Assembly (NCBI GenBank): GCA_016218765.1
Contig: JACRCZ010000147.1
Coordinates: 62,001-126,000, forward strand
Reading direction: 5' to 3'
Source of the DNA: Deltaproteobacteria bacterium
GTDB taxonomy: Bacteria > Myxococcota_A > Polyangia > DRWM01 > JAAZOP01
DNA length: 64,000 nucleotides
Part shown: positions 1 through 64,000 of the stretch, one piece after another
Position numbering within the stretch: position 1 is the stretch's first letter
Layout of the letters: every line of letters starts with the position of its first letter
Program-made: the position numbers and the translations under genes
Notes under the pieces: generated by a model
Database searches by the model: none
What the model was told of the DNA's origin: nothing
What the model saw: only the letters and a program-made list of their open reading frames with translations

Positions 1-156
1 GACTACTACCTGCAGCACGGCATGGCACCCATGTTGCGCATGCTCATGCGCTCGACCGGCCACACCTTGTCGGAGATCTACGACCTGTTCCCCACGGGCC
101 CCGCGCGCGGCGCGTGCAAGATTGCCGGCCTGCCCCGTTCCGTGGGGTGCGTGTAG
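1..156 (+). CDS. DsrC/TusE-family sulfur carrier protein, C-terminal part only
   Basis: The window opens inside this gene, and only its last 51 codons and the stop are present. The tail ends GACKIAGLPRSVGCV, the characteristic DsrC C-terminal arm. It has a penultimate Cys and a second Cys ten residues before it. In the family, TusE-type proteins use the penultimate Cys in persulfide relay to tRNA thiolation, whereas DsrC proteins with both Cys form the trisulfide intermediate of dissimilatory sulfite reduction. Both Cys are present here, so a DsrC-like carrier is favoured, but the tail alone cannot separate the roles. An mnmA homologue, the TusE client in enterobacteria, lies 17 kb downstream. 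Confidence 0.85.
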   Translation, partial: DYYLQHGMAPMLRMLMRSTGHTLSEIYDLFPTGPARGACKIAGLPRSVGCV

Positions 157-235
157 GGCCGGGCGTCGCGGTCGGACTTGCCGGCATCGCTAGGGCGCGG
201 GTACCCACGGTCGCAGAATCGTGTAGGATGTCCCC

Positions 236-1411
236 GTGAGGCGGATCCGGACCCGGCTGGTCGTGGTGGGTGGTCTGTTCGTTGCCGGCTGCAGCCTCTC
301 CGCCGGCGGGCTCGCCGAGCCGGATGACGGCGCCGGCGGCGACGTTGCGGACCTCGACGAGGTCGTCGACGTTCGTTCGGACGCGGACGTGCGGGAGGAC
401 GGGCGGGACGGCCGCGACGCCGATGCGGACCTCGACGTACCGCCGGACGCGGACTCCGACCCTGCAGAGGACGGCGAGCCGCTCGAAGATGGTGGTCCGG
501 AGGCGGAGGAGGACGGGAGCGGGTCCGAGGACACGCTGCCGGATGCCTTCGACGGCGATGACCTGCCGCCGGACGCGGACGCGGTCGAGGACGCGGCGGT
601 CGAGGACGCGGCCGACGAAGGGGTTGTCGAGGACGTCGCGGATATCGCCGACGAGGCGACGGACGTCTCGTGCCCCGCGGACTGCAGCGGCCACGGCGTC
701 TGCGCGGCGGGCACCTGTGCCTGCTACGGCGGTTACGCGCCGCCGGCGTGTGACGCCTGCCTGCCGGGCTTCGGCGGGTACCCGGCGTGCGCGCCGTGCG
801 GGACGCCGACCCTGGCGTGCTGCGACGGCGGGGCGTGCTCGACCCCGGGCTACGAGTGCGTCGGCGGCACGTGCGCCCTGGCCTGTCCCGCCGACATGAT
901 CCGCATCGGGACGACCGGCGTCTGCATCGATCGCTACGAGGCGTCGCGCTCGGGCTCGCTCGCCGTCTCCGCCTCCGGCGCCGCCCCGTGGCGCAACATC
1001 GACCGCTGGAATGCCGAGACCGCGTGCCTGGCGGCTGCGAAACGCCTCTGCACGGCGGCGGAATGGCAGTCGGCCTGCCGCGGGCCGGCCGCGTGGCCCT
1101 TCCCCTACGGCGCCGCGTTCGGTACCGGGTACTGCAACGACCGCAACGGGATGAGCTGCCCGCGCGACGGCTCGGGGGTCGTCGGAACCGGGACGTACCC
1201 GCTGTGCCAGGGCGGCTTCCCCGGCATCTTCGACATGAGCGGCAACGTCTGGGAGTGGGTCTGGGACTACGTCGGCGGCCGCTGCGGCCTGCTCGGCGGC
1301 TCCGTCGATTGCTGCAGCGACCCCGTCTGCCTCGGCTGCGCCAACCTGCAGTACCAGGAGTGCGACCTCGAGTGGCCCGCGCTCGGCTTCCGCTGCTGCC
1401 TGACCCGGTAG
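236..1411 (+). CDS. Lipoprotein with Cys-rich module and FGE/SUMF1-like domain
   Basis: A GTG start gives a short basic N-terminus, a hydrophobic stretch and lipobox VAGC (Cys19), so the product should be a lipoprotein. Residues 25-140 are a low-complexity Asp/Glu/Ala linker. Residues 142-215 are a Cys-rich, EGF-like segment. From about residue 218 the protein has the formylglycine-generating-enzyme-like fold (ERYEAS-type start, CTAAEWQSACRG, DMSGNVWEWVWD, ending GFRCC). In secreted bacterial proteins this fold is often a non-catalytic binding module, and I cannot assign a catalytic Cys pair. The substrate is unknown. It is a single gene followed by a convergent peptidase gene. Confidence 0.8.
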   Translation: MRRIRTRLVVVGGLFVAGCSLSAGGLAEPDDGAGGDVADLDEVVDVRSDADVREDGRDGRDADADLDVPPDADSDPAEDGEPLEDGGPEAEEDGSGSEDTLPDAFDGDDLPPDADAVEDAAVEDAADEGVVEDVADIADEATDVSCPADCSGHGVCAAGTCACYGGYAPPACDACLPGFGGYPACAPCGTPTLACCDGGACSTPGYECVGGTCALACPADMIRIGTTGVCIDRYEASRSGSLAVSASGAAPWRNIDRWNAETACLAAAKRLCTAAEWQSACRGPAAWPFPYGAAFGTGYCNDRNGMSCPRDGSGVVGTGTYPLCQGGFPGIFDMSGNVWEWVWDYVGGRCGLLGGSVDCCSDPVCLGCANLQYQECDLEWPALGFRCCLTR

Positions 1412-1474
1412 GGCGGAGACCCGCGGTTCCGCGAGTCCTCCCGTCCGGCGGCGCGGCGCCGCCCGCGGCCACCT

Positions 1475-2284
1475 TCAGCTCCCGCCGGCCGCCCACCAGT
1501 GGAACGAGACGTGGACATGGTGGTGGTGGTACGGCCAGCCGTCGCCCGAGGCGAGCCGGCCCTTCGTGCGGTCGCGGAGTTTCTCGGTGATGAGGCCGTC
1601 CGCGGCCAGGCGGTCGAGCTCTTCCGCGAGCGGCGGGGCGAGCACTTTGTCCACGCCGATGACGCGCAGGCGGTTGCCGTCGTCGAAGTCGGCGAGCATG
1701 GCGAGGAAGTAGGCCTCGCGCCGCAGGTCCACGGTGTGCAGGGTGGCGGCCTCGTCGGAACAGTACCCGTCCTCGTGGACCGAGCCGTCGCCGCAGACGA
1801 TGCGGGAGCGGTTGTCGGGAGAGGTCTGGAAGTACGCGAGATCGATGTTCCCGCCCTGCGAGTGGCTCGAGGCCGGGTGTCGCGGGTCGCCGGCGTCCGT
1901 CCCCGGCGTCATCCCGTCGGCCTGGGACGCGTCGAGGATCCCCAGCGGCGCGTCGAACGGGAAGACCTCGTTGGTCCCGTGCAGGGCGTGCCGCACCGCC
2001 ATGATCACCTCGCGGCGCGCGTAGAGGTAGCGGCCCTCGGCGTCGAACTCGTAGCGCGCGCCGACGTAGGGATCCGAGGCGTCGGCCGGCGGGAACGGGT
2101 GGAGTGCGAGCTCCTCGCCGCGCCGCCCCTCGCAGTCGTCGAAGCCGGCAGCCGCGCAGGAGCGGCCGTCGGTCCAGGTCGCCTCGGCCGGTGCAGGCGG
2201 AGTCTGGAGCTGCTGCTGGACGGCTCCGGGTCCGCAGATCCCGGCGGTGTCGAGCAACGCGGTCAGGAGCAGCACTCTGTACAT
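1475..2284 (-). CDS. MepA-like LAS-family metallopeptidase, exported
   Basis: This 269-residue protein has a hydrophobic N-terminus and no acceptable lipobox. It carries two signatures of the LAS (lysostaphin, D-Ala-D-Ala peptidase) zinc peptidases: H-x6-D in SHSQGGNIDLAYF (about residues 144-156) and an HxH-type cluster, WPYHHHHVHVSF, near the C-terminus. In MepA-type enzymes these residues bind Zn and the enzyme cuts cross-links in peptidoglycan. A periplasmic murein endopeptidase is the likely role. The ATG is preceded by a strong GGAGGTGACGG ribosome binding site. The gene converges on the FGE-like lipoprotein gene and diverges from the TonB-like gene at 2601. Confidence 0.72.
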   Translation of the reverse strand: MYRVLLLTALLDTAGICGPGAVQQQLQTPPAPAEATWTDGRSCAAAGFDDCEGRRGEELALHPFPPADASDPYVGARYEFDAEGRYLYARREVIMAVRHALHGTNEVFPFDAPLGILDASQADGMTPGTDAGDPRHPASSHSQGGNIDLAYFQTSPDNRSRIVCGDGSVHEDGYCSDEAATLHTVDLRREAYFLAMLADFDDGNRLRVIGVDKVLAPPLAEELDRLAADGLITEKLRDRTKGRLASGDGWPYHHHHVHVSFHWWAAGGS

Positions 2285-2600
2285 CCGTCACCTCCGCGGC
2301 GTTCGACGTGGGCTGCAATGCGAACGCGCCGCCCGGGGCCGGGGTTTTGCAGAGCGTTTGCAGGAGCGCCGGGGTACCGCGCGCCCGCCGACCCTGATGT
2401 GATGCGCCCTTCTGCGTCCCTGCACCCCTGCGGTTCTGCGCGCCTGCCCTGAGCGAAGTCGAAGGGGAACTTCGAGGTCGGCCGGCAGGTGGGTGCGCGG
2501 CACCCACGGCGGGGGACACGCGCGGCGGGTTCGACCGGCGCGGGACTCCGTGCTATCCAGCGGGAGTGGGCGTGCCCCGAATGATGGAAGCGAGCGGATC
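2285..2600. other. Divergent intergenic region with one dispersed repeat copy
   Basis: This 316-base gap separates two divergently transcribed genes and must hold both promoters. I could not identify a convincing -35/-10 or -24/-12 pair by eye. The only clear element is the CCCTGAGC-type repeat at 2447-2466. A frame open on the plus strand from 2493 runs into the downstream gene, but its extra residues look like translated intergenic sequence. Confidence 0.5.
2447..2466. repeat. Dispersed CCCTGAGC-nnn-GTCGAAGGG repeat, copy 1
   Basis: The copy reads CCCTGAGCGAAGTCGAAGGG. Related copies occur at 14377-14426 (two) and 56369-56403 (degenerate). The ends are imperfectly complementary (CCCT/AGGG with GA steps), so each copy could form a short hairpin. 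This pattern is common in environmental high-GC genomes; no mobilising gene is nearby. Confidence 0.75.
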
Positions 2601-3797
2601 ATGACGTCGGGATCGGGCCGGCTGCTCGCCGGACTCGGCGCGGCCACGGTGCTGCACGCGGCGCTGCTCCCGCTGCTCGGCTGGGCGTTGGGCGGCCATG
2701 GCAGCCCCGGGGGCGGGGAGTGGCGTCGTGGCGTGGTCCTCGAGCTGATCCGGCCCGAGGCCCTCGAGTCGGAGGCCGAGCACCCGCCGGCGCCTCCGGC
2801 CCCCGCAGCGAAGGCGGCCGGGATGACGTCGCCCGCGCATCCGATCGTTCCCGCACCGGCGGCCGCCGCCCGCGCGGACGTGCCGCGGCGCGATGTCGGC
2901 GTGCCGCGCGGCCGGCGCGTTCCACCGCGGACCGGGCGCGGGACGACGGGTCGCGCCGAGCCGCCGCGTCCGCCGCCGGCGACTCTGGTCGCGGTGGCCG
3001 ACCCCCGAGGGGTCTCATCGGACGTTGGTCTCGCGACGGAGGGCGCGGCGGGCGGACCGTCGGGCGCGTCGCAGGCGCCCGGCGCGGCCGCGGAGGTCGC
3101 GGCCACGGAAGGGCCTGCGGAGTCGCGGCCCGGCACGGACGAGGCGCAGGCGGGGTGCACGCAGACCGCGGACGGTGTGGTGTGCTCGGTCGAGCAGCCG
3201 GACGTGCTCAATCGTCCGCAGAGCTTCATGGGGATGGTCGTGGATCCCGGCTACCAGGAGCGTGGGTACGTGCTGGAGCCCGAGGGCGGCGGATACGTCT
3301 ACCGGGCCGATTCGCACAACGCGGTGCACATCGCTCCCGACGGATCGATCGACGTGGAGAGCGGGCCGAGACCGTCCGACGCGCTGTGCATCCTGGGCGG
3401 CGCGCCGCTGCCGTGGGACATCCCCGAGCTGCCGCAGTACCAGTACGACGAGATCGAGCAGGCGACCGCGGGGCTTCGGGCGGACATGGCCGACCGCCAG
3501 CATCGCTCGTGGCAATTCGACGCGCTCGACGGCCTGGCGCAGGAGCTGGAGTCGATCGTCTCGCGGGGCGATCGGACCCCGGCCGAACAGCGGCGTTTCC
3601 TGTTCCGGCGCTGGGACGAGTGCACCGAGAGCGGCGGCGGCCTGGAGGCTCGCCGCATCATCGAGGAGCTCATCCACCGCCGCTACCCGCAGGGCGGTTC
3701 GCTGGGCTACGGCGACGCCGAGCTCTTGGAGCTGAACGACGACCGTTCGAGCCGAATGCCTTTCTGCCCCTACGGCTGCGATTCGTCCGGACCCTGA
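2601..3797 (+). CDS. Single-pass membrane protein with TonB-like Pro-rich linker, function unknown
   Basis: I start the gene at the ATG of MTSGSGRLL, which leads into one hydrophobic segment (about residues 8-30). The frame is open 36 codons further upstream, but those residues look like translated intergenic DNA. After the membrane segment comes a Pro/Ala/Arg-rich region to about residue 200, then a compact domain of about 190 residues with four Cys, including a CxxxC end (CPYGC). The layout recalls TonB or gliding-motility adaptor proteins, but the C-terminal domain does not look like the TonB fold and I do not recognise it. Confidence 0.6.
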   Translation: MTSGSGRLLAGLGAATVLHAALLPLLGWALGGHGSPGGGEWRRGVVLELIRPEALESEAEHPPAPPAPAAKAAGMTSPAHPIVPAPAAAARADVPRRDVGVPRGRRVPPRTGRGTTGRAEPPRPPPATLVAVADPRGVSSDVGLATEGAAGGPSGASQAPGAAAEVAATEGPAESRPGTDEAQAGCTQTADGVVCSVEQPDVLNRPQSFMGMVVDPGYQERGYVLEPEGGGYVYRADSHNAVHIAPDGSIDVESGPRPSDALCILGGAPLPWDIPELPQYQYDEIEQATAGLRADMADRQHRSWQFDALDGLAQELESIVSRGDRTPAEQRRFLFRRWDECTESGGGLEARRIIEELIHRRYPQGGSLGYGDAELLELNDDRSSRMPFCPYGCDSSGP

Positions 3798-3814
3798 CCC
3801 GCCCGCCCGCCCGT

Positions 3815-3842
3815 CCGCACTTCCCGCACTTCCCGCACTTCC
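3815..3842. repeat. Short tandem repeat (CGCACTTCC units)
   Basis: Three tandem units of CGCACTTCC occupy the space between two genes on the plus strand. The same simple-sequence family, or its complement GGAAGTGCG, recurs at 13351-13380, 22261-22335, 27991-28030 and 35417-35470, always between genes. Confidence 0.8.
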
Positions 3843-3907
3843 TCCGCCGGACTTCCCTTGCGCCTCGGCTCCGCCCACCGTAGCCTCTCCGGGATGGGAG
3901 GCTTGCG

Positions 3908-6900
3908 ATGAAGGACGTGCTCCAGCCGGTTGCGCTCCTGACGGTGCTCGGCAGTCTGCTCGGGGGGCCGCTCGGATGCGGCGACGACGGCGGTGGCGGC
4001 GGTGACGCGGACGGCGACGCGACGGGCGACGCCGACGGCGACGGTACGGGGGAGGGGGTGGAGTGCCTCGCCCCCGCGGACTGCGACGACGGCAACGCGT
4101 GCACGGTCGATCGCTGCGTGTCCGGATCCTGCGCGCACGACGTCGCCCTGGACGGCACGCCGTGCGGCACCGACCCGTGCACGGGGGGCGAGGTCTGCAA
4201 CGCGGGCGCCTGCGTGCCCGGCGTGCCGGTGCTGGACGCCGACGAGGACGGCCACCTGACGGAGGTCTGCGGCGGCGACGACTGCGACGATTCCGAGGCC
4301 GGCGTGCACCCCGGCGTCTTCGAGGGCGGGGGCAACTGCAGCGACGGGCTGGACAACGACTGCGACGGCGTCGCCGACGCGCTCGACGCCGCCTGCTCCG
4401 GCCGCGTCTGCGGCGGCGACGCGTGGTGCTGGGAGAACCCCCTGCCGTCCGGGCTTGCGCTGGGCGCCGTCTGGCCGGTGTCGGCGACCGAGGTGTGGGG
4501 CGGCGGCGCGGGGGTCCTGCGCTGGGCCGGCGGGGACATGACCTGGCAGGCGCTGACCGCGGGGGCGTGGGCGGCGCAGCTCACGCACATGTGGGGCAGC
4601 GGCCCCGACGACGTGTGGGCCGTGGGCAACGGCGTCTGGCACTTCGACGGCTCGACCTGGACCCAGGACACGACCCTGGCCTTCTACGGCATCGGCGACG
4701 TCTACGGCACGTCGCGCACCGACGTCTGGGTCGCCGGCTCGGGCGTGATCAACCACTGGAACGGTACCGGCTGGCGCCCGACGCTCACCGGCTCGACCGA
4801 CACCCTGAGCGCCGTCTGGGCCGCCTCGCCGACCGACGCCTGGGCCGTCGGCTACAACGGCGTCTCCATGCACTGGGACGGGACGGCCTGGAACCGGGTC
4901 GAGACCGGCACGACGTCGAACCTCATCGCCGTGTGGGGCGCCGCGCCGGACGACGTCTGGGCCTCGGCCTACGGCGCCGGCGCGTTCCTGCACTGGGACG
5001 GCACGAGCTGGTCCACGGTCGTGACGGGCTTCACCGTCGTGCCGTACGGCATCGCCGGCACGTCGCCGACCGACGTCTGGGCCGTGGCGGACGCCGGGAC
5101 GATCCTGCACTGGGACGGGACGGAGTGGGTCGCGGTCGCCAGCGGCGTGCGGCAGTCGCTGCGCGCGATCCGCGCCAACGGCGGGCAGGTGGTGATCGCG
5201 GGAGACGGGGGCCTGCTCCTGCGGCGAACGGCGACGGGCTGGGAGCGGCTGGCGCCGACCGGTCCGACGCCGACGACCTTCTCCGACATCTGGGCCACTG
5301 GCGGCGGTGCGACCCTCCAGGCCTGGGCCGTGGGCTCCGAGGGCACGATCGCCCGCCGGCTCGCCGATGGAAGCTGGGAAGCGGCGGCAAGCCCGGTGAC
5401 GCAGACCCTGACCGCGGTCGCCGGCGCCTCGCCGACCGACATCTGGGCCGTGGGGCTGGTCGGGTCGGCCGCGCACTGGGACGGGACCTCGTGGACCACC
5501 CAGACCCTGCCCGGCGGCGGCACCGCCGCCGACGTCTGCTCCAACGGCCCCGGCGAGACCTGGGCCGTCGGCGCCTCGATCTTCCACCACGACGGGACCG
5601 CGTGGCGGACGGAGCCCCATCCTCTCACCACCTCCTGGAGCGCGCGCGTGTTCTGCACGGGCGGCGACGAAGCCTGGCTCTCGACCACCGACATCCGCGG
5701 CGACGTCCAGGTCTTCCTGCACTACGACGGGACGTCGTGGGTCGCCACGGGCCCCGAGGCCCTCATGCCCAACCAGCCCTCCGACGGCTGGGGCTCGTCG
5801 GACGACGACGTGTGGGCCGTCGCCTACGGCACCGGCACCTCGACCGTCGTCCACTTCAACGGCGTCGGCTGGACCGCCATGCCCACCGACCCCGACCTCG
5901 AGCTGCACGGCATCGGCGGCACCGGCCCCGCCGACGTCTGGCTCGTGGGCGCCGCCGGCGACGTCCTGCACTGGGATGGCACCGCGTTCGCGCGCCGCGA
6001 TGCCGCGACGACCGACACCCTGATCCGCGTCCGCGCTTTCGCCCCCGACGACGTCATCGCCGTCGGCGCCGGCGGCAGCCTGGAGCGGTGGAACGGCTCC
6101 GCGTGGTCCGAGCTGGTCGGGCCGATCGCCGACCGACCCTTCCACGACGCCTATGTCGCCGCCGCCGATCGCGCGTGGGGCCTCAACGAATACGAGGTCC
6201 AGGTGTGGAACGGGACGACCTGGACGCGCGACGCGACCGCCAGCTCGTGCGGACTCTCCCACCCCATGGCAATCGTCGGCTTCGCCGCCGACGACCTCTG
6301 GGTCGCCGACAACTACGGCGACCTCTGCCACTGGGACGGCACCCTGTGGACCAACTTCGAAGTAGCCGGGACAAGCGTGTGGGACCTCACCGACATCTGG
6401 GGCAGCGCCCCGGACGACATCTGGGCCCAGGACGACGACGGCGGGATGTACCACTGGAACGGCTCGTCCTGGGGCGTCGCCGGCGACCTCGGCACCCACA
6501 ATCCGGCCGTCCTCTGCGGCGGCGGTCCGCAGGCCTGGTCGTTCGTGCTGGACTTCTTCGAGGACACGATCGTCGCGCACGTCTGGGACGGCTCGTCGTG
6601 GGTCCGGTACTCCCTGCTCGCCGCCCCCGTCGCCGTCGGCGGCGCCGGTCCGGACGACCTGGCCGCCCTGGACCGGTCCGGCGCCCTCTGGCGCTGGGAG
6701 GGCCTCGGCTGGGCGCCGTACGGCGAACCCACCGGAGAGGACGACACCGTCAACGCCGCCTGGGTCTTCGGCCCCGACGACGTGTGGGCCATCTCGCGCG
6801 GCGGCCCGACGCACTGGGACGGCGCGGCCTGGACCCCGTCCACCCCGGGAATGCCCGTGTACTTCACCTCGCTGGCGGGCGCCGCGGACGGCACGCTGTG

Positions 6901-6943
6901 GGGGCTGGGAGCCAACGGGGCCATCCTGCGGCGCGGTCCATGA
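3908..6943 (+). CDS. Large repeat lipoprotein: MopE-like N-terminus and VWAVG/HWDGT propeller-type repeats
   Basis: The protein has 1011 residues, with lipobox PLGC (Cys24), an Asp/Gly-rich linker, and a Cys-rich region ending in a MopE-type calcium-like motif (GLDNDCDG, about residues 138-146). From about residue 175 to the end it is built from roughly nineteen units containing DVWAVG and LHWDGTxW, with a unit length of about 40-50 residues. Such repeats fold as beta-propeller-like arrays in related bacterial surface proteins. No catalytic motif is visible, so a binding or structural role at the outer membrane is likely. Some units have lost the W or G (QAWSFVLD, DLAALDRS), which suggests an old array. 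Confidence 0.78.
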   Translation: MKDVLQPVALLTVLGSLLGGPLGCGDDGGGGGDADGDATGDADGDGTGEGVECLAPADCDDGNACTVDRCVSGSCAHDVALDGTPCGTDPCTGGEVCNAGACVPGVPVLDADEDGHLTEVCGGDDCDDSEAGVHPGVFEGGGNCSDGLDNDCDGVADALDAACSGRVCGGDAWCWENPLPSGLALGAVWPVSATEVWGGGAGVLRWAGGDMTWQALTAGAWAAQLTHMWGSGPDDVWAVGNGVWHFDGSTWTQDTTLAFYGIGDVYGTSRTDVWVAGSGVINHWNGTGWRPTLTGSTDTLSAVWAASPTDAWAVGYNGVSMHWDGTAWNRVETGTTSNLIAVWGAAPDDVWASAYGAGAFLHWDGTSWSTVVTGFTVVPYGIAGTSPTDVWAVADAGTILHWDGTEWVAVASGVRQSLRAIRANGGQVVIAGDGGLLLRRTATGWERLAPTGPTPTTFSDIWATGGGATLQAWAVGSEGTIARRLADGSWEAAASPVTQTLTAVAGASPTDIWAVGLVGSAAHWDGTSWTTQTLPGGGTAADVCSNGPGETWAVGASIFHHDGTAWRTEPHPLTTSWSARVFCTGGDEAWLSTTDIRGDVQVFLHYDGTSWVATGPEALMPNQPSDGWGSSDDDVWAVAYGTGTSTVVHFNGVGWTAMPTDPDLELHGIGGTGPADVWLVGAAGDVLHWDGTAFARRDAATTDTLIRVRAFAPDDVIAVGAGGSLERWNGSAWSELVGPIADRPFHDAYVAAADRAWGLNEYEVQVWNGTTWTRDATASSCGLSHPMAIVGFAADDLWVADNYGDLCHWDGTLWTNFEVAGTSVWDLTDIWGSAPDDIWAQDDDGGMYHWNGSSWGVAGDLGTHNPAVLCGGGPQAWSFVLDFFEDTIVAHVWDGSSWVRYSLLAAPVAVGGAGPDDLAALDRSGALWRWEGLGWAPYGEPTGEDDTVNAAWVFGPDDVWAISRGGPTHWDGAAWTPSTPGMPVYFTSLAGAADGTLWGLGANGAILRRGP

Positions 6944-6953
6944 GGGGATTTCG

Positions 6954-6990
6954 CGCAAAGGACGCAAAGGGACGCAAAGACCGCAAAGAG
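6954..6990. repeat. GACGCAAAG tandem repeat
   Basis: Units of about ten bases built on CGCAAAGG and GACGCAAAG are repeated three to four times directly after the stop codon of the propeller-repeat gene. This AT-richer simple repeat stands out from the surrounding GC-rich DNA and is a pattern seen between genes in many environmental bacteria. Confidence 0.75.
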
Positions 6991-7025
6991 AGGACCAGGC
7001 GGGAGGAGGCAGGGAGCAGGTGGGG

Positions 7026-8531
7026 GTGAAGAGGATGAACGGCGATCGTTGGCTCGCCTCTGCGGTGCTGTTGCCCCTCGCCATCACCCTGGCAATCGGT
7101 GCGTGTTCGGACGACGCGGGCGGGCCGGAGGATGCGGGGCACGAGCGCTACGATGCGATCGCCCAGGACATCCTCGAGGACGGGGGCGAACCGGGTGACG
7201 ACGGCGCCGGCGAGGGGGAAGACGGCGGCTTCGAGGAGGCGGGCGGGGAGGACGGGACGGCGCCGGAGGACATCCGCACGCTGCTCGCACGCGTCCCCGG
7301 GCTCGACGTCATCGACGCGGGGGGCGCGGGAAGCGTCCGGTTCTTCGAGCTGAGGTACGAGCAGCCGGTCGACCAGGCGGAGCCGGGGGGAGCGACGTTC
7401 GGGCAATCGATGACGCTGGCCTTCGTGGCCGCCGACGCTCCGACGGTCCTCATGACCGAGGGCTATGCGAACATGTGGGGCTTCGAGCGGGCCGAGCCGG
7501 CGCTGCTGCTCGACGCCAACCAGCTCGTCGTGGAACACCGCTTTTTCGGCTTGTCCGTCCCCGACCCGCCGGACTGGACGAAGCTCGACATCGAGCAGGC
7601 GGCCGGCGACCACCACCGCATCGTCGAGGCGCTGCGGCCGATCCTGACGGGACCGTGGGTCTCCACCGGCTACAGCAAGGGCGGCATGACGGCGGTCTAT
7701 CATCGGCGTTTCCACCCGGACGACGTCGTCGGCACCGTGGCCTACGTGGCGCCGATCTCCTTCGGCGCCCCCGACGCACGCTACCTCGCGTTCGTCGATG
7801 CCGCCGGCGAGCCGGATTGCCGCGCGCGCCTCGCGGCGGTCCAGCGCGAGGCGCTCCTGCGCGGCGATGCGCTGCGCGCGCGCCTCGATCCGTGGCGCTT
7901 CACACGCCTCGGGGGCGTCGAGCGCGCGTTCGAATCGGTGGTGCTCGAGGTGCCGTTCACGTTCTGGCAGTACGCCGGAACCACGTACTGCGGGTCGGTG
8001 CCGGTCGTGCCCGGCGCGAGCGACGACGCTCTCTTCTCGTTCATCGATCGCTTCGTCGGATTCGATTCGGCGGGCGACGCCGACATGGACTGGTTCGCAC
8101 CGTACTACTACCAGGCCCGGGAGCAGCTCGGCTTCCCGGACGTGGACCGCGAGTCCCTGGCCGACCTGTTGCGAACCGGCGCCCCGTCGCTCGAGGAGGG
8201 CGTCCTGCCCGCCGGAGCGCCCGTGCCGGCCTATGACCCGGCCCCCATGGCCGACATCGCGCGCTGGGTCGCGGAAGACGGGGCGCGGCTGATCTTCGTC
8301 TACGGCCAATGGGATCCATGGACCGCCGGCGCGTTCGAGACGGGCGCGGCGGTCGACTCGTTCCGCTTCGTCGTCGCCGGCGGCACCCATTCCTCGCAGC
8401 TCGGCGACCTCCCCGCGGCCGAACAGGCCGTCGCGCACGAAGCCCTGGAGCGCTGGACCGGCGTCCACGTGCGCGCGCTCCCCAAGGCCTCCATCCCGGC
8501 CCCGCGCCTGCCCCGCCACCCGGTTTTTTGA
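7026..8531 (+). CDS. Peptidase S37-family lipoprotein (PS-10-type aminopeptidase)
   Basis: The product has a lipobox (LAIGAC) and an acidic linker, then an alpha/beta-hydrolase similar to the Streptomyces PS-10 tripeptidyl aminopeptidases (peptidase S37). The nucleophile motif is GYSKGGM, the acid is probably the Asp of YGQWDPW and the base the His of GGTHSSQL. The family strips peptides from protein N-termini, here probably at the cell surface. I chose the GTG at 7026 because AGGGAG lies nine bases upstream and the start adds a basic KR before the hydrophobic stretch. A GTG at 7020 and an ATG at 7035 are also in frame. Confidence 0.78.
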   Translation: MKRMNGDRWLASAVLLPLAITLAIGACSDDAGGPEDAGHERYDAIAQDILEDGGEPGDDGAGEGEDGGFEEAGGEDGTAPEDIRTLLARVPGLDVIDAGGAGSVRFFELRYEQPVDQAEPGGATFGQSMTLAFVAADAPTVLMTEGYANMWGFERAEPALLLDANQLVVEHRFFGLSVPDPPDWTKLDIEQAAGDHHRIVEALRPILTGPWVSTGYSKGGMTAVYHRRFHPDDVVGTVAYVAPISFGAPDARYLAFVDAAGEPDCRARLAAVQREALLRGDALRARLDPWRFTRLGGVERAFESVVLEVPFTFWQYAGTTYCGSVPVVPGASDDALFSFIDRFVGFDSAGDADMDWFAPYYYQAREQLGFPDVDRESLADLLRTGAPSLEEGVLPAGAPVPAYDPAPMADIARWVAEDGARLIFVYGQWDPWTAGAFETGAAVDSFRFVVAGGTHSSQLGDLPAAEQAVAHEALERWTGVHVRALPKASIPAPRLPRHPVF

Positions 8532-8588
8532 CCCGGCGCGTGGTGTAGGACAAACTCCTACCATGTCGGCCACGATTCGGTGCCGACC

Positions 8589-8593
8589 GGAGG
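8589..8593 (+). promoter_or_regulatory. Ribosome binding site that sets the PilZ gene start
   Basis: GGAGG lies five bases before the ATG at 8599. The in-frame ATG at 8563 has no comparable site, so the shorter protein is preferred. Confidence 0.6.
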
Positions 8594-8598
8594 CTGCG

Positions 8599-8967
8599 AT
8601 GGAGAGCACCCAGGAACGACGGACGCGCATCCGGGTCCCCCTCGAGGTCGAGCTGTGCGAGCAGGCGCATCGCGGGGAGGCGCGCGTGCGGACGCGGAAC
8701 ATCTCCGAGCTGGGCTTGTGCTACGAGAACTCGACGCTGGCGCCGCGCAGGGACGGGGACGAAGTCATCCTCCGGTTCTGTCTGCCGGGGGATCCGCAGC
8801 CGATCCAGGTGTTGGGGGTGATTGCCGACGAGCGGTGTCTGGCGCGGACGAGCGAGACGTGCGTGTCGTTCGTGTGGCCGCGTGCCGCGGACGCGCAGCG
8901 CATCCGCGACTACGTCACGTCCCGCAGCTCCCGCCAGTGCCGCCCCGGCGCGCTTCGCCTGCGCTGA
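8599..8967 (+). CDS. PilZ-domain protein
   Basis: This 122-residue protein is essentially one PilZ domain. It starts with the Arg-rich segment RRTRIRVPLEVEL and continues with TRNISELGL, matching the RxxxR and (D/N)xSxxG elements that bind cyclic di-GMP in the family. It probably acts as a small cytoplasmic c-di-GMP receptor that signals by protein contact; in myxobacteria such proteins influence motility and exopolysaccharide. There is no partner gene beside it. Its last 58 bases overlap the end of the convergent C39-like protease gene on the other strand. Confidence 0.8.
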   Translation: MESTQERRTRIRVPLEVELCEQAHRGEARVRTRNISELGLCYENSTLAPRRDGDEVILRFCLPGDPQPIQVLGVIADERCLARTSETCVSFVWPRAADAQRIRDYVTSRSSRQCRPGALRLR

Positions 8968-10475
8968 CGCCACCGCGCTGCGAGCGCGATCCACGCCAGG
9001 AGGGACAGGTTTCCGTCGGAGCCGCCGGCGGCGCGGCAGTCGCAGCCGGAGCCGCCGGCGATGCCCGGGGGCGCCTGGTATTCGCAGCGGCCGTCGGCGG
9101 TGCACTCGTGCTGGAGCGGGCAGTCGCCGCACGAGCCGCCGCAGCGGTCGTCGCCGCACTCGCGTTCCGCGCAGTCGGGCGGGCACGGGAGGCACCCGGC
9201 CTCGTCGCATCCCCACTCGCACTCGCGGCACGCGGCGCCGTCGGCGACCAGGACGCACCCCGCGGACGGCGTGCAGGTCTCCGACGCGGTCCACGGGCTC
9301 CAGCCGACGTTGTCCTCGGTGCACTCGCCGCCCATCCCGGTGCAGCGTTTCGGACCCTCGCGGCGTTCGATGGTCGCGCCGCAGCTCGCGGAGGTGCACC
9401 GTTCCTGGACCACGGTCTCCTCGCCGCAGGTCGTGTCGGCGGGGAGGAAGCGGCATCCGTCGCAGCACTCGCCCTCCGCGCAGTCGCAGCCGCAGACCGC
9501 GCCGCCGGCGCAGCGTTCCTCGGTCGCGGTGCACGTCTCGGTGTCACCGCAGTCGAGCAGGACCTCCCACGGTTTCCACGGGCCCGGCGCTCCGACGCAG
9601 TCCGCGCTCTCGCCGGGGCACATGCGGTCGCGGGTGCGCACCGCCAGGTCCTGGCCGCAGGCCCGGCCCCACGGACAACCGACCTCGCGGTCCCGATCGA
9701 TCTCGCACGCGTAATCGGGGGGTCGGAACGCGCCCAGCGCGCTGCAGCACGGTCCCGTGGAGCAGTCCGCGCCGCCCGGGACGCTGGTGACGGCGCAGTG
9801 GTTGAAGGCCTCGTCGAAGCCCTTGACGTGCACCGCGTAGTCCCAGGTGTTGTACAGACGCATCGTGCGATCGGCGTCGTCGTAGCCGACGACCAGGACG
9901 ACGTGGTTGCCGCCGCCCTCCGGGTAGTAGCCGTAGTACACCGGCCGCCAGCCGTTGATTTCGGTCACCACGTCGTCTTCCCAGCTCAGCCAGTCGTGGT
10001 CGTAGAACGCGAACGAGTAGCCCAGGTCCGACGTGTACCCCTCGAGCAGGCCGCGGTCCTCGGCGCAGAAGAACCAGAAGAACAGGCCGCTGCTGCTCCC
10101 CTCGCACGAAGCACCGCCGAAACGGTCGAACAGCGCCTGGGTCGCGGCGCGGTAGGCCGCCGGGTCGTCGGCGTCCCCCCCCGGCAGCAGCCGTTCCCAG
10201 GGTCCGCCGCCGCCGTGATCGTAGTCGTCCCAGTAGCCCAGCAGCATCCCCATGCTCGTCGCCCAGCAGGCGCAGTCCGGGCAGGCGTCGTTCCCGGCGC
10301 AGGACGCGCAGCATGCGGACCCCTGCGTGTGCGGCGGCAGGATCTCCGTGATCGTCGTCGAGTCCGCGTCGCGCAGGAAGCGCGGCGCCGCGACCGCGAC
10401 GGCAGCGGAGGACGAGACGAGCAGGGCGACGGCGACGGCACCGGACGCGCGGCGCGTCAAGCGGCCGGCGCTCAC
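8910..10475 (-). CDS. Secreted C39-like cysteine protease with Cys-rich region and MYXO-CTERM-like tail
   Basis: A signal peptide (hydrophobic stretch ending AVAVAAP) precedes a papain-like C39_2 domain, with nucleophile segment ACWATSMGMLLGYW and NHVVLVVGYD holding the His. A long Cys-rich stretch follows, with many CxxxC patterns. The C-terminus has GSGCDCRAAG, a hydrophobic stretch and WRQRRR, which resembles the MYXO-CTERM sorting signal of Myxococcota. Fourteen residues follow the Arg cluster, more than usual, and fall in the overlap with the PilZ gene. The GTG start overlaps the stop of the upstream lipoprotein gene as GTGA, so the two are probably translationally coupled. Confidence 0.75.
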   Translation of the reverse strand: MSAGRLTRRASGAVAVALLVSSSAAVAVAAPRFLRDADSTTITEILPPHTQGSACCASCAGNDACPDCACWATSMGMLLGYWDDYDHGGGGPWERLLPGGDADDPAAYRAATQALFDRFGGASCEGSSSGLFFWFFCAEDRGLLEGYTSDLGYSFAFYDHDWLSWEDDVVTEINGWRPVYYGYYPEGGGNHVVLVVGYDDADRTMRLYNTWDYAVHVKGFDEAFNHCAVTSVPGGADCSTGPCCSALGAFRPPDYACEIDRDREVGCPWGRACGQDLAVRTRDRMCPGESADCVGAPGPWKPWEVLLDCGDTETCTATEERCAGGAVCGCDCAEGECCDGCRFLPADTTCGEETVVQERCTSASCGATIERREGPKRCTGMGGECTEDNVGWSPWTASETCTPSAGCVLVADGAACRECEWGCDEAGCLPCPPDCAERECGDDRCGGSCGDCPLQHECTADGRCEYQAPPGIAGGSGCDCRAAGGSDGNLSLLAWIALAARWRQRRRSAPGRHWRELRDVT

Positions 10476-11458
10476 GGCGTCCCTCCGTCGAACGTCCACG
10501 TCCACAGCGCCGCCTGGGCCCGCACGGCCCCCGCGGGATCGGACGCGTGCCGCACGGCGACGCCGGTCCGCCACGCGTGCAGCGCCTCGGCCGGCTCGAA
10601 CCGCCAGCCAAGCGCCGCCGGCTCGACCCGCCGGCCCGCGTGATGACTGAAGAGGAACGGTCCCGATGGGCCGTCGTAGGCCACGACCTCGACCAGTCCG
10701 CCCGCGTCCCCGGCCGGGTGGATCGCCGTCGGCCGCGTGCGTGGCGCGGGCGCGTCGGCCGGCAGGCGCTCCGGCGTGAGCAGCCAGAACGGCAGTCCCC
10801 CCAGGCCGTCGCGGATCGGGTGCTGGAACGACCAGGCGGAGACGACCAGCGTGAAGAAGTGCGCGGCGCTGCGGCGCGTCCGTTCGCGCAGGACCGGCCC
10901 ATCGACGCGTCCCGCGGCGCCGAGCGCCGTGTCGACGTCGTTCGCGATGCGCCGCGCCTCGGCGGCGAGGTCCGCGTACGAGCGACAGGCGTCGAGATCG
11001 GTGAGCACGTACTCGCGGCCGACGACGTTCCCGCCGCCGTCCAGCCAGGGGAGGGCAAGGCAGACGTGCGCCGGTCCGGCCAATTCACCGCTGCCGTCCA
11101 CCCAGCGCACCGCGTAGCGCTCCGTGACGGCATCGGGCACGGCGAAGCGCCGCAGGACGCCCGGGTCGGCGAGGCGCGACTCCGGGAGCAGGAGGACGTC
11201 GTCGTCGAGCCCGGCGAACGCGGCGCCGAAAGACGCGGAGGACGCGGGGTCGGGCGTCGGGGTGCTCGACGCGGCGCGCGGCCCGTCGGCCCGCAGCGCC
11301 CTTCCGTTTCCGCTCGCGGGCGCTTCTTCCCGAGGGCAGGCGGCGAGGAGAACGACGATCGGGACCGCGATCGCCGCGATCGCGTGGCGTCGATCACGGC
11401 GCCCGCCCCGCAGGCAGGCAGCGGGGCGGCAATCCTCCGGCGCCCTCCGGCCTCGCAT
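10472..11458 (-). CDS. Lipoprotein of unknown function, coupled to the C39-like protease
   Basis: This is a 328-residue protein with a long basic n-region, a hydrophobic segment and lipobox LLAAC, followed by a Ser/Thr/Pro-rich linker and a domain of about 250 residues with only two Cys. I do not recognise the domain. The start is uncertain: the ATG at 11458 has a weak ribosome binding site, and a GTG six bases upstream is equally possible. Its TGA overlaps the GTG of the protease gene, which implies the two proteins are made together and may act on the same surface process. Confidence 0.62.
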   Translation of the reverse strand: MRGRRAPEDCRPAACLRGGRRDRRHAIAAIAVPIVVLLAACPREEAPASGNGRALRADGPRAASSTPTPDPASSASFGAAFAGLDDDVLLLPESRLADPGVLRRFAVPDAVTERYAVRWVDGSGELAGPAHVCLALPWLDGGGNVVGREYVLTDLDACRSYADLAAEARRIANDVDTALGAAGRVDGPVLRERTRRSAAHFFTLVVSAWSFQHPIRDGLGGLPFWLLTPERLPADAPAPRTRPTAIHPAGDAGGLVEVVAYDGPSGPFLFSHHAGRRVEPAALGWRFEPAEALHAWRTGVAVRHASDPAGAVRAQAALWTWTFDGGTP

Positions 11459-11659
11459 CCCTGTCACCGCGCCGTTGCCCACGCGATCCTCCCGCAATGC
11501 GCGAAACGATACCGGCGCCGCGACCGTCCGGCAAGGCCGACTTCGGGTCGACTTCGGTGCGCCTTGTCTCCGTCTTGTCCCCGTTTGACTTCCCTCCTCC
11601 GCTCTTGCGACCATCCCCTGGCGCGGGCGGCGGGGGGAGAGCCGCGCAGGGAGGTGCCG

Positions 11660-12046
11660 ATGCCGACGTGGGGTGAGATCCAGGAATACGCGCGCACGAA
11701 GTACAAGCTGGCCAAGGACGAGGAACACTGGTTCTCGCTCGTGTTCGCCTACGACAACGAGCGCCGGCAGCTCGTCCGGGTCAAGCACTTCAAGGCCTTC
11801 GACCAGGACTGGCTCGACTTCTCCTCGGCGTGCTGCAAGAACGACGAGATGTCCCCCGTGGTGGCGCTGAAGAAGAACAACGACTTTGCCGTCGGCGCCA
11901 TCTGCCTGGACGGCGAGGTCTACGTCTTCAAGTACACCGTCCCGCTCAAGAACCTCGACATCGAGGAGTTCGAGCTGCCGCTGCACGTCGTCGCTTCGAC
12001 CGCGGACCAGCTCGAGGGCCAGTTCGCCGCACAGGACAAGTTCTAG
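11660..12046 (+). CDS. Small protein resembling YbjN/secretion-chaperone folds; related to C-terminal domain of the facing caspase-like protein
   Basis: The 128-residue protein starts at an ATG with a good AGGGAGGTGCCG site. It has no signal peptide or membrane segment. Predicted order by eye is one helix, several strands and a C-terminal helix (LPLHVVASTADQLEGQF), as in YbjN or CesT-type chaperones; this is a fold-level impression. EEHWFS near residue 21 and VASTADQLEG at the end parallel EEPHWVS and VATLADRLEG of the protein encoded at 12106-13266, 60 bases away and convergent. It may therefore be a free copy of that effector's regulatory domain. Function is otherwise unknown. Confidence 0.6.
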   Translation: MPTWGEIQEYARTKYKLAKDEEHWFSLVFAYDNERRQLVRVKHFKAFDQDWLDFSSACCKNDEMSPVVALKKNNDFAVGAICLDGEVYVFKYTVPLKNLDIEEFELPLHVVASTADQLEGQFAAQDKF

Positions 12047-12083
12047 GCCGAGCGGTCGAGCGGCCGAGCGGTCGAGCGGTCGC
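12047..12083. repeat. GAGCGGTC/GAGCGGCC tandem repeat between convergent genes
   Basis: Four degenerate eight-base units of the type CGAGCGGT fill the short space between the convergent small protein and caspase-like genes. The complement (GCTCGACCGCTCG) recurs at 24974-25076. No U-tract terminator is visible. Confidence 0.7.
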
Positions 12084-12105
12084 GGGGCCGGGCGCCCGGG
12101 CCGGC

Positions 12106-13266
12106 TTACGCGCGGTCGATGCCGAAGATGCGGCCCTCCAACCGATCGGCCAGGGTGGCGACCTGGAAGACGAGGGCCGCGAGGTCCTGATCGCGCACGC
12201 GCGCGATCGGCAGGAAGCCCTGCACGACGATCCGCGGCATGTCCGTGCCGCTCTTGACCAGCGCGACGCGCGCGTAACCCGGCCCGCCGAAGCCCCCCAA
12301 CAGCGCCTGCGGCTCGACCACCGCCGTGAGCTCCCCGACGTCGGACTCCGCCCCCAGCATCGGCTCGCCCTCGCAGTACGGCTCCGCGGACTCGACGACG
12401 AAGACCTTCACGCCCTGCCAGCGCTTCTCCGCCAGCGGCACGTCCACGCTCACCCAGTGCGGCTCCTCTCTCGTCTTCGCCCCGAGCATCTCGACCACGG
12501 TCCGCAGCCGGTCCGGCACGTTCCCCAGCCGCCCGGACTCCGCCGCGTCCGCCACCGGCGCGTAGGCCACGCCGGCGTCCCCCGGGACCGGCGTGTCCGC
12601 CAGGATGTAGCGCCGGATCAGATCGTCCAGATCCGTCTCCGTGTCCGCGCGGCTCTGGAGGAACTCGACCGCGCGGTCGATCGTCACCGGACGGCCCCAG
12701 CCGACGACCAGCGGCCTGCCGCCCAGCGCCCCGCGCCACTTGCGCGAGCGCGACCCGACGTAGCACGAGGCGAACACCACCAGCCGCAGGCCGGGCGACA
12801 CCCTCGCCGGATCGAGGTCCTCGGGCACGACGTGGCCGCCGTCGCAGGTCTCGACCGAGCCGTCCTCGCCACCGTGGGCGCTCCAGTAGACGCCCGCCGG
12901 GACGAGCCCCCGGACTCCCTCCCCTTCGCCGGCGACCGCGTCGAGGAAGTCCTGACGCGTGGCCTGCGGATCGACGACCACCTTGTAGCCGGCGTTGCGC
13001 AGCACCTCGACGTCGTCGCCGAGCTGTTCCGTCTCGCGCTGCAGGAACCCCTGGTCGCGGTCGCTGTGGATCTTGAACCCGAACAGGAAGAGGAACGACT
13101 TCCCGGTGCCGATGCCCTGCCCCGACGGCTCGTGGACGACCCGCCTGGTCGGATCGTCGGTCCTCGCGCCTGCCGTCCACACCTTCGGTCCGGGGCGACC
13201 CTCCTTCCCCTTCGCCGCCCAGGCCGCCGGCAGCTTCACCTCGGGCTTGCCCTGATCGTCCGCCAT
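12106..13266 (-). CDS. Caspase-like (clan CD) protein with C-terminal YbjN-like domain
   Basis: The 386-residue protein starts at an ATG with a very strong GGAGGAGGAGGC site. Residues 55-205 follow the caspase/CHAT pattern: a strand near FLFLFGF, a helix and strand with VLRNAGYKVVV and ATRQDFLDAV, then GVYWSAHGG with His131, and LRLVVFASCYVG with Cys168, a plausible catalytic dyad. Residues 255-386 form a second domain that parallels the small facing protein (EEPHWVS, VATLADRLEG). There is no signal peptide. In the family, caspase-like enzymes cleave proteins in regulated proteolysis, cell death or anti-phage defence. The role here is inferred. Confidence 0.62.
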   Translation of the reverse strand: MADDQGKPEVKLPAAWAAKGKEGRPGPKVWTAGARTDDPTRRVVHEPSGQGIGTGKSFLFLFGFKIHSDRDQGFLQRETEQLGDDVEVLRNAGYKVVVDPQATRQDFLDAVAGEGEGVRGLVPAGVYWSAHGGEDGSVETCDGGHVVPEDLDPARVSPGLRLVVFASCYVGSRSRKWRGALGGRPLVVGWGRPVTIDRAVEFLQSRADTETDLDDLIRRYILADTPVPGDAGVAYAPVADAAESGRLGNVPDRLRTVVEMLGAKTREEPHWVSVDVPLAEKRWQGVKVFVVESAEPYCEGEPMLGAESDVGELTAVVEPQALLGGFGGPGYARVALVKSGTDMPRIVVQGFLPIARVRDQDLAALVFQVATLADRLEGRIFGIDRA

Positions 13267-13350
13267 TGCCTCCTCCTCCCTTGGCCGCCGTCGCTCCACG
13301 GCCGGTGGCCGGATGCTATCCAACGCCGCCCGCCGACTTCAACGCCGGTC

Positions 13351-13380
13351 ACTCCCCCGCACTCCCCCCGCACTCCCCCT
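13351..13380. repeat. CCGCACTCC tandem repeat
   Basis: Three units of the form ACTCCCCCCGC occupy the gap before nadA. It belongs to the same simple-repeat family as 22261-22335. Confidence 0.75.
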
Positions 13381-13416
13381 TGCACCGCCCCGCGCTCATG
13401 CCTATCTTGCGCCCCG

Positions 13417-14349
13417 ATGAACGCGAGTCCCATGCCGGACACGCCGCGGGATCTCGTCGCCCGGATCAACCGGTTGCGCCGGGAGCGCCGCGCCGTGATT
13501 CTCGCGCACAACTACCAGCTCGGCGAGGTCCAGGACGTCGCCGACTTCACCGGCGACTCGCTCGACTTGAGCCGCAAGGCGGCCGCGACGGACGCCGAGG
13601 TGATCGTCTTCTGCGGCGTGCACTTCATGGCCGAGACGGCAAAGATCCTTTCGCCGCGCAAGACCGTGCTCCTGCCCGATCCCGCTTCCGGGTGTCCGAT
13701 GGCCGACATGATCGACGGCCCCGCGTTGCGAAAGCTGAAGACCGAGCACCCGGGCGCGGCGGTCGTCTGCTACGTCAACAGCTCCGCGGAGGTGAAGGCC
13801 GAGTGCGACGTCTGCTGCACGTCGGCCAACGCCGACAAGGTCGTCGCCTCGATCCCGGCCGATCGCGAGGTCCTCTTCGTCCCCGACAAGTTCCTCGGAG
13901 GCCACGTGCAGCGCAAGCTCGGGCGGCCGATGACGCTGTGGCCGGGCTTCTGCCCGACCCACGCGCGGATCCTCCCGGAACACGTCGAGCGGCGGAGGCG
14001 GGAGCACCCCGGCGCCGTCGTCCTGGCGCATCCCGAGTGCCGGGCCGAGGTCTCGGCGATGGCCGACGCGGTGCTCTCGACGAGCGGCATGTTGCGCTTC
14101 GCGCGGGAGAGCGAGGCCCGTGTCTTCATCGTCGCGACCGAGGTCGGACTGCTCCACCGCCTGCAGCTCGACAGCCCCGCCAAGACGTTCGTTGCGGCGA
14201 CCGAGCAGGCGGTCTGCCCCAACATGAAGCGCAACACGCTGGAGAAGGTGCTGTGGGCCCTCGAGGAGCTGCGGACCCCGATCGAGGTGCCCGAGGACGT
14301 GCGCGCCCGCGCCGAAACCTCCCTCCAGAGGATGCTCGACGTCCGATGA
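13417..14349 (+). CDS. nadA: Quinolinate synthase
   Basis: This 310-residue enzyme condenses iminoaspartate with dihydroxyacetone phosphate to quinolinate for NAD synthesis, using a [4Fe-4S] cluster. Family motifs are AHNYQ near the start, FCGVHFMAETAKIL, CYVNSSAEVKAECDVCCTSANA, WPGFCPTHA, HPEC and EQAVCPNMKRN, so the three cluster Cys regions are intact. I start at the ATG of MNASPMPD; a second ATG five codons later is also possible. The TGA overlaps the ATG of larE. No nadB or nadC is in the window. Confidence 0.93.
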   Translation: MNASPMPDTPRDLVARINRLRRERRAVILAHNYQLGEVQDVADFTGDSLDLSRKAAATDAEVIVFCGVHFMAETAKILSPRKTVLLPDPASGCPMADMIDGPALRKLKTEHPGAAVVCYVNSSAEVKAECDVCCTSANADKVVASIPADREVLFVPDKFLGGHVQRKLGRPMTLWPGFCPTHARILPEHVERRRREHPGAVVLAHPECRAEVSAMADAVLSTSGMLRFARESEARVFIVATEVGLLHRLQLDSPAKTFVAATEQAVCPNMKRNTLEKVLWALEELRTPIEVPEDVRARAETSLQRMLDVR

Positions 14350-15305
14350 CGAAGCGACGCGCCGCCGACCCGCCTACCCTGAGCCTGTCGAAGGGTCCGC
14401 CTGCCTGCCCTGAGCCCGTCGAAGGGCCGCCCGCCGCCCGCCGCCCGTCGACCGCCGAATCCAAGTACGCCCGGGTGCTCGAGGCCCTGCGCGGGCTGCC
14501 CGGAGCCGTCGTCGCCTTCTCCGGCGGCGTCGATAGCTCGCTGCTGCTCCGAGCCGCCAAGGATGCGCTCGGCGAGAGGGTCCTGGCCGTCACCGCCCGC
14601 TCGCCGACCTACACCGCCTCCGAGGAGGCGTGCGCGAGCGAAGTCGCCCGGCTGCTCGGCGCCGCCCACCGGGTGATCGAGACCGACGAGCTGGACGATC
14701 CCGAGTTCCGGATGAACCCGCCGACCCGCTGCTTCGCGTGCAAGCGTGAGCTGTTCGCCAAGCTGCGCCAGCTCGCGGTCGCCCAGGGCGGCTGGGAGGT
14801 GCTGGAGGGCGCGAACGCCGACGACCGACGCGACTACCGCCCGGGCCGTCGCGCCGCGCACGAGGCGCGCGTCCTGAGTCCGCTCGCCGCGGCGGAGCTC
14901 ACCAAGGCCGAGATCCGCGAGCTGGCGCGCGCGCGCGACCTGCCGAACTGGGACGCGCCAGCCCAGGCCTGTCTCGCCTCGCGGCTGCCGTACGGGGTGG
15001 AGATCACCCCCGAGCGGCTGGAGCGGATCGGAAAGGCGGAGGCGGCGCTGCGGGCGCTCGGCTTCGTCATCGTCCGCGTCCGCGACCACGGGGACGTCGC
15101 GCGGCTCGAGCTCCGGGTGGATGACCTCCCGCGGCTCCTCGAGCCGCACGTGCGCGAGGCGGTGGTTCGCGCGACGAAGGACGCCGGCTTCGTGTACGTC
15201 GCGCTGGACCTCGAGGGCTACCGCACCGGCGCGATGAACGAGGTGCTGGCGGGGGAGGGCGCGGAGAGACGGAAACCACAGATGGACACGGATGAACACA
15301 GATAG
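14346..15305 (+). CDS. larE: LarE-like ATP-dependent sacrificial sulfur transferase
   Basis: The core has the PP-loop motif FSGGVDSSLLL (about residues 59-69) and the family segments NPPTRCFACKREL and AQACLASRLPYG. In LarE, a Cys in the latter segment donates its sulfur to the nickel-pincer cofactor precursor. larA, larB and larC are absent here, so the true acceptor may differ. The first 38 residues are not part of the family core: they include two in-frame copies of the CCCTGAGC repeat, giving LSLSKG and CPEPVEG. The last residues (KPQMDTDEHR) come from a second repeat. The start overlaps nadA and the end overlaps bioB. Confidence 0.85.
   Translation: MTKRRAADPPTLSLSKGPPACPEPVEGPPAARRPSTAESKYARVLEALRGLPGAVVAFSGGVDSSLLLRAAKDALGERVLAVTARSPTYTASEEACASEVARLLGAAHRVIETDELDDPEFRMNPPTRCFACKRELFAKLRQLAVAQGGWEVLEGANADDRRDYRPGRRAAHEARVLSPLAAAELTKAEIRELARARDLPNWDAPAQACLASRLPYGVEITPERLERIGKAEAALRALGFVIVRVRDHGDVARLELRVDDLPRLLEPHVREAVVRATKDAGFVYVALDLEGYRTGAMNEVLAGEGAERRKPQMDTDEHR
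14377..14426. repeat. Two copies of the CCCTGAGC-type repeat inside the larE N-terminus
   Basis: Copies at 14377-14395 and 14408-14426 differ in three central bases and lie in the frame of larE, before its PP-loop domain. They add residues such as SLSKG and PEPVEG that are not part of the LarE fold. Confidence 0.85.
15273..15303. repeat. AACCACAGATGGACACGGAT-type repeat at the larE-bioB junction
   Basis: This 31-base element of ACAGAT/GGATGA units supplies both the last codons of larE and the start codon of bioB. A degenerate copy lies at 22206-22229. The pattern is a known simple repeat of environmental bacterial genomes and is AT-richer than its surroundings. Confidence 0.8.
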
Positions 15306-16260
15306 GGGAGGAATCTCGCGGCGGGAGGCGCTGGAGCTGCTGCGGGTCGAGGGCCCGGAGCTGTACGAGCTGCTGGCGCGTGCGGGACGGGTGCGGCACG
15401 AACGGCGCGGGGACGAGGTCGCCTTGTGCTCGATCGTCAACGCGCGCAGCGGGCATTGCGGGGAGGACTGCGCGTTCTGCGCGCAGTCGTCGCGGGCCAA
15501 GGCAGCGATCGAGACGTATCCGCTGCTCGGGGTGGAGCGGATGGTCGGCGCCGCACGGGACGCGGCCGCGAACGGCGCCGCCTGCTTCAGCATCGTGACC
15601 TCGGGCCGCGCGCTGGGGAAGAGGGACCTCGGCGCCGTCGCGAAGGCGCTCTCCAGGATCGGGCGGGAGCTGCCCGTCCGGCCGTCCGCGTCGCTCGGGC
15701 TGCTCGACACGGAGGCGCTCCGGCGCCTGCGGGATGCCGGGCTGCGGCGGCTGCACCACAACCTGGAGACGGCCCAAAGCTTCTTCCCCGCGATCTGCAC
15801 GACGCGCCGGTGGTCGGATTCCGTCGATGCGATCCGACGGGCCAAGGAAGCCGGGCTGGAGACGTGCTGCGGTGGGATCTTCGGCATGGGCGAGGCGCCG
15901 GCGCAGCGGGTCGAGCTGCTGGCCGCGGTCCGCGAGGTCGATCCGGACTCGGTGCCGCTCAACTTCCTCAACCCGATCCCGGGCACTCGATTGGGAGGCC
16001 TGCCGCCGATGCCGGCGCTCGACGCGCTCAAGGTCGTGGCCGTCGCGCGGCTGATGATGCCGGCGAAGGAGATCCGGGTGTGCGGCGGGCGCGAGCGCGT
16101 GCTGGGGGACCTGCAATCGTGGATCTTCCTCGCCGGCGCCGACGGCATGATGGTCGGCGGCTACCTGACGACGATCGGACGGCCGGTCGAGGCCGATCTG
16201 CGGATGATCGCCGACCTCGGCCTCCGCGTCGCTCCGGGGGCCCGGCCATCCGTGCGGTAG
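15292..16260 (+). CDS. bioB: Biotin synthase
   Basis: The 322-residue protein inserts sulfur into dethiobiotin by radical SAM chemistry. It has NARSGHCGEDCAFCAQSS, whose CxxxCxxC binds the SAM cluster, and later SVPLNFLNPIPGT, ICVCGGRE-like RVCGGRE and MMVGGYLTT, all typical of BioB. Length is normal. The ATG lies inside a dispersed repeat and overlaps the end of larE by 14 bases, so the first six codons are probably recent. No other bio gene is nearby. Confidence 0.93.
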   Translation: MNTDRGGISRREALELLRVEGPELYELLARAGRVRHERRGDEVALCSIVNARSGHCGEDCAFCAQSSRAKAAIETYPLLGVERMVGAARDAAANGAACFSIVTSGRALGKRDLGAVAKALSRIGRELPVRPSASLGLLDTEALRRLRDAGLRRLHHNLETAQSFFPAICTTRRWSDSVDAIRRAKEAGLETCCGGIFGMGEAPAQRVELLAAVREVDPDSVPLNFLNPIPGTRLGGLPPMPALDALKVVAVARLMMPAKEIRVCGGRERVLGDLQSWIFLAGADGMMVGGYLTTIGRPVEADLRMIADLGLRVAPGARPSVR

Positions 16261-16375
16261 GGGAGGGGTCGGCCGCAGGGCGATTCCTCCCGTGTCGACT
16301 TCGAACTCGCGCGTGGACGTACTACAGTCCGACGCACGGGGCACCGTCACGGGGGTGTGGAAGGAAGGAGCACGC

Positions 16376-16975
16376 ATGTCGCTGACGTACCTGATTCACC
16401 GGCCGGCGACCTCCATCGCGGAGATCGCCGAGTATCTCGACCGGCTGTCGCCCGATCACCGCTGGCACGAAGTGCGGCAGCTCGGCGGGTCCGACCAGGC
16501 GCGCCTGTACGAGCTGGCCGAGTCCGCGCCGCCCATCACGCTGGAGCACTTCGCGCCGCCCGATCGTCCGGACCTGCGCGAGGTGATCCACGACGGCAAG
16601 AACACGCTGCCCGTGTTCCAGACCTTCCAGAAGCGCTTCACGCGGCCCGGCGACGGCTCGGCCCGCCTCTTCGGCTACAACGAGGGCGTCACGCGCGCGC
16701 TGCTCGGCCCCGGCTACTTCGTCGTCCACGCGACCGCCGGCAACGCCGATTGGGAGCGGCGCGGCGCGATCGTGGTCGACTACTTCCTGGAGCCGAACGG
16801 GCCGGTCGCGCCGGGCTGGCCGAAGGTCGTCCCCAACAGCCAGGGATTGCAGATGCTGGTCTACCAGGGCACGCGCGACTTCATGCGCCGCGTCTCCCGG
16901 CACGTCAGCATCGGAGCCGCGTACAAGGGCGAGAAGAAGCTCGGCGCCTACTTCGCGCTCTGCCGGCAGGACTGA
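16376..16975 (+). CDS. Conserved-looking protein of unknown function between bioB and mnmA
   Basis: The 199-residue protein starts at an ATG behind AAGGAAGGAG. It has no signal peptide, no membrane segment and a single Cys near the C-terminus. Landmarks are HDGKNTLPVFQTFQKRF, LFGYNEG, YFVVHAT and VPNSQGLQMLVYQGTRDFMRR, with evenly mixed helices and strands suggesting one soluble domain. I do not recognise the family. Spacing to mnmA is 33 bases, so co-transcription with mnmA is likely, which hints at a link to tRNA or sulfur metabolism but does not show it. Confidence 0.65.
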   Translation: MSLTYLIHRPATSIAEIAEYLDRLSPDHRWHEVRQLGGSDQARLYELAESAPPITLEHFAPPDRPDLREVIHDGKNTLPVFQTFQKRFTRPGDGSARLFGYNEGVTRALLGPGYFVVHATAGNADWERRGAIVVDYFLEPNGPVAPGWPKVVPNSQGLQMLVYQGTRDFMRRVSRHVSIGAAYKGEKKLGAYFALCRQD

Positions 16976-17008
16976 GCGCTGGAGCGCGCCCCCGCCGGTG
17001 CCGGAGCC

Positions 17009-18148
17009 GTGAACGAGCCGCGCCGCCGCGTCGTGGTCGCCATGAGCGGCGGAGTCGATTCGAGCGTCGCCGCCGCGATGCTCGCCGCCGGTTCCGACGA
17101 GGTGGTCGGCGTCACCCTCTGCCTGCGCCCGCCGGAATGCACGGCACCCGCGCGCTCGTGCTGCGGCACCGACGACCTCGAGATGGCCCGCCGCGTCGCC
17201 GACCGCCTGGGAATCCCGCACTACCTCATCGATGCGCGCGACGAGTTCGAGGCGCGGGTGCTGCGGCCGGCCTGGGCCGAGTACTCGGCCGGGCGGACCC
17301 CCCACCCCTGCGTGCTGTGCAACCAGGAGCTGAAGTTCGGCCGGCTGCTCGCCCACGCCCGGTCGCTCGGCGCCGACGCCGTCGCCACCGGGCCTCACGC
17401 GCGGATCGAGCCGGAGGGGGAAGGGGGCGCACCGGTGCTCCGTCGCGGGCGCGACCGGCGCAAGGACCAGTCCTACTTCCTCTTCGCGCTGGCCGCGGAG
17501 CAGCTCCGTGCGGCGCGGACGCCGATCGGGGGCATGACGAAGGACGAGGTGCGGGCGCGTGCGGCCGAGCTGGGGCTGCCGAACGCGGCGCGGCCGGGCA
17601 GCCGCGATGCGTGCCTCGCGGCGCGCGACGGGAGTTTCGCCGAGGCGCTGCGCGAGCTGTTCGGGGGGCCGCTGCGGCCGGGGCGGATCGTGGACGTCGA
17701 GGGTCGGGTGCTGGGGGAACACCGCGGCTGCCACCGCTTCACGGTCGGGCAGCGCCATCGTCTCGGCGTGGCCCTGGGTCGCCGTGCCTACGTGGTGGAG
17801 ATCCGGCCCGAGCGGGACGAGGTGGTGGTCGGGGGGTTCGGGGACCTGGAGTGCGACGGCGTGGTCGCCAAGGGGGTGCGCTGGCTGGTGGAGCCGCCGC
17901 ACGGGCCGCTGCGGGTCCTCGCGCAGACGCGCTACCGCATGCCGGTGGTGGAGTCGGAGGTCAGGCCGGCGGAAGGGCAGGGCGCCGAGGTGCTGTTCGC
18001 GCGTCGCGCGGCGGGAGTCGCGCCGGGGCAGGCCGTGGTGTTCTACGAGGGCGACCGGGTGCTGGGCGGGGGCTGGATCGAGCGGCGACTGGGCGGGTCC
18101 CCGAGCACCGTTCCTGAACAGCGTTCCTTGACCGATCGGGGTCCGTAG
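17009..18148 (+). CDS. mnmA: tRNA-specific 2-thiouridylase MnmA
   Basis: MnmA activates U34 of certain tRNAs with ATP and inserts sulfur to give s2U34. The protein has the PP-loop AMSGGVDSSVAA, the first catalytic Cys in HPCVLCNQELKFG and the second in GSRDACLAARDG. The latter replaces the usual SQDxCF with SRDAC, and the nearby segment RRKDQSYFLF is intact. C-terminal barrel motifs TVGQRHRLG and the final EVLF and GQAVVFYEGDRVLGGGWI are present. Length (379) is normal. The GTG start is preceded by CCGGAG. TusE-type sulfur delivery is possible given the DsrC-like gene at 1-156. Confidence 0.92.
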   Translation: MNEPRRRVVVAMSGGVDSSVAAAMLAAGSDEVVGVTLCLRPPECTAPARSCCGTDDLEMARRVADRLGIPHYLIDARDEFEARVLRPAWAEYSAGRTPHPCVLCNQELKFGRLLAHARSLGADAVATGPHARIEPEGEGGAPVLRRGRDRRKDQSYFLFALAAEQLRAARTPIGGMTKDEVRARAAELGLPNAARPGSRDACLAARDGSFAEALRELFGGPLRPGRIVDVEGRVLGEHRGCHRFTVGQRHRLGVALGRRAYVVEIRPERDEVVVGGFGDLECDGVVAKGVRWLVEPPHGPLRVLAQTRYRMPVVESEVRPAEGQGAEVLFARRAAGVAPGQAVVFYEGDRVLGGGWIERRLGGSPSTVPEQRSLTDRGP

Positions 18149-18195
18149 CCTACCCTGAATTCGACGCCGGGGAGCGCCGGCGGGAGGTTTCGCAC

Positions 18196-20607
18196 ATGGC
18201 GACGTCGCGCGTGCGCATGGGTGTGTGGTTGGCGGTCCTGCTCGTACCCGCGGCATGTGCCACCGGCGGCGCGGGGAGTTCCGACTTCGCCGGCGAGGGT
18301 GCGGAAGCCGGCGACGACACCGGCGGCGGCGCGGACGGGGATGCCGACGAGGACGGCGGCGCGGACGCCGACGAGGACGGCGGCGCGGACGCCGACGAGG
18401 ACGGCGGCGCGGACGCCGACGAGGACGGCGGCGCGGACGGGGACGGGGACGCCGGCGGCGAGCCGTGCACGACCACCGCCGAGTGCGACGACGGGGTGGA
18501 TTGCACCGTGGACACCTGCGACGACCTCGCGCACGTCTGCGTCCACGCTGCGGACGACGCCGGATGCGACGACGGCAATCCGTGCACGTCCGGCGAGTAC
18601 TGCGATCCGGCGAGCGGGTGCGCGGCGGGCGAGCCGATCGACTGCGGCGACGGCATCGATTGCACGCGCGACGAGTGCCAGCCGATGACGGGCGAGTGCG
18701 TGAACACGCCGGCGCACGAGCGGTGCACGCCGCCCGAGCTGTGCCGGCCGGAGGACGGGGGATGCGCCGTCCCGCCGCCGTGCGAGTCGCACGTCGACTG
18801 CGACGACGGCAACCCGTGCAACGGCAGCGAGCTGTGCGACCCCGAGTTCGGGTGCCAGGCGGGCACGCCCGTGGACTGCGACGACGGCGTCATCTGCACC
18901 GCCGATCTGTGCGACCCCCTGACGGCCGGCTGCTCGCACGAGCCGGAGGACTGGCGCTGCGAGGACGGGAACGCCTGCAACGGCCACGAGGTCTGCCATG
19001 CCTCGTCCGATTGCCAGCCGGGCACGCCGATCTCCTGCTCGGACGGCGTCCCGTGCACCGAGGACTCCTGTGACTTCGCGACCGGTGACTGTTCCCATGT
19101 CGCCAACGACTCCCGCTGCGACGACGCCCGGTACTGCAACGGCGCCGAACGCTGCGACCCGGGCCTGGGCTGCATCGGCGGCGCGGTTCCCGCGTGCTCC
19201 GACGGCATCGCCTGCACCTTGGACGCTTGCGACGCGGGGACCGATGCCTGCACGCACACGCCGAACAGCGCCCTGTGCTCGGACGGCCTGTTCTGCAACG
19301 GCGCCGAGGTCTGCTCGGGCGGCGTCGGCTGCGGCCCCGGAACGCCTCCCGTGTGTTCGGACGCCCTCGCCTGCACCACCGACCGCTGCGATCCCGCCGC
19401 CTCCGGGGGCGCCGGCGCCTGCGTCGGCACCTCCCCGGATCGCGACGGCGACACGTACGGCGACGCCGCCTGCATCGGCACCGACTGCAACGACGGATCC
19501 TCCGGCGTCCATCCCGGGGCGACGGAGGCGTGCAACGGCACCGACGACGACTGCGACGGCACCACGGACGAGACCTTCTCCTGTCCCGCCGGCTCCTCCC
19601 GGAGCTGCACGCTCGGCCCGTGCACCGGCAGCCAGGCCTGCGGCCTGTCGTGCACCTGGGGCTCCTGCGTGGTGTCAAGCGCCGAGGTCTGCAACGGGCT
19701 GGACGACAACTGCAACGGCTCGTCGGACGAGGGTTACGCCTGCCGGCTCGGCGCTGTCCAGGCGTGCAGCGTCGGCGCGTGCCCCGGGTTCCAGACGTGC
19801 GTCGCCGGTTGCGTGTGGGGCTCGTGCACGGCGTCGGCGAGCGAGGTGTGCAACGGCGCCGACGACGATTGCGACGGGGTCACGGACGAGGGCTTCGGCT
19901 GCATCGTCGGGCGGACGCAGTCCTGCACGCTCGGCTCGTGCGTCGGCTCGCAGACCTGCCAGCCGGGCTGCTTCTGGGGTTCCTGCGCGGTCGGCACGCC
20001 CGAGACGTGCAACGGCATGGATGACAACTGCAACGGGTCGACCGACGAGATCTTCACCTGCCGGCTGGGGTCGATCGCGGCCTGCACGAACACGTGCGGC
20101 ATCGGCGGCTCGCAGACCTGCGCCGGGCCGTCGTGCACCTGGGGCTCCTGCTGCTCCGCCTCGGAGGTGTGCGGCAACTCGTGCGACGACAACTGCAACG
20201 GCAGCACCAACGAGGGCTGCTGCGTGGGCGGCAGCTCCAGCTTCACCTTCCCCGACGGCGGCGACCCGTACGGCATCGTCTGGTACCCGTACATGTGGAA
20301 CTACGGCGACTACTGGCAGGGGACGCGCTCGACGTCGGTCGCGTGTGCCACCTCCGTCACGTTCACGCTGCAGGCCTCGGAGACGTACCTCTCGTGCGAC
20401 GTGCTGTCGCTGCGCGTGCTGATCAACGGCACGCAGGTGGGGACCTTCGACTTCCCGATCGGCGTCTGGGCCACGACGCGGAGCTTCTCCTTCGCGGCGA
20501 TCTACGGACCGACCTACACGATCCGGCTGGAGGAGACCAGGACGGTCGCCGGCGGGTGCGGTTCCGTGGCCATGGCGCTCAACAGCTCCTGGTGGACGAT
20601 CAACTGA
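18196..20607 (+). CDS. Large MopE-like Cys-rich lipoprotein
   Basis: The 803-residue product has lipobox VPAAC (Cys21) and an Asp/Glu/Gly/Ala linker containing perfect eight-residue repeats. A long array follows with units such as CDDGNPC, EVCNGLDDNCNGSSDE and CNGTDDDCDGTTDE, which match the Asp/Asn calcium-type loops of MopE and thrombospondin-like proteins. The last 130 residues form a Cys-poor domain rich in aromatic residues, perhaps a carbohydrate-binding or jelly-roll module. MopE in methanotrophs is a copper-binding surface protein; here a calcium-stabilised surface protein is more probable. The ATG has a GGGAGG site. Confidence 0.78.
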   Translation: MATSRVRMGVWLAVLLVPAACATGGAGSSDFAGEGAEAGDDTGGGADGDADEDGGADADEDGGADADEDGGADADEDGGADGDGDAGGEPCTTTAECDDGVDCTVDTCDDLAHVCVHAADDAGCDDGNPCTSGEYCDPASGCAAGEPIDCGDGIDCTRDECQPMTGECVNTPAHERCTPPELCRPEDGGCAVPPPCESHVDCDDGNPCNGSELCDPEFGCQAGTPVDCDDGVICTADLCDPLTAGCSHEPEDWRCEDGNACNGHEVCHASSDCQPGTPISCSDGVPCTEDSCDFATGDCSHVANDSRCDDARYCNGAERCDPGLGCIGGAVPACSDGIACTLDACDAGTDACTHTPNSALCSDGLFCNGAEVCSGGVGCGPGTPPVCSDALACTTDRCDPAASGGAGACVGTSPDRDGDTYGDAACIGTDCNDGSSGVHPGATEACNGTDDDCDGTTDETFSCPAGSSRSCTLGPCTGSQACGLSCTWGSCVVSSAEVCNGLDDNCNGSSDEGYACRLGAVQACSVGACPGFQTCVAGCVWGSCTASASEVCNGADDDCDGVTDEGFGCIVGRTQSCTLGSCVGSQTCQPGCFWGSCAVGTPETCNGMDDNCNGSTDEIFTCRLGSIAACTNTCGIGGSQTCAGPSCTWGSCCSASEVCGNSCDDNCNGSTNEGCCVGGSSSFTFPDGGDPYGIVWYPYMWNYGDYWQGTRSTSVACATSVTFTLQASETYLSCDVLSLRVLINGTQVGTFDFPIGVWATTRSFSFAAIYGPTYTIRLEETRTVAGGCGSVAMALNSSWWTIN
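18361..18432 (+). repeat. 24-bp perfect tandem repeat inside the MopE-like gene
   Basis: Three identical 24-base units (GCGGACGCCGACGAGGACGG plus CGGC) with a partial copy before them encode ADADEDGG repeats in the lipoprotein linker. Unit length keeps the frame, so copy number could change without breaking the gene. Confidence 0.9.
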
Positions 20608-20609
20608 GC

Positions 20610-22139
20610 TCAGGTTCCCGTGAGGAACGCGAGGTACGCTTCCGCCGATAATTCCGTCCCCGTCGCCTCGCGCACCCGGACCGTCCACTCCCGCGTCTCG
20701 CCGTCCGACCACAGCGCCTCGCGCAGGAACGCGCCGACGGCAGGGTCGTCGAGCCACCCCTCGCCGAACCGCTCGCGCACCGCCTGCAGGACCTGCGCCG
20801 CGATCAGATCGGCCAGAACGTAGTTCTGCATGTAGCACGGATACGCCGCGAGGAACGCGGTCGCCGCCCAGGTCGCCGGCGCGTCCGCGGGCCTCACGAT
20901 GCCCAGGAACCGCTCGGCCGTCTCGCGCTCGACCCCATCCACGTCGGTCCCCTCCCGGTACAGCGCGCGCTCCAGCGCCACGTCGGCCAGGTGCGAGCGC
21001 AGCGCGACGAGCGAGCGGGCCCGCCACAAGGCCAGGAAACGCTCGATTTCCTCCGTCGTGAGATCGGTCCGCCGCTCCAGGAACGCGCGGTCGCCGACGA
21101 GCAGCCCGAGCAACTCGGCCATCCCTTCCGCGTACGCCGGCACGCTGGCTCCCGCCAGCCATTCGTAGCCTTTCAGAATCGGCGAGCGGACCGCGGTGCC
21201 GACGCCCTGGAGCGCGTGGCCGGTCTCGTGGAAGAGCGTCCCCCAGACGCGCCAGCCGGGCAGCGGGTTGATCATCATGCGCACGTCGTCGGGGATCGAG
21301 ACCGCCAGCGTCTGCCCGCCGTAGCCGAAGTCGCCCTCCTTGCGGCGGATCGGCAGCGACTCCAGCTCGATGCCGATGCCGAGCAACGTCTCGGTGAGCG
21401 CGGGCAGCGCCCGCTCCTTCGGCCACCGGTCGTCGGGGATCGTGCCGAGCTTCTCGATGAGCCACGGCACGTCCCACGGGGCGAGCGTCGCGGCGGGGTC
21501 GCCTCCCGCCTCGCGCCCGCGCCGCAGGACATCCGCCCACGCCTCCGCCGTCCGCTCGTCCAGCTCGCGCAGCAGCGGATCGAGCATGTCCGGCGGCAGT
21601 CCCTCGGCGCCCAGCATTGCCTCGGCGTACGTCCCGCCACCCTGCCGCGTCGCCGCGTCCTTTCGCAGCGACACGAGGCTCAGGGTGTCCTCCACAACCT
21701 CACGGTGGAGGTCGGCGCGCAGCTCCACGACCAGGCGCCGCTCGGCCGGATCGTCGGAGCGGGAAAGGCGCGAGAGGTCGGAACGCGACCAGGTCCGGTC
21801 GCCCCGCACGAACGCGTGCTCGTTGACGCGGCGCTCCAGATCGGTGCGCAGGCGGACCGCCTCCGGGTCGCCGTCGAGCCGCCACGCGCTCTCGCAGCGG
21901 CGCCAGATCTCGACCCGCCGGGCGAGGACCGGGTCGTCGCCGGGCGTGCGGCACGCGGCGAGCGCGGGGCCGGCGCGCTCGAACAGCGGGCCGAATTCCG
22001 CGCGCACGATCGCCGGATCCTCGACCGTCGCGCCCTCCTCCTCCCCGACGTACGAGAGCCAGGTCGCGGCGCCCAGGCGCCGCGCGAGCGCCTCGTACTC
22101 CTCCTCGAGCGCGTCAAGCGCGCTGCAGGGGTCGTTCAC
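20610..22139 (-). CDS. M3-type metallopeptidase
   Basis: The zinc motif FHETGHALQG (HExxH) and the surrounding helices match the M3/oligopeptidase-F type, and EYEAL and GTDLEE-like helical N-terminal regions agree. Length from the chosen start is 509 residues. The GTG at 22139 is preceded by GGAAGGAG eight bases away. However, the same frame is open upstream and reads SCLLLLVACGG just before it, a good lipobox, so the real protein may be a lipoprotein starting earlier. The upstream codons lie in intergenic repeats and offer no good start codon. It converges on the MopE-like gene. Confidence 0.75.
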   Translation of the reverse strand: MNDPCSALDALEEEYEALARRLGAATWLSYVGEEEGATVEDPAIVRAEFGPLFERAGPALAACRTPGDDPVLARRVEIWRRCESAWRLDGDPEAVRLRTDLERRVNEHAFVRGDRTWSRSDLSRLSRSDDPAERRLVVELRADLHREVVEDTLSLVSLRKDAATRQGGGTYAEAMLGAEGLPPDMLDPLLRELDERTAEAWADVLRRGREAGGDPAATLAPWDVPWLIEKLGTIPDDRWPKERALPALTETLLGIGIELESLPIRRKEGDFGYGGQTLAVSIPDDVRMMINPLPGWRVWGTLFHETGHALQGVGTAVRSPILKGYEWLAGASVPAYAEGMAELLGLLVGDRAFLERRTDLTTEEIERFLALWRARSLVALRSHLADVALERALYREGTDVDGVERETAERFLGIVRPADAPATWAATAFLAAYPCYMQNYVLADLIAAQVLQAVRERFGEGWLDDPAVGAFLREALWSDGETREWTVRVREATGTELSAEAYLAFLTGT

Positions 22140-22147
22140 GGACGGCA

Positions 22148-22155
22148 CTCCTTCC
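22148..22155 (-). promoter_or_regulatory. Ribosome binding site for the internal GTG of the M3 peptidase gene
   Basis: GGAAGGAG on the minus strand stands eight bases before the GTG at 22139. It supports a cytoplasmic form, in conflict with the lipobox encoded just upstream. Confidence 0.45.
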
Positions 22156-22205
22156 GGCGGACGCGGCCCTTCGGGACCGCCGCAGGCGACCAGCAGCAGA
22201 AGACA

Positions 22206-22229
22206 GGAACCACCGATGGATACCGATGA
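22206..22229. repeat. Degenerate AACCACCGATGGATACCGAT-type repeat
   Basis: This is a second copy of the element at 15273-15303. It abuts the segment that encodes the putative lipobox of the M3 peptidase. Confidence 0.7.
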
Positions 22230-22260
22230 GCAGGGAAATCCGGCTCGACCAGCCGCCGCT

Positions 22261-22335
22261 CCTTCCGCACTCCCCGCTCTTTCCGCACTTTCCCGCTCTT
22301 CCCGCACTCCCCGCTCTTCCCGCACTCCCCGCACT
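22261..22335. repeat. Tandem CCGCACTCCCCGCTCTTC repeat
   Basis: About four to five degenerate units of 16-18 bases (CTTCCCGCACTCCCCGCT) lie between two minus-strand genes. Spacers and flanking genes do not fit a CRISPR array. Confidence 0.8.
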
Positions 22336-22341
22336 TGTTCC

Positions 22342-23580
22342 CTACGCCTGCAGCATGACGTGGGTCATGACCTTGGCGTCGCCCAGGATGTTGGAGAGGA
22401 TGACGTACTCGTTCGGGCCGTGCATCGTCTCGTCCATGCGGGCCCAGACGGCCGCGGGGGCGCCGCCGCGGCGGAGGTGGGCGGCGACGGTGCCGCCGCC
22501 GATGCCCATCGGCTTCGCGGCGACGCCGTAGACCTTCTGCACCGCCTTGATCAGGGAGGTGACGACGGGGGCGTCGACGGGGGTCGGGGGGGCGGCGTTG
22601 TCGCGCTGCACGATGTCGACGGTCGTCCTGGTGCCCATCTTGCGGTCGGTCTGGCCGCAGATCGTCTTGACGCGCCGGAGCACCTTCGTGATGTCGTACT
22701 CGGGCAGCACGCGGCAATCGACGTAGAACACGTCCTCCCCCGGGATCGTGTTCACGTTGGGCACGTTCGCCTCGTGCTTCGTCGGCTCGAAGGTCGAGAT
22801 CGGCGGGTCGAACACCTCGTTGCGCGCGCCGAACTTCTTGTACAGCGAGCCCAGCTTGACGATCGTGTGCGCCGCGGCGACGTGGGCGTTGATCCCCTTC
22901 TCGGGCGTCGAGCCGTGGCACTGCTTGCCCTGCGTCGTGATCTTGAGCCAGACGATGCCCTTCTCCGCGACCTCGACCATCGACCCGTCCGGCAGCCCGC
23001 CGTCGGGGACGATCACGATGTCCTCCGGACGGAACATGCCCTTGTTCTTCTTCAGGAGGTACTGGATGCCGTAGACGCTCCCCGTCTCCTCGTCCGCGAC
23101 GAAGAGCAGGGCGACGTCGAAGGCCGGCACGGTCGTCGTCTCCAGCATCGCCTTGGCCGCCAGGAGAGACGCCACGATGCCTTGCTGGTTGTCCTCCACG
23201 CCGCGCCCGTAGACCTTGTCCCCGTCCACCCGCGCCTCGAACGGCGGCGAGTCCCACTTCTTGAGGTCGCCCTCCGGGACGATGTCGAGGTGGCTCATGA
23301 TCCACACGGTCCGATCGTGCGACGCGCCGGAGATCCGCGCGATCAGGTTCGGCCGCACCCCGCCGTCGGCTTCCGGGTCCGGCGCGTCGATCCGCTCGAG
23401 CTGCTTGATGCCGAGCCCGCGCAGGTACTCCTCGACGGCGAGGCACCGGGCCAGCTCGCCCTTGCCGCCGCTCTTCGGGCAGATTGCCGGGATCGCCGTC
23501 AGCTTCTTCTCCAGCGCGATCGCCTCGTCCCGGTATCCATCGATCTTCGCCGCCACCGTCTCGAATGCGGTTCCGTTCAT
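22342..23580 (-). CDS. M20-family metallopeptidase (ArgE/DapE-like)
   Basis: The 412-residue protein has the M20 metal ligands in MSHLDIVPEG, GRGVEDNQQG and FVADEETGS (the EE holding the general base), and a C-terminal MDETMHGPNEYV. Cys residues are few and there is no signal peptide, so it is cytoplasmic. Members hydrolyse dipeptides or N-acyl amino acids; substrate here is unknown, since dapE, argE and carboxypeptidase forms share these motifs. A strong GGAAGGAGGAGGAG site marks the ATG. It is read in the same direction as the M3 peptidase gene and separated from it by repeats. Confidence 0.85.
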   Translation of the reverse strand: MNGTAFETVAAKIDGYRDEAIALEKKLTAIPAICPKSGGKGELARCLAVEEYLRGLGIKQLERIDAPDPEADGGVRPNLIARISGASHDRTVWIMSHLDIVPEGDLKKWDSPPFEARVDGDKVYGRGVEDNQQGIVASLLAAKAMLETTTVPAFDVALLFVADEETGSVYGIQYLLKKNKGMFRPEDIVIVPDGGLPDGSMVEVAEKGIVWLKITTQGKQCHGSTPEKGINAHVAAAHTIVKLGSLYKKFGARNEVFDPPISTFEPTKHEANVPNVNTIPGEDVFYVDCRVLPEYDITKVLRRVKTICGQTDRKMGTRTTVDIVQRDNAAPPTPVDAPVVTSLIKAVQKVYGVAAKPMGIGGGTVAAHLRRGGAPAAVWARMDETMHGPNEYVILSNILGDAKVMTHVMLQA

Positions 23581-23713
23581 CTCCTCCTCCTTCCTCGCTC
23601 CTCGCGCGCGACCTTCCAGCCGGCGGGCCCGACGATAGCGCCGTGCCGGGACGGGCGGCAACCCCATTCCGTTGCTGTTGATCCACGGATTTCTCCCGCG
23701 TAGGCTTCCCGGC

Positions 23714-24337
23714 ATGTTCCACGTCGTCGAGCATCCCCTGGTGCAGCACAAGCTCGGCATCCTGCGGGCCGCGGACACGAGCACCGCGAAGTTCCGCGAG
23801 GTGACGCGCGAGATCACCAACCTCCTCAGCTACGAGGCGACCAAGGACCTCGACACGGAGGAGGCGACCGTCCAGGGCTGGGCCGGCCCGGTCCGCGTCC
23901 GCCAGATCCTGGGCAAGAAGGTCGCCGTCGTCCCCATTTTGCGTGCCGGCATCGGCATGCTCCAGGGCGTCCTCGACCTCATCCCCGCGGCCCGCGTCAA
24001 CGTCGTCGGCCTGTACCGCAACGAGGAAACCCTGGAGCCCGTGCAGTACTACAAGAAGTTCAACGCCGACATCGCCGAGCGTTTGGCCATCGTCCTGGAC
24101 CCGATGCTCGCCACGGGCCATTCCTTCGCGGCGACCGTCGAGATGCTCCGTGCCGCGGGGTGCACGACGATCCGCGGGCTGTGCCTGGTCGGCGCGCCCG
24201 AGGGCATCGGGCTCCTGGAGCGCACGCACCCCGAGGTCGAGATCTTCGCGGCTTCGCGCGACGAGCGGCTGAACGACCGCGGCTACATCCTCCCCGGCCT
24301 CGGCGACGCCGGCGACCGGCTGTTCGGCACGAAGTGA
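23714..24337 (+). CDS. upp: Uracil phosphoribosyltransferase
   Basis: The enzyme converts uracil and PRPP to UMP in pyrimidine salvage. The start [31 protein letters not shown], the PRPP loop DPMLATGHS and [24 protein letters not shown] match the family; DPMLATGGS is usual, so one Gly is His here. Length is 207 residues from the ATG at 23714. An upstream in-frame start would add 14 non-homologous residues. The stop overlaps the ATG of the acyltransferase gene (TGATG). Confidence 0.93.
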
Positions 24338-24969
24338 TGCGCCGCACGTGGCGGCTCGTGCTCGCGTGGCTCGTCGCGCTCGCCGCGCGCCTGCTCGTCC
24401 GCACCCTGCGCGTCCGGCTCGTCGGCGAGCGTCCGCAGACGCTGCCGCATCCGTGCATCTATGCCTTCGCGCACGGGCGGCAGGCGCCGCTGCTCCGGTT
24501 CCCCCGGCCGCGCACGGCGATCGTCTCCAGCCTGAGCGATGACGGGCGGCTGCAGGCGCGCGTGATGCGGCGGTTCGGATTCGAGGTGATCGACGGCTCC
24601 AGCTCGCGCGGCGGCCCGGCGGCGCTGGCCGGGGCGCTGGGGCGTCTCGCCGCCGGCAAGGATCTCGCCGTCGCGGTCGACGGTCCGCGCGGCCCTCGCG
24701 CCGTGGTCAAGCCGGGCGCCGTCTTCCTCGCCGCGCGCTCCGGCGCGCCGATCGTCCCCTTGTCCGCGGCCTGCACGCGGGCCTGGCGCTTCCGCCGCTC
24801 CTGGGACGGTTTCGTCCTCCCCAAGCCCTTCGCGCGCGTGACCATCGTGGCAGGAGAACCGCTGGTCGTGTCCCGGGACCTGCCGCTCGCCGCGCTCGAG
24901 GGCCCGCGCGCGACCCTGGAGGCCGAGTTGGGACGGCTGGCCGTCGCCGCGGAAGACGACGCGGCTTGA
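24337..24969 (+). CDS. DUF374-type lysophospholipid acyltransferase-like protein
   Basis: The 210-residue protein has one N-terminal hydrophobic segment (about residues 4-24) and the segments FAHGRQAPLLRF, SLSDDGRLQARVMRRFGFEVIDGSSSRGG, VAVDGPRGPRAVVKPG and ARSGAPIVPLSAACTRAWRFRRSWDGFVLPKPFARV. These match the DUF374/COG2121 family, whose members are lipid A or phospholipid acyltransferase relatives. It should sit on the inner membrane and act on a lysolipid or lipid A precursor. It is translationally coupled to upp, an arrangement without obvious metabolic logic. Confidence 0.8.
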   Translation: MRRTWRLVLAWLVALAARLLVRTLRVRLVGERPQTLPHPCIYAFAHGRQAPLLRFPRPRTAIVSSLSDDGRLQARVMRRFGFEVIDGSSSRGGPAALAGALGRLAAGKDLAVAVDGPRGPRAVVKPGAVFLAARSGAPIVPLSAACTRAWRFRRSWDGFVLPKPFARVTIVAGEPLVVSRDLPLAALEGPRATLEAELGRLAVAAEDDAA

Positions 24970-24973
24970 CCCG

Positions 24974-25076
24974 GCCGACCGCGCGGCTGCTCGACCGCTC
25001 GCTTCCCCCTCCGGCCGCTCGCCTCCTCCCGCGCCCGCTCGACCGCTCGCTTTCCCCGCGACCGTTCGCTCTCCCG
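24974..25076. repeat. GCTCGACCGCTCG-type degenerate tandem repeat
   Basis: Several units related to CTCGACCGCTCGCTTCCCC run between the stops of the convergent acyltransferase and MopE-like genes. It is the complement of the family at 12047-12083. Confidence 0.7.
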
Positions 25077-27908
25077 CTAGCGAGTGGAGCGCGAGGTCGT
25101 ATCGCTGATCACGGTGTTGAGCGGGGTGACCGAGCAGGTGTCGGGGCCGCTCCAGTAGACGTCGACGACGCGCCACATGTCGCGCGCGCCGCTGCCGCCG
25201 TTGGCGCAGACGGAGCGCGTGTAGGTGCCCACCGGGGTGTAGCTGATGTCGCCGCAGTAGACACGCACCGTGGCGGTGCGGCAGCCGCTCGCCGCGTAAT
25301 GGTGGACGCCGACGCGGTACGTGTTGCCGACGACGGGGGAATCGATGTTGATGTTCTCCGGGCCGTCGCCGGGGATGTCGTCGTAGTCCAGGCGCGGGTC
25401 GTCGAGCGTGCCGGCCGCGTCCCAGGACGGCCGGGTGTTGGCGTAGTAGCAGTCGTACGGCGACGAGAACCACGAGGGTGCGCTGGGGTGCAGCAGGTGC
25501 AGGTCGACGTCGCCGGCGATGTCCCAGACCAGCTCGACCCGCAGGCCCAGGCCCGTGACGCGGACCTCGACCGTGCAGCTCGCCGTCCGCCCGCCGCTGT
25601 CGGTGACGGTGTACCGCAGCATGTAGACGCCGGCGATGTCGGCGCGGAAGCTGGTGGAGGCGCAGATGGCGCAGCCGAAGGTGTAGATCATCCCGGCGGG
25701 GCCGGAGATGACCTCCCAGCGGCGCGAGACGATGTCGCCGTCGGGATCGCCGTCGGACGCGGTCAGCGTGATGGTCGCGCGGGCCACCATCGTGACCGGG
25801 GACGTCGGGCAAATCGTCCAGGGTGGTCCCGAACATCCCTCGTCGACCGAGCCGTCGCAGTCCTCGTCGCGCCCCGTGCCGCACGCCTCCGTCCCGGGAA
25901 GACGCTCGCCCGAGCACGCGCCCCAGGTGGAGCCGGAACCGGGGATCTCGACGCAGACCTGGGTGCCGTCGCGGCACTCGCCGACCAGACGCGTGGCCGG
26001 CGGACCGGAGTAGCACGAGCGTGTCGAGCCGGGGGTGCAGGTGCATCCCTCGTCGGTGCCGTAGTCGCAGTCGTTGTCGAGGCCGTCCGCGCAGGCCTCG
26101 ATTCCGGGCAGGACCTCGCCCGCGCAGGCCGTCCAGGTGCTGCCGCCGCCCGGGATGGTGACGCAGCTTTGCGAGCCCTGGCGGCAGACGCCGACGCCGG
26201 CCGTGCCGGCCGGGCCGGAGTAGCACGAGCGGGTCGCGCCCGGCGTGCAGGCGCACAGCTCGTCGCGCGTGCCGTCGCAGTCGTTGTCGATGGAGTCGCC
26301 GCAGACCTCCGTCGTCGGGACGACTTCGCCCGAGCACGAGCCCCACGAGGCGGTCCCGCCGCTGCCGCTCACGCAGGTCTGGGTCCCGTTGCGGCACGGA
26401 CCGACGCCCGCGGTGCCGGCCGGGCCGGAGTAGCAGGAGCGGGTCGCGCCGGGCGAGCAGGTGCAGCCTTCATCGATGGCCGCGTCGCAGTCGTTGTCGA
26501 TCGCGTCGCAGATCTCCGTGTCCGGACCGTGCCAGCCGGTGCAGGCGGTCCAGGTGGAGGTCGTGGAGCCGGTGTCCCACAAGCACTCGCGGCGTCCATC
26601 GATGCAGGTGCCGACGCCTCGCGTGCCGGCCGGCCCGGGGTAGCAGGCCTCCTCGGCCAGCGGCGGGCACGCGCAGTCCGCATCCGGCTCGCCGTCGCAG
26701 TCGTTGTCCAATCCGTCGCAGACGTCGGGCGCGGGGAGCACGCTGCCCGTGCAGGGGCCCCACTCGGTGCCGCCGCCGGAGGTCGCGACGCAGGTCTGGC
26801 CACCCGGCAGGCACGTGCCCTCGCCCTCCGTTCCGGCCGGACCCGTGTAGCAGCTCCGGACGTCGTCGAGCGCGCAGCCGCAGCCTTCGTCGGTCAGCGC
26901 GTCGCAGTCGTCGTCGATGCCGTTGCCGCACAGCTCGAATCCCGGACCCGTCCAGCCCAGGCACAGGCCCCAGCCGGAGAGGGCGCCGCCGGGGTCGACC
27001 ACGCAGTCCTGGTCGCCGTCGGAGCAGGTCCCGCGGCCCCGCGTGTCCGCCGGACCGTCGTAGCAGCCCCGGGTCGTGCCGGGCGGGCACTCGCAACCCT
27101 GATCCACGGCGCCGTCGCAGTCGTTGTCCACCCCGTCGCACAGATCGATTCCCGGCAGCGTCTGTCCGCGGCAATCGCCCCACTCGGTGCCCCCCTCCGC
27201 CGTCTCCTGGCAGTACTGGTTGCCTGCCGTGCAGGTGCCGACGCCGTCGGTGCCGGCCGGGCCGGTGTAGCACGAGCGGCGGTCGCCGGCATCGCAGACG
27301 CAGCCTTCGTCGGCCGTGCCGTCGCAGTCGTTGTCCGTCCCGTCGCCGCAGGCTTCGCTGCCCGGCAGGACCGAGCCGGTGCACTCGCCCCAGGCGCCGA
27401 ACTCGCCCACGGCGATGCAGGTCTGCGAGCCCATGGCGCAGATGCCGACCCCCGCCGCGGGCTCGGGCCCGACGTAGCACGGCTGGACCTCGCCGATGGC
27501 GCACGAGCAGCCCTCGTCGGCCGTGGTGTCCCCGTCGTTGTCGATGCCGTCGCCGCAGCGCTCCTCGCCCGGCGTCCACTCCGCCGGCGCGTCGTCCGCG
27601 TCGGCGCCCGTGTCGGCGTCGCCGTCGCCGCCCTCGGGGTCCGCGTCGGCGTCGCCGTCGGCCACGGCGTCCGGATCCCCGTCGATCGTGCCGTCGGGGA
27701 CGGGGGCGTCGGCGTCGCCGCCGGGAACGTCCCAGCCCTCGCCCGTGCCGTCGTAGAAGAAACAGGTGCCGTCGACGCAGATGCCGCCTGGGCAGTCCGC
27801 GTTGCCCGAGCATCGGGTGTCGTCGCCGGACGTGTCCGCGCCGGAGCCGCAGCCGGCCAGGGCCAGCGCCGTACCCGCGAGCACGATACAGAACACCCTC
27901 TGCCGCAT
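25077..27908 (-). CDS. Giant MopE-like lipoprotein with PKD-like and YfaP/jelly-roll-like C-terminus
   Basis: The 943-residue protein has lipobox LAGC (Cys20) and an Asp-rich linker. Nine modules of about 70 residues follow, each with RSCYxGPxGT, GxCxxGxQxC, WGxCxG and a DNDCDGxxDExC loop. After the modules come a PKD/Ig-like domain (ASDGDPDGDIVSRRW, about residues 700-770) and a final domain starting ELVWDIAGDVDLHLLHP, typical of YfaP-like surface domains in myxobacteria. It is probably an outer-surface protein stabilised by calcium. The ATG has a GGAGGCGAGG site. Closest relatives in this window are 18196-20607 and 3908-6943. Confidence 0.8.
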   Translation of the reverse strand: MRQRVFCIVLAGTALALAGCGSGADTSGDDTRCSGNADCPGGICVDGTCFFYDGTGEGWDVPGGDADAPVPDGTIDGDPDAVADGDADADPEGGDGDADTGADADDAPAEWTPGEERCGDGIDNDGDTTADEGCSCAIGEVQPCYVGPEPAAGVGICAMGSQTCIAVGEFGAWGECTGSVLPGSEACGDGTDNDCDGTADEGCVCDAGDRRSCYTGPAGTDGVGTCTAGNQYCQETAEGGTEWGDCRGQTLPGIDLCDGVDNDCDGAVDQGCECPPGTTRGCYDGPADTRGRGTCSDGDQDCVVDPGGALSGWGLCLGWTGPGFELCGNGIDDDCDALTDEGCGCALDDVRSCYTGPAGTEGEGTCLPGGQTCVATSGGGTEWGPCTGSVLPAPDVCDGLDNDCDGEPDADCACPPLAEEACYPGPAGTRGVGTCIDGRRECLWDTGSTTSTWTACTGWHGPDTEICDAIDNDCDAAIDEGCTCSPGATRSCYSGPAGTAGVGPCRNGTQTCVSGSGGTASWGSCSGEVVPTTEVCGDSIDNDCDGTRDELCACTPGATRSCYSGPAGTAGVGVCRQGSQSCVTIPGGGSTWTACAGEVLPGIEACADGLDNDCDYGTDEGCTCTPGSTRSCYSGPPATRLVGECRDGTQVCVEIPGSGSTWGACSGERLPGTEACGTGRDEDCDGSVDEGCSGPPWTICPTSPVTMVARATITLTASDGDPDGDIVSRRWEVISGPAGMIYTFGCAICASTSFRADIAGVYMLRYTVTDSGGRTASCTVEVRVTGLGLRVELVWDIAGDVDLHLLHPSAPSWFSSPYDCYYANTRPSWDAAGTLDDPRLDYDDIPGDGPENINIDSPVVGNTYRVGVHHYAASGCRTATVRVYCGDISYTPVGTYTRSVCANGGSGARDMWRVVDVYWSGPDTCSVTPLNTVISDTTSRSTR

Positions 27909-27990
27909 GGCCTCGCCTCCACCCACCGCGCCGCGAGTCGAAACCGGCGCCAACGTTATTCTGACGGGGAGGGGTCGGTGGGTCAAGCGG

Positions 27991-28030
27991 AAGTGCGGGA
28001 AGGGCGGGAAGTGCGGGAAGGGCGGGGACG
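27991..28030. repeat. GGAAGTGCGGGAAGGGC tandem repeat
   Basis: Two to three units of GAAGTGCGGGAAGGGCGG lie in the divergent region upstream of the PEGA-kinase gene. It is the complement of the family at 22261-22335. Confidence 0.8.
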
Positions 28031-28164
28031 GCGGGCAGGGGACATCGATCAACGGGCTCGATCGTAAGAATGCGGCCCGTGTGCGGTTCGTCTGAGCGAG
28101 CCATGATCCGTTTGACCGGGCGTCGGCGATGGGTCATGATGCCGGGCGAGCGGGAGGCGAGAGC

Positions 28165-30309
<2,145 letters not shown>

Positions 30310-30364
30310 GCGTCCGCCGCGACCGATGGGGCACATGGCGGCCGCGCCGCCGGGAGGTAGACCG

Positions 30365-31453
30365 ATGCGTTCCTTCGCAGTCCTGGTCCTGGGATCCGCC
30401 GTGGCCCTGGCCACGCCGGCCGTGACGGCGCAGACCGAGGAGGAGTTCGAGATCGCCCGCCAGGCGTACATGACGGGCCAGCAGCTCTTCGGCGAAGGCC
30501 GCTTCCAGGAGGCCGCCGCAGCCTTCCAGCAGTCGTACGACATCGTGCAGTTCGCCGACACCCTGTTCAACCTCGCGGCATGCCACGAGGCCATCGGGAA
30601 CGTCGACCAGGCGCGGGCCGAGTACCAGGCGCTCGTCGCCTCGCCCGACGTGCCGGATGACTTGCGTGCGCAGGCGCAGGAGTCCCTGGCGCGCATCGGC
30701 ACCGCTCCCGGCCCCGGTCCCGGTCCTGGCCCCGGTCCCGGCCCTGGCCCTGGTCCCGGCCCCGGTCCTGGTCCCGGCCCCGGCCCCGCGCCGGCTCCCG
30801 CCACGCTCTCGCGCCGCGGCGTCACGACGATCTGGGACGTCGTCGACCGCGAGCAGCCGCACCGCGGCCCCGCCGGCTACCTCTTCGTCGGCGGCGGCGG
30901 ACCGGTGGGCGGCGGCCAGTACGCCGAGGGCTCGCCCGGCGTCGGCGGCGGCGGCGGCTTCCTCTGGCGCGTCATCCCCAACCTGTCGGTCCTGGGGGAG
31001 GTCGGTTTCGTCCTCCCCGACATCGACTACTTCGACTCCACGATGGGCACGTCCTCGCGCTCGACGTTCTTCATCGATCTCGTGTTCGGCCTGCGCTACC
31101 ACATCCTGGGCAACGGGTTCTGGGATCCCTGGGTCGACCTCGCGGCGGGCTGGGCCCGCTGGGGCGGCGCCGCCAACCCGAGCTCCAGCTCGGACAGCTC
31201 GTATGACGCGGGGCTCGTGCGCGTCGCCACCGGTCTCGACCTCTTCGTGACCCAGTTCATCGCCCTCGGGGGCCGCGTCGATTTCGGCGTCCCGATCTGG
31301 TACCAGTCCGATCCCGCGGATTGCAGCTCGGACATGTGCTACACGGGCTACACTTCCGCGGGGACGTCCATCAACCAGCCGGTTGCCCGCGAGGAACTCC
31401 CCTTCTTCTGGGGCTTCACCGTCAGCGGCACGGTCTACTTCACGGCGATCTAG
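30365..31453 (+). CDS. TPR-containing outer-membrane barrel protein with Gly-Pro linker
   Basis: The 362-residue protein has a cleavable signal peptide (ending VTAQTEEE), a TPR-like helical region (residues 25-115), a linker of about a dozen Gly-Pro repeats and a C-terminal domain of beta-strands with alternating hydrophobic residues and a final Phe-Thr-Ala-Ile. This suggests a periplasmic scaffold tied to an outer-membrane beta-barrel. It lies 55 bases after the PEGA-kinase gene behind a GGGAGG site, so the two are probably co-transcribed. The function is unknown. Confidence 0.72.
   Translation: MRSFAVLVLGSAVALATPAVTAQTEEEFEIARQAYMTGQQLFGEGRFQEAAAAFQQSYDIVQFADTLFNLAACHEAIGNVDQARAEYQALVASPDVPDDLRAQAQESLARIGTAPGPGPGPGPGPGPGPGPGPGPGPGPGPAPAPATLSRRGVTTIWDVVDREQPHRGPAGYLFVGGGGPVGGGQYAEGSPGVGGGGGFLWRVIPNLSVLGEVGFVLPDIDYFDSTMGTSSRSTFFIDLVFGLRYHILGNGFWDPWVDLAAGWARWGGAANPSSSSDSSYDAGLVRVATGLDLFVTQFIALGGRVDFGVPIWYQSDPADCSSDMCYTGYTSAGTSINQPVAREELPFFWGFTVSGTVYFTAI
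30706..30790 (+). repeat. CCCGGTCCCGGC-type repeat encoding (Gly-Pro)n
   Basis: Six-base GGCCCC/GGTCCC units form a run of about 80 bases in the frame of the TPR-barrel gene. The units vary at third positions, so it is an old or selected linker, and in-frame change in length is possible. Confidence 0.9.
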
Positions 31454-33409
31454 TTACGGCGTCCCGTCCGTCGGCACGGGACGGCCGTCGTGCACGACGG
31501 CGGTGCGGACGGCGCGGCGCGCCTCGCCGTCGGCGCCGAAGCCCGAGAAGGGCGCCGCCGTCGCCGCGGACTCCACCGTGCCCAGCGCCCGGCACAACGC
31601 GGGGCGGTTCGTCGCCCCCAGGTCGATCAGCGTCGCGGCGATCCGCGCGGCGTCGTGGGCGAAGGCGTCCAGCGAGGACGGGCCGGACGGGTAGCGCGCG
31701 ACGAACGCCGTCTCGAATGCCGAGCGCTCCGCCGGCGCTGACGCCGCCACGAAGCCCACCGCCGCCACCGCCCCCTCGACGTAGCGCTTCGCCTCGCCCA
31801 GCGCCGCCGGATCGGCGGCGGCGGACGGCAGCAGGTACAGCGCCTCGCGACGCGGCCCGCCGGGCGCCTGCGACGTCGCATCGTGCGGCGCCGGCTGCGG
31901 CCAGAGATCCTCGTAGGCCAGCGCCGGGGCGATCAAGGCCACCCGCGTCGCCGAGTCGGCGAAGACGATGACGTCCGGATGCGCCCGCCGGACGTCCCGC
32001 GCCAGCTCCAGGAACTCCGTCTGCGCGTCGGTGTAGGACGGGACGTCGACCAGCTCCCCGCCGCGCCGGTCGACCTCCTCCGCCACCGCCTGCGCGATCA
32101 GCTCCCCGTACCGGCCCTCGCCCCGCAGCACCGCGAAACGGTGCCCGCGGGCGTGCGCCCACGCGTAGTCCACCAGCGCCGCGACCTCGGCCCCGAACGT
32201 CGGGTAGTCGCGGAACAGGCACGACGCCGCGTCGGAGACGTCCCGCTGGCCGTTGAGCGAGATGAGCGGCACGCCGAGTGACGCCGCTTCCTGGGCCGCC
32301 GCCTGCGCGACCCGCGCCTCGACCGGTCCGACGATGGCGATGGCGCGCGAGTCCCGGACCAGCTCCGCCACGGCCTCCCGCGTCGTCGCCTCGTCGCCCC
32401 CCGTGTCCCGCGCCTCGATCACGAACCGGTCGCCGTACGGCGCGAGCGCGATCTCCACGGCCGCCAGCACGCGCTGGCCGATCGCGGCCGAGCCGCCGCT
32501 GGTCGGGACGAGCACCCCGATCCGCCCGGCGTCGACGTCGGCCACCGTGGCGATGCGCTCGCGCAGGCCCCGGACCCACGTCTCGCCCGGACACGTCGCG
32601 TCCACGCGTTCGAGGACCGAGCCGGCCGCGACGAGGTCGCCGGCGGCGAGCGCCGTCTCGGCACGCCGCCGCGCCACCGCGGGCCACAGCGGCGACGCCG
32701 CGTCGACCGCCGCCATCAGCGACTGGACCTCCAACTCGGTCAGCGCCGAGGGATCGTCGAGCACGGCGATCGCCTCGTCCCGCCATCCGCGAGCCTCGGC
32801 CGGCTCGCACAGCGGCAGGAGCTCCGCGACGTGGCGCACGAACGCCTCGCGCATGCCGAGCGCGCGATCGAGGCGGATCTGGAACGACAGGCGGAGCGTC
32901 TCGATCAGCGCGTCGCCGGGCAGCAGCGTCAGGCCTTCCAGCCGCTGCGCGGCAGCACGCCGCTCGTCCTCGCCCGACGCGGCGAGCGTCCCGTCCGCCT
33001 CGGACGAGAGCAGCTCGACCAGCTCGGAGTAGCCCGGCACGTACTTGGCCTGTCCGCCCCCGACCTCGGCCAGCCGCGCCCGCGCCTCGTCCCAGCGCTC
33101 TTCCGCCACGGCGACGCGCGCGAGGACGAGCCGCGCGGCGTCCGCGGCCTCCGGGTCGGCGGGAGCCGCGAGGGCCTCGGTCGCCGCACCCGCGGCCTCG
33201 GCCAGCCGACCGGCGTCGTAGGCCGAGAGCGCGAGGTCGAGCGGCGTCGGTCCGGGCGGGACGCCGATCGCGGCGTCGGTCGCGAGCGGTCCGACCGCGG
33301 CATCGGCTTGGGCGCCCAGCGCGGATGCAGGGCCCTGGACGGCGCCCGGGCCGCAGGCCACGGCGGCGAGGACGGGGAGCAACACGGGAAACCGGCGAGG
33401 TTTGCGCAT
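31454..33409 (-). CDS. LppC/PBP-activator-like lipoprotein
   Basis: The 651-residue protein has lipobox VAC (Cys19), a helical N-terminal half with TPR-like repeats, and a C-terminal half with the periplasmic binding-protein fold: RIGVLVPTSGGSAAIGQRVL, AIVGPVEARVAQAAAQ, VPLISLNGQ and VIVFADSATRVALIAPAL. This resembles LpoA/LppC and ABC-type ligand-binding proteins. LpoA-type proteins activate penicillin-binding proteins from the outer membrane; that role is inferred. Its stop directly abuts that of the convergent TPR-barrel gene. The start at 33409 has only a weak ribosome binding site. Confidence 0.78.
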   Translation of the reverse strand: MRKPRRFPVLLPVLAAVACGPGAVQGPASALGAQADAAVGPLATDAAIGVPPGPTPLDLALSAYDAGRLAEAAGAATEALAAPADPEAADAARLVLARVAVAEERWDEARARLAEVGGGQAKYVPGYSELVELLSSEADGTLAASGEDERRAAAQRLEGLTLLPGDALIETLRLSFQIRLDRALGMREAFVRHVAELLPLCEPAEARGWRDEAIAVLDDPSALTELEVQSLMAAVDAASPLWPAVARRRAETALAAGDLVAAGSVLERVDATCPGETWVRGLRERIATVADVDAGRIGVLVPTSGGSAAIGQRVLAAVEIALAPYGDRFVIEARDTGGDEATTREAVAELVRDSRAIAIVGPVEARVAQAAAQEAASLGVPLISLNGQRDVSDAASCLFRDYPTFGAEVAALVDYAWAHARGHRFAVLRGEGRYGELIAQAVAEEVDRRGGELVDVPSYTDAQTEFLELARDVRRAHPDVIVFADSATRVALIAPALAYEDLWPQPAPHDATSQAPGGPRREALYLLPSAAADPAALGEAKRYVEGAVAAVGFVAASAPAERSAFETAFVARYPSGPSSLDAFAHDAARIAATLIDLGATNRPALCRALGTVESAATAAPFSGFGADGEARRAVRTAVVHDGRPVPTDGTP

Positions 33410-33461
33410 GGTTGCGGGAATATACGTTCGGCGTCGCCGGAGCTTCAACTTTGCGGCGGGC

Positions 33462-33830
33462 TCAGGGCGAGTAGGTCGCGCCCGAATCGTCGTTCTCGCG
33501 GACCAGGATGCGGGCGACGCGGGCGGGGGAGTCGGCGAGCTTCTCCGCAAGACGCTCGAAGACCCAGCGGGCCAGGTTCTCCGCGCTGGGGTTGACGGCG
33601 TCGAAAGGCGGCGTGGCGTTGAGGTCGTGGTGGTCCAGCGTCGCGAGGATCTCGCGCAGCCGCGTGCGGAGCGCCTTGAAGTCGTATCCGATGCCGATGG
33701 CGTCGAGCTGCTCGCAGCGGACGACGGCGACGACCTTCCAATTGTGGCCATGGACGTTCTCGCACGGCTGCCCGTAGCCGCAGAGGCGATGCGCCGCGGA
33801 GAACGACGACGAGACTTCCAGCTCCCACAT
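33462..33830 (-). CDS. queD: 6-pyruvoyl-tetrahydropterin synthase family, QueD-like
   Basis: The 122-residue protein has the zinc and catalytic motifs of the family: FSAAHRL, CENVHGHNWKV with the catalytic Cys and two His, and DHHDLN. QueD makes 6-carboxy-tetrahydropterin from dihydroneopterin triphosphate in queuosine synthesis. The Cys-Glu-Asn-x-His-Gly-His pattern fits QueD better than the animal PTPS type. A GTG directly before the ATG is an alternative start. It lies eight bases after the ThyX-like gene on the same strand. The other queuosine genes are absent from the window. Confidence 0.85.
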   Translation of the reverse strand: MWELEVSSSFSAAHRLCGYGQPCENVHGHNWKVVAVVRCEQLDAIGIGYDFKALRTRLREILATLDHHDLNATPPFDAVNPSAENLARWVFERLAEKLADSPARVARILVRENDDSGATYSP

Positions 33831-33838
33831 CACGGACC

Positions 33839-35347
33839 TCACGCGCGCAGCGCGGAGCGGGCCTCCGCGAAGGCGTCCTTGCCGCAGGCCAGCGCCGACG
33901 TCGCCGGCGCGGCCCGACAGGCCAGCGCGGTGATCGCGGCGGTGACGTTGCGGATGTCCCACTGCGCGTGCTTGTCCATCCGCAGCCGGGCCATGTGGTG
34001 GATCTCGCGCAGGTCGATCACCGCCAGCGCCCGCCGGCGGTGGGCGTTGCACAGCACGTACTCCGCGGCGCGCGGGGCGACGGCCGCCAGCCGGCCGAAC
34101 GCGTCGGCGGTGCGGTGCGCCAACGTCCGCAGTCCGTCCTCCAGCCCCGCCTCGCGGACGGCGTCCGGCACCGTGATCCCCAGACCCGGGTCGTACGGCT
34201 GCGCCGCGAGCGTCATCATCCGGTGCCGTTTGAGCTGCCCGAAACACGCGGCCGACAGCACGATCTCGAAGGTGAACGAGGCCGCCTCGAACTCCCGCGG
34301 CAAGGCGTCGAACTCCGACAGCTCGGCCAGCGCGTCGCGCACGAAGCCCCGCCGCTCGCCGGGCGACATGACCTTCGCTCGCGCGGAACAATCCGCGTAC
34401 GGCAGCCCGGAGCCCGAGTGCAGGAGCGCGGCGAGCACCGCGGCGTCGGGGTCGGCGGGGCCTCCGAGCAGCGTGACGTCGCCCTCGGTCCAACCCACGG
34501 ACGCGGCCGCGGGCCGCGCGGAGGCCATCGCCTCCCGCGCCAGCCGCTCGATCGTCGCCCGCCCGCGGGCGACGAAGGCGTCCGAGACGTCCCGGCCGAA
34601 CGCCTCGCGGAACCGCTCCGGGTCGGACAGGATGATCAACGACGGCGCGACCTCGGACGCCGCCTCGAACAGTCCGCGCGACAGCGCCCGCACCTCGGCC
34701 AAAGGGTGGTGCCGCAGCTTGCGCACCACGTGCTCGATGTTGCGCGCGTTGCCGGAGAACCCGAGCTGCGTCTCGGTGGCCAGTCCGAGCGCGTAGCGCG
34801 CGTCCTCCTTGGCCCAACCCTCGACGGTCTCCGCGCCGGTCTTCGTCCCCAGCATGTCCGGGTTGCGCCTGCGCTGCAGCTCGAGCAGCTTCTCGAACGC
34901 GCGGCGGTAGAACGCGATCTGCTCCCCCGCCGTCGTCTCGAACAGCTCCCGCTCCGCGGGTCCGAACTCCTCCGGCACGACGTGCTCGCCGCCGAACGTG
35001 ACGTAGCGCTGGGACTTCTCGGTGTAGGAGCAGAGGCGGGCGTCCTCCAGCGCCTCCAGCGCCAGGCGGGAGACGCCGAGGATGTCGAAGTTGAGCTGCA
35101 CGTGCTCGGCGACCGAGTGGTGGCCCATGCGGAAGACGATGGTGCGATTGGACTTGCGCGACGCGGGCACGTCGCGCCGCGCCTGCGCCCGCAGCTCCGG
35201 GATGGGCTCGGGGAAGCGGCTGATCCGCGCGTAGGCGGCCGAAATCGTCTCCGGAGTCGGGTCGACGTCGGCCGGGAGGTCGCCGCGCCGCAGCGCCAGC
35301 ACGAACTCGCGGTCCAGGGTGTGCCCGGCCAGGATGACCTTCAGCAT
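33839..35347 (-). CDS. Tandem-domain ThyX-like protein
   Basis: The 502-residue protein is about twice a single ThyX. The N-terminal half has HHSVAEHVQLNFDILGVSR followed by DARLCSYTEKSQRY (residues 102-115), aligning to the ThyX motif RHRxxSxNExSxRY with RHR replaced by DAR. The C-terminal half has RHRMMTLAAQPYDPG (about residues 373-387): RHR is kept but the later Ser and Arg are lost. ThyX makes dTMP from dUMP with FAD and methylene-tetrahydrofolate. Here each half keeps part of the motif, so activity would need both. The start is the ATG of MLKVILAGHTL. Confidence 0.75.
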   Translation of the reverse strand: MLKVILAGHTLDREFVLALRRGDLPADVDPTPETISAAYARISRFPEPIPELRAQARRDVPASRKSNRTIVFRMGHHSVAEHVQLNFDILGVSRLALEALEDARLCSYTEKSQRYVTFGGEHVVPEEFGPAERELFETTAGEQIAFYRRAFEKLLELQRRRNPDMLGTKTGAETVEGWAKEDARYALGLATETQLGFSGNARNIEHVVRKLRHHPLAEVRALSRGLFEAASEVAPSLIILSDPERFREAFGRDVSDAFVARGRATIERLAREAMASARPAAASVGWTEGDVTLLGGPADPDAAVLAALLHSGSGLPYADCSARAKVMSPGERRGFVRDALAELSEFDALPREFEAASFTFEIVLSAACFGQLKRHRMMTLAAQPYDPGLGITVPDAVREAGLEDGLRTLAHRTADAFGRLAAVAPRAAEYVLCNAHRRRALAVIDLREIHHMARLRMDKHAQWDIRNVTAAITALACRAAPATSALACGKDAFAEARSALRA

Positions 35348-35416
35348 CGCGCCTCCCCGCCGCGGGCCCCGGCCGCGGCGGTCCGTTCGTAGGGCGGGCG
35401 ACGTGGCGGGTCAAGC

Positions 35417-35470
35417 AGTGCGGGAAGAGCGGAGGAGTGCGGGAAGAGCGGAGGAGTGGGTTGAAGGGAG
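35417..35470. repeat. AGTGCGGGAAGAGCGGAGG tandem repeat
   Basis: Two to three units lie in the 271-base gap between the divergent ThyX-like and OLD nuclease genes. It is the same family as 27991-28030, and both are preceded by GGGTCAAGC or GGTCAAGC. Confidence 0.8.
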
Positions 35471-35618
35471 GAGGGGGTCGATCGGAGGAGTTGTTGGTTG
35501 GGGTGGGGGGAGGGTGCGGCGCGATTGGAGAAGCCGGGGCGTCGTGGTAGGGATCGCAGGGAGCGTCGGGCGAAGGGCCTCCGTCGGATGGGGGACGCGT
35601 TCGGACCAGGGAGGATCC

Positions 35619-37349
35619 ATGCTGAAGCAGCTTCGTCTCCGGCGGTTCAAGCGCTTCGACGGGGGGGAGCAGACCGTCGACCTGGATTCCCCGGTGATGC
35701 TGCTTGCCGGCCCCAACAACTCGGGAAAGACGACCGTGCTCCAGGCCATGGGGGTGTGGAGTCTGGCGCTTCGGCGCTGGCTGGAGGAGCGAGGCCGCCG
35801 ATCGGCGAAGAAGCGGGTCAGCATCACCCTCGACGAGCTGACGGCGCTGCCGCTTCGCGAGGCCAACCTCTTGTGGCTCGACCGCCGGCCGTCCGTGTAT
35901 CAGGCCGGTCGGAAGTCGCCAGCCTCGGCGCCCATCGCGATCGAGCTGAGCGGCGAGACGGCGGCGGGTCGGTGGGCGCTGGCGATGGAGCTCCTGTACG
36001 CCAACTCGAAGATGGTCCACGTGCGGCCGGTGTCCTTCGATCATCCGACCAAGGACACGCCCGAGGTGCCCGATGGCGCCGCGGAAATGCGGATTGTCCA
36101 CGTGCCGGCGTTCTCGGGCATCGAGACCGAGGAACCGCGGCGTGACCCCGGGCTCCAGGATCGCCTCATCGGCCAGGGCCGACCCGGCGAGGTACTCCGG
36201 AACCTTCTGTGGGAAGTGTTCCAGCAGGGGGGCCAGGAAGCCTGGCAGTCCCTGGTCCGTGATGTCGAACGGCTGTTCTTCTACGAGCTGTTGGAGCCGA
36301 CATACGACGCGGGACGTCCGTTCATCCTCTGCGAGTATCGGCCGCGTCCCGGCGATCGATCCCATGCCCCCTTGGACATCGCGAGCGGGGGGAGCGGGTT
36401 TCACCAGGTGTTGCTGCTGTTGGCGTTCTTCTACGCTCGACCCGCTTCGGTGCTGCTGCTGGATGAGCCGGATGCCCATCTGCACTACGTCTTGCAGCGC
36501 GAGATCCTGGACCACCTGCGTGCCGTCGCCGGCCGGCGGGGATGCCAATTGGTCGTGTCCACCCACTCCGAGGTGCTGCTACAGGACGCGCAGCCCACCG
36601 AGGTCGTCTCCTTCGCCGGCGCCGCGCCGCGCCGGCTCGTGATGCATCGCGACGTGACGACGCTCCAGACCGTTCTGCGCCGGCTCACGAGTCTCGACCT
36701 CCTGCGGGCGCAGACCCGGGACGGTGTGCTCTACGTTGAAGATCAGTCGGATGCCAAACTCCTGCGGCAGTGGGCGGAGGTCTTGCAGCACCCGGCGCGT
36801 TGTTTCCTGGCGGACCCGTTCGTCTACCCGATGGGCGGCAGCGGCCGCCTGGGCGACGTGAAGCAGCACTTCAGCGCGTTGCGCGAGGTCCATGCCGACT
36901 TTCGTGGGCTGTGCATCCTCGATCGAGACGAGTACTCCGGGCCGGAGGCGCAGGACCTGCCCGCCGGTTTCCGGTTGCTGCGGTGGCGGCGGAGGGAGAT
37001 CGAGAACTACCTCATCCATCGCGAGGCTCTCCTGCGTTATCTGGAGGAGCCGCACCGCAACGAACCGCTCTTCGCATCGCTGTTCGCGGAGAAGGACCAG
37101 GGGGTCATCGACGAGGAATTCACGCGTCAGGGCCTGCGGGATGCGGACCCTCTCGACGATCGCATACTCGCGCTCCTGGATTCCAAGGGCAGCGCATTCC
37201 TCGTCGAGTTGCTGCAGCGGACTTCCCGTCGGACGAACAAGCGCGACCTGTACCTCGTCGCAGGCGTCATGCGTCCCGAGGAGGTCCACCCGGACGTGCG
37301 CGCCATGCTGGACGAGATCGCGCGGTGGCTGATCGTGCGGGGTTCCTAG
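35619..37349 (+). CDS. OLD-family AAA ATPase with TOPRIM-like nuclease region
   Basis: The 576-residue protein has the ABC/AAA P-loop GPNNSGKTT (residues 31-39), a signature-like ASGGSGFHQVLLLLAFF (about 254-270), Walker B VLLLDEPDAHLH (about 278-289), an H-loop STHSEVLL, and then VEDQSDAKLL and ILDRDEYSG (about 372-440), which fit the Glu and DxD of a TOPRIM domain. OLD nucleases are ATP-powered nucleases found in phages and anti-phage systems (GajA of Gabija is one). No UvrD-type partner is adjacent, so it is a solitary OLD. The ATG is preceded by GGGAGGATCC. Codon use looks slightly less GC-biased than its neighbours. Confidence 0.82.
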   Translation: MLKQLRLRRFKRFDGGEQTVDLDSPVMLLAGPNNSGKTTVLQAMGVWSLALRRWLEERGRRSAKKRVSITLDELTALPLREANLLWLDRRPSVYQAGRKSPASAPIAIELSGETAAGRWALAMELLYANSKMVHVRPVSFDHPTKDTPEVPDGAAEMRIVHVPAFSGIETEEPRRDPGLQDRLIGQGRPGEVLRNLLWEVFQQGGQEAWQSLVRDVERLFFYELLEPTYDAGRPFILCEYRPRPGDRSHAPLDIASGGSGFHQVLLLLAFFYARPASVLLLDEPDAHLHYVLQREILDHLRAVAGRRGCQLVVSTHSEVLLQDAQPTEVVSFAGAAPRRLVMHRDVTTLQTVLRRLTSLDLLRAQTRDGVLYVEDQSDAKLLRQWAEVLQHPARCFLADPFVYPMGGSGRLGDVKQHFSALREVHADFRGLCILDRDEYSGPEAQDLPAGFRLLRWRRREIENYLIHREALLRYLEEPHRNEPLFASLFAEKDQGVIDEEFTRQGLRDADPLDDRILALLDSKGSAFLVELLQRTSRRTNKRDLYLVAGVMRPEEVHPDVRAMLDEIARWLIVRGS

Positions 37350-37360
37350 GTCGCGCGGCC

Positions 37361-38488
37361 TCAGGGAACGGGCGGAATTGCCGCTTCCTCCGGCGCAACC
37401 TGCCATGCCCCCGGAGGCTCGGAACCGCCGGACGGGGAGTCATCCGGAGCGGGCTGCGACGGCGCCACCACGGGGACGACCGGGGCCGGCGCCGCGTACG
37501 GGGCGCGGCGAGCCGCGAACGACAGGTCAAGGTCGGCGACTTCGGACGCGAAACAACCCAGCTCGCGGTAGCTGACGTCGGGACTCCAGACGCCCTCCTG
37601 GCCCGGCAGTCCCCCCTCGCGACGGGAATCGCGGCCGATGTGGAGGATCCTGACCATCTCCTCGTCGGTGCACTCCAGGACTGCCGAACGTTCGTCGGAG
37701 AGCTCGTCGTCCAGCCAGTCCAGGGAGCCGACGAAGTGCTCGAAGTCCGCCAGTCCGCCCGCGAAGTCCTCGGGCAGGTTCGAATAGCCGAGCATGAAGG
37801 CCACGGGAAATGGAGCGCCGGGGCGGAGACTCGCGGGTGACAGCCACAGAAACCCGGCGCGGACGAAGATCACCCGGGCGCGGTTCCAACGGCTGTCCGC
37901 CGACAGCGAAAGCTGGTCCACGTCTGCGACCTCGAAGGTGATTCCCCATGCCTCGAAGCCGCCCACCGCCAACGGCCCCTCTTCGATCGTTCGGGTCGCG
38001 AACCGATGGGAATCGGTGGTCACGACGACCGTGCCCTCCTCCTGCGCGGACACGGTGACCACGGTGCCGGCCCCCGATACGTCGTTCACGTACGTGCGTG
38101 CCAGTACCCGCAGCTCGGTCTCATCGAAGCGACTGCTCATCGGGAGCGCGCGCACCCAGATCTTCCCCGCGTCGCGGCGGTTGCGCAACAGCAGCTCGTA
38201 GGTCGGGACCGACCCCAACCCGTCCCATTCGCCGTCGCCGTCCACGTCCAGCCGGAGCTCCGTTTCGAAGTCCACTCCCGTCTTCGGCGCCCATTCGTCG
38301 CGTACGCGGCGGAAGTTGTCGACGACCCAGTCGTTCGAAATGAAGGACCCGTCGGGTTCCGAAGGAACGCGGAAGGCGAACCTGTTGCTCCGATAGCCGT
38401 CGGGTCCCAAGGTCCCGAACGGTGCGGCGCAGCCCGGCCCGATCATGCCGGCCAGAGCGAGAAGCCAAGCGAAGCGAAGATCGCGCAT
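37361..38488 (-). CDS. Lipoprotein of unknown function
   Basis: This 375-residue protein has lipobox GPGC (Cys20), a single large domain rich in Val, Phe and Asp that reads as mainly beta, and a Pro-rich tail (APAPVVPVV). I recognise no family. The domain holds LDVDGDGEWDGLGSVPTYELLLRNRRD, an Asp-rich turn like a calcium loop, at about residues 82-100. It converges on the OLD nuclease gene, with ten bases between the stops. Confidence 0.62.
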   Translation of the reverse strand: MRDLRFAWLLALAGMIGPGCAAPFGTLGPDGYRSNRFAFRVPSEPDGSFISNDWVVDNFRRVRDEWAPKTGVDFETELRLDVDGDGEWDGLGSVPTYELLLRNRRDAGKIWVRALPMSSRFDETELRVLARTYVNDVSGAGTVVTVSAQEEGTVVVTTDSHRFATRTIEEGPLAVGGFEAWGITFEVADVDQLSLSADSRWNRARVIFVRAGFLWLSPASLRPGAPFPVAFMLGYSNLPEDFAGGLADFEHFVGSLDWLDDELSDERSAVLECTDEEMVRILHIGRDSRREGGLPGQEGVWSPDVSYRELGCFASEVADLDLSFAARRAPYAAPAPVVPVVAPSQPAPDDSPSGGSEPPGAWQVAPEEAAIPPVP

Positions 38489-38567
38489 TTCCCTCCCCTC
38501 TCTCCGGCGACAAGGGCCGGCGCGTCCGTGAGGTCCCGACGCAGGTCAAGGCGGCGGGACCCCGCAC

Positions 38568-38957
38568 CTACGGCGGCGCGTGCAACTCGACCCAGCCGAG
38601 CCGGGCCATCCGATCAAAGTCCCCGTCCAGCGACCACAGCGGCCAGCCACGCTCCGCGGCCAGCGACGCGATCAGCAGGTCTGCGAAACCGAAACGCTCT
38701 CCTCGGGCGGTCGCCACCTCCAGCCAGGCATCGATGCGCGACCAGGTGGCTGCCGTGGGATACGCGATGGGCAGCGCCCCCAGCAGGCGGCGCAGCCGAG
38801 GGAAGTCCGCCCGTGACGCGCCCGAGAGGATTTCGACGCGAACGGGTGCCGGCAGGGCGACCGCGTCCGCATCCAGCAGCTCGCGGTGACGCTCCGCCGT
38901 CCGCCGATCGCGCCCGCGGAAGAAAGCGATCCACACCGAGGTATCGACGGCGATCAC
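38568..38957 (-). CDS. vapC: VapC-type PIN-domain ribonuclease toxin
   Basis: The 129-residue PIN domain has the acidic residues of the family in AVDTSVW, VRVEILSG, FADLLIAS and SLDGDFDRM, so the catalytic quartet is complete. VapC toxins cleave RNA, often initiator tRNA or rRNA, until VapB binds them. The GTG start overlaps the TGA of the antitoxin gene as GTGA, the usual coupling of such modules. It is translated after the antitoxin. Confidence 0.88.
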   Translation of the reverse strand: MIAVDTSVWIAFFRGRDRRTAERHRELLDADAVALPAPVRVEILSGASRADFPRLRRLLGALPIAYPTAATWSRIDAWLEVATARGERFGFADLLIASLAAERGWPLWSLDGDFDRMARLGWVELHAPP

Positions 38958-39184
38958 GCAGTCCGCCCCCGCCCGCGCGCCGGTCCCGCTCGCGGTCGAC
39001 GGCGCGAACGCGGGACGTCGATGTCCAGCTCGATGGCGCCGAGCAGCCCCATCAGCTCCTCCACGCGGCGACGCCGGACCAACTCGCGCAGCGAGACGAT
39101 CACCGCGTCGGTCTTGGACTTGAATCCCAGGACCCGCCGGGCCTCCTCCATCAACTCGTCCGGAATGTCGAGGGTCGTGCGCAT
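38954..39184 (-). CDS. vapB: VapB-type antitoxin
   Basis: The 76-residue protein begins MRTTLDIPDELMEEARRVLG, a ribbon-helix-helix DNA-binding N-terminus, and has a basic, flexible C-terminus that would wrap the toxin. In such modules the antitoxin also represses its own promoter. The ATG at 39184 is preferred to an upstream in-frame start that gives a non-homologous extension. It is co-translated with vapC. Confidence 0.88.
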   Translation of the reverse strand: MRTTLDIPDELMEEARRVLGFKSKTDAVIVSLRELVRRRRVEELMGLLGAIELDIDVPRSRRRPRAGPARGRGRTA

Positions 39185-39270
39185 ACGATGCAGCTTGGGA
39201 TGTATGCCGCAGGATGTCAACTGCGGCGCGAGACGAGTGCTTCCCAGCTGACGGACGTCGGGTACGCCCC

Positions 39271-40020
39271 TCACGGAGGCAAGCTGCGGTCGAGGGCGGC
39301 CGCAAACTGGCTGGCGATGCAGTTCGTCATGTCAGCGCCGCCCTCGCCGCAGGCGGCGTCGGCGCAAGAGCGCAGTACGTCCGCGAGAAGCGGTCGCAAC
39401 GCCGGATCGCTTTGCCACACGGCGCATACCTCGTCGAATGCGTCACGGGAAGCGGCGGCAACCTCGAGTTGAAGTTGGCCGCCGGCGAGCTGCGCCGTGC
39501 AGCCCATCATCCACTCCACGAACGTCTCGCAGGCGGGCTTCCCCGGGTCAAATGAGCGCGGTGGAATGCGCGCCCACACGCCCCGGGGTGGCAATTCCGA
39601 GGACGCCTGCACGGCGCCCTCGGGCAACCCACCGAGGATGCAAACGAACCACTCGATGGCTCCGGTCGCACACGGCGCACCGGCACAATGGGCGAGTGCC
39701 GAATCGAGATCCGCCGCAGTCGCGCCGGCAGCCAGCCACCCGCGGCATTGCTGTCGAAAGACGGCCTCCGGGTCCAACTCTGCGCCGGCAGCGAGCGGTG
39801 ATTCCCCGCCGGCCCGCAGCGCGGTCGTGCAACGCATCGCCTCGGCGGTGAATGCCGTGCAAGGCCCCGCGCGACCGTCGTCCGCGGCCTGGGGATCGCC
39901 TGGTGCCGGCCGCACGATCTCGTCGTGCGTCGTCGTCGTCCCGGACTCGCTGGCACGGCACCCGGAAACCGACGCGCCCAGCACCGTCAAGGCCAGAGCG
40001 CAACGCCATCGACCGTCCAT
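39271..40020 (-). CDS. Small Cys-rich lipoprotein of unknown function
   Basis: The 249-residue product has lipobox VSGC (Cys21), an acidic linker and a domain with about eleven Cys spaced as in secreted helical repeat proteins (CTAFTAEAMRCTTAL, CRGWLAAGA, CETFVEWMMGCTAQL, CADAACGEGGADMTNC). Two internally similar halves (residues 55-140 and 170-245) suggest duplication. I do not recognise a family. The ATG is preceded by GGAGGAGCGCGG. Confidence 0.65.
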   Translation of the reverse strand: MDGRWRCALALTVLGASVSGCRASESGTTTTHDEIVRPAPGDPQAADDGRAGPCTAFTAEAMRCTTALRAGGESPLAAGAELDPEAVFRQQCRGWLAAGATAADLDSALAHCAGAPCATGAIEWFVCILGGLPEGAVQASSELPPRGVWARIPPRSFDPGKPACETFVEWMMGCTAQLAGGQLQLEVAAASRDAFDEVCAVWQSDPALRPLLADVLRSCADAACGEGGADMTNCIASQFAAALDRSLPP

Positions 40021-40442
40021 GTTCCGCGCTCCTCCGATGGTCGACGCCCAGCGCGCCGCCTGATGACGGATCGCTTGCCAAACGTAGCTGTTCCTAGCAC
40101 CGTGTCTGCCCGGCCGCAATGAATCGAGCGATCTTGCCGCCCCCCAGTTTTTCGGGGTCCGTCTCGGGCCAACCTGGAGCCCAACCGTCCGGAGTTGACT
40201 GGTGCTCAATCTCACGATCCTGACGATTGCGGTGCTGACGTCATGCGGTGGGCGCGCAGCGCTAGCGGTCGGTTCATGCTGGCGGCGCTGTCCCGCGCCA
40301 TGCCGCTGACCATCGGGGAGAAGGCGTGCGAGAAGCGCGGTGACCAGAAGACTGGGGGGGGCAAGGCAAACACCCCACTCGACACGCTCGTTTCGCGGAC
40401 GTAGGGTCCGGGGCCGGCGAGCGGGAGGGACGATCGCGGGCC
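40021..40442. other. Divergent intergenic region, 422 bases
   Basis: This gap lies between the Cys-rich lipoprotein gene on the minus strand and the SGNH hydrolase gene on the plus strand. It contains a short inverted C/G element (CCCC and GGGG flanking CAGTTTTTC, about 40142-40157) and one small lipoprotein-like frame at 40202-40309. A 69-codon frame at 40195-40404 overlaps it but has no protein-like features. Confidence 0.5.
40202..40309 (+). CDS. Possible 35-residue lipoprotein-like peptide
   Basis: A GTG preceded seven bases earlier by CGGAG starts VLNLTILTIAVLTSCGG, a hydrophobic stretch with a perfect lipobox LTSC, followed by twenty residues rich in Arg and Cys and a stop. It could be a small lipoprotein (lysis or entericidin-like), a truncated gene or chance. 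Too short for homology by eye. Confidence 0.25.
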   Translation: MLNLTILTIAVLTSCGGRAALAVGSCWRRCPAPCR

Positions 40443-41342
40443 ATGAAGAACGTATCCGTCGGCATCCTGATCGCCTTCCTGGCCGCAACCACGGCCTGCC
40501 GGGGCGGCGGAACGGAATCGCGCACGCCGCCGGCGGGCACCGCTGGGGTGGAAGCCGCCGTTGCCGCGGAAACGTCGGCGGAGGCGGAAGCGTCGGCGGA
40601 GGCACCGGCGGGGGCTCCAGCCGGAGGATCGACGGGGACAGCGGCCGCGGAAACGGCGGCGGGCGCCCCGCCGCTGGTCACCACGCTTCCCGCGCTGCCG
40701 TTCGACCGCATCGCCGTGATCGGCGCCAGCGTCTCGGCCGGCTTCGGCTCGATCCGCGTCGCCAAGGCGCTCGACGAGACGATCCGCACGCCGCACGAGA
40801 CCGGCGACTTCGCCCAGGTCTTCTTCTTCCAGGATCCGTTCGGCGAGGGTCAGCGCCAAGTCGCTCGCGCGGTCGAGTTCCGCCCGACCGTCGTCTACGC
40901 GCTCGACTTCCTGTTCTGGTACGCCTACGGCTCCGGCTGGACCCTGGCCGAGCGGGAGCACAACGTCGACCTGGGCCTGCGCCAGCTCGAACGGTTGGAT
41001 GCCCCCATCCTGGTCGGCGACGTGCCGGACATGACCGGCGCGGCCGATTGGATGCTCGACCCGGCCCAGATCCCGCCGCTCCCGGAGCTGGCCGCGCTCA
41101 ACGCGCGCATCCGCGCCTGGGCCGAAGGGCGCCCGAACGTGCTGCTCCTCCCCCTGTCGGAGTGGACCGCGCCCCTGCACGCCACAGCCCCCGTCGTCGT
41201 CGACGACGACGGCCGGACGGTCGCACCTCGCGAGCTGATGGCCCCCGACGGCCTCCACCCCAACGCCGCCGGCGTGCGCTACCTCCTGCGCCAGACCCAC
41301 CTCCACGCCCGCGTCCGGCTCCCCGGTCCGCCTCCCCGCTGA
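40443..41342 (+). CDS. SGNH/GDSL-type hydrolase lipoprotein
   Basis: The 299-residue protein has a lipobox-like TTAC (Cys19), an Ala/Glu/Thr-rich linker to about residue 75, and an SGNH hydrolase domain. Block I is VIGASVSAGFG (nucleophile Ser), and the last block is APDGLHPNAAG with the Asp-x-x-His pair. These enzymes remove acyl or acetyl groups from lipids or polysaccharides. The substrate is unknown. Periplasmic face of a membrane is likely. Confidence 0.78.
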   Translation: MKNVSVGILIAFLAATTACRGGGTESRTPPAGTAGVEAAVAAETSAEAEASAEAPAGAPAGGSTGTAAAETAAGAPPLVTTLPALPFDRIAVIGASVSAGFGSIRVAKALDETIRTPHETGDFAQVFFFQDPFGEGQRQVARAVEFRPTVVYALDFLFWYAYGSGWTLAEREHNVDLGLRQLERLDAPILVGDVPDMTGAADWMLDPAQIPPLPELAALNARIRAWAEGRPNVLLLPLSEWTAPLHATAPVVVDDDGRTVAPRELMAPDGLHPNAAGVRYLLRQTHLHARVRLPGPPPR

Positions 41343-41445
41343 ATTGCCGCCTCCCCACCTCTCCAGCCGACCTCTCCACCTCTCCCATGCCGGACTCGCC
41401 TCACGACTCTTGACATCACCCCCCATTCCATCCCAGGAAGGAAGC

Positions 41446-42162
41446 ATGACCGGCGCCGAGTTGTTCTCCTGGTACGGGATCGGCTTCGTTGCCGTCTTCG
41501 TCCTCGGACTCGTGATGCTCGTCATCGGCGTCATGGGGCTCGGCCATGATGCGGACGCGGACGCGGGAGGGGGAGGGGACCACGACGCGGGCGGCGACCA
41601 CGACGCGGGCGCGGCCGATGGCAAGAGCGCGTTGGGCGAGGCGCACGGCGCGGAAGGGGACGGCTCGCACGCCGACACCGGCCACTCCGTGCTGCTCGAC
41701 TTCCTCGGCGTCGGGCGCTGCCCGATGTCGATCCTGCTCATGATCCTCTGCTTCCTCTTCGCGCTGGTCGGCGTGGCCTCGATCATCGTCCTGCGCACGT
41801 TCCTGCCGCCGGGGGCGCTGGTCGGCGCCCTGGCCTACGCCCTCGCGCTGGTCGGAGGCTTCACGCTGACCGGCGTCGTGGCGCGTGCGATCGGGCGCGT
41901 ACTCCCCTCGACCGAGACCTACGTCGAGCCGGAGGGGCGGCACGTGGGGGCGCTGGGCAAGGCGGTGTATGCCTTCGAGGGCGGGCAGGGCTTCATCCAG
42001 GTGCGGGACCGCAGCGGCACGATTCACGAGCTGCACGCGGTGTCCGAGGGGAGCGATCCGATCGTGGCCGGGGAATCGGTGCTGGTGCTCGACTACGATC
42101 CGGGAAACCGCATGTTCCGCGTGCAGAAGGCGCCGGCCGAGCTGACCCGCGGCGGCGGCTGA
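41446..42162 (+). CDS. yqiJ: YqiJ-like membrane protein with OB-fold domain
   Basis: The 238-residue protein has an N-terminal membrane segment, a His/Asp/Gly-rich loop (about residues 33-70) and two further membrane segments, then a C-terminal OB-fold-type domain (STETYVEPEGRHVGALGKA...VLVLDYDPGNRMFRVQ). This is the layout of E. coli YqiJ and of NfeD-type partners of flotillins. It sits 61 bases before the flotillin gene and would stabilise its microdomain. The ATG has an AGGAAGG site. The acidic and His-rich loop could bind metal. Confidence 0.75.
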   Translation: MTGAELFSWYGIGFVAVFVLGLVMLVIGVMGLGHDADADAGGGGDHDAGGDHDAGAADGKSALGEAHGAEGDGSHADTGHSVLLDFLGVGRCPMSILLMILCFLFALVGVASIIVLRTFLPPGALVGALAYALALVGGFTLTGVVARAIGRVLPSTETYVEPEGRHVGALGKAVYAFEGGQGFIQVRDRSGTIHELHAVSEGSDPIVAGESVLVLDYDPGNRMFRVQKAPAELTRGGG

Positions 42163-42223
42163 GCGAAGGCCTGCCGGACCGATGTCCCGCGCCGCCGCGA
42201 GCGGCGCGGAAGGAGGGAGGACG

Positions 42224-44368
42224 ATGGCGCAGCAACAGGAACCCGTGCGTACGTCACGCGACGACGGGAGGGGCTCGCGAGCGGGGGCCGTCGGGGGCTA
42301 CTTCCTCTGGCTGCTCGTCTCGCTCGCCTTGATCGTCGGTCCGTTCGTCCTGCCCGTCTTCTCCGCCGTCAACATGAGCAGCCTGGCGCAGCTCATCTGC
42401 CTCAGCGTCGGCATCTTCTCGCTGATCCTGATGAGCGTCATCGTCGTCATCACCAAGCTGTACCAGAAGGCCAGCGCCAACCGCTCGCTCGTCCGCACCG
42501 GCATGGGCGGCATCAAGGTCATCCTCGACGGCGGCGTGTTCAACATCCCCGTCCTGCACAAGCTGCTGTCGATCAACCTCGAGACCATGCGCCTTGATGT
42601 CGAGCGCAAGGGCAAGGACGCGCTGATCACGGCGGACTTCCTCCGCTCCGACCTCAGCGCCCAGTTCTACCTCAAGGTCCAGCCCACGACCGAGGACATC
42701 ACCAACGCCGCGCGGTCCCTGGGCGAGCGCTCGGTCGACGATGTCGGGGTCAAGGAATTGGTGTTCGACAAGCTGGTCAGCGCGCTGCGCACCGTCGCCG
42801 CCAAGTCGACCCTCTTCGACTTGAACAGCGAGCGCGAGCGGTTCGCGCGGGACGTCAAGGCCGCGGTCGAGGCCGACCTCAAGCACAACGGCCTGACGCT
42901 GGAGTCGGTCACGATCTCGAGCCTGGACCAGACGGACGTCACGCAGCTCAACGAGCGCAACGTCTTCGACGCGCAGGGGCGCAAGCGCATCGCCGAGGTC
43001 ACGCAGGCGGCCAACGTGGAGCGCAACCGGCTGGAGCGCGAGGCGGAGCAGCAGATTGCGACCAAGGACGTCTCCACCCGCAAGAGCATCCTGACGCTCG
43101 ACCTGGAGAAGCAGAAGGCCGAGGCCGAGCAGGCGCGGGACGTGGCGAACTCCAAGGCCGAGGCCGGCCGCCGCGCGGCCGAGTTCAAGATCGAGCAGGA
43201 GCAGGCGGTGGCCCAGCGCGAGGTCGAGAAGCTGCGCGCCGTCGAGGCGGCCAAGATCGATGCGCAGAAGAAGCTCGTCATCACGAACCAGGAGCGCGAG
43301 CTGGCCGAGGTCCAGAAGCAGCAGGCGGTCGAGACGGCCAACGTCAGCCGGAACAAGGTCGTCGAGGTCGCCATGCGCGACCAGCAGATCGCCGTCGCGG
43401 CCAAGGAGCAGGAACGCGCCAAGGCCGAGGCCGCGAGGCTGGCCGCCGAGGCCGAGCGCGAGGGCCAGGCGCAGGCCGTCAAGACCGTCGAAGCCGTCCG
43501 CAGCGCCGAGCGTTCCAAGGACCAGGGCGTGATCGCCGCCCAGGCCGACGCCGAGAAACGCTTCGTCCAGCAACAGCGCGAGGCGGACGCCGAAGCCTAC
43601 CGCTTGAAGGCCCTGGCCGACGGCAAGAAGGCGGCCGCGGAGGCCGAGGCATACGCGAAGATCCGTGCCGCCGAGGCCGAGAAGGAGTCCGCGGAGAAGC
43701 GCGCGCTGGGCGATCTTGCCGTGCAGTCCGTGCCGGTCAACGTCGCCGCCAAGCAGGTCGATGTCGACAAGGCGCGGCAGCTCATCGGCGTGCAGGTCGC
43801 CGAGAAGCAGGTCGAGGTCGACCGCAAGTCGGTCGAGGTCACGCAGGCGCGGGTCAACGTCGAGCGGCAGGAGCTGGAGCAGCGGCAGCAGTTCTCTCGC
43901 GCGGCGCTCGAGTTCGAGCTGGGCAAGCTGCGCATCACCAAGGCGGCCGAGGTGCAGGTCGAGAGCGCGAAGGCCATCGGCAGCTTCATGGCCAAGGGCC
44001 AGATGACGATCTTCGGGGACCCGTCCACCATGGCGATGATGACCGAGCGCTTCATGTCCTCGATGGCCGTCGGCCGCCAGTTCGACGGCTTCTTCAACGG
44101 CCTCGGCGACGGCCCGGCCCGCGAGGCCGTGGGCGACGTCCTGGGCGCCGTGACCGGACTCGCGCAGGGCGCCGCCGCCCTCATGAAGGGCAAGGCCGAG
44201 GGCGCACGGGCCGAGGGCGAGGCGCGGATCGCCGAGGCCGAGGCCAAGGTCATCGAGGCCAAGTCGCCGCCGTCGCAGCCCGTCGCCAGGCCCGTGCCCG
44301 CGCCGGCCGCCGCGCCGCCGGCCCCGGGCCGCCCGCCGGGCACGCCCGACAAGCCCCGGGGAACCTAG
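42224..44368 (+). CDS. yqiK: YqiK-type flotillin (SPFH domain, long coiled coil)
   Basis: The 714-residue protein has two hydrophobic N-terminal segments (about residues 20-85) and an SPFH/band-7 domain to about residue 270. A very long Ala/Glu/Lys/Arg heptad region follows to about 590, then a C-terminal Gly/Pro-rich tail. Flotillins oligomerise as membrane cages that organise lipid microdomains. A GGAGGGAGG site precedes the ATG. The upstream YqiJ-like gene and the downstream kinase gene (14 bases) suggest a shared transcript. Confidence 0.88.
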   Translation: MAQQQEPVRTSRDDGRGSRAGAVGGYFLWLLVSLALIVGPFVLPVFSAVNMSSLAQLICLSVGIFSLILMSVIVVITKLYQKASANRSLVRTGMGGIKVILDGGVFNIPVLHKLLSINLETMRLDVERKGKDALITADFLRSDLSAQFYLKVQPTTEDITNAARSLGERSVDDVGVKELVFDKLVSALRTVAAKSTLFDLNSERERFARDVKAAVEADLKHNGLTLESVTISSLDQTDVTQLNERNVFDAQGRKRIAEVTQAANVERNRLEREAEQQIATKDVSTRKSILTLDLEKQKAEAEQARDVANSKAEAGRRAAEFKIEQEQAVAQREVEKLRAVEAAKIDAQKKLVITNQERELAEVQKQQAVETANVSRNKVVEVAMRDQQIAVAAKEQERAKAEAARLAAEAEREGQAQAVKTVEAVRSAERSKDQGVIAAQADAEKRFVQQQREADAEAYRLKALADGKKAAAEAEAYAKIRAAEAEKESAEKRALGDLAVQSVPVNVAAKQVDVDKARQLIGVQVAEKQVEVDRKSVEVTQARVNVERQELEQRQQFSRAALEFELGKLRITKAAEVQVESAKAIGSFMAKGQMTIFGDPSTMAMMTERFMSSMAVGRQFDGFFNGLGDGPAREAVGDVLGAVTGLAQGAAALMKGKAEGARAEGEARIAEAEAKVIEAKSPPSQPVARPVPAPAAAPPAPGRPPGTPDKPRGT

Positions 44369-44382
44369 CCGGGTCCCCGGAC

Positions 44383-46215
44383 GTGACGACCCCCGCCGGC
44401 CCGGGCACGATCCTCGACGGAAAGTACCGCCTGCTCCACCCGCTGGGGCAGGGAGGCATGGGCGTCGTCTGGGCGGCCGAGCATCTGGTCCTGGGCCGAC
44501 GCGTCGCCGTGAAGCTTCTGCGGCGCGAGTTCGCCGAGGATCGCACGAACGCGCGCCGCTTCGCGCAGGAGGCGACGGCGGCGTGCCGCATCGGCAGCCC
44601 GCACATCGTCGCGATCCTCGACTTCGGCAGCGGGCCCGACGGCGCACCCTACCTGGCGATGGAGCTGCTCTCCGGCGAGACGCTCGGCGCGGCCCTCTTC
44701 GACCGGCCGCCCATGGCCCTGCCGCGCGCGCTCGACATCGCCGGCCAGATGCTCGCGGGCCTCGGCGCCGCGCACGCCTGCGGCATCGTGCACCGCGACG
44801 GCAAGCCGGAGAACGTGTTCCTCACGTCCTGCGGCGAGCGGCGCGACTTCGTCAAGCTGCTCGACTTCGGCCTCTCGCGCGTGCTTTCCGGCGACACCGC
44901 CACGCGCCTCACGCGCACCGGCGCGGTGCTGGGCACGCCGTCGTACATGTCGCCCGAGCAGGTGATGGGGTCGCGCGACATCGACCACCGCAGCGATCTA
45001 TGGTCGGTGGCCGTCGTCCTGTACCTGGCGCTCACGGGACGGCGCCCGTTCGACGGCCCGACCGTGGCCGATCGCCTGGCGGCGATCGTCGCCGCCGCGC
45101 CTCCGCCGCTGTGCGCGTTCCGCCCCGACCTGGACCCGGGCCTGGAGGCCGCCTTCCACCGCGCGCTCGCCCGCGAGCCCGCGCGGCGCGTGGGATCGGC
45201 CGACGAGTTCCGTGCGCTGCTCGCGCCGTTCGACGCGGGCGGCGTCTCGCCGTACGAGACGCGTGCCGCCGCGCCGGCGTCCGTCGCGGCGTGTCCGGAA
45301 GCCGCGCGCGCGGTTCTCGCCGGGGCGGGCGTCCCGACGGCGGTCGCCGCTCCGCGTCCCGGACCCTCCGCCCTCGTCCCCGGCGGCGCCCCGACGGCGG
45401 TCGCGATCCCTCCGCCTCTCGCGCCGGCAGCGCCTGCCGGTCCGGCCCGGCCTGCCGCGGCCCGCCGGCGGGTCCTGCCCTGGGTCGCCGGCGCCGTCGT
45501 TCTCGGCGCCGCGCTCGTCGCGGTCGCGCTGTTGATCCTCGATTCGGGCAGCGACGGACGTCGCTCGTCCCCGCCGCTCGCTGCGGACGCGCCATCGGCC
45601 GGCGCCGACGGCCGCGAGTCCCCGGCGGCCGCGGCGCCGGGCGGAGCGGTCGCGAGTCCCGGCCCGGACGCGGGCCCGACGCCGCCGCTCTCGGCGCCGG
45701 GTCCGGACGCGGTCCGCGAGCGCTACATCGGGGTGCTCGTGGAGACGATGTGCTGGGAGGCGCGGCGCGCCCGTGACGGACTCCCGACGCGGGCGAGCGA
45801 GATGCGGGACGCGTCCCTCGCCATCCTGTCGGCGAAGGGTCTCACGGAGCAAGGCTGGACGGCGCTCGACGAGCGGATGGCGCCGGACGGGGCGAGCGGG
45901 CGGGAGGTGCTCGCGCGGGCGCGGGCCGCCTGCGGACTTGCCGACGCGGACCCGGAGCTGGCGGCGCTCGACGAGCGCACCAGGGTCCTGCGGCTGCAGG
46001 CGGAGATCACTTGCTCGTTCCTGGCGGACTCCCCGAGGCCGACGGCGACACGGGATCCGTCGGTGCCGCTGACCGCGCCGCTCGTCGCACGGTACGGCTG
46101 GACGACCGCGCAATACGTCCTGGCCCTCCGGCGGCTGATGGCCGAGCCCGGCGGCGCGAACGCACTCGGGAACGCTGCCGCGAGCTGTCTGCCGGGCGCG
46201 GCGTACCTCCCTTGA
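44383..46215 (+). CDS. Ser/Thr protein kinase with variant catalytic loop HRDGKPEN
   Basis: The 610-residue protein has a kinase domain at residues 10-275 with GQGGMGVVWAAE, AVKLL, HRDGKPEN (Gly where Leu or Met is usual), DFGLS and MSPEQ. A membrane segment lies at about residues 365-387 (LPWVAGAVVLGAALVAVALLIL). The exterior part, about 220 residues, includes a helical domain with two Cys (MCWEARRAR, ITCSFL) that I do not recognise. The Asp and Lys of the catalytic loop remain, so activity is likely. The GTG start lies 14 bases after the flotillin stop. It may phosphorylate flotillin-associated targets; this is inferred. Confidence 0.85.
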   Translation: MTTPAGPGTILDGKYRLLHPLGQGGMGVVWAAEHLVLGRRVAVKLLRREFAEDRTNARRFAQEATAACRIGSPHIVAILDFGSGPDGAPYLAMELLSGETLGAALFDRPPMALPRALDIAGQMLAGLGAAHACGIVHRDGKPENVFLTSCGERRDFVKLLDFGLSRVLSGDTATRLTRTGAVLGTPSYMSPEQVMGSRDIDHRSDLWSVAVVLYLALTGRRPFDGPTVADRLAAIVAAAPPPLCAFRPDLDPGLEAAFHRALAREPARRVGSADEFRALLAPFDAGGVSPYETRAAAPASVAACPEAARAVLAGAGVPTAVAAPRPGPSALVPGGAPTAVAIPPPLAPAAPAGPARPAAARRRVLPWVAGAVVLGAALVAVALLILDSGSDGRRSSPPLAADAPSAGADGRESPAAAAPGGAVASPGPDAGPTPPLSAPGPDAVRERYIGVLVETMCWEARRARDGLPTRASEMRDASLAILSAKGLTEQGWTALDERMAPDGASGREVLARARAACGLADADPELAALDERTRVLRLQAEITCSFLADSPRPTATRDPSVPLTAPLVARYGWTTAQYVLALRRLMAEPGGANALGNAAASCLPGAAYLP

Positions 46216-46306
46216 CCGCGTCCCTTCACGTCCCGCCCCGCACGCCCTTCCCGGCCCTTCCCGGCCCGGGTTGTTGCCCGGCGGCCGCTGTGCCAAGCTT
46301 CGGCTC

Positions 46307-47854
46307 ATGAAGCGCATCATCACGGCGGTGGGGTTGGCGGCGGGCGTTCTCGGCTGCGCGCAGGCGGACGGACCAGTCGGCGTCCCGGGGGCGGGCGAGT
46401 CGCCGCTGGGCACGTGGCAGGGCGCCGTCGTCGTTTGCGCCGACGGCCCGACGCTCGATGGCATCGACGTCTCCTACTACCAGGGGACGATCGATTGGGA
46501 CGCGGTCGCGGCCGACGGCATCGACTTCGCGTTCATTCGCGTCAGCGACGGCATCGGCTTCGAGGACCCCCGGTTCGACGCGAACTGGGCCGAGGCGGCA
46601 CGCGTCGGCATCGTGCGCGGCGTCTACCAGTTCTTCCGGCCCGGCCAGGACCCCGTCGCCCAGGCCGATCTCCTGATCGCGCGCATGGGCGCCCTGGGAC
46701 CGGGCGACATGCCCCCGGTCGCCGACGTCGAGGATGACGACGGCGAGTCGGCGGCGACGATCGCCGCCAACCTGGCGATCTGGATGGACCGCGTCGAGGC
46801 CGCGATCGGCCGTCCGCCGATCATCTACACCGGCCCCTACTTCTGGGAAAGCGCGGTCGGCGCCGCCGATTTCTCCGAGCATCCGCTGTGGGTCGCGAAC
46901 TGGGGCGTCTCGTGCCCCGACACCCCCGCCCCCTGGACCGACTGGCTCTTCTGGCAGGACAGCGCCTCGGGCAGCATCGCCGGCATCTCCGGCGACGTCG
47001 ACACCGACATCTTCAACGGCGACATGGCCTCCCTCCTGTCCTATGCCTCCAACACCCCTGTCTGCGGCGACGGCTGGTGCACGGGAGACGAGACGTACGA
47101 CACGTGCCCCGGGGACTGCCCGCGCTGCGAGCCGATCCCGCCTCCCGGCCGCGTGGTCGAGGAGACCGAGATCTGCTTCGAGGCCGGCGGGCCCGCGGAG
47201 TACTGGCACGTCGAAAGCGCCGGCTCGGGCGGCTCGCTCCTGCACACGGGCACGACGGATCACGACTACGTCGTCAACTTCGCGGTGTGGAACCTCGATT
47301 TCGAGGAGGGCGGCAACTACCGCGTCGAGGCGTACACCGACGCGACCTGGGCCCAGTCGCGGACCGCGCCGTACCAGGTGCGTCACGCCGGCGTCGTTTC
47401 CCCGGTCACCGTCGACCAGACCCTCGCCGACGGCTGGAACCTCGTCGGCGAGTTCGCGTTCGCCGCCGGCGCCGATCAGTGGGTGCGCGTCGATGACAAC
47501 ACCGGCGAGCCGGGCTCCACCGACACGCAGCTCGTCGCCGACGCCGTGCGGCTCACCCGACTCGATCCGCCGGGCGCCGACGCCGATGCCGATGCGGATG
47601 CGAGCACGGATGCGGGCGCGGATGCCGACTCGGACGCCGCTCCGGACGCGGACGCCGCCGCCGACGGCGCGGGCGACGTGCCGACCTTCGATACCGGGGG
47701 CGGCGACGCGGGGACGGGCGACGGCGGCGACGGCGCCGAAGACGGGGAGGGTTGCGGTTGCGCGGTGCCCGGCTCGCGTCCCGCGCCCGGCGTCTTCCTC
47801 GCGGCGTTCGCGCCGGCCCTTGTGTCGCTTTGCCGCCGGTTCCGGCGGCGGTGA
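46307..47854 (+). CDS. GH25 muramidase lipoprotein with MYXO-CTERM-like tail
   Basis: The 515-residue protein begins with lipobox VLGC (Cys17). The GH25 domain (about residues 45-240) has GIDVSYYQGTIDW, FIRVSDG, PVADVEDDDGES and WVANWG, the family's Asp and Glu. Next come a Cys-rich patch (CGDGWCTGDETYDTCPGDC), a golvesin/xanthan-lyase-type domain (about 280-425), and an Asp/Ala linker. The end is GCGCAVPG, a hydrophobic stretch and RRFRRR, like MYXO-CTERM. GH25 cuts the glycan chain of peptidoglycan. Lipobox and C-terminal signal on one protein is unusual. Confidence 0.82.
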   Translation: MKRIITAVGLAAGVLGCAQADGPVGVPGAGESPLGTWQGAVVVCADGPTLDGIDVSYYQGTIDWDAVAADGIDFAFIRVSDGIGFEDPRFDANWAEAARVGIVRGVYQFFRPGQDPVAQADLLIARMGALGPGDMPPVADVEDDDGESAATIAANLAIWMDRVEAAIGRPPIIYTGPYFWESAVGAADFSEHPLWVANWGVSCPDTPAPWTDWLFWQDSASGSIAGISGDVDTDIFNGDMASLLSYASNTPVCGDGWCTGDETYDTCPGDCPRCEPIPPPGRVVEETEICFEAGGPAEYWHVESAGSGGSLLHTGTTDHDYVVNFAVWNLDFEEGGNYRVEAYTDATWAQSRTAPYQVRHAGVVSPVTVDQTLADGWNLVGEFAFAAGADQWVRVDDNTGEPGSTDTQLVADAVRLTRLDPPGADADADADASTDAGADADSDAAPDADAAADGAGDVPTFDTGGGDAGTGDGGDGAEDGEGCGCAVPGSRPAPGVFLAAFAPALVSLCRRFRRR

Positions 47855-47873
47855 CGTCGGGCCGGGGGCGGGC

Positions 47874-48647
47874 ATGGGCTTTTTCGACGACACGGACGGG
47901 CTCGTGGGCGCGGCCAAGGTCGCGGCCGGGTGGGGCATCCTCGCGTTCGACACGGCGGCGCTCGGCCTGGCCGTCATCGCGGTCTCGGCGCTGCCGGGCG
48001 GGATGCGTCCCGCCTACGAGATCGGTCGCTTCTGGGCGATGGCCAACCTGTGGACGTTGGGTGCCGACCTGCACATCCTGGGGCGCGAGCACGTGGTTCC
48101 GGGCCAGGCCTACGTGCTCATGGTGAACCACCAGAGCCACCTCGACACCGGGGCCGTCGTGGCCGCACTGCCGATGCACTTGGCCTACGTGATGAAGCAG
48201 GAGCTGCGGAAGATCCCCATCTTCGGCTACGGCTGCGAGCGCATGGGCATGGTGTACGTCGAGCGGGGCAATCGCGAGTCGGCGCGGCGCTCGATGGCCG
48301 AGGCGGCGCGTCGCGTCGCGGCGGGGCGGTCGGTGGTGTTCTACCCCGAGGGGACGCGCAGCCGCGACGGGCGGTTGGGCGAGTTCAAGACGGGGGGCTT
48401 CCGGCTGGCGATCGAGGCCCAGGTGCCCATCCTCCCCGTCTCCATCTCGGGGACGCGCGCGATGTTCCCGCCGGACAGCTGGCGTTTCCGCGCGGGCCGC
48501 ATCGACATCGTGATCGGCGACCCGATCTCCACGACGGGCCTGAAGCAGGAGGACGTGCCCTCGCTGCTGGCGCGCACCCGCGCCGCGATCCTGTCCGGTC
48601 TTCCGCGCGAGGCCGCCGGGGCGGAAGGAGCGTCGGAGCGGGGCTGA
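47874..48647 (+). CDS. PlsC-type 1-acylglycerol-3-phosphate acyltransferase
   Basis: The 257-residue protein has an N-terminal hydrophobic region and the four PlsC motifs: VNHQSHLDTG (HX4D), PIFGYGCERMGMVYVERGN, FYPEGTRSRDG, and VPILPVSISGT. It acylates lysophosphatidate to phosphatidate at the inner membrane. The ATG is in a separate frame from the upstream muramidase gene and lies 20 bases after its stop, so co-transcription is likely. The chromosomal context gives no hint of a special substrate. Confidence 0.88.
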   Translation: MGFFDDTDGLVGAAKVAAGWGILAFDTAALGLAVIAVSALPGGMRPAYEIGRFWAMANLWTLGADLHILGREHVVPGQAYVLMVNHQSHLDTGAVVAALPMHLAYVMKQELRKIPIFGYGCERMGMVYVERGNRESARRSMAEAARRVAAGRSVVFYPEGTRSRDGRLGEFKTGGFRLAIEAQVPILPVSISGTRAMFPPDSWRFRAGRIDIVIGDPISTTGLKQEDVPSLLARTRAAILSGLPREAAGAEGASERG

Positions 48648-48653
48648 CGCCCC

Positions 48654-48944
48654 CTACTCCTCCGAAGGGTGGCAGGTGCCCCACGCCGAGCTTGCCGGGT
48701 CCACGGGCGGCTCGCAGAACCACCCGGGTCCGTTGGCCTGCTGGCACTCCAGGTCGTCCCGGCACTGCTCGCCGGCACCCGGCTGGGGCATGACGTAGGA
48801 CGGAGCCGGGCCGTAGACCGTCGAGATCGGCGGCGGGCCGTAGTAGACGGGGCAGCCCGCCGCGAGAAACGCCCCGGAGCACAGCCCCACGGCGATGACC
48901 CACGGTCGCACCTTTCGCCCCATACGCAACCACCAACCAAGCAT
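48654..48944 (-). CDS. Small Cys-containing lipoprotein
   Basis: The 96-residue product has a long basic n-region, a hydrophobic stretch and lipobox LAAGC (Cys31), then a Pro/Tyr-rich linker (YYGPPPISTVYG) and a short domain with four Cys (CRDDLECQQANGPGWFCEPP...CHP). A GGAAGGAGGGACG site precedes the ATG. It is convergent with the acyltransferase gene. The function is unknown; small dicluster Cys lipoproteins of this type are frequent in this window. Confidence 0.65.
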   Translation of the reverse strand: MLGWWLRMGRKVRPWVIAVGLCSGAFLAAGCPVYYGPPPISTVYGPAPSYVMPQPGAGEQCRDDLECQQANGPGWFCEPPVDPASSAWGTCHPSEE

Positions 48945-49141
48945 GTCGCGTCCCTCCTTCCTCGGCCGGACCCCCGAGTCGACCACGATTCCCGGCTTCG
49001 GGGCAACTCCCACCGCGCGTACCTCGCCGCCTGCCGTTGCCCATGCCCCCGTCCGGATGCTACGTTCCGGCCGTGGACGCAAACCGCATCGCCGAGTCTG
49101 CCGGATTCGAACGCCGGTCGGAGCCATGCTCCGCAAGACCC

Positions 49142-49456
49142 ATGCCGGGGACGCCTTCGGGCCGCTCCGCCGGCTCCGGCGCCCGCCTGGGACTTGTGCT
49201 CGTTGTCCTGCTGTCCGCCCCGGGCCTGGTCGGCATGGACTGCTGGGGCGGAACGAACGAATGCGATCCGCCCGACGGAGCGAACCTCTTCGAGGAGGCG
49301 CTGTACTGCAGGAGCGGCGTCCGCGGATTCTGCCGCGAGGGCGGCCACCAGGGCGACACGGTCTGGGAGGCGCGCCCGTGTCCCGACGGCAGCACGTGCA
49401 CGATGCGGAACGACCGGGCCGTCTGCCTGCTGCCCAACGGCACCGAGGTTCCCTGA
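49142..49456 (+). CDS. Small secreted Cys-rich protein
   Basis: The 104-residue protein has a signal peptide (SGARLGLVLVVLLSAPGLVG) and a mature part with seven Cys (DCWGGTNECDPPDG, YCRSGVRGFCREGG, CPDGSTCTMRNDRAVC). No lipobox with small residue before Cys is present. In-frame starts further upstream (49037) give a non-signal N-terminus, so I use the ATG at 49142, although its ribosome binding site is weak. Family unknown. The gene stands alone, 197 bases from the divergent small lipoprotein gene. Confidence 0.55.
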   Translation: MPGTPSGRSAGSGARLGLVLVVLLSAPGLVGMDCWGGTNECDPPDGANLFEEALYCRSGVRGFCREGGHQGDTVWEARPCPDGSTCTMRNDRAVCLLPNGTEVP

Positions 49457-49701
49457 GCCGGACACGCCGCCGAACCGTCCGTCGAGGAACGCGACCAGGG
49501 CGGGCGCGACCTCCCAGACGCGAAGCCGGCGCACGCGAACCGCCCCCTGCCGGGTCTCGCGCGGCCGCTCCCACGCCGGCTCCCGGATCGGCAGGCTGAC
49601 CAGGGGGCCGGCGCCCCCGGCCCCAGCCACCAGCCACCGGCTACCGGCCCCCGCCCCCCGCTACCCGCCCCCCGTCCGGCAACGTTGTTTCCGAGCGGGC
49701 C

Positions 49702-50301
49702 CTAGTGCGGGACCCGCGTCGGCGCGGCAGGCGTCGCCGGTCCGACGTCCAGCGACAGGATCTCCAGGCCCAGCTTCGCCAGCTCGGGCGACGCTTCCTC
49801 GCGGACCACGGCGCTGACCTTCGCCCGGTCGGATTCCAGCTCGCCGGCCGTGAGCTGGGCCGCGACCGCCCGCAGCGCTCCCTCCAGCGTCTCCCGCGCG
49901 ACGAGCGCGACGTCCTCCCGCGTCCGACCCAGGAAACGCTCCACGTAGTTCGTCAGGACCATGAGGTCCCGGCTGATCGCCACGCTCGCCGTCGCCTCGA
50001 GGTCGATGCGCCCGCCCGCGCGCGTGAACGCGCCCGGGATGCGGATGGCCAGGGTCATGACCGTCCCGTCGATGACGTCCGCACGCTCCACGATCGGCAG
50101 CCGCAGCGCTCGCCCCCCGATCACCACGCGGTACCCCACCACCCGCCCGTCCGGCAATCGATTCGGCCGGCCGCTCAGCACCAGGATCTGGTTCGGCGCC
50201 GCCACGTACAGCAGCCGCCGCAGCGCGACCGCCAGCACCACGAGCATCACCACCATCACGCCTGCGGCGATGCCCACCAACACGAGCGGATTCTGACCCA
50301 T
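49702..50301 (-). CDS. Short SPFH/flotillin-like membrane protein
   Basis: The 199-residue protein has one N-terminal membrane segment (about residues 8-28) and a single SPFH/band-7-type domain: YVAAPNQILVLSGRPNR, MTLAIRIPGAFTRAGGRIDLEATASVAISRD, FLGRTREDVALVARETLEGALRAVAAQLT. These match the first part of flotillins, including the one at 42224-44368. The long coiled coil is missing; the protein ends after AKLGLEILSLDVGP. It could be a minimal SPFH scaffold or a truncated flotillin. The ATG at 50301 is chosen because the segment before it is not homologous. It diverges from fbp. Confidence 0.75.
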   Translation of the reverse strand: MGQNPLVLVGIAAGVMVVMLVVLAVALRRLLYVAAPNQILVLSGRPNRLPDGRVVGYRVVIGGRALRLPIVERADVIDGTVMTLAIRIPGAFTRAGGRIDLEATASVAISRDLMVLTNYVERFLGRTREDVALVARETLEGALRAVAAQLTAGELESDRAKVSAVVREEASPELAKLGLEILSLDVGPATPAAPTRVPH

Positions 50302-50588
50302 GGCGCGATTCTCCCGCCCTCTTGCCCCCAGCGCAATCTCCGTGCGCGACGAATGCCGCTCGTTGCGAAGTCCTTCCAGACACGTCTCGACGGCAGCCGG
50401 GCACCCGACCGTGTGTCCCATCCGTAACGGCGCGCCCGTTGCCGTCCGGAACGGTCGGCGGCTGCCGCGGCCCGTCGGGACCGACCGCCTCTTTGCACCC
50501 GCGCCCGCCTCGCCTAGACTCCGCGCCGTTGCCGGCCGGCGGCGCCGGCCGGGCGCCCGGCCGGCGGCCGTCGGCCAGGGAGGTGCGC

Positions 50589-51572
50589 GTGGTCAACTGC
50601 GAACAGACGTTCATGGACTTCCTGCTCCAGCACCAGGAGAAGCACAACCGCACCTACCACTTCCTGATCCTCATGAACTCCGTGCTCAACGCCGCGCGCC
50701 GCATCCAGCACTACTACCTCACCGGCGCCCTGCGCGGACTGCTCGGCCGGACCGGCACGACCAACGTCCAGGGCGAGCCGGTGCTGCAACTCGACAAGAT
50801 CGCCAACGAGATCACCCGCCACTACCTGCGGGCCTCGGGCCGGGTGATCCACGCGGTCAGCGAGGAGGAGAAGCGCATCATCCCGATGAACCCCGAGGGG
50901 CGCTACTTCTTCTACTACGATCCCATGGACGGCAGCTCCAACGTGCCGCACAACCTCCCCATCGGCTTCATGTTCGGCACCGCCAAGCGCAACCTCGACG
51001 GGCCCGAGGACAACCACCTGCGGGCCGGGCGCGAGTACATCGCCGCGGGCATGTTCGTCATCCCCACCGGGACGTTCACGCTGGCGCTGCGCGACGCCGG
51101 CTGCTGGCGCTTCCACATCGACGAGACGATGAGCTTCGTGCGGCCGACGCGGGTCGTGCTCCCCGACAGTCCCGGGACCTGGGAGCTGTCGTTCAACTCC
51201 GCCAACCGCGACACCTGGGCCCCCGGCGTTCGGCAGTGGGTGGTCGACCACGAGCAGCGCTACGCCTTCCGCTATCTGGGCGCGCTGGCCGCGGACTTCC
51301 ATCGCGTCCTGACCAACGGCGGCATGTTCCTCTACCCGGCGATCCTGAACCACCCCGATCCGAAGAAGAACCGTCCGCGGGGCAAGCTCCGCCTGATGTA
51401 CGAGGGCTCCGTCGTGGCCTTCATGTGCCGCGAGGCGGGCGGCCGGGCCATCGACGAGACCGGAACGCCGATCCTCGACGTCCTCCCGCTCGACCCCCAC
51501 CAGCGCACCGCCCTCTATGCCGGCTCCGCCGCGCTCGTGGACGAGATCGCGACCGTGCTCCGGGGCTCCTGA
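50589..51572 (+). CDS. fbp: Class I fructose-1,6-bisphosphatase
   Basis: The 327-residue enzyme hydrolyses fructose-1,6-bisphosphate in gluconeogenesis. Motifs are LDKIANEI, the metal loop DPMDGSSN, and RLMYEGSVVAFMCREAGGRAID near the C-terminus. The usual Met/Phe residues of YExxPMAF differ (YEGSVVAF). The GTG start lies behind AGGGAGGTGCGC. Neighbours are a short SPFH protein and a convergent MFS exporter, so there is no clear operon. Confidence 0.88.
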   Translation: MVNCEQTFMDFLLQHQEKHNRTYHFLILMNSVLNAARRIQHYYLTGALRGLLGRTGTTNVQGEPVLQLDKIANEITRHYLRASGRVIHAVSEEEKRIIPMNPEGRYFFYYDPMDGSSNVPHNLPIGFMFGTAKRNLDGPEDNHLRAGREYIAAGMFVIPTGTFTLALRDAGCWRFHIDETMSFVRPTRVVLPDSPGTWELSFNSANRDTWAPGVRQWVVDHEQRYAFRYLGALAADFHRVLTNGGMFLYPAILNHPDPKKNRPRGKLRLMYEGSVVAFMCREAGGRAIDETGTPILDVLPLDPHQRTALYAGSAALVDEIATVLRGS

Positions 51573-51581
51573 GGCGGCGGC

Positions 51582-52769
51582 TCATCCGACGCGGCGCAGG
51601 GCGGGGTACGTGGCGAGGATGACCAGGGCGCCGCAGGCGAGCGCGGCGGCGCCCAGCGCGACGGTGTTCGGCTCGCCGAGCCGCTCCGCCAGGCCTCCCG
51701 CCAGGAGGGCGCCGAGCGGCATCGAGCCGAAGAAGGTCAGCGTGTACACGCCCATCACCCGGCCGCGGAAGGCGTCGTCCGACAGGGTCTGCACCAGCGT
51801 GTTGGCCATGTTGAAGCACAGGATCAGCGTCGCGCCGACGGCGACGAGCATGAGCATCGCCAGCGGCAGCGAGCGGACGGCGGCGAAGAGCAGCAGGGCG
51901 ACGGGCAGGGCGAGGGCGCCGGACAAGAGCAGCCGTCCGCGAAGCCGCGTGCGTCCGAGCGAGGCGATGGCCAGGGCGCACAGGAGGGCCCCGGCGCCGC
52001 GCGCCGATTGCAGCCAGCCGTTGGTCGTCGCGTCCCCGTGCAGGATCTTCACCGACCATGCCGGCAGCAGCGTGACGTACGCGATGCCGAAGATCGTGAC
52101 CATCGCGACCAGCACCAGGATGACGAGGATCGTGCGGTTCGCGGCCACGTAGCGCAGCCCCTCGACCAGCTCGCCGAGCGTCGACTTCCTTCGCGGCGGG
52201 GTTTCGTGCGCCGGCAGGCGCATCATCGCCAGCGCGGCAATCACCGCCACGAAGGACAGCGCGTTGAGCGAGAAGCACCAGCCGGGCCCGACCCAGTCGT
52301 AGAGCACGCCGCCCGCCGCCGGCCCCAGCGTCGTGGCGGTGTTGAACTGGAGCGAATTGAGCGCCACGGCGTTGGTCAGGTCGTCGCGCCCGACCAGATC
52401 GAGCACGATCGACTGGCGGGCCGGCGCGTCGAACGCGTTGGCGATGCCGAGCAGGAAGGCGAGACCGACGACGTGCCAGGCCTCGATCCGTCCCGCGAAG
52501 GTGAGCGCCGCGAACACGACCGAGAGCGCCATCATCGCGAGCTGCGACCAGACGAGGATCCGCCGCCGCGGCAGGCGGTCGGCGATCACCCCCGCGTAGA
52601 GCATGAAGAACCAGGTCGGCAGCCCGGCGGCGAACGCCACGAAGCCCAGGTAGGCCGGCGACCGCGTCAGCTCGAAGACCAGGTAGCCCTGGGCCGTGGA
52701 CTGCATCCACGTGCCGAGCAGCGAGGTGAGCTGGCCGAAGAACCACAGGCGGTAGTTGCGGTGCCGCAA
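51582..52769 (-). CDS. MFS transporter, EntS/MFS_3-like exporter
   Basis: The 395-residue frame has about twelve hydrophobic segments and the loops GVIADRLPRRR and SDDAFRGRVMGVY typical of the MFS drug or siderophore exporters. The TTG at 52769 is the first conventional start, but family members usually begin a few residues earlier. The frame runs on to a CTG at 52829 that gives SLEHHVPEAPLGWGRTFASLRHRNYRL with GGAAGG eight bases before it, overlapping the PurN-like stop. The true start is probably that non-canonical codon. Substrate unknown. Confidence 0.78.
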   Translation of the reverse strand: MRHRNYRLWFFGQLTSLLGTWMQSTAQGYLVFELTRSPAYLGFVAFAAGLPTWFFMLYAGVIADRLPRRRILVWSQLAMMALSVVFAALTFAGRIEAWHVVGLAFLLGIANAFDAPARQSIVLDLVGRDDLTNAVALNSLQFNTATTLGPAAGGVLYDWVGPGWCFSLNALSFVAVIAALAMMRLPAHETPPRRKSTLGELVEGLRYVAANRTILVILVLVAMVTIFGIAYVTLLPAWSVKILHGDATTNGWLQSARGAGALLCALAIASLGRTRLRGRLLLSGALALPVALLLFAAVRSLPLAMLMLVAVGATLILCFNMANTLVQTLSDDAFRGRVMGVYTLTFFGSMPLGALLAGGLAERLGEPNTVALGAAALACGALVILATYPALRRVG

Positions 52770-52833
52770 GGAGGCGAACGTGCGGCCCCACCCGAGCGGC
52801 GCCTCCGGAACGTGGTGCTCGAGCGACAGGAGC

Positions 52834-53613
52834 TCAGCCTTCCATCCGCCACCCGCGCGGGATCGGCGTCCCGTCCACGTGCAGCGCTCCCCCTTCGTCC
52901 TGCGCGATCCGGCCGTCGGCGAGCCACTCCAGCGTCCGCGGGAAGACCACCCAGTCTCCCGCCTCCTTCAGCCGCTCCTGGTGCTCGGCCGCGATTCGCT
53001 TCACGGCCGCCTGGTCACGCAGCTCCGCGCCGGGCGGCAGGACGACGGGCACGGGCGGCGAGATCAGGAGCAGCCGTCCGCCGTCGACCACGGGCTCGAT
53101 GATGTGCGTCGTCGAGCGGAGCTCGGGGCGGCCGGCCAGGATGGCCTCGCGCACCGCGTGGTCCCCCGTGAAGCGCCGCCGGCCGCCGACCTCGAGCGCG
53201 AGGTCCGCCGGGTGCACGTTGACGCCGAGGAAGGCCTCGATCAGCGGCGCCGTGGCGACGCTCATGTAGCCCGCGTAGGCCGCCGCCCGCGCCGCGAACG
53301 GGCGCAGCGCCTCGACCGTCGCGGCGTCGAACTCCGCCCGCAAGGCCATGTCGCGTCGCGGCGCGCCGCGCGCCGCGTAGAACGCGGCGATGTCCCGTAC
53401 CAGCACCGGGAGGTCGAAGTCGCGACCCAGCTCGGTCGCGCGGCTGCCCCAGGTGTCGGAAAAGACGGCCACGACGTCGAACGGGGCGCGGCCGCGCGCG
53501 GCCGCGAGGGCGCGGCGGTGCTCGAGGATCCGGCGCAGGTTCGAGCCCGAGCCCGACATCAGCCCCACGACGCGCAGCGGACCCCCGGCCGGATCGTGCA
53601 ACGGTCGGAGCAC
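52834..53613 (-). CDS. PurN-like formyltransferase
   Basis: The 259-residue protein has the formyltransferase P-loop-like start VVGLMSGSGSNLRRIL, VNVHPADL (the HP of the active site) and GDHAVREAI, as in glycinamide ribonucleotide formyltransferase. It differs from typical PurN: GFMR-type motifs are replaced by YAGYMS, and the C-terminal part is longer (HQERLKEAGDWVVFPRTLEWLADGRI). purL and purQ are in the window 6 kb away on the other strand. It may be a divergent PurN or a paralogue acting on another formyl acceptor. GTG start. Confidence 0.7.
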   Translation of the reverse strand: MLRPLHDPAGGPLRVVGLMSGSGSNLRRILEHRRALAAARGRAPFDVVAVFSDTWGSRATELGRDFDLPVLVRDIAAFYAARGAPRRDMALRAEFDAATVEALRPFAARAAAYAGYMSVATAPLIEAFLGVNVHPADLALEVGGRRRFTGDHAVREAILAGRPELRSTTHIIEPVVDGGRLLLISPPVPVVLPPGAELRDQAAVKRIAAEHQERLKEAGDWVVFPRTLEWLADGRIAQDEGGALHVDGTPIPRGWRMEG

Positions 53614-53617
53614 GGCG

Positions 53618-53866
53618 CTACACCTCCCCGGACGGCCCGTCGCGGGGCGGCAGCTCCGCGCGGGGCGACCCGGCCGGCGGCGCGGTCCGCTCCAGCGTCC
53701 CCTCCACCGGTCTCTCCGCGACGCGATCGTCGTGGTCGCGCATTCCCTGCTGGAACGAACCCACGCTCTTGCCCAGGTTGCGCGTGATGCGCGGGAGCAC
53801 CGTCGGCCCCACGACGAGCAGCAGCACCACGAGGAGCACCAGCAGCTCGAAGGGCCCGACGCTCAC
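53618..53866 (-). CDS. TatA/TatB-like translocase subunit
   Basis: The 82-residue protein has an N-terminal membrane segment followed by LLVVGPTVLPRITRNLGKSVGSFQQGMRD, the TatA hinge and amphipathic helix with Val for the usual Phe before Gly-Pro. The tail is Pro/Arg/Glu-rich. The GTG overlaps the TGA of the lipoprotein gene (GTGA), so they are co-translated. No TatC gene is present. With the TatA-like gene at 55798 this makes two TatA-type proteins in 2.4 kb. Confidence 0.78.
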   Translation of the reverse strand: MSVGPFELLVLLVVLLLVVGPTVLPRITRNLGKSVGSFQQGMRDHDDRVAERPVEGTLERTAPPAGSPRAELPPRDGPSGEV

Positions 53867-55644
53867 CAGAACACCCCGAGCTCGGAGAGCCTGCCGAACA
53901 GCGCGGCCGCTTCGCCCGCGAGGTCCGCCGACGTCTCCGCGTGCAGCACCGCCCGCCCGTCCGCGACCCCGCACCACACGTCGAGCGGCATCGCCGTCAG
54001 CTCGCCTGCCGGCGAGGGGCCGCCCGCCTGGAGCCGCGACAGGAAGGCCGCCGCCAGGTCGAAGCGCGCCAGGGAGCTGGCGGTCTCGGGCGCCCGCCCG
54101 CGCAGCGCGCGATAGCCCGGGTCTTCGGCCATCCCGCCGGCCGGGGCCGAGTCGGCCAGCGCCCAGTCCAGCCGCTGCGCCCAGTCCCGGCCCGTGACCA
54201 TGACCAGCCGCCGCTCGCCCGCCGCGTAGTACACGTCCGCCGACCACGGACGGCGGCCCGACTCGAGATCGCCCGGCTCGACCTTCTCCCGCAGGCTGAG
54301 GACATCGACGTCCCTCCCGCCGTCCGCCGCGGGCTCGCGCCGGCAGCCGACGTCGAGCGGACCGCCGAACATCTCGTCGAGGAACTCGCCCAGCGCCCGG
54401 ATCTCCTCGCAGGCCCGGCGGGCGGCCGCCAGCGCCGCGTCACCGTCCCGGACGCCCAGGACCATCGTGCGTCGCGGCAGGTTGCCGACGGCCGCGAGCA
54501 GGAACAGCTCGTCGCCGTCGAGGGCCGCGGGCGCGGGATCCTCCTCGCCGGCGGGCCAGGAGGCGTCGAGCCACCGTCCGTCGAGCAGGCGCAGGATGTC
54601 GTCGGTCGCGGCGCCGAGCGCCGCGACGTGCGCGGCGAGATCGGGGCGGGCCGTGGAGACGAACGCGCCGAACAGGCGCTCCACCGCGTCCGCGGTCGTT
54701 TCGATCAGGGCGGCGTCCCCCGGCGCCTCGCGCGACAGGGCGAAGCTCCGTGCGCCGGCGGGGGCCGCGCCGAGGAATGGAAAGTCGTCCGCGGGCGGCT
54801 CGTCCGGGAAGAGCGACGCCAGGTGCGAGCCGGCCAGGGGCGTCATCTCGGCGTGGAACGACACGGCGGGCTCCCCCGGGTCGCCGACCCGCAGTCCCGC
54901 CTCCAACGATTCGACATCCGACAGGAGCTCGAGGGCGGTGGATCCCGCGGCGAACACCATCTCCTCGACCATGCCCACTTCTCCCCGCTCGCGCATCGCC
55001 GCGGCCCAGCCGAGCAGCGCGCGGCGGGCGCGCTCCGCCCCGGGGACGCCCCAGAGTCGCAGCGTGAAGTCGTCGTCGGACGCGACCGCGACGCCGGGCA
55101 TCCCCGCAATCTCCACGGCCTCGGCGCCGAGGTAGCCCAGCGCGACGCGGTCGTCCCCGAGCCGCCAGTCGAGCACCCCCGGAATGCCCCGCGGACCCCC
55201 GCGGGGCGCGGGCGTGCCGCCGTCCAGGAGCGGGACCGAAGCGACCAGCGACGGCGCCCCGCCGCGCGGCAGCAGCACCCCCGCATGCGCCGGCTCCTCC
55301 AGGTCCGCGGCGAACTCGCCGGGGAGGAGCAGCATCTCACGGTAGAACCCCATCCGGGTGCCCAGGCGCATCGAGTCGCGCAAGGCGTCCGGGGCGGGGA
55401 GGGGGGCGCTGCGGCCGAGCGCGTCGAGCGCATCGACGAACAGGGCGTACTGGGCCGAGAGGCGCTCGATGGTGCGTGCGGGCGCGACGAGCGTGACGAC
55501 CAGGCCCAGATCGCCGGTCTCGACGGCCGATGTCCCGGCCTCGTCAGGGCCGCTGGTCGGTCCCGGCTCCCGGGAGCCGCAGGCGGCGAGCAGGGCGAGG
55601 GCCGGCACGGCGGCGAAGCGACTTCCGGGACGATGCAGGTCCAT
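53863..55644 (-). CDS. Large lipoprotein of unknown function
   Basis: The 593-residue product has lipobox LAAC (Cys22). Most of it reads as repeated alpha/beta segments with alternating hydrophobic strands (GAPSLVASVPLLDGG, LFLLAAVGNLPRRTMVLGV, ERRLVMVTGRDWAQRLDW), as in the large surface lipoproteins of the delta-proteobacterial DUF type. I do not know the family. A GAAGGAGGACTCG site precedes the ATG. Its stop overlaps the start of a TatA-like gene. The function is unknown; an accessory role in protein export is possible from context only. Confidence 0.65.
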   Translation of the reverse strand: MDLHRPGSRFAAVPALALLAACGSREPGPTSGPDEAGTSAVETGDLGLVVTLVAPARTIERLSAQYALFVDALDALGRSAPLPAPDALRDSMRLGTRMGFYREMLLLPGEFAADLEEPAHAGVLLPRGGAPSLVASVPLLDGGTPAPRGGPRGIPGVLDWRLGDDRVALGYLGAEAVEIAGMPGVAVASDDDFTLRLWGVPGAERARRALLGWAAAMRERGEVGMVEEMVFAAGSTALELLSDVESLEAGLRVGDPGEPAVSFHAEMTPLAGSHLASLFPDEPPADDFPFLGAAPAGARSFALSREAPGDAALIETTADAVERLFGAFVSTARPDLAAHVAALGAATDDILRLLDGRWLDASWPAGEEDPAPAALDGDELFLLAAVGNLPRRTMVLGVRDGDAALAAARRACEEIRALGEFLDEMFGGPLDVGCRREPAADGGRDVDVLSLREKVEPGDLESGRRPWSADVYYAAGERRLVMVTGRDWAQRLDWALADSAPAGGMAEDPGYRALRGRAPETASSLARFDLAAAFLSRLQAGGPSPAGELTAMPLDVWCGVADGRAVLHAETSADLAGEAAALFGRLSELGVFW

Positions 55645-55797
55645 CGAGTCCTCCTTCGCGGCGGCAGTATAGTATCCCTGGATCGGATTTGCGCCCGTCC
55701 GATTTGATTCGCCGCCGGGGAAGGGAGTAGGCTGCTCGGCGGTTGACGTCGGGCGGGCGCCGTGGCGTCCGCGCCGCACGGGGAGACTGGGGAGAAC

Positions 55798-56019
55798 ATG
55801 TTCGGTCATTGGGAATTGATCGTGCTGCTCGTGGTCGTGCTGCTGATCTTCGGTCCGTCCCAGCTCCCGAAGCTGGCCAAGGGGATCGGCAAGAGCATCC
55901 AGAGTTTCAAGTCCGGGATGAAGGACTCGCAGCAGGAGGAGGAGTCGAAGTCGCCCAAGGAGGTGGGCGCCGGCGAGGAGAAGAAGGAGCTGCCCGGGAA
56001 GGGCAAGGACGATGAGTGA
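55798..56019 (+). CDS. tatA: TatA-like translocase subunit
   Basis: The 73-residue protein has MFGHWELIVLLVVVLLIFGPSQLPKLAKG..., a membrane helix, the FGP hinge and an amphipathic helix (GIGKSIQSFKSGMKD), the complete TatA signature, with a charged tail. TatA forms the pore of the twin-arginine translocase. The ATG follows GGGGAGAAC. TatC is absent from the window. Its end overlaps the next gene by eight bases. Confidence 0.88.
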   Translation: MFGHWELIVLLVVVLLIFGPSQLPKLAKGIGKSIQSFKSGMKDSQQEEESKSPKEVGAGEEKKELPGKGKDDE

Positions 56020-56356
56020 GCCCGTCTCGTCCGCTCCCGCGGGCGATCGTTGTCCACGACACGACTTCCCGCTCGACGCCGCCGGCTGCGCGTTGTGCCG
56101 GCAGGAGGCGGCCCAGCAGGGCTATGCCGGCGGGACCGCGCCGGCGCAGGCGGTCATTCCGCGCAAGCGCGGGGATCCCGCGGTCTGGATCATCGGCGGT
56201 GCGCTGACCTTCGCCGGCTGCGTCATCCCGCTGGCCACCGGAACCGTCGTCGGTCTCCTGGCCTGGCTGATCCTCGATACCGGCGTCAAGCTCACCTTCG
56301 GCATCGCCCTCGGCGCCGCCCTCCTCGCCCTCTTCGGCGTCCTGAATTCGAAGTAG
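56012..56356 (+). CDS. Small membrane protein with zinc-ribbon-like N-terminus
   Basis: The 114-residue protein starts with CPRHDFPLDAAGCALC, which could be a zinc ribbon, then a Pro-rich linker and two membrane segments (about residues 57-80 and 85-110). It begins inside the TatA-like gene, so it is translated after it. The function is unknown; a scaffold for TatA or membrane protein assembly is a guess. No family is recognised. Confidence 0.6.
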   Translation: MSEPVSSAPAGDRCPRHDFPLDAAGCALCRQEAAQQGYAGGTAPAQAVIPRKRGDPAVWIIGGALTFAGCVIPLATGTVVGLLAWLILDTGVKLTFGIALGAALLALFGVLNSK

Positions 56357-56368
56357 GGCGCCGCGCAG

Positions 56369-56403
56369 CCCTGAGCGAGGCCTGCCCCGAGCCTGTCGAG
56401 GGG
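56369..56403. repeat. Degenerate CCCTGAGC/GTCGAAGG repeat pair
   Basis: CCCTGAGCGAGG and CCCCGAGCCTGTCGAGGGG form a degenerate pair between the small membrane protein gene and the GH18 gene. It is related to 2447-2466 and 14377-14426. Confidence 0.65.
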
Positions 56404-56437
56404 CCTGGCGAGCCGAAGGGCGCGTGCGCCCGGCGCG

Positions 56438-57973
56438 TCACCGTCCCAGGAAGCACGCGGCCAGCGCGTCCATCAGCGGATCGCGCTCCCCCTCCGCCGC
56501 GCGCGGCAAGTACCCCTGCTCGATCGACCAGACGATCGCCCCGCCCAGCCCCTGCGCCTTCACGTACGCCGCACGCTCGGCGATCGACCGCGGGTCCTCG
56601 TACGAGATGTACCCGCAGCCCATCGGGCCCTTCGGCTCGGCGAAGCTCAGGTACGGGCTCTTCGCCTCGTCGTCCCAGCGCCACGCCTCCGCCTCGAAGT
56701 AGCGCGTGATGATGTTGCGGTAGCTCATGTCGACGTCCGCGGCGGCGATCCACCCGCCGCGCAGCTCCTCGCGAGGCCCCGCCACCGGCGGCGTATAGCA
56801 GACGCCGTAGAACCCGATCCCGATGCCGAGCTTCGCCGCGGGAACACCGGCCGCGATGTACGCCTCGACGCTGTCGGCGATCGATGTCGGCGAGTCGTGC
56901 GCGGCACCGTGCAGCGCGGAGGCGTGCCAGCTCAGCCATCCGGGGTACTCGCCGGCCATGCCGTAGCTCATGACGTTGATCCGGTCGAAGAGCGCGGCGA
57001 CCTTCGCCCAGTACGGGTCGACGGCGTCCAGGTTCACGTTGTGGTGCACGACCGGGACGGTCAGGACGACGTCGGGCCACGCCTCACGCAGGTCCCGGGC
57101 CAGCGACCGGAAGTCGTCGTGGTCCGCCCGGCGCATCGGCTCCCAGTCGAGGTCCAGGCCGTCGAACCCGTGCTCGTCGCGCGCCCAGCGCACGAGCGCC
57201 GCGACGAACGCCGCGCGAGTCTCGTCGGTCGCCGCCGCGGCGAAAGCGTCGTGCGTCGCCCCCCCGCCGACGAAGAGCAGGGCCTTGACGCCGGCGGCGT
57301 GCGCGCGTGCCACGAGGTCGTCGGCCCCGTCCGGGACGCGCGGCGAGCGCGGGGTGCGCGTCGCGTCCGGGTGCGGCGCCGACTCCGGCGCCGCCGGCTC
57401 GTCCACGAGGGACGAGACATCGATCGAGCCGTCGGCGCGCGGCTCGACCGGGCCCACGGCCAGGTGCGTCAGCGCCCGCCACTGGATCTTCTCGGGGGTG
57501 TACGGGTTGCGCCGTCGCGAGACCCAGTAGCCGATGACCCACGGCGGGGGATCGGAGGGCGGATCGCCCAGACAGGCGGACGCGCCGGCGCCGGACTTGG
57601 GCGGCGCCGGCGGTTGGCGGGCGGCGGTCGACGGTGGGCGGTGGGCGGTGGACGGTGGGCGGTGGGCGGTCGGCGGCCGGTGGCCGGCGGTCGTCAGGAT
57701 GGACGAGTCGGCGGTGGCGGGGTCGGTGGCACTTGTCGGAGGACCCGCGTTCGGCGGGGCACGGGAAGCGGCGGCGGCGGAGCCGGCGGCGGTGGGTGGG
57801 CGGTCCGACTTCGCCGGAGCGACGGCGGGTGCCGCAGGCCGCCGTGGCTCGCGATCTTCGGGCTCGCCGGACGCGCGCGCACACGCGATGGCGCACGCCA
57901 GGGCGACGGCGCACGCGCTTGCAAGCATGCGAGCCAGGCGACATCCCGGCGGCGCGAGCGGCTCCCGTCCCAT
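56438..57973 (-). CDS. GH18-family glycoside hydrolase, exported
   Basis: The 511-residue protein has a hydrophobic N-terminus, a Pro/Ser/Thr-rich linker with PPTAHRPPST-type repeats (about residues 75-125) and a GH18 domain with the catalytic DxxDxDxE in FDGLDLDWEP (about residues 274-283), MSYGM and a late IVWSIEQGYL. GH18 enzymes cut chitin, peptidoglycan-related or spore-cortex glycans. Which substrate is unknown. An alternative start 15 codons in (MLASACAVALACAIACARASG) gives a neater signal peptide. The linker repeats are GC-rich minisatellites in DNA. Confidence 0.78.
   Translation of the reverse strand: MGREPLAPPGCRLARMLASACAVALACAIACARASGEPEDREPRRPAAPAVAPAKSDRPPTAAGSAAAASRAPPNAGPPTSATDPATADSSILTTAGHRPPTAHRPPSTAHRPPSTAARQPPAPPKSGAGASACLGDPPSDPPPWVIGYWVSRRRNPYTPEKIQWRALTHLAVGPVEPRADGSIDVSSLVDEPAAPESAPHPDATRTPRSPRVPDGADDLVARAHAAGVKALLFVGGGATHDAFAAAATDETRAAFVAALVRWARDEHGFDGLDLDWEPMRRADHDDFRSLARDLREAWPDVVLTVPVVHHNVNLDAVDPYWAKVAALFDRINVMSYGMAGEYPGWLSWHASALHGAAHDSPTSIADSVEAYIAAGVPAAKLGIGIGFYGVCYTPPVAGPREELRGGWIAAADVDMSYRNIITRYFEAEAWRWDDEAKSPYLSFAEPKGPMGCGYISYEDPRSIAERAAYVKAQGLGGAIVWSIEQGYLPRAAEGERDPLMDALAACFLGR
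57626..57672. repeat. GGTGGGCGGTGGACGGTG tandem repeat in the GH18 linker
   Basis: About four to five units of GGTGGGCGGTGG/ACGGTGGGCGG code for the Pro/His/Ser linker on the minus strand. The unit keeps the frame, so length may vary between strains. Confidence 0.8.
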
Positions 57974-58061
57974 GGCATCGAAGTCTGTTCGGTTCCGGGT
58001 CGCCGGGTCAACGCCCCCTGCGTGTCCAGCGGTGTTCAGCGGTGGTTGCTGTTTCCCCCTC

Positions 58062-58487
58062 CTACATGCAATTGGCCCAGACGATCAGGTTGGCGGCCGT
58101 GCCGCAGCCGGCGTCGGTACCGGGATCCGTGCAACGCGCGTACCAGCCCTCGCTGCGCGTGCCGTCGTTCTCGCACACGGCTTCGCAGTCGCGGCACGTC
58201 GCCTCGCAGTAGGTGTACCCGCTCACCGGGTCCGTCCAGCGACGGCGCGTCCCCGAACCGGTTCCGCCCTCGCAGATCGGCTGGTTCACGAGCGGCAGGG
58301 ACACGTCCTCCTCCCCGGCGTCCCCGACGGCCTCGCCGGACTCGAACGGAACGTCCGCGTCGGCATCGGCGTCCGCGCCGGCTTCGACCGCGTCCGCGTC
58401 GCCGGGCACGTCCGCTTCCGTGTCGTTCCCGCCCCCGCAGCCCAGGACCACGAGCAGTACCCACAGCCGACAAGCCGTCGTCCTCAC
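58062..58487 (-). CDS. Small Cys-rich lipoprotein
   Basis: The 141-residue product has lipobox VLGC (Cys17), an Asp/Ala linker and a domain with eight Cys (ICEGGTGSG, YCEATCRDCEAVCENDG, RCTDPGTDAGC, WANCM). I choose the GTG at 58487 because GGGAGG lies six bases upstream. A GTG six bases further upstream is too close to it. The function is unknown. The linker resembles those of the MopE-like proteins. Confidence 0.65.
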   Translation of the reverse strand: MRTTACRLWVLLVVLGCGGGNDTEADVPGDADAVEAGADADADADVPFESGEAVGDAGEEDVSLPLVNQPICEGGTGSGTRRRWTDPVSGYTYCEATCRDCEAVCENDGTRSEGWYARCTDPGTDAGCGTAANLIVWANCM

Positions 58488-58573
58488 GTCCACACCTCCC
58501 GCTCCCCCATCGGCCCGAGTTGTACGCCGACCCGTGCGACGCACGCAACGCGACGACCGGCCACAGCGCCGTA

Positions 58574-59854
58574 CTACGCTTCGGCCGCCCCGTCGGCGCC
58601 GGGGGGGATGCCCGGTTCGTGCTCGGAGGGGAGGGCGGGGAGCCAGACCCAGAAGCGCGATCCCTTGCCCAGCGCGGAGTCGACGCCCACGCGCCCGCCG
58701 AAGCGCTCCGCGATCTCCTTGACCGCGACCAGGCCCAGCCCCGTGCCGTCGACGCCGCGGGAGCGCGCGTTGGTCGCGCGGTAGAACTCGGTGAACAACC
58801 GCCGCAGCTCGCCGGGCGGCACGCCGATGCCGGTATCGATCGCCTCGATCATCACCCCGCCGCCGTCGCCGTGGACCCGCAGGCGTGCCGTGCCGCCGCC
58901 GTCGGTGTACTTGAGGGCGTTGCTCACCAGGTTCGTGAACAGGTACGGCGCCAGCCCGTCGTCCAGGCGGGCCTTGGGCGCGTCCGGGTCCAGATCCAGC
59001 GTCACCTTGACTCCGCGCCGCTCCGCCATGTCCTCCATGCTGCGGACCGTGGCCGCCCCGAGCGCCCCGAGGTCCACCGGGCGCACCTCGCCCAGCACCA
59101 GACCGCGCTTGACCCGGCTCACCTCCAGCAGCTCGTTGACCAGCGACGTCACCTGCTGCGTCCGCAGCACGATGCGCTCCAGCAGCCGCTTGCGCTCGGC
59201 CGGGTCGTTCTCCACGGTGTTGGCGTAGTCCGCCAGCATGTGCACCGCGGCGATGGGCTCCTTGATCTCGTGGGCTAGGAGGTCGATGAAGTCGCTCTTG
59301 CGCCGCTCGACCTCCCGCAGGTCCTTGATGTCCTGGTACAACCCGCTGACGTGCAGCACGAGCCCCGCGACCGCCGCAAGGTCCTCGAGGCGGTCCGCGT
59401 CGCCCGGCGCGAAGCGCGCCGGCGTCCCCGACAGCGCCTCCATCACGCCGATGACCGAGCCCCGCTCGCGGATCGGCGTGGCCAGCACCGCGCGCGTCTC
59501 GTACCCCACCCGCTCATCGATCCGCCCGTTGAACCGGAGCCGCGGATCGATGCACGCCAGATCCGCCCCGACGTCGTCCACCCGCACCGAACGATCGGCC
59601 AGCGCCGCGAAGCCCGCCACGGAGTCGAAGTCGAGCGGGATCTCCAGCGGATACCCCTCGGCGCCCAGGGCCACGATGCCGGACAGCGTCCGCCGCGCCG
59701 GGTCCAGCACGAAGACCGTCGCGCGGTCGGCCTGCACCTCCCGGCACGCCAGCTCGGCCACCGCACGCAGAGTCGGCTCGCGATCGACCTGGCCGAGCAG
59801 CGACTCCAGGATCGAGTACCATGGGCTGTCGCGAAAAGAAGCTCGTCGTTCCAT
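58574..59854 (-). CDS. Cytoplasmic GAF-domain sensor histidine kinase
   Basis: The 426-residue protein has a GAF domain (about residues 20-165, LGQVDREPTLRAVAE...FVLDPARRTLSGIVAL), a HisKA segment with the phosphoacceptor in FIDLLAHEIKEPIAAVH, and a HATPase with LVSNALKYT, DTGIGVPP and GTGLGLVAVKEI. There is no membrane segment or receiver domain. No response regulator is nearby, so it is an orphan. A GAF domain may sense a small molecule. The ATG lies 84 bases from the divergent purL start. Confidence 0.85.
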   Translation of the reverse strand: MERRASFRDSPWYSILESLLGQVDREPTLRAVAELACREVQADRATVFVLDPARRTLSGIVALGAEGYPLEIPLDFDSVAGFAALADRSVRVDDVGADLACIDPRLRFNGRIDERVGYETRAVLATPIRERGSVIGVMEALSGTPARFAPGDADRLEDLAAVAGLVLHVSGLYQDIKDLREVERRKSDFIDLLAHEIKEPIAAVHMLADYANTVENDPAERKRLLERIVLRTQQVTSLVNELLEVSRVKRGLVLGEVRPVDLGALGAATVRSMEDMAERRGVKVTLDLDPDAPKARLDDGLAPYLFTNLVSNALKYTDGGGTARLRVHGDGGGVMIEAIDTGIGVPPGELRRLFTEFYRATNARSRGVDGTGLGLVAVKEIAERFGGRVGVDSALGKGSRFWVWLPALPSEHEPGIPPGADGAAEA

Positions 59855-59938
59855 GGAGGCCCCTGGACGCCTCGCGCCAGTATGTGCTAGGTGCCGTCGA
59901 GCCGCAAGAACCTGGGGGGGTTTCCGGCGAGGAGGAGC

Positions 59939-62900
59939 ATGTCGGGCGTGGCGGACGAGGCAACGGCGGGAAAGGTCCATCGCATCGAGGTCGGCGCCCG
60001 CGTCGGCCGCGAAGACGCCGCCGGCAGGCGGCTCTGCCGCCGCCTCCGCGACGACCTCGGCCTGCGCGTGGACGAGATCCGCCTCGTGGACGTGTACACC
60101 ATCGCCGCCGACCTCCGCCCCGGGACGCTCGACGCGTTCGCGGCCGGCGCGCTGGCGGATCCGGTCCTGCAGGAGTTCGCGCGCGAGCAGCGGCTGCCCG
60201 GCGCATTCGACTGGGCGGCCGAGGTCAACCTGCGACCGGGCGTCACCGACAACGTCGGCCGCACGGCCGCCGAGGCGCTCGCGCTCCAGCTCGGGCGTCC
60301 CCTGCGCGACGGCGAGCGCGTCTCCTACGCCCGCCAGTACCGCTTCGCCCACGGCCCGGCGCGGCCGGAGGACCGGCGGCGCCTCGTCGAAGGTCTCCTG
60401 TGCAACGTGTTGATCGAGGCCTACCGGCTGTGGGAAGGGGGGGAGGGCTGGTTCGCACCGCACGTGCCGCGCGTCCTCCTGGATCGCAAGCCCCAGGTCC
60501 GCACCTGGCGTCTCGACCTGCCGGACGACGAGCTGCTGCAGACCTCGCGCGACAACGTCTGGGCGCTCTCGCTGGCCGAGCTGCGCGCGATCCAGGCGTA
60601 TTTCGAGCGGCCCGCGACGCGGGCGGTCCGCGCGGGCGACAGGTTGCCTCCCGAGCCGACGGACGTCGAGATGGAGTGCCTGGCCCAGACCTGGTCCGAG
60701 CACTGCAAGCACAAGATCTTCTCGGCCCGCGTGCGCTACCGCGGCCCGGACGGCGCGGAGCGCGAGGTCGACTCGCTGTTCCGCACCTACGTGCGCGGCA
60801 CCACGGAGACGGTTCGGACCGCCAAGGGGCCGGACGATCCGTGCATCTCGGTGTTCGACGACAACGCCGGCGTCGTGCGCTTCCTGCCCGAGCACCACCT
60901 GGTGTTCAAGGTCGAGACGCACAACAGCCCCTCGGCGCTCGACCCCTACGGCGGGGCGTTGACCGGCATCGTCGGCGTGAATCGCGACCCGTTCGGCACC
61001 GGCATGGGCGCGCGGCTGTTCTGCAACACCGACGTCTTCTGCTTCGCGCCGCCCGACACGGCCGGCGAGCTGCCGCCGCGCCTGCTGCACCCGCGGCGCG
61101 TGATGGAGGGCGTGCGCGAGGGCGTCGAGCACGGCGGCAACAAGAGCGGCATCCCCACGGTCAACGGCTCCGTCGTCTTCCACCCGCGCTACCTGGGCAA
61201 GCCGTTGGTCTACTGCGGCACGGGCGGGATCCTGCCGGCCGAGGTCGGCGGGCGGCCGGCGCATCTCAAGTACCACGCCGCGGGCGACGCCATCGTCATG
61301 GTCGGCGGGCGCATCGGCAAGGACGGCATCCACGGCGCGACGTTCTCGTCGGAGGAGCTGCACGAGGGCTCGCCGGCGACGGCCGTGCAGATCGGCGACC
61401 CCATCACCCAGAAGCGCATGACCGACTTCCTGCTCGTCGCCCGCGACCGCGGCCTGTACTCCGCCCTGACCGACGACGGCGCCGGCGGCCTCTCTTCCTC
61501 GATCGGCGAGATGGCGCGCACGACCAACGGCGCGGACGTGGACCTGACCCACGCCCCGCTCAAGTACGCCGGCCTGGACCCCTGGGAGATCTTCCTCTCG
61601 GAGGCCCAGGAGCGCATGACCGTCGCCGTTCCCCCCGCCCGGCTCGACGCGTTCCTCGAGCTGGCCGCGCGCATGGGCGTGCTCGCCACCACCGTCGGCC
61701 GCTTCACGGACGACGGGCTCCTGCGAGTCCGCCACGACGGGCGCGTCGTTGCCGCGCTGCACATGGACTTCCTGCACGAAGGGCTGCCGCGGATGGACCT
61801 GCGGGCCGCCTGGGCGGCCCCCGCGCCGTTCCCCGTGCGGCCCGCTCCCCCCGCGGACCTCGGCGCGACGCTCGAGCAGCTCCTGCGCCGCTGGAACGTC
61901 TGCTCCAAACACTACTTCGTGCGACAGTACGACCACGAGGTGCAGGGCGGATCGGTCGTCAAGCCGCTGTGCGGCGTGCGCGCCACCGGCCCCTCCGACG
62001 CCGCCGTCGTCCGCCCGGTGCTCGACTCCCCCCGCGCCGTCGCCGTGGCCCACGGCATTGCCCCCAAGTTCGCCGACCTCGACGCCCGCTCCATGGCCGC
62101 CTCGGCCATCGACGAGGCGATCCGTAACGCGGTCTCCGTCGGCGCCGACCCGGCCACCCTCGTCGGCCTCGACAACTTCTGCTGGCCGGATCCCATCCCG
62201 TCGCCCCGCAACGCCGACGGCGAACACAAGCTCGCCCAACTCGTCCGCGCCTGCGAGACCTTGCACGAGCTGTGCGTCGCGCACGGCGTGCCCCTCATCT
62301 CCGGCAAGGACTCGATGAAGAACGACTACCATCACGGCGAGACGAGGATCTCCATCCCGCCGACGCTCCTCTTCACCGCGCTCGGCCAGCTCCCCGACGC
62401 CGCGCGGGCCGTCACGATGGACCTGAAGCGCCCCGGCGAGAGCGTCTACGTCGTCGGCCGCACCCTGGAGGAGTTGGGCGGCAGCGAGTACTTCGGGCTC
62501 CTGGGCGAGGCCGGCGGCGTGCCGCCCGACGTGCGGCCCGAGGAGCAGGCGCGTCTGTACCGCAAGCTCCACGCCGCGATCCTCGAGGGGCTCGTCTCGT
62601 CCTGCCACGACTGCTCCGACGGGGGCCTCGGCGTCGCCCTGGCCGAGGCGGCCTTCGCGGGCGACATGGGGCTGGAGGTCGATCTTCGACCACTCGCGGC
62701 CGACGGCGTCGAGCGGGACGACCTGCTCCTGTTCTCCGAGTCCAACGGCCGCTTCGTCGTCTCCGTGCGGCTCGGGTCGGAGGCGCGGTTCGAGACGCGC
62801 CTGGCCGGGCTGCCCTGTCGCCTCGTGGGCCGGACGCGGCCCGACGGGCGTCTGCGCGTCATCGGTCTGGAGGGCGCCGTCGTGCTCGATCAGGACGTGC

Positions 62901-62977
62901 GCGACCTCGAGACCGCGTGGCGCACGCCGCTGGACCTCAACGGCGAGGAAGTCGAGGTGCGCGATGCCTGCCGGTAG
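59939..62977 (+). CDS. purL: Phosphoribosylformylglycinamidine synthase, PurS-like domain fused to PurL
   Basis: The 1012-residue protein is longer than a free PurL (about 750) and shorter than the single-chain enzyme with its glutaminase (about 1300). The first 85 residues ([20 protein letters not shown]...[10 protein letters not shown]) resemble PurS. The rest has [47 protein letters not shown] and [19 protein letters not shown]. It aminates FGAR with ammonia from PurQ and ATP. The ATG has a GGAGGAGC site. It overlaps purQ by 14 bases. Confidence 0.9.
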   Translation: [1012 protein letters not shown]

Positions 62978-63794
62978 CGCACCCGTCCGCGTCTTCGTCC
63001 TGGCCGGCAACGGGACGAACTGCGAGGCCGAGACGGCGCACGCCTGGAAACTGGCCGGCGCCGACGTCGCCGACATCGTGCCGATCTGGGAGTGGGCCGC
63101 CGGCCGCGCGTCGCTCGACGGCTACGAAGTGCTCGTCCTGCCCGGCGGGTTCATGGACGGCGACGACCTGGGCTCGGCGCGCGCGTGCGCCCACCGCATG
63201 CGCTGCACGCGCCCCCGTCCCGGCGGCCCGACGATGCTCGAGGAAATCGTCGCCTTCGTCCGGCGCGGCGGCCTGGTCCTGGGCATCTGCAACGGCTTCC
63301 AGCTCCTGGTGAAGGTCGGTCTGCTGCCCGGGGGCGCCGACGACCCGCGCCCCGTGACGACGCTGGGGCCGAACGTCCGCGGGCGCTTCGAGGATCGCTG
63401 GGTGCGCCTCTTGCCGGACGCCGCCTCGCCCTGCGTCTTCACCAAGGGCCTGTCCGAGTTCGAGCTGCCGGTGCGGCACGGCGAGGGACGGCTGCTCTTC
63501 GTGGACGACGCGGTGCGGCAGGCGACGGTCGAACGGCATCTGGTTCCGCTGCGGTACAGCCTGTCGGGGCTGCCGACCGATCGTTACCCGTTCAACCCGA
63601 ACGGCTCCGAGGACAACGCGGCCGCGCTGTGCGACGCGACGGGCCGCATCTTCGGCCTCATGCCCCACCCCGAGGCCTTCGTGACGCGCACGCAGCACCC
63701 GCGCTGGACCCGCGAGCCCCGCGACCTCCTCCCCGAGGAAGGCGCCGGCCTGCGCCTGTTCCGCAACGCGGTGGAGGCGTTGCGCGGGGCGTAG
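62964..63794 (+). CDS. purQ: Phosphoribosylformylglycinamidine synthase glutaminase subunit PurQ
   Basis: The 276-residue protein is a class I glutaminase. It has the nucleophile loop LVLGICNGFQLL with Cys and MPHPEAF with the His. It supplies ammonia to PurL. The start codon ATG overlaps purL, so the two are translationally coupled, consistent with the stoichiometric complex. It is slightly longer than usual, with an extra loop around residues 65-85 (RACAHRMRCTRPRPGGP). Confidence 0.9.
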   Translation: MPAGSAPVRVFVLAGNGTNCEAETAHAWKLAGADVADIVPIWEWAAGRASLDGYEVLVLPGGFMDGDDLGSARACAHRMRCTRPRPGGPTMLEEIVAFVRRGGLVLGICNGFQLLVKVGLLPGGADDPRPVTTLGPNVRGRFEDRWVRLLPDAASPCVFTKGLSEFELPVRHGEGRLLFVDDAVRQATVERHLVPLRYSLSGLPTDRYPFNPNGSEDNAAALCDATGRIFGLMPHPEAFVTRTQHPRWTREPRDLLPEEGAGLRLFRNAVEALRGA

Positions 63795-63825
63795 GCGGTT
63801 CGCTTCCGGCCGCGCCGCGCCGGAC

Positions 63826-64000
63826 CTACGCCCGGTTGCGGAGTCGACCCACGAGCACGACGGCGGCGACCAGGATGCCGGCGACCCAGCTCCAGCGCAG
63901 GCCGTGCTTGACCACGGGGTTGCCGCGGACGCCCTGGGGTCGGAGGATGCGGAAGCTGCCGAGGGACGAGCGCACGGCGTCGATGTCGGTGCGGTACTCC
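63826..64000 (-). CDS. Membrane protein, C-terminal end only
   Basis: The last 58 codons of a minus-strand gene are visible; its start lies past the right edge. The end is soluble (EYRTDIDAVRSSLGSFRILRP) followed by one hydrophobic segment (WSWVAGILVAAVVLVG) and a basic tail (RLRNRA). It could be a tail-anchored or C-terminal single-pass protein. Family unknown. It converges on purQ. Confidence 0.55.
   Translation of the reverse strand, partial: EYRTDIDAVRSSLGSFRILRPQGVRGNPVVKHGLRWSWVAGILVAAVVLVGRLRNRA

What the first reader, a model, noticed from the sequence alone, without database searches (positions are those of the whole stretch)
11660..13266. Caspase-like protein faces a small protein that resembles its own C-terminal domain
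The 386-residue protein has a plausible clan CD dyad (His131 in SAHGG, Cys168 in FASCYVG). Its last 130 residues share EEPHWVS and VATLADRLEG with EEHWFS and VASTADQLEG of the 128-residue protein encoded 60 bases away on the other strand. Both have the helix-strand-strand-helix feel of YbjN/CesT-type chaperones. A protease joined to a regulatory domain, with a free copy of that domain beside it, would make a simple two-part control system: the free copy could compete for or inhibit the effector, or load it. I know of no described pair with this design.
Basis: partly seen in the sequence, partly recalled or inferred. Interest (0 to 1): 0.78.

Follow-up and report, generated by a model that had tools for sequence, protein, structure and literature searches.

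The report
Caspase-like protease with matching partner protein
Some bacteria carry a caspase-like protease whose tail is a chaperone-shaped domain, with a gene for a free, related copy of that domain close by in every typical case seen, so the two very probably work together as a protease and its partner, a pairing I did not find described.

Summary
The 386-residue protein has a CHAT/caspase-type fold (SAVED-CHAT, Z 12.1) with an invariant His131/Cys168 dyad. Its last ~137 residues and the 128-residue neighbour are both predicted in the class I type III chaperone/YbjN ("TY-chaperone") fold, with the same order of elements. BLAST and shallow profiles were weak; deep profiles show homology (hhalign probability 94%; none of 300 shuffles close). 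The pair is conserved: 24 of 24 typical copies (16 Myxococcota, 8 Micromonosporaceae) have the small gene within 4 kb, convergent in 11, same-strand with the small gene first in 13; in 7 of 8 actinobacteria the genes overlap as TGATG. The small protein also occurs without the protease (57 of 317 genomes). Two genomes with intact pairs show no FlhA/SctV protein, so a type III effector-chaperone pair is unlikely. Best reading: a two-gene regulated protease whose TY domain pairs with a free TY partner that restrains, stabilises or licenses it. Binding, activity and direction of control are inferred. The papers searched do not describe this pair; nearest designs are EACC1/EACC2-caspase and TY-Chap systems.

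The parts
11660..12046 (+). Small partner gene, 128 aa, TY-chaperone (class I T3S chaperone/YbjN) fold, pI 4.9
12106..13266 (-). Protease gene, 386 aa
12580..13119 (-). CHAT/caspase-like domain, about residues 50-229
   Evidence: Z 12.1 to SAVED-CHAT 8tl0, about 9.5 to legumain, 8.6 to Dronc; by Foldseek alone weak, Dronc E 0.025
12874..12876 (-). His131 codon, presumed catalytic
   Evidence: 24 of 24 covering sequences; lies after strand 122-129
12763..12765 (-). Cys168 codon, presumed nucleophile
   Evidence: 25 of 25 sequences; lies after strand 162-166
12115..12525 (-). C-terminal TY-chaperone-like domain, residues 248-384, homologous to the small protein
12047..12105 (.). 59-base gap between the two convergent stops, G+C-rich repeats

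Best explanation
The two genes make one two-part protease. The large protein is a CHAT/caspase-type cysteine protease carrying a TY-chaperone-like domain at its C-terminus; the small protein is a free relative of that domain. Proteins of this fold usually work as dimers (recalled), so the free copy most likely pairs with the fused domain in a heterodimer. In that complex the small protein stabilises the protease and holds it inactive (or substrate-less) until a cellular signal changes the complex, after which the protease cuts cellular proteins. Shown here: both folds (predicted), homology of the two domains, conserved dyad, and near-obligate gene linkage including overlapping genes. Inferred: heterodimer, restraint rather than activation, protease activity, signal and substrates.
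For: Same fold and homology. An intermediate sequence: the C-terminal domain of the one-gene relative L086 (genome G263) matches the small-protein profile directly, E 1.6e-5 over residues 380-479. Linkage: 24 of 24 typical proteases have the small gene within 4 kb, kept through two different arrangements and, for example in G002, G008 and G017, across one to three intervening genes. In 7 of 8 Micromonosporaceae pairs the small gene's stop overlaps the protease's start as TGATG, small gene first. Asymmetry: 57 of the 73 genomes with the small protein (317 searched) have no protease hit, while no typical protease was seen without the small protein. The one broken protease copy (G384) has no small gene in the 12.5 kb fetched around it. 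Heterodimers in this fold exist: the SycN-YscB structure 1xkp is among the matches.
Against: No binding or activity test was possible. The small protein is widespread without the protease, in contexts that differ between families, so it has, or had, a function of its own. In G263 a divergent relative has the caspase and C-terminal domains but no small protein was found, so the partner is not needed in every form. The linked distance trees (r 0.83-0.84) are what shared descent alone would give. Part of the C-terminal domain, including its middle helix, is modelled with low confidence (blocks 311-330 at pLDDT 56-63). The fold also serves as a peptide-binding chaperone, which would not need a fused copy. 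Linkage alone does not tell restraint from activation or substrate delivery.
Confidence: 0.5

Rival explanations
1. Substrate adaptor: the fused TY domain and the free copy together form a peptide-binding receptor that brings chosen proteins to the protease. The small protein is then an activator or specificity factor, not a brake.
For: Several solved members of this fold are complexes with a client protein, by their titles, e.g. 5wez, 4g6t, 4gf3. Lone small proteins in genomes without the protease suggest clients of their own.
Against: No partner gene recurs across families beside the lone small proteins looked at (22 of the 23 lone copies fetched); within family f15 a 510-555-aa gene and a kinase-like gene recur, with or without the protease. 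Small-gene-first order with overlap is equally expected of a brake or a folding chaperone.
Confidence: 0.25
2. Dedicated folding chaperone: the small protein only helps the protease fold or stay soluble, with no role in control.
For: Acidic 15-kDa class I chaperone-like protein (pI 4.4-4.9 in 17 of 17) coded next to its presumed client; the small-gene-first order fits.
Against: A folding chaperone does not explain why the client carries a homologous copy of the chaperone's own fold.
Confidence: 0.15
3. Type III secretion effector with its class I chaperone.
For: Size, pI, fold and gene adjacency are those of class I chaperones. All 16 paired Myxococcota genomes, the window's included, have an FlhA/SctV-family protein (PF00771).
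Against: Background in the class is 254 of 306. Two genomes with an intact pair (G317, Micromonospora; G424) have no PF00771 match, though gaps in their assemblies were not checked. The other six actinobacterial genomes with an intact pair have one, which I take to be flagellar FlhA (inference). The chaperone fold is inside the putative effector. Five genus g21 genomes with the lone small protein (G024, G032, G167, G170, G173) are among those without a match.
Confidence: 0.06
4. Two unrelated genes that happen to be neighbours.
For: The small protein occurs widely without the protease.
Against: 24 of 24 linkage over two phyla and two gene orders, with one-base overlap in 7.
Confidence: 0.02

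Closest known systems
TY-chaperone superfamily (class I type III chaperones such as CesT, SycE, ExsC; YbjN/AmyR; TY-Chap1-3)
   Same: Fold of the small protein (Z up to 12.8) and of the protease's C-terminal domain (Z up to 12.4); 8q8o is among the top three of both lists. TY-Chap2, with two copies of the domain in one protein, is described in ARG-centred conflict systems (PMC9503650, passages seen).
   Different: No Pfam model reaches its cut-off for the window's two proteins; in 13 relatives of the small protein the best CesT_Tir_1 E-value is 0.0019. One copy is fused to a protease and the other is free. Whether ARG-type genes lie nearby was not searched.
CHAT/caspase (clan CD) proteases, e.g. 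SAVED-CHAT, orthocaspases
   Same: Fold and His/Cys dyad.
   Different: Pfam Peptidase_C14 matches 1 of 17 relatives, 13 bits against a cut-off of 21.4; no SAVED or TPR domain among the Pfam matches of the 17; TY-chaperone-like tail instead.
EACC1-caspase and TRADD-N/EACC2-caspase two-gene conflict systems
   Same: Two genes, a caspase-type protease plus a small non-catalytic partner (PMC7159879 section 33 and PMC8195603 passages).
   Different: EACC1 is defined by a membrane helix and EACC1 caspases by variable C-terminal effectors; here the partner is modelled as a soluble alpha/beta protein and the C-terminal domain is constant and homologous to it.
PADLOC phage-defence candidate PDC-M13
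   Same: The small protein resembles both PDC-M13A (10 of 17 relatives, best 7.2e-6) and PDC-M13B (9 of 17, best 1.9e-6).
   Different: Weak, partial matches; the protease matches nothing in PADLOC at E 0.1 (0 of 17).

Membership tests
TY-chaperone (class I T3S chaperone/YbjN) fold | Helix-strands-helix-two strands-helix fold over the whole domain | tested here: met
   Small: H4-14 E16-20 E24-30 E36-46 E49-60 H66-73 E80-84 E87-95 H105-122, pLDDT 90.7, Z 12.8 to 3kxy. C-terminal domain: the same nine elements between 250 and 381, the middle helix in a low-confidence stretch, Z 12.4 to 8q8o.
Pfam CesT_Tir_1 / YbjN | Score above the curated cut-off | tested here: not met
   18.6 bits against 27 for the small protein; YbjN 15.7 against 22 for the Micromonospora copy.
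Class I type III secretion chaperones | Serves a type III secretion system | tested here: inconclusive
   Intact pair in G317 and G424 without a PF00771 match, which speaks against a general requirement; the window's genome does have PF00771, and secretion itself was not tested.
CHAT/caspase clan CD protease | Caspase-type fold with His and Cys at the ends of adjacent strands | tested here: met
   Z 12.1 to SAVED-CHAT, 153 residues, rmsd 3.0; dyad invariant. Foldseek alone ranks a caspase (Dronc) at E 0.025.
CHAT/caspase clan CD protease | Cuts peptide bonds | not testable with these tools
   Needs a biochemical assay.
EACC1-caspase two-gene system | 5' gene with one conserved membrane helix | tested here: not met
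   The small protein is modelled as an alpha/beta fold throughout; no membrane-helix predictor was run; definition from PMC7159879 section 33.
PDC-M13 defence candidate | Both PDC-M13A and PDC-M13B present | tested here: inconclusive
   One small protein weakly matches both models; the protease matches neither.
Toxin-antitoxin system | Protease toxic alone, neutralised by the small protein | not testable with these tools
   Only gene order, overlap and asymmetric presence fit.

The most novel reading that the evidence does not exclude
A new class of bacterial regulated proteolysis: a CHAT/caspase protease governed by homotypic pairing of a fused and a free TY-chaperone domain, so that a chaperone-type dimer interface has become the on/off switch of a suicide or signalling protease, shared as a unit by Myxococcota and Micromonosporaceae.
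Probability: 0.4. Interest if true: 0.78.

Novelty: new variant of a known kind. Interest (0 to 1): 0.62.

Why it matters
Bacterial caspase relatives are common, but how they are kept in check is known for few (recalled). Here the candidate regulator is coded close to the protease, is a relative of the protease's own domain, and is small enough to express and mix with it, so the control question can be tested directly. It would also show a type III chaperone-like fold working outside secretion, as a protease control module, and gives an evolutionary path: a chaperone-like gene copied onto a protease while the free copy stays as partner.

Tried and rejected
Type III effector-chaperone reading: tested with PF00771 in the paired genomes and in 306 genomes of the class; not supported as a general explanation. 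Promiscuous effector-associated domain: a class-wide search with the C-terminal domain found 20 of 317 genomes; 16 are the typical protease, G263 the divergent caspase form, G237 a caspase-free protein (plus a second, marginal match, E 9.9e-4, not examined), G184 and G185 weak matches to 144-aa proteins; no other enzyme fused to it was seen. Mobile carriage: no match in plasmid or phage records or in viral contigs. Lone small proteins sharing another partner: 22 of 23 fetched lone copies were looked at (L096 had no genes called); neighbours differ from family to family. Sequence match to a solved structure: none of note. SHOCT-like reading (by eye) of the helical N-terminal segment of some proteases: Pfam did not list SHOCT; best was DMAP_binding, 1.5e-5, just under cut-off. 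Tree of 47 small proteins: paired and lone copies are intermixed, 8 label changes, 11 of 44 inner branches well supported, so repeated loss of the protease is suggested, not shown. Mirror-tree r 0.83-0.84 does not discriminate. Promoter scan found nothing; one terminator-like site where shuffles give 0.5 on average. Gene neighbourhoods rest on a simple codon-usage caller written here, not on curated annotation.

Full report
What is there. The small gene is 11660-12046 (+), 128 aa; the large gene is 12106-13266 (-), 386 aa; they converge with 59 bases between stops. The flanks look ordinary: genes like nadA, larE and bioB on one side and secreted proteins on the other (read from sequence). The protease has no match in plasmid, phage or viral collections.

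Fold of the small protein. AlphaFold2 on 17 sequences gave pLDDT 90.7. Foldseek and VIA-align place it with class I type III chaperones and YbjN-family proteins: ExsC 3kxy Z 12.8, VecA 9uwz 12.7, 8q8o 12.7, CesT 5z38 12.4, YbjN 6vu7 10.4. By sequence, Pfam CesT_Tir_1 is under its cut-off (E 0.0019).

Fold of the large protein. pLDDT is 80.6 overall, about 35-56 in the first 40 residues and 56-63 in residues 311-330. Residues about 50-229 match CHAT/caspase proteases by VIA-align (SAVED-CHAT 8tl0 Z 12.1, 153 residues, 3.0 A; legumain about 9.5; Dronc 8.6), although in the Foldseek list the best caspase row is Dronc at E 0.025. Residues 248-384 match the TY-chaperone group (8q8o Z 12.4, 2plg 10.8, SycN-YscB chain 1xkp 10.2, YbjN 8.7). 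The C-terminal domain and the small protein have the same nine elements in the same order. His131 is kept in 24 of 24 rows that reach it and Cys168 in 25 of 25; Trp190 and Gly191 are kept in 25 of 25 and Arg192 in 24 of 25. From recall, caspases place a Trp-Arg pair in a comparable loop after the fifth strand, so Arg192 may shape specificity; this is only a lead.

Are the two domains related by descent? BLASTP: E 0.021 and 0.025. Profile against profile: 27.6% with 8 and 13 rows; 2.1% when the whole protease was used; 94.4%, P 8.9e-8, 120 columns, with 28 of 29 C-terminal domains (the decayed G384 row left out) and 47 small proteins. Control: 300 column shuffles of the small-protein alignment give at most 20.8 against 46.6, reversed 9.0, caspase part against small 10.1; with the last helix removed from both 44%, score 27.2. 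The C-terminal domain of the G263 relative matches the small-protein profile at E 1.6e-5, bridging the two. I conclude that they are homologous, with the strongest signal in the last helix (AD.LE...D motif).

Gene survey. Protease profile: 18 of 317 genomes of the class. Of these, 16 are typical (one cut by a contig end, G008); G237 is a 254-aa protein with the C-terminal domain and no caspase; G263 is a divergent 480-aa form with a weak Tudor-like N-terminus. Small protein: 73 of 317 at E 1e-6, including all 16 typical protease genomes, each on the same contig as the protease and within 4 kb. Micromonosporaceae: 9 of 200 genomes; 8 intact, 8 of 8 with the small gene directly upstream (7 with TGATG overlap, the eighth with a gap of about 300 bases by the start called here), and one decayed copy (G384) without a small gene nearby. 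The search flagged a TGA inside the G424 and G513 matches, but the reading frames called there, 377 and 356 aa, are open and cover the family profile. A wider actinobacterial sample gave only the centre genome itself, 1 of 256, and a phylum-wide sample 2 of 126, both already known. In total 24 of 24 typical copies are paired: 11 convergent, 13 same-strand with the small gene first. In several genomes one to three genes lie between the partners, for example G002, G008, G017 and G183, yet they stay within 4 kb.

The other direction. 57 of the 73 genomes with the small protein have no protease hit. Many are draft genomes, and one lone copy, in G164, lies at a contig end, so some may be missed. 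Neighbours of the lone copies vary between families. The tree mixes lone and paired copies.

Secretion test. All 16 paired Myxococcota genomes have PF00771, but so do 254 of 306 in the class. Of the 8 intact actinobacterial pairs, 6 genomes have it and 2 (G317, G424) do not. The pair therefore does not seem to depend on type III secretion.

Mechanism. Shown: domain anatomy (predicted), homology, dyad conservation, linkage. Inferred: since proteins of this fold dimerise (recalled; the heterodimer SycN-YscB is among the structural matches), the free copy pairs with the fused one. Small-gene-first order, one-base overlap and the one-way dependence (no typical protease seen without the partner, partner often without protease) are what a dangerous protease with a co-made restraint would show, but a folding chaperone or substrate adaptor is not excluded. 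I put about 0.5 on the restraint/stabiliser form, 0.25 on an adaptor and 0.15 on folding only.

What is known. PMC7159879 (section 33 and passages read) describes EACC1-caspase gene pairs and effector-associated domains; PMC8195603 (passages) describes the homotypic recruitment principle and the TRADD-N/EACC2-caspase pair; PMC9503650 (passages) describes TY-Chap families in ARG-centred systems, one with two domain copies; PMC3501461 (passages) surveys prokaryotic caspase homologues, and its text holds 'YbjN' 0 times. PMC5398634 (AmyR/YbjN structure) was seen only in a search listing. Searches listed no paper that I could see to describe a caspase with a TY-chaperone partner; only openly licensed full texts are held and I read passages, not whole papers, so a description elsewhere is possible. 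The small protein weakly matches both PDC-M13 models of PADLOC; of the five papers listed for the PDC/PADLOC terms I read passages of one, PMC13356809, which gives the abundance of PDC-M13 only.

Noticed in passing
L086:5969-7411 (-), genome G263: One-gene relative: Tudor-like N-terminus, caspase-type domain with the dyad kept, and a C-terminal domain that also matches the small-protein profile; no free small protein found in that genome at E 1e-6.
   Followed up: partly
L085:6136-6900 (-), genome G237: The C-terminal domain with a short helical-looking N-terminal segment and no caspase domain.
   Followed up: partly
L070:9764-9895 (+), L075:9692-9814 (+), L085:6769-6888 (-): A short motif of the type 'L..L...+.GKLT.FE...R+.AL' recurs at the N-terminus of some proteases and of the caspase-free relative; Pfam gives only DMAP_binding/GvpG-type matches below cut-off.
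   Followed up: partly
L134:5821-6288 (+), genome G384: Decayed protease copy in fragments; no small gene found in the 12.5 kb fetched around it.
   Followed up: partly
L074, L080-L082, L097, L037: In family f15 a ~510-555-aa gene and a Ser/Thr-kinase-like gene (by eye) stand near the small gene, with or without the protease.
   Followed up: partly
L049:6187-6558 (+) and 10705-12282 (-), genome G038: A genome with four divergent small-protein relatives; one lies some 4 kb from a secreted-looking protein with weak clan CD (Peptidase_C25/C13) similarity.
   Followed up: no
window 38568-39184 (-): Looks like a VapBC-type toxin-antitoxin pair (PIN-like protein and a small ribbon-helix-helix-like partner), judged by eye.
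   Followed up: no
window 8910-10475 (-): Secreted-looking, Cys-rich protein that resembles a C39-type peptidase followed by Cys-rich repeats, judged by eye.
   Followed up: no
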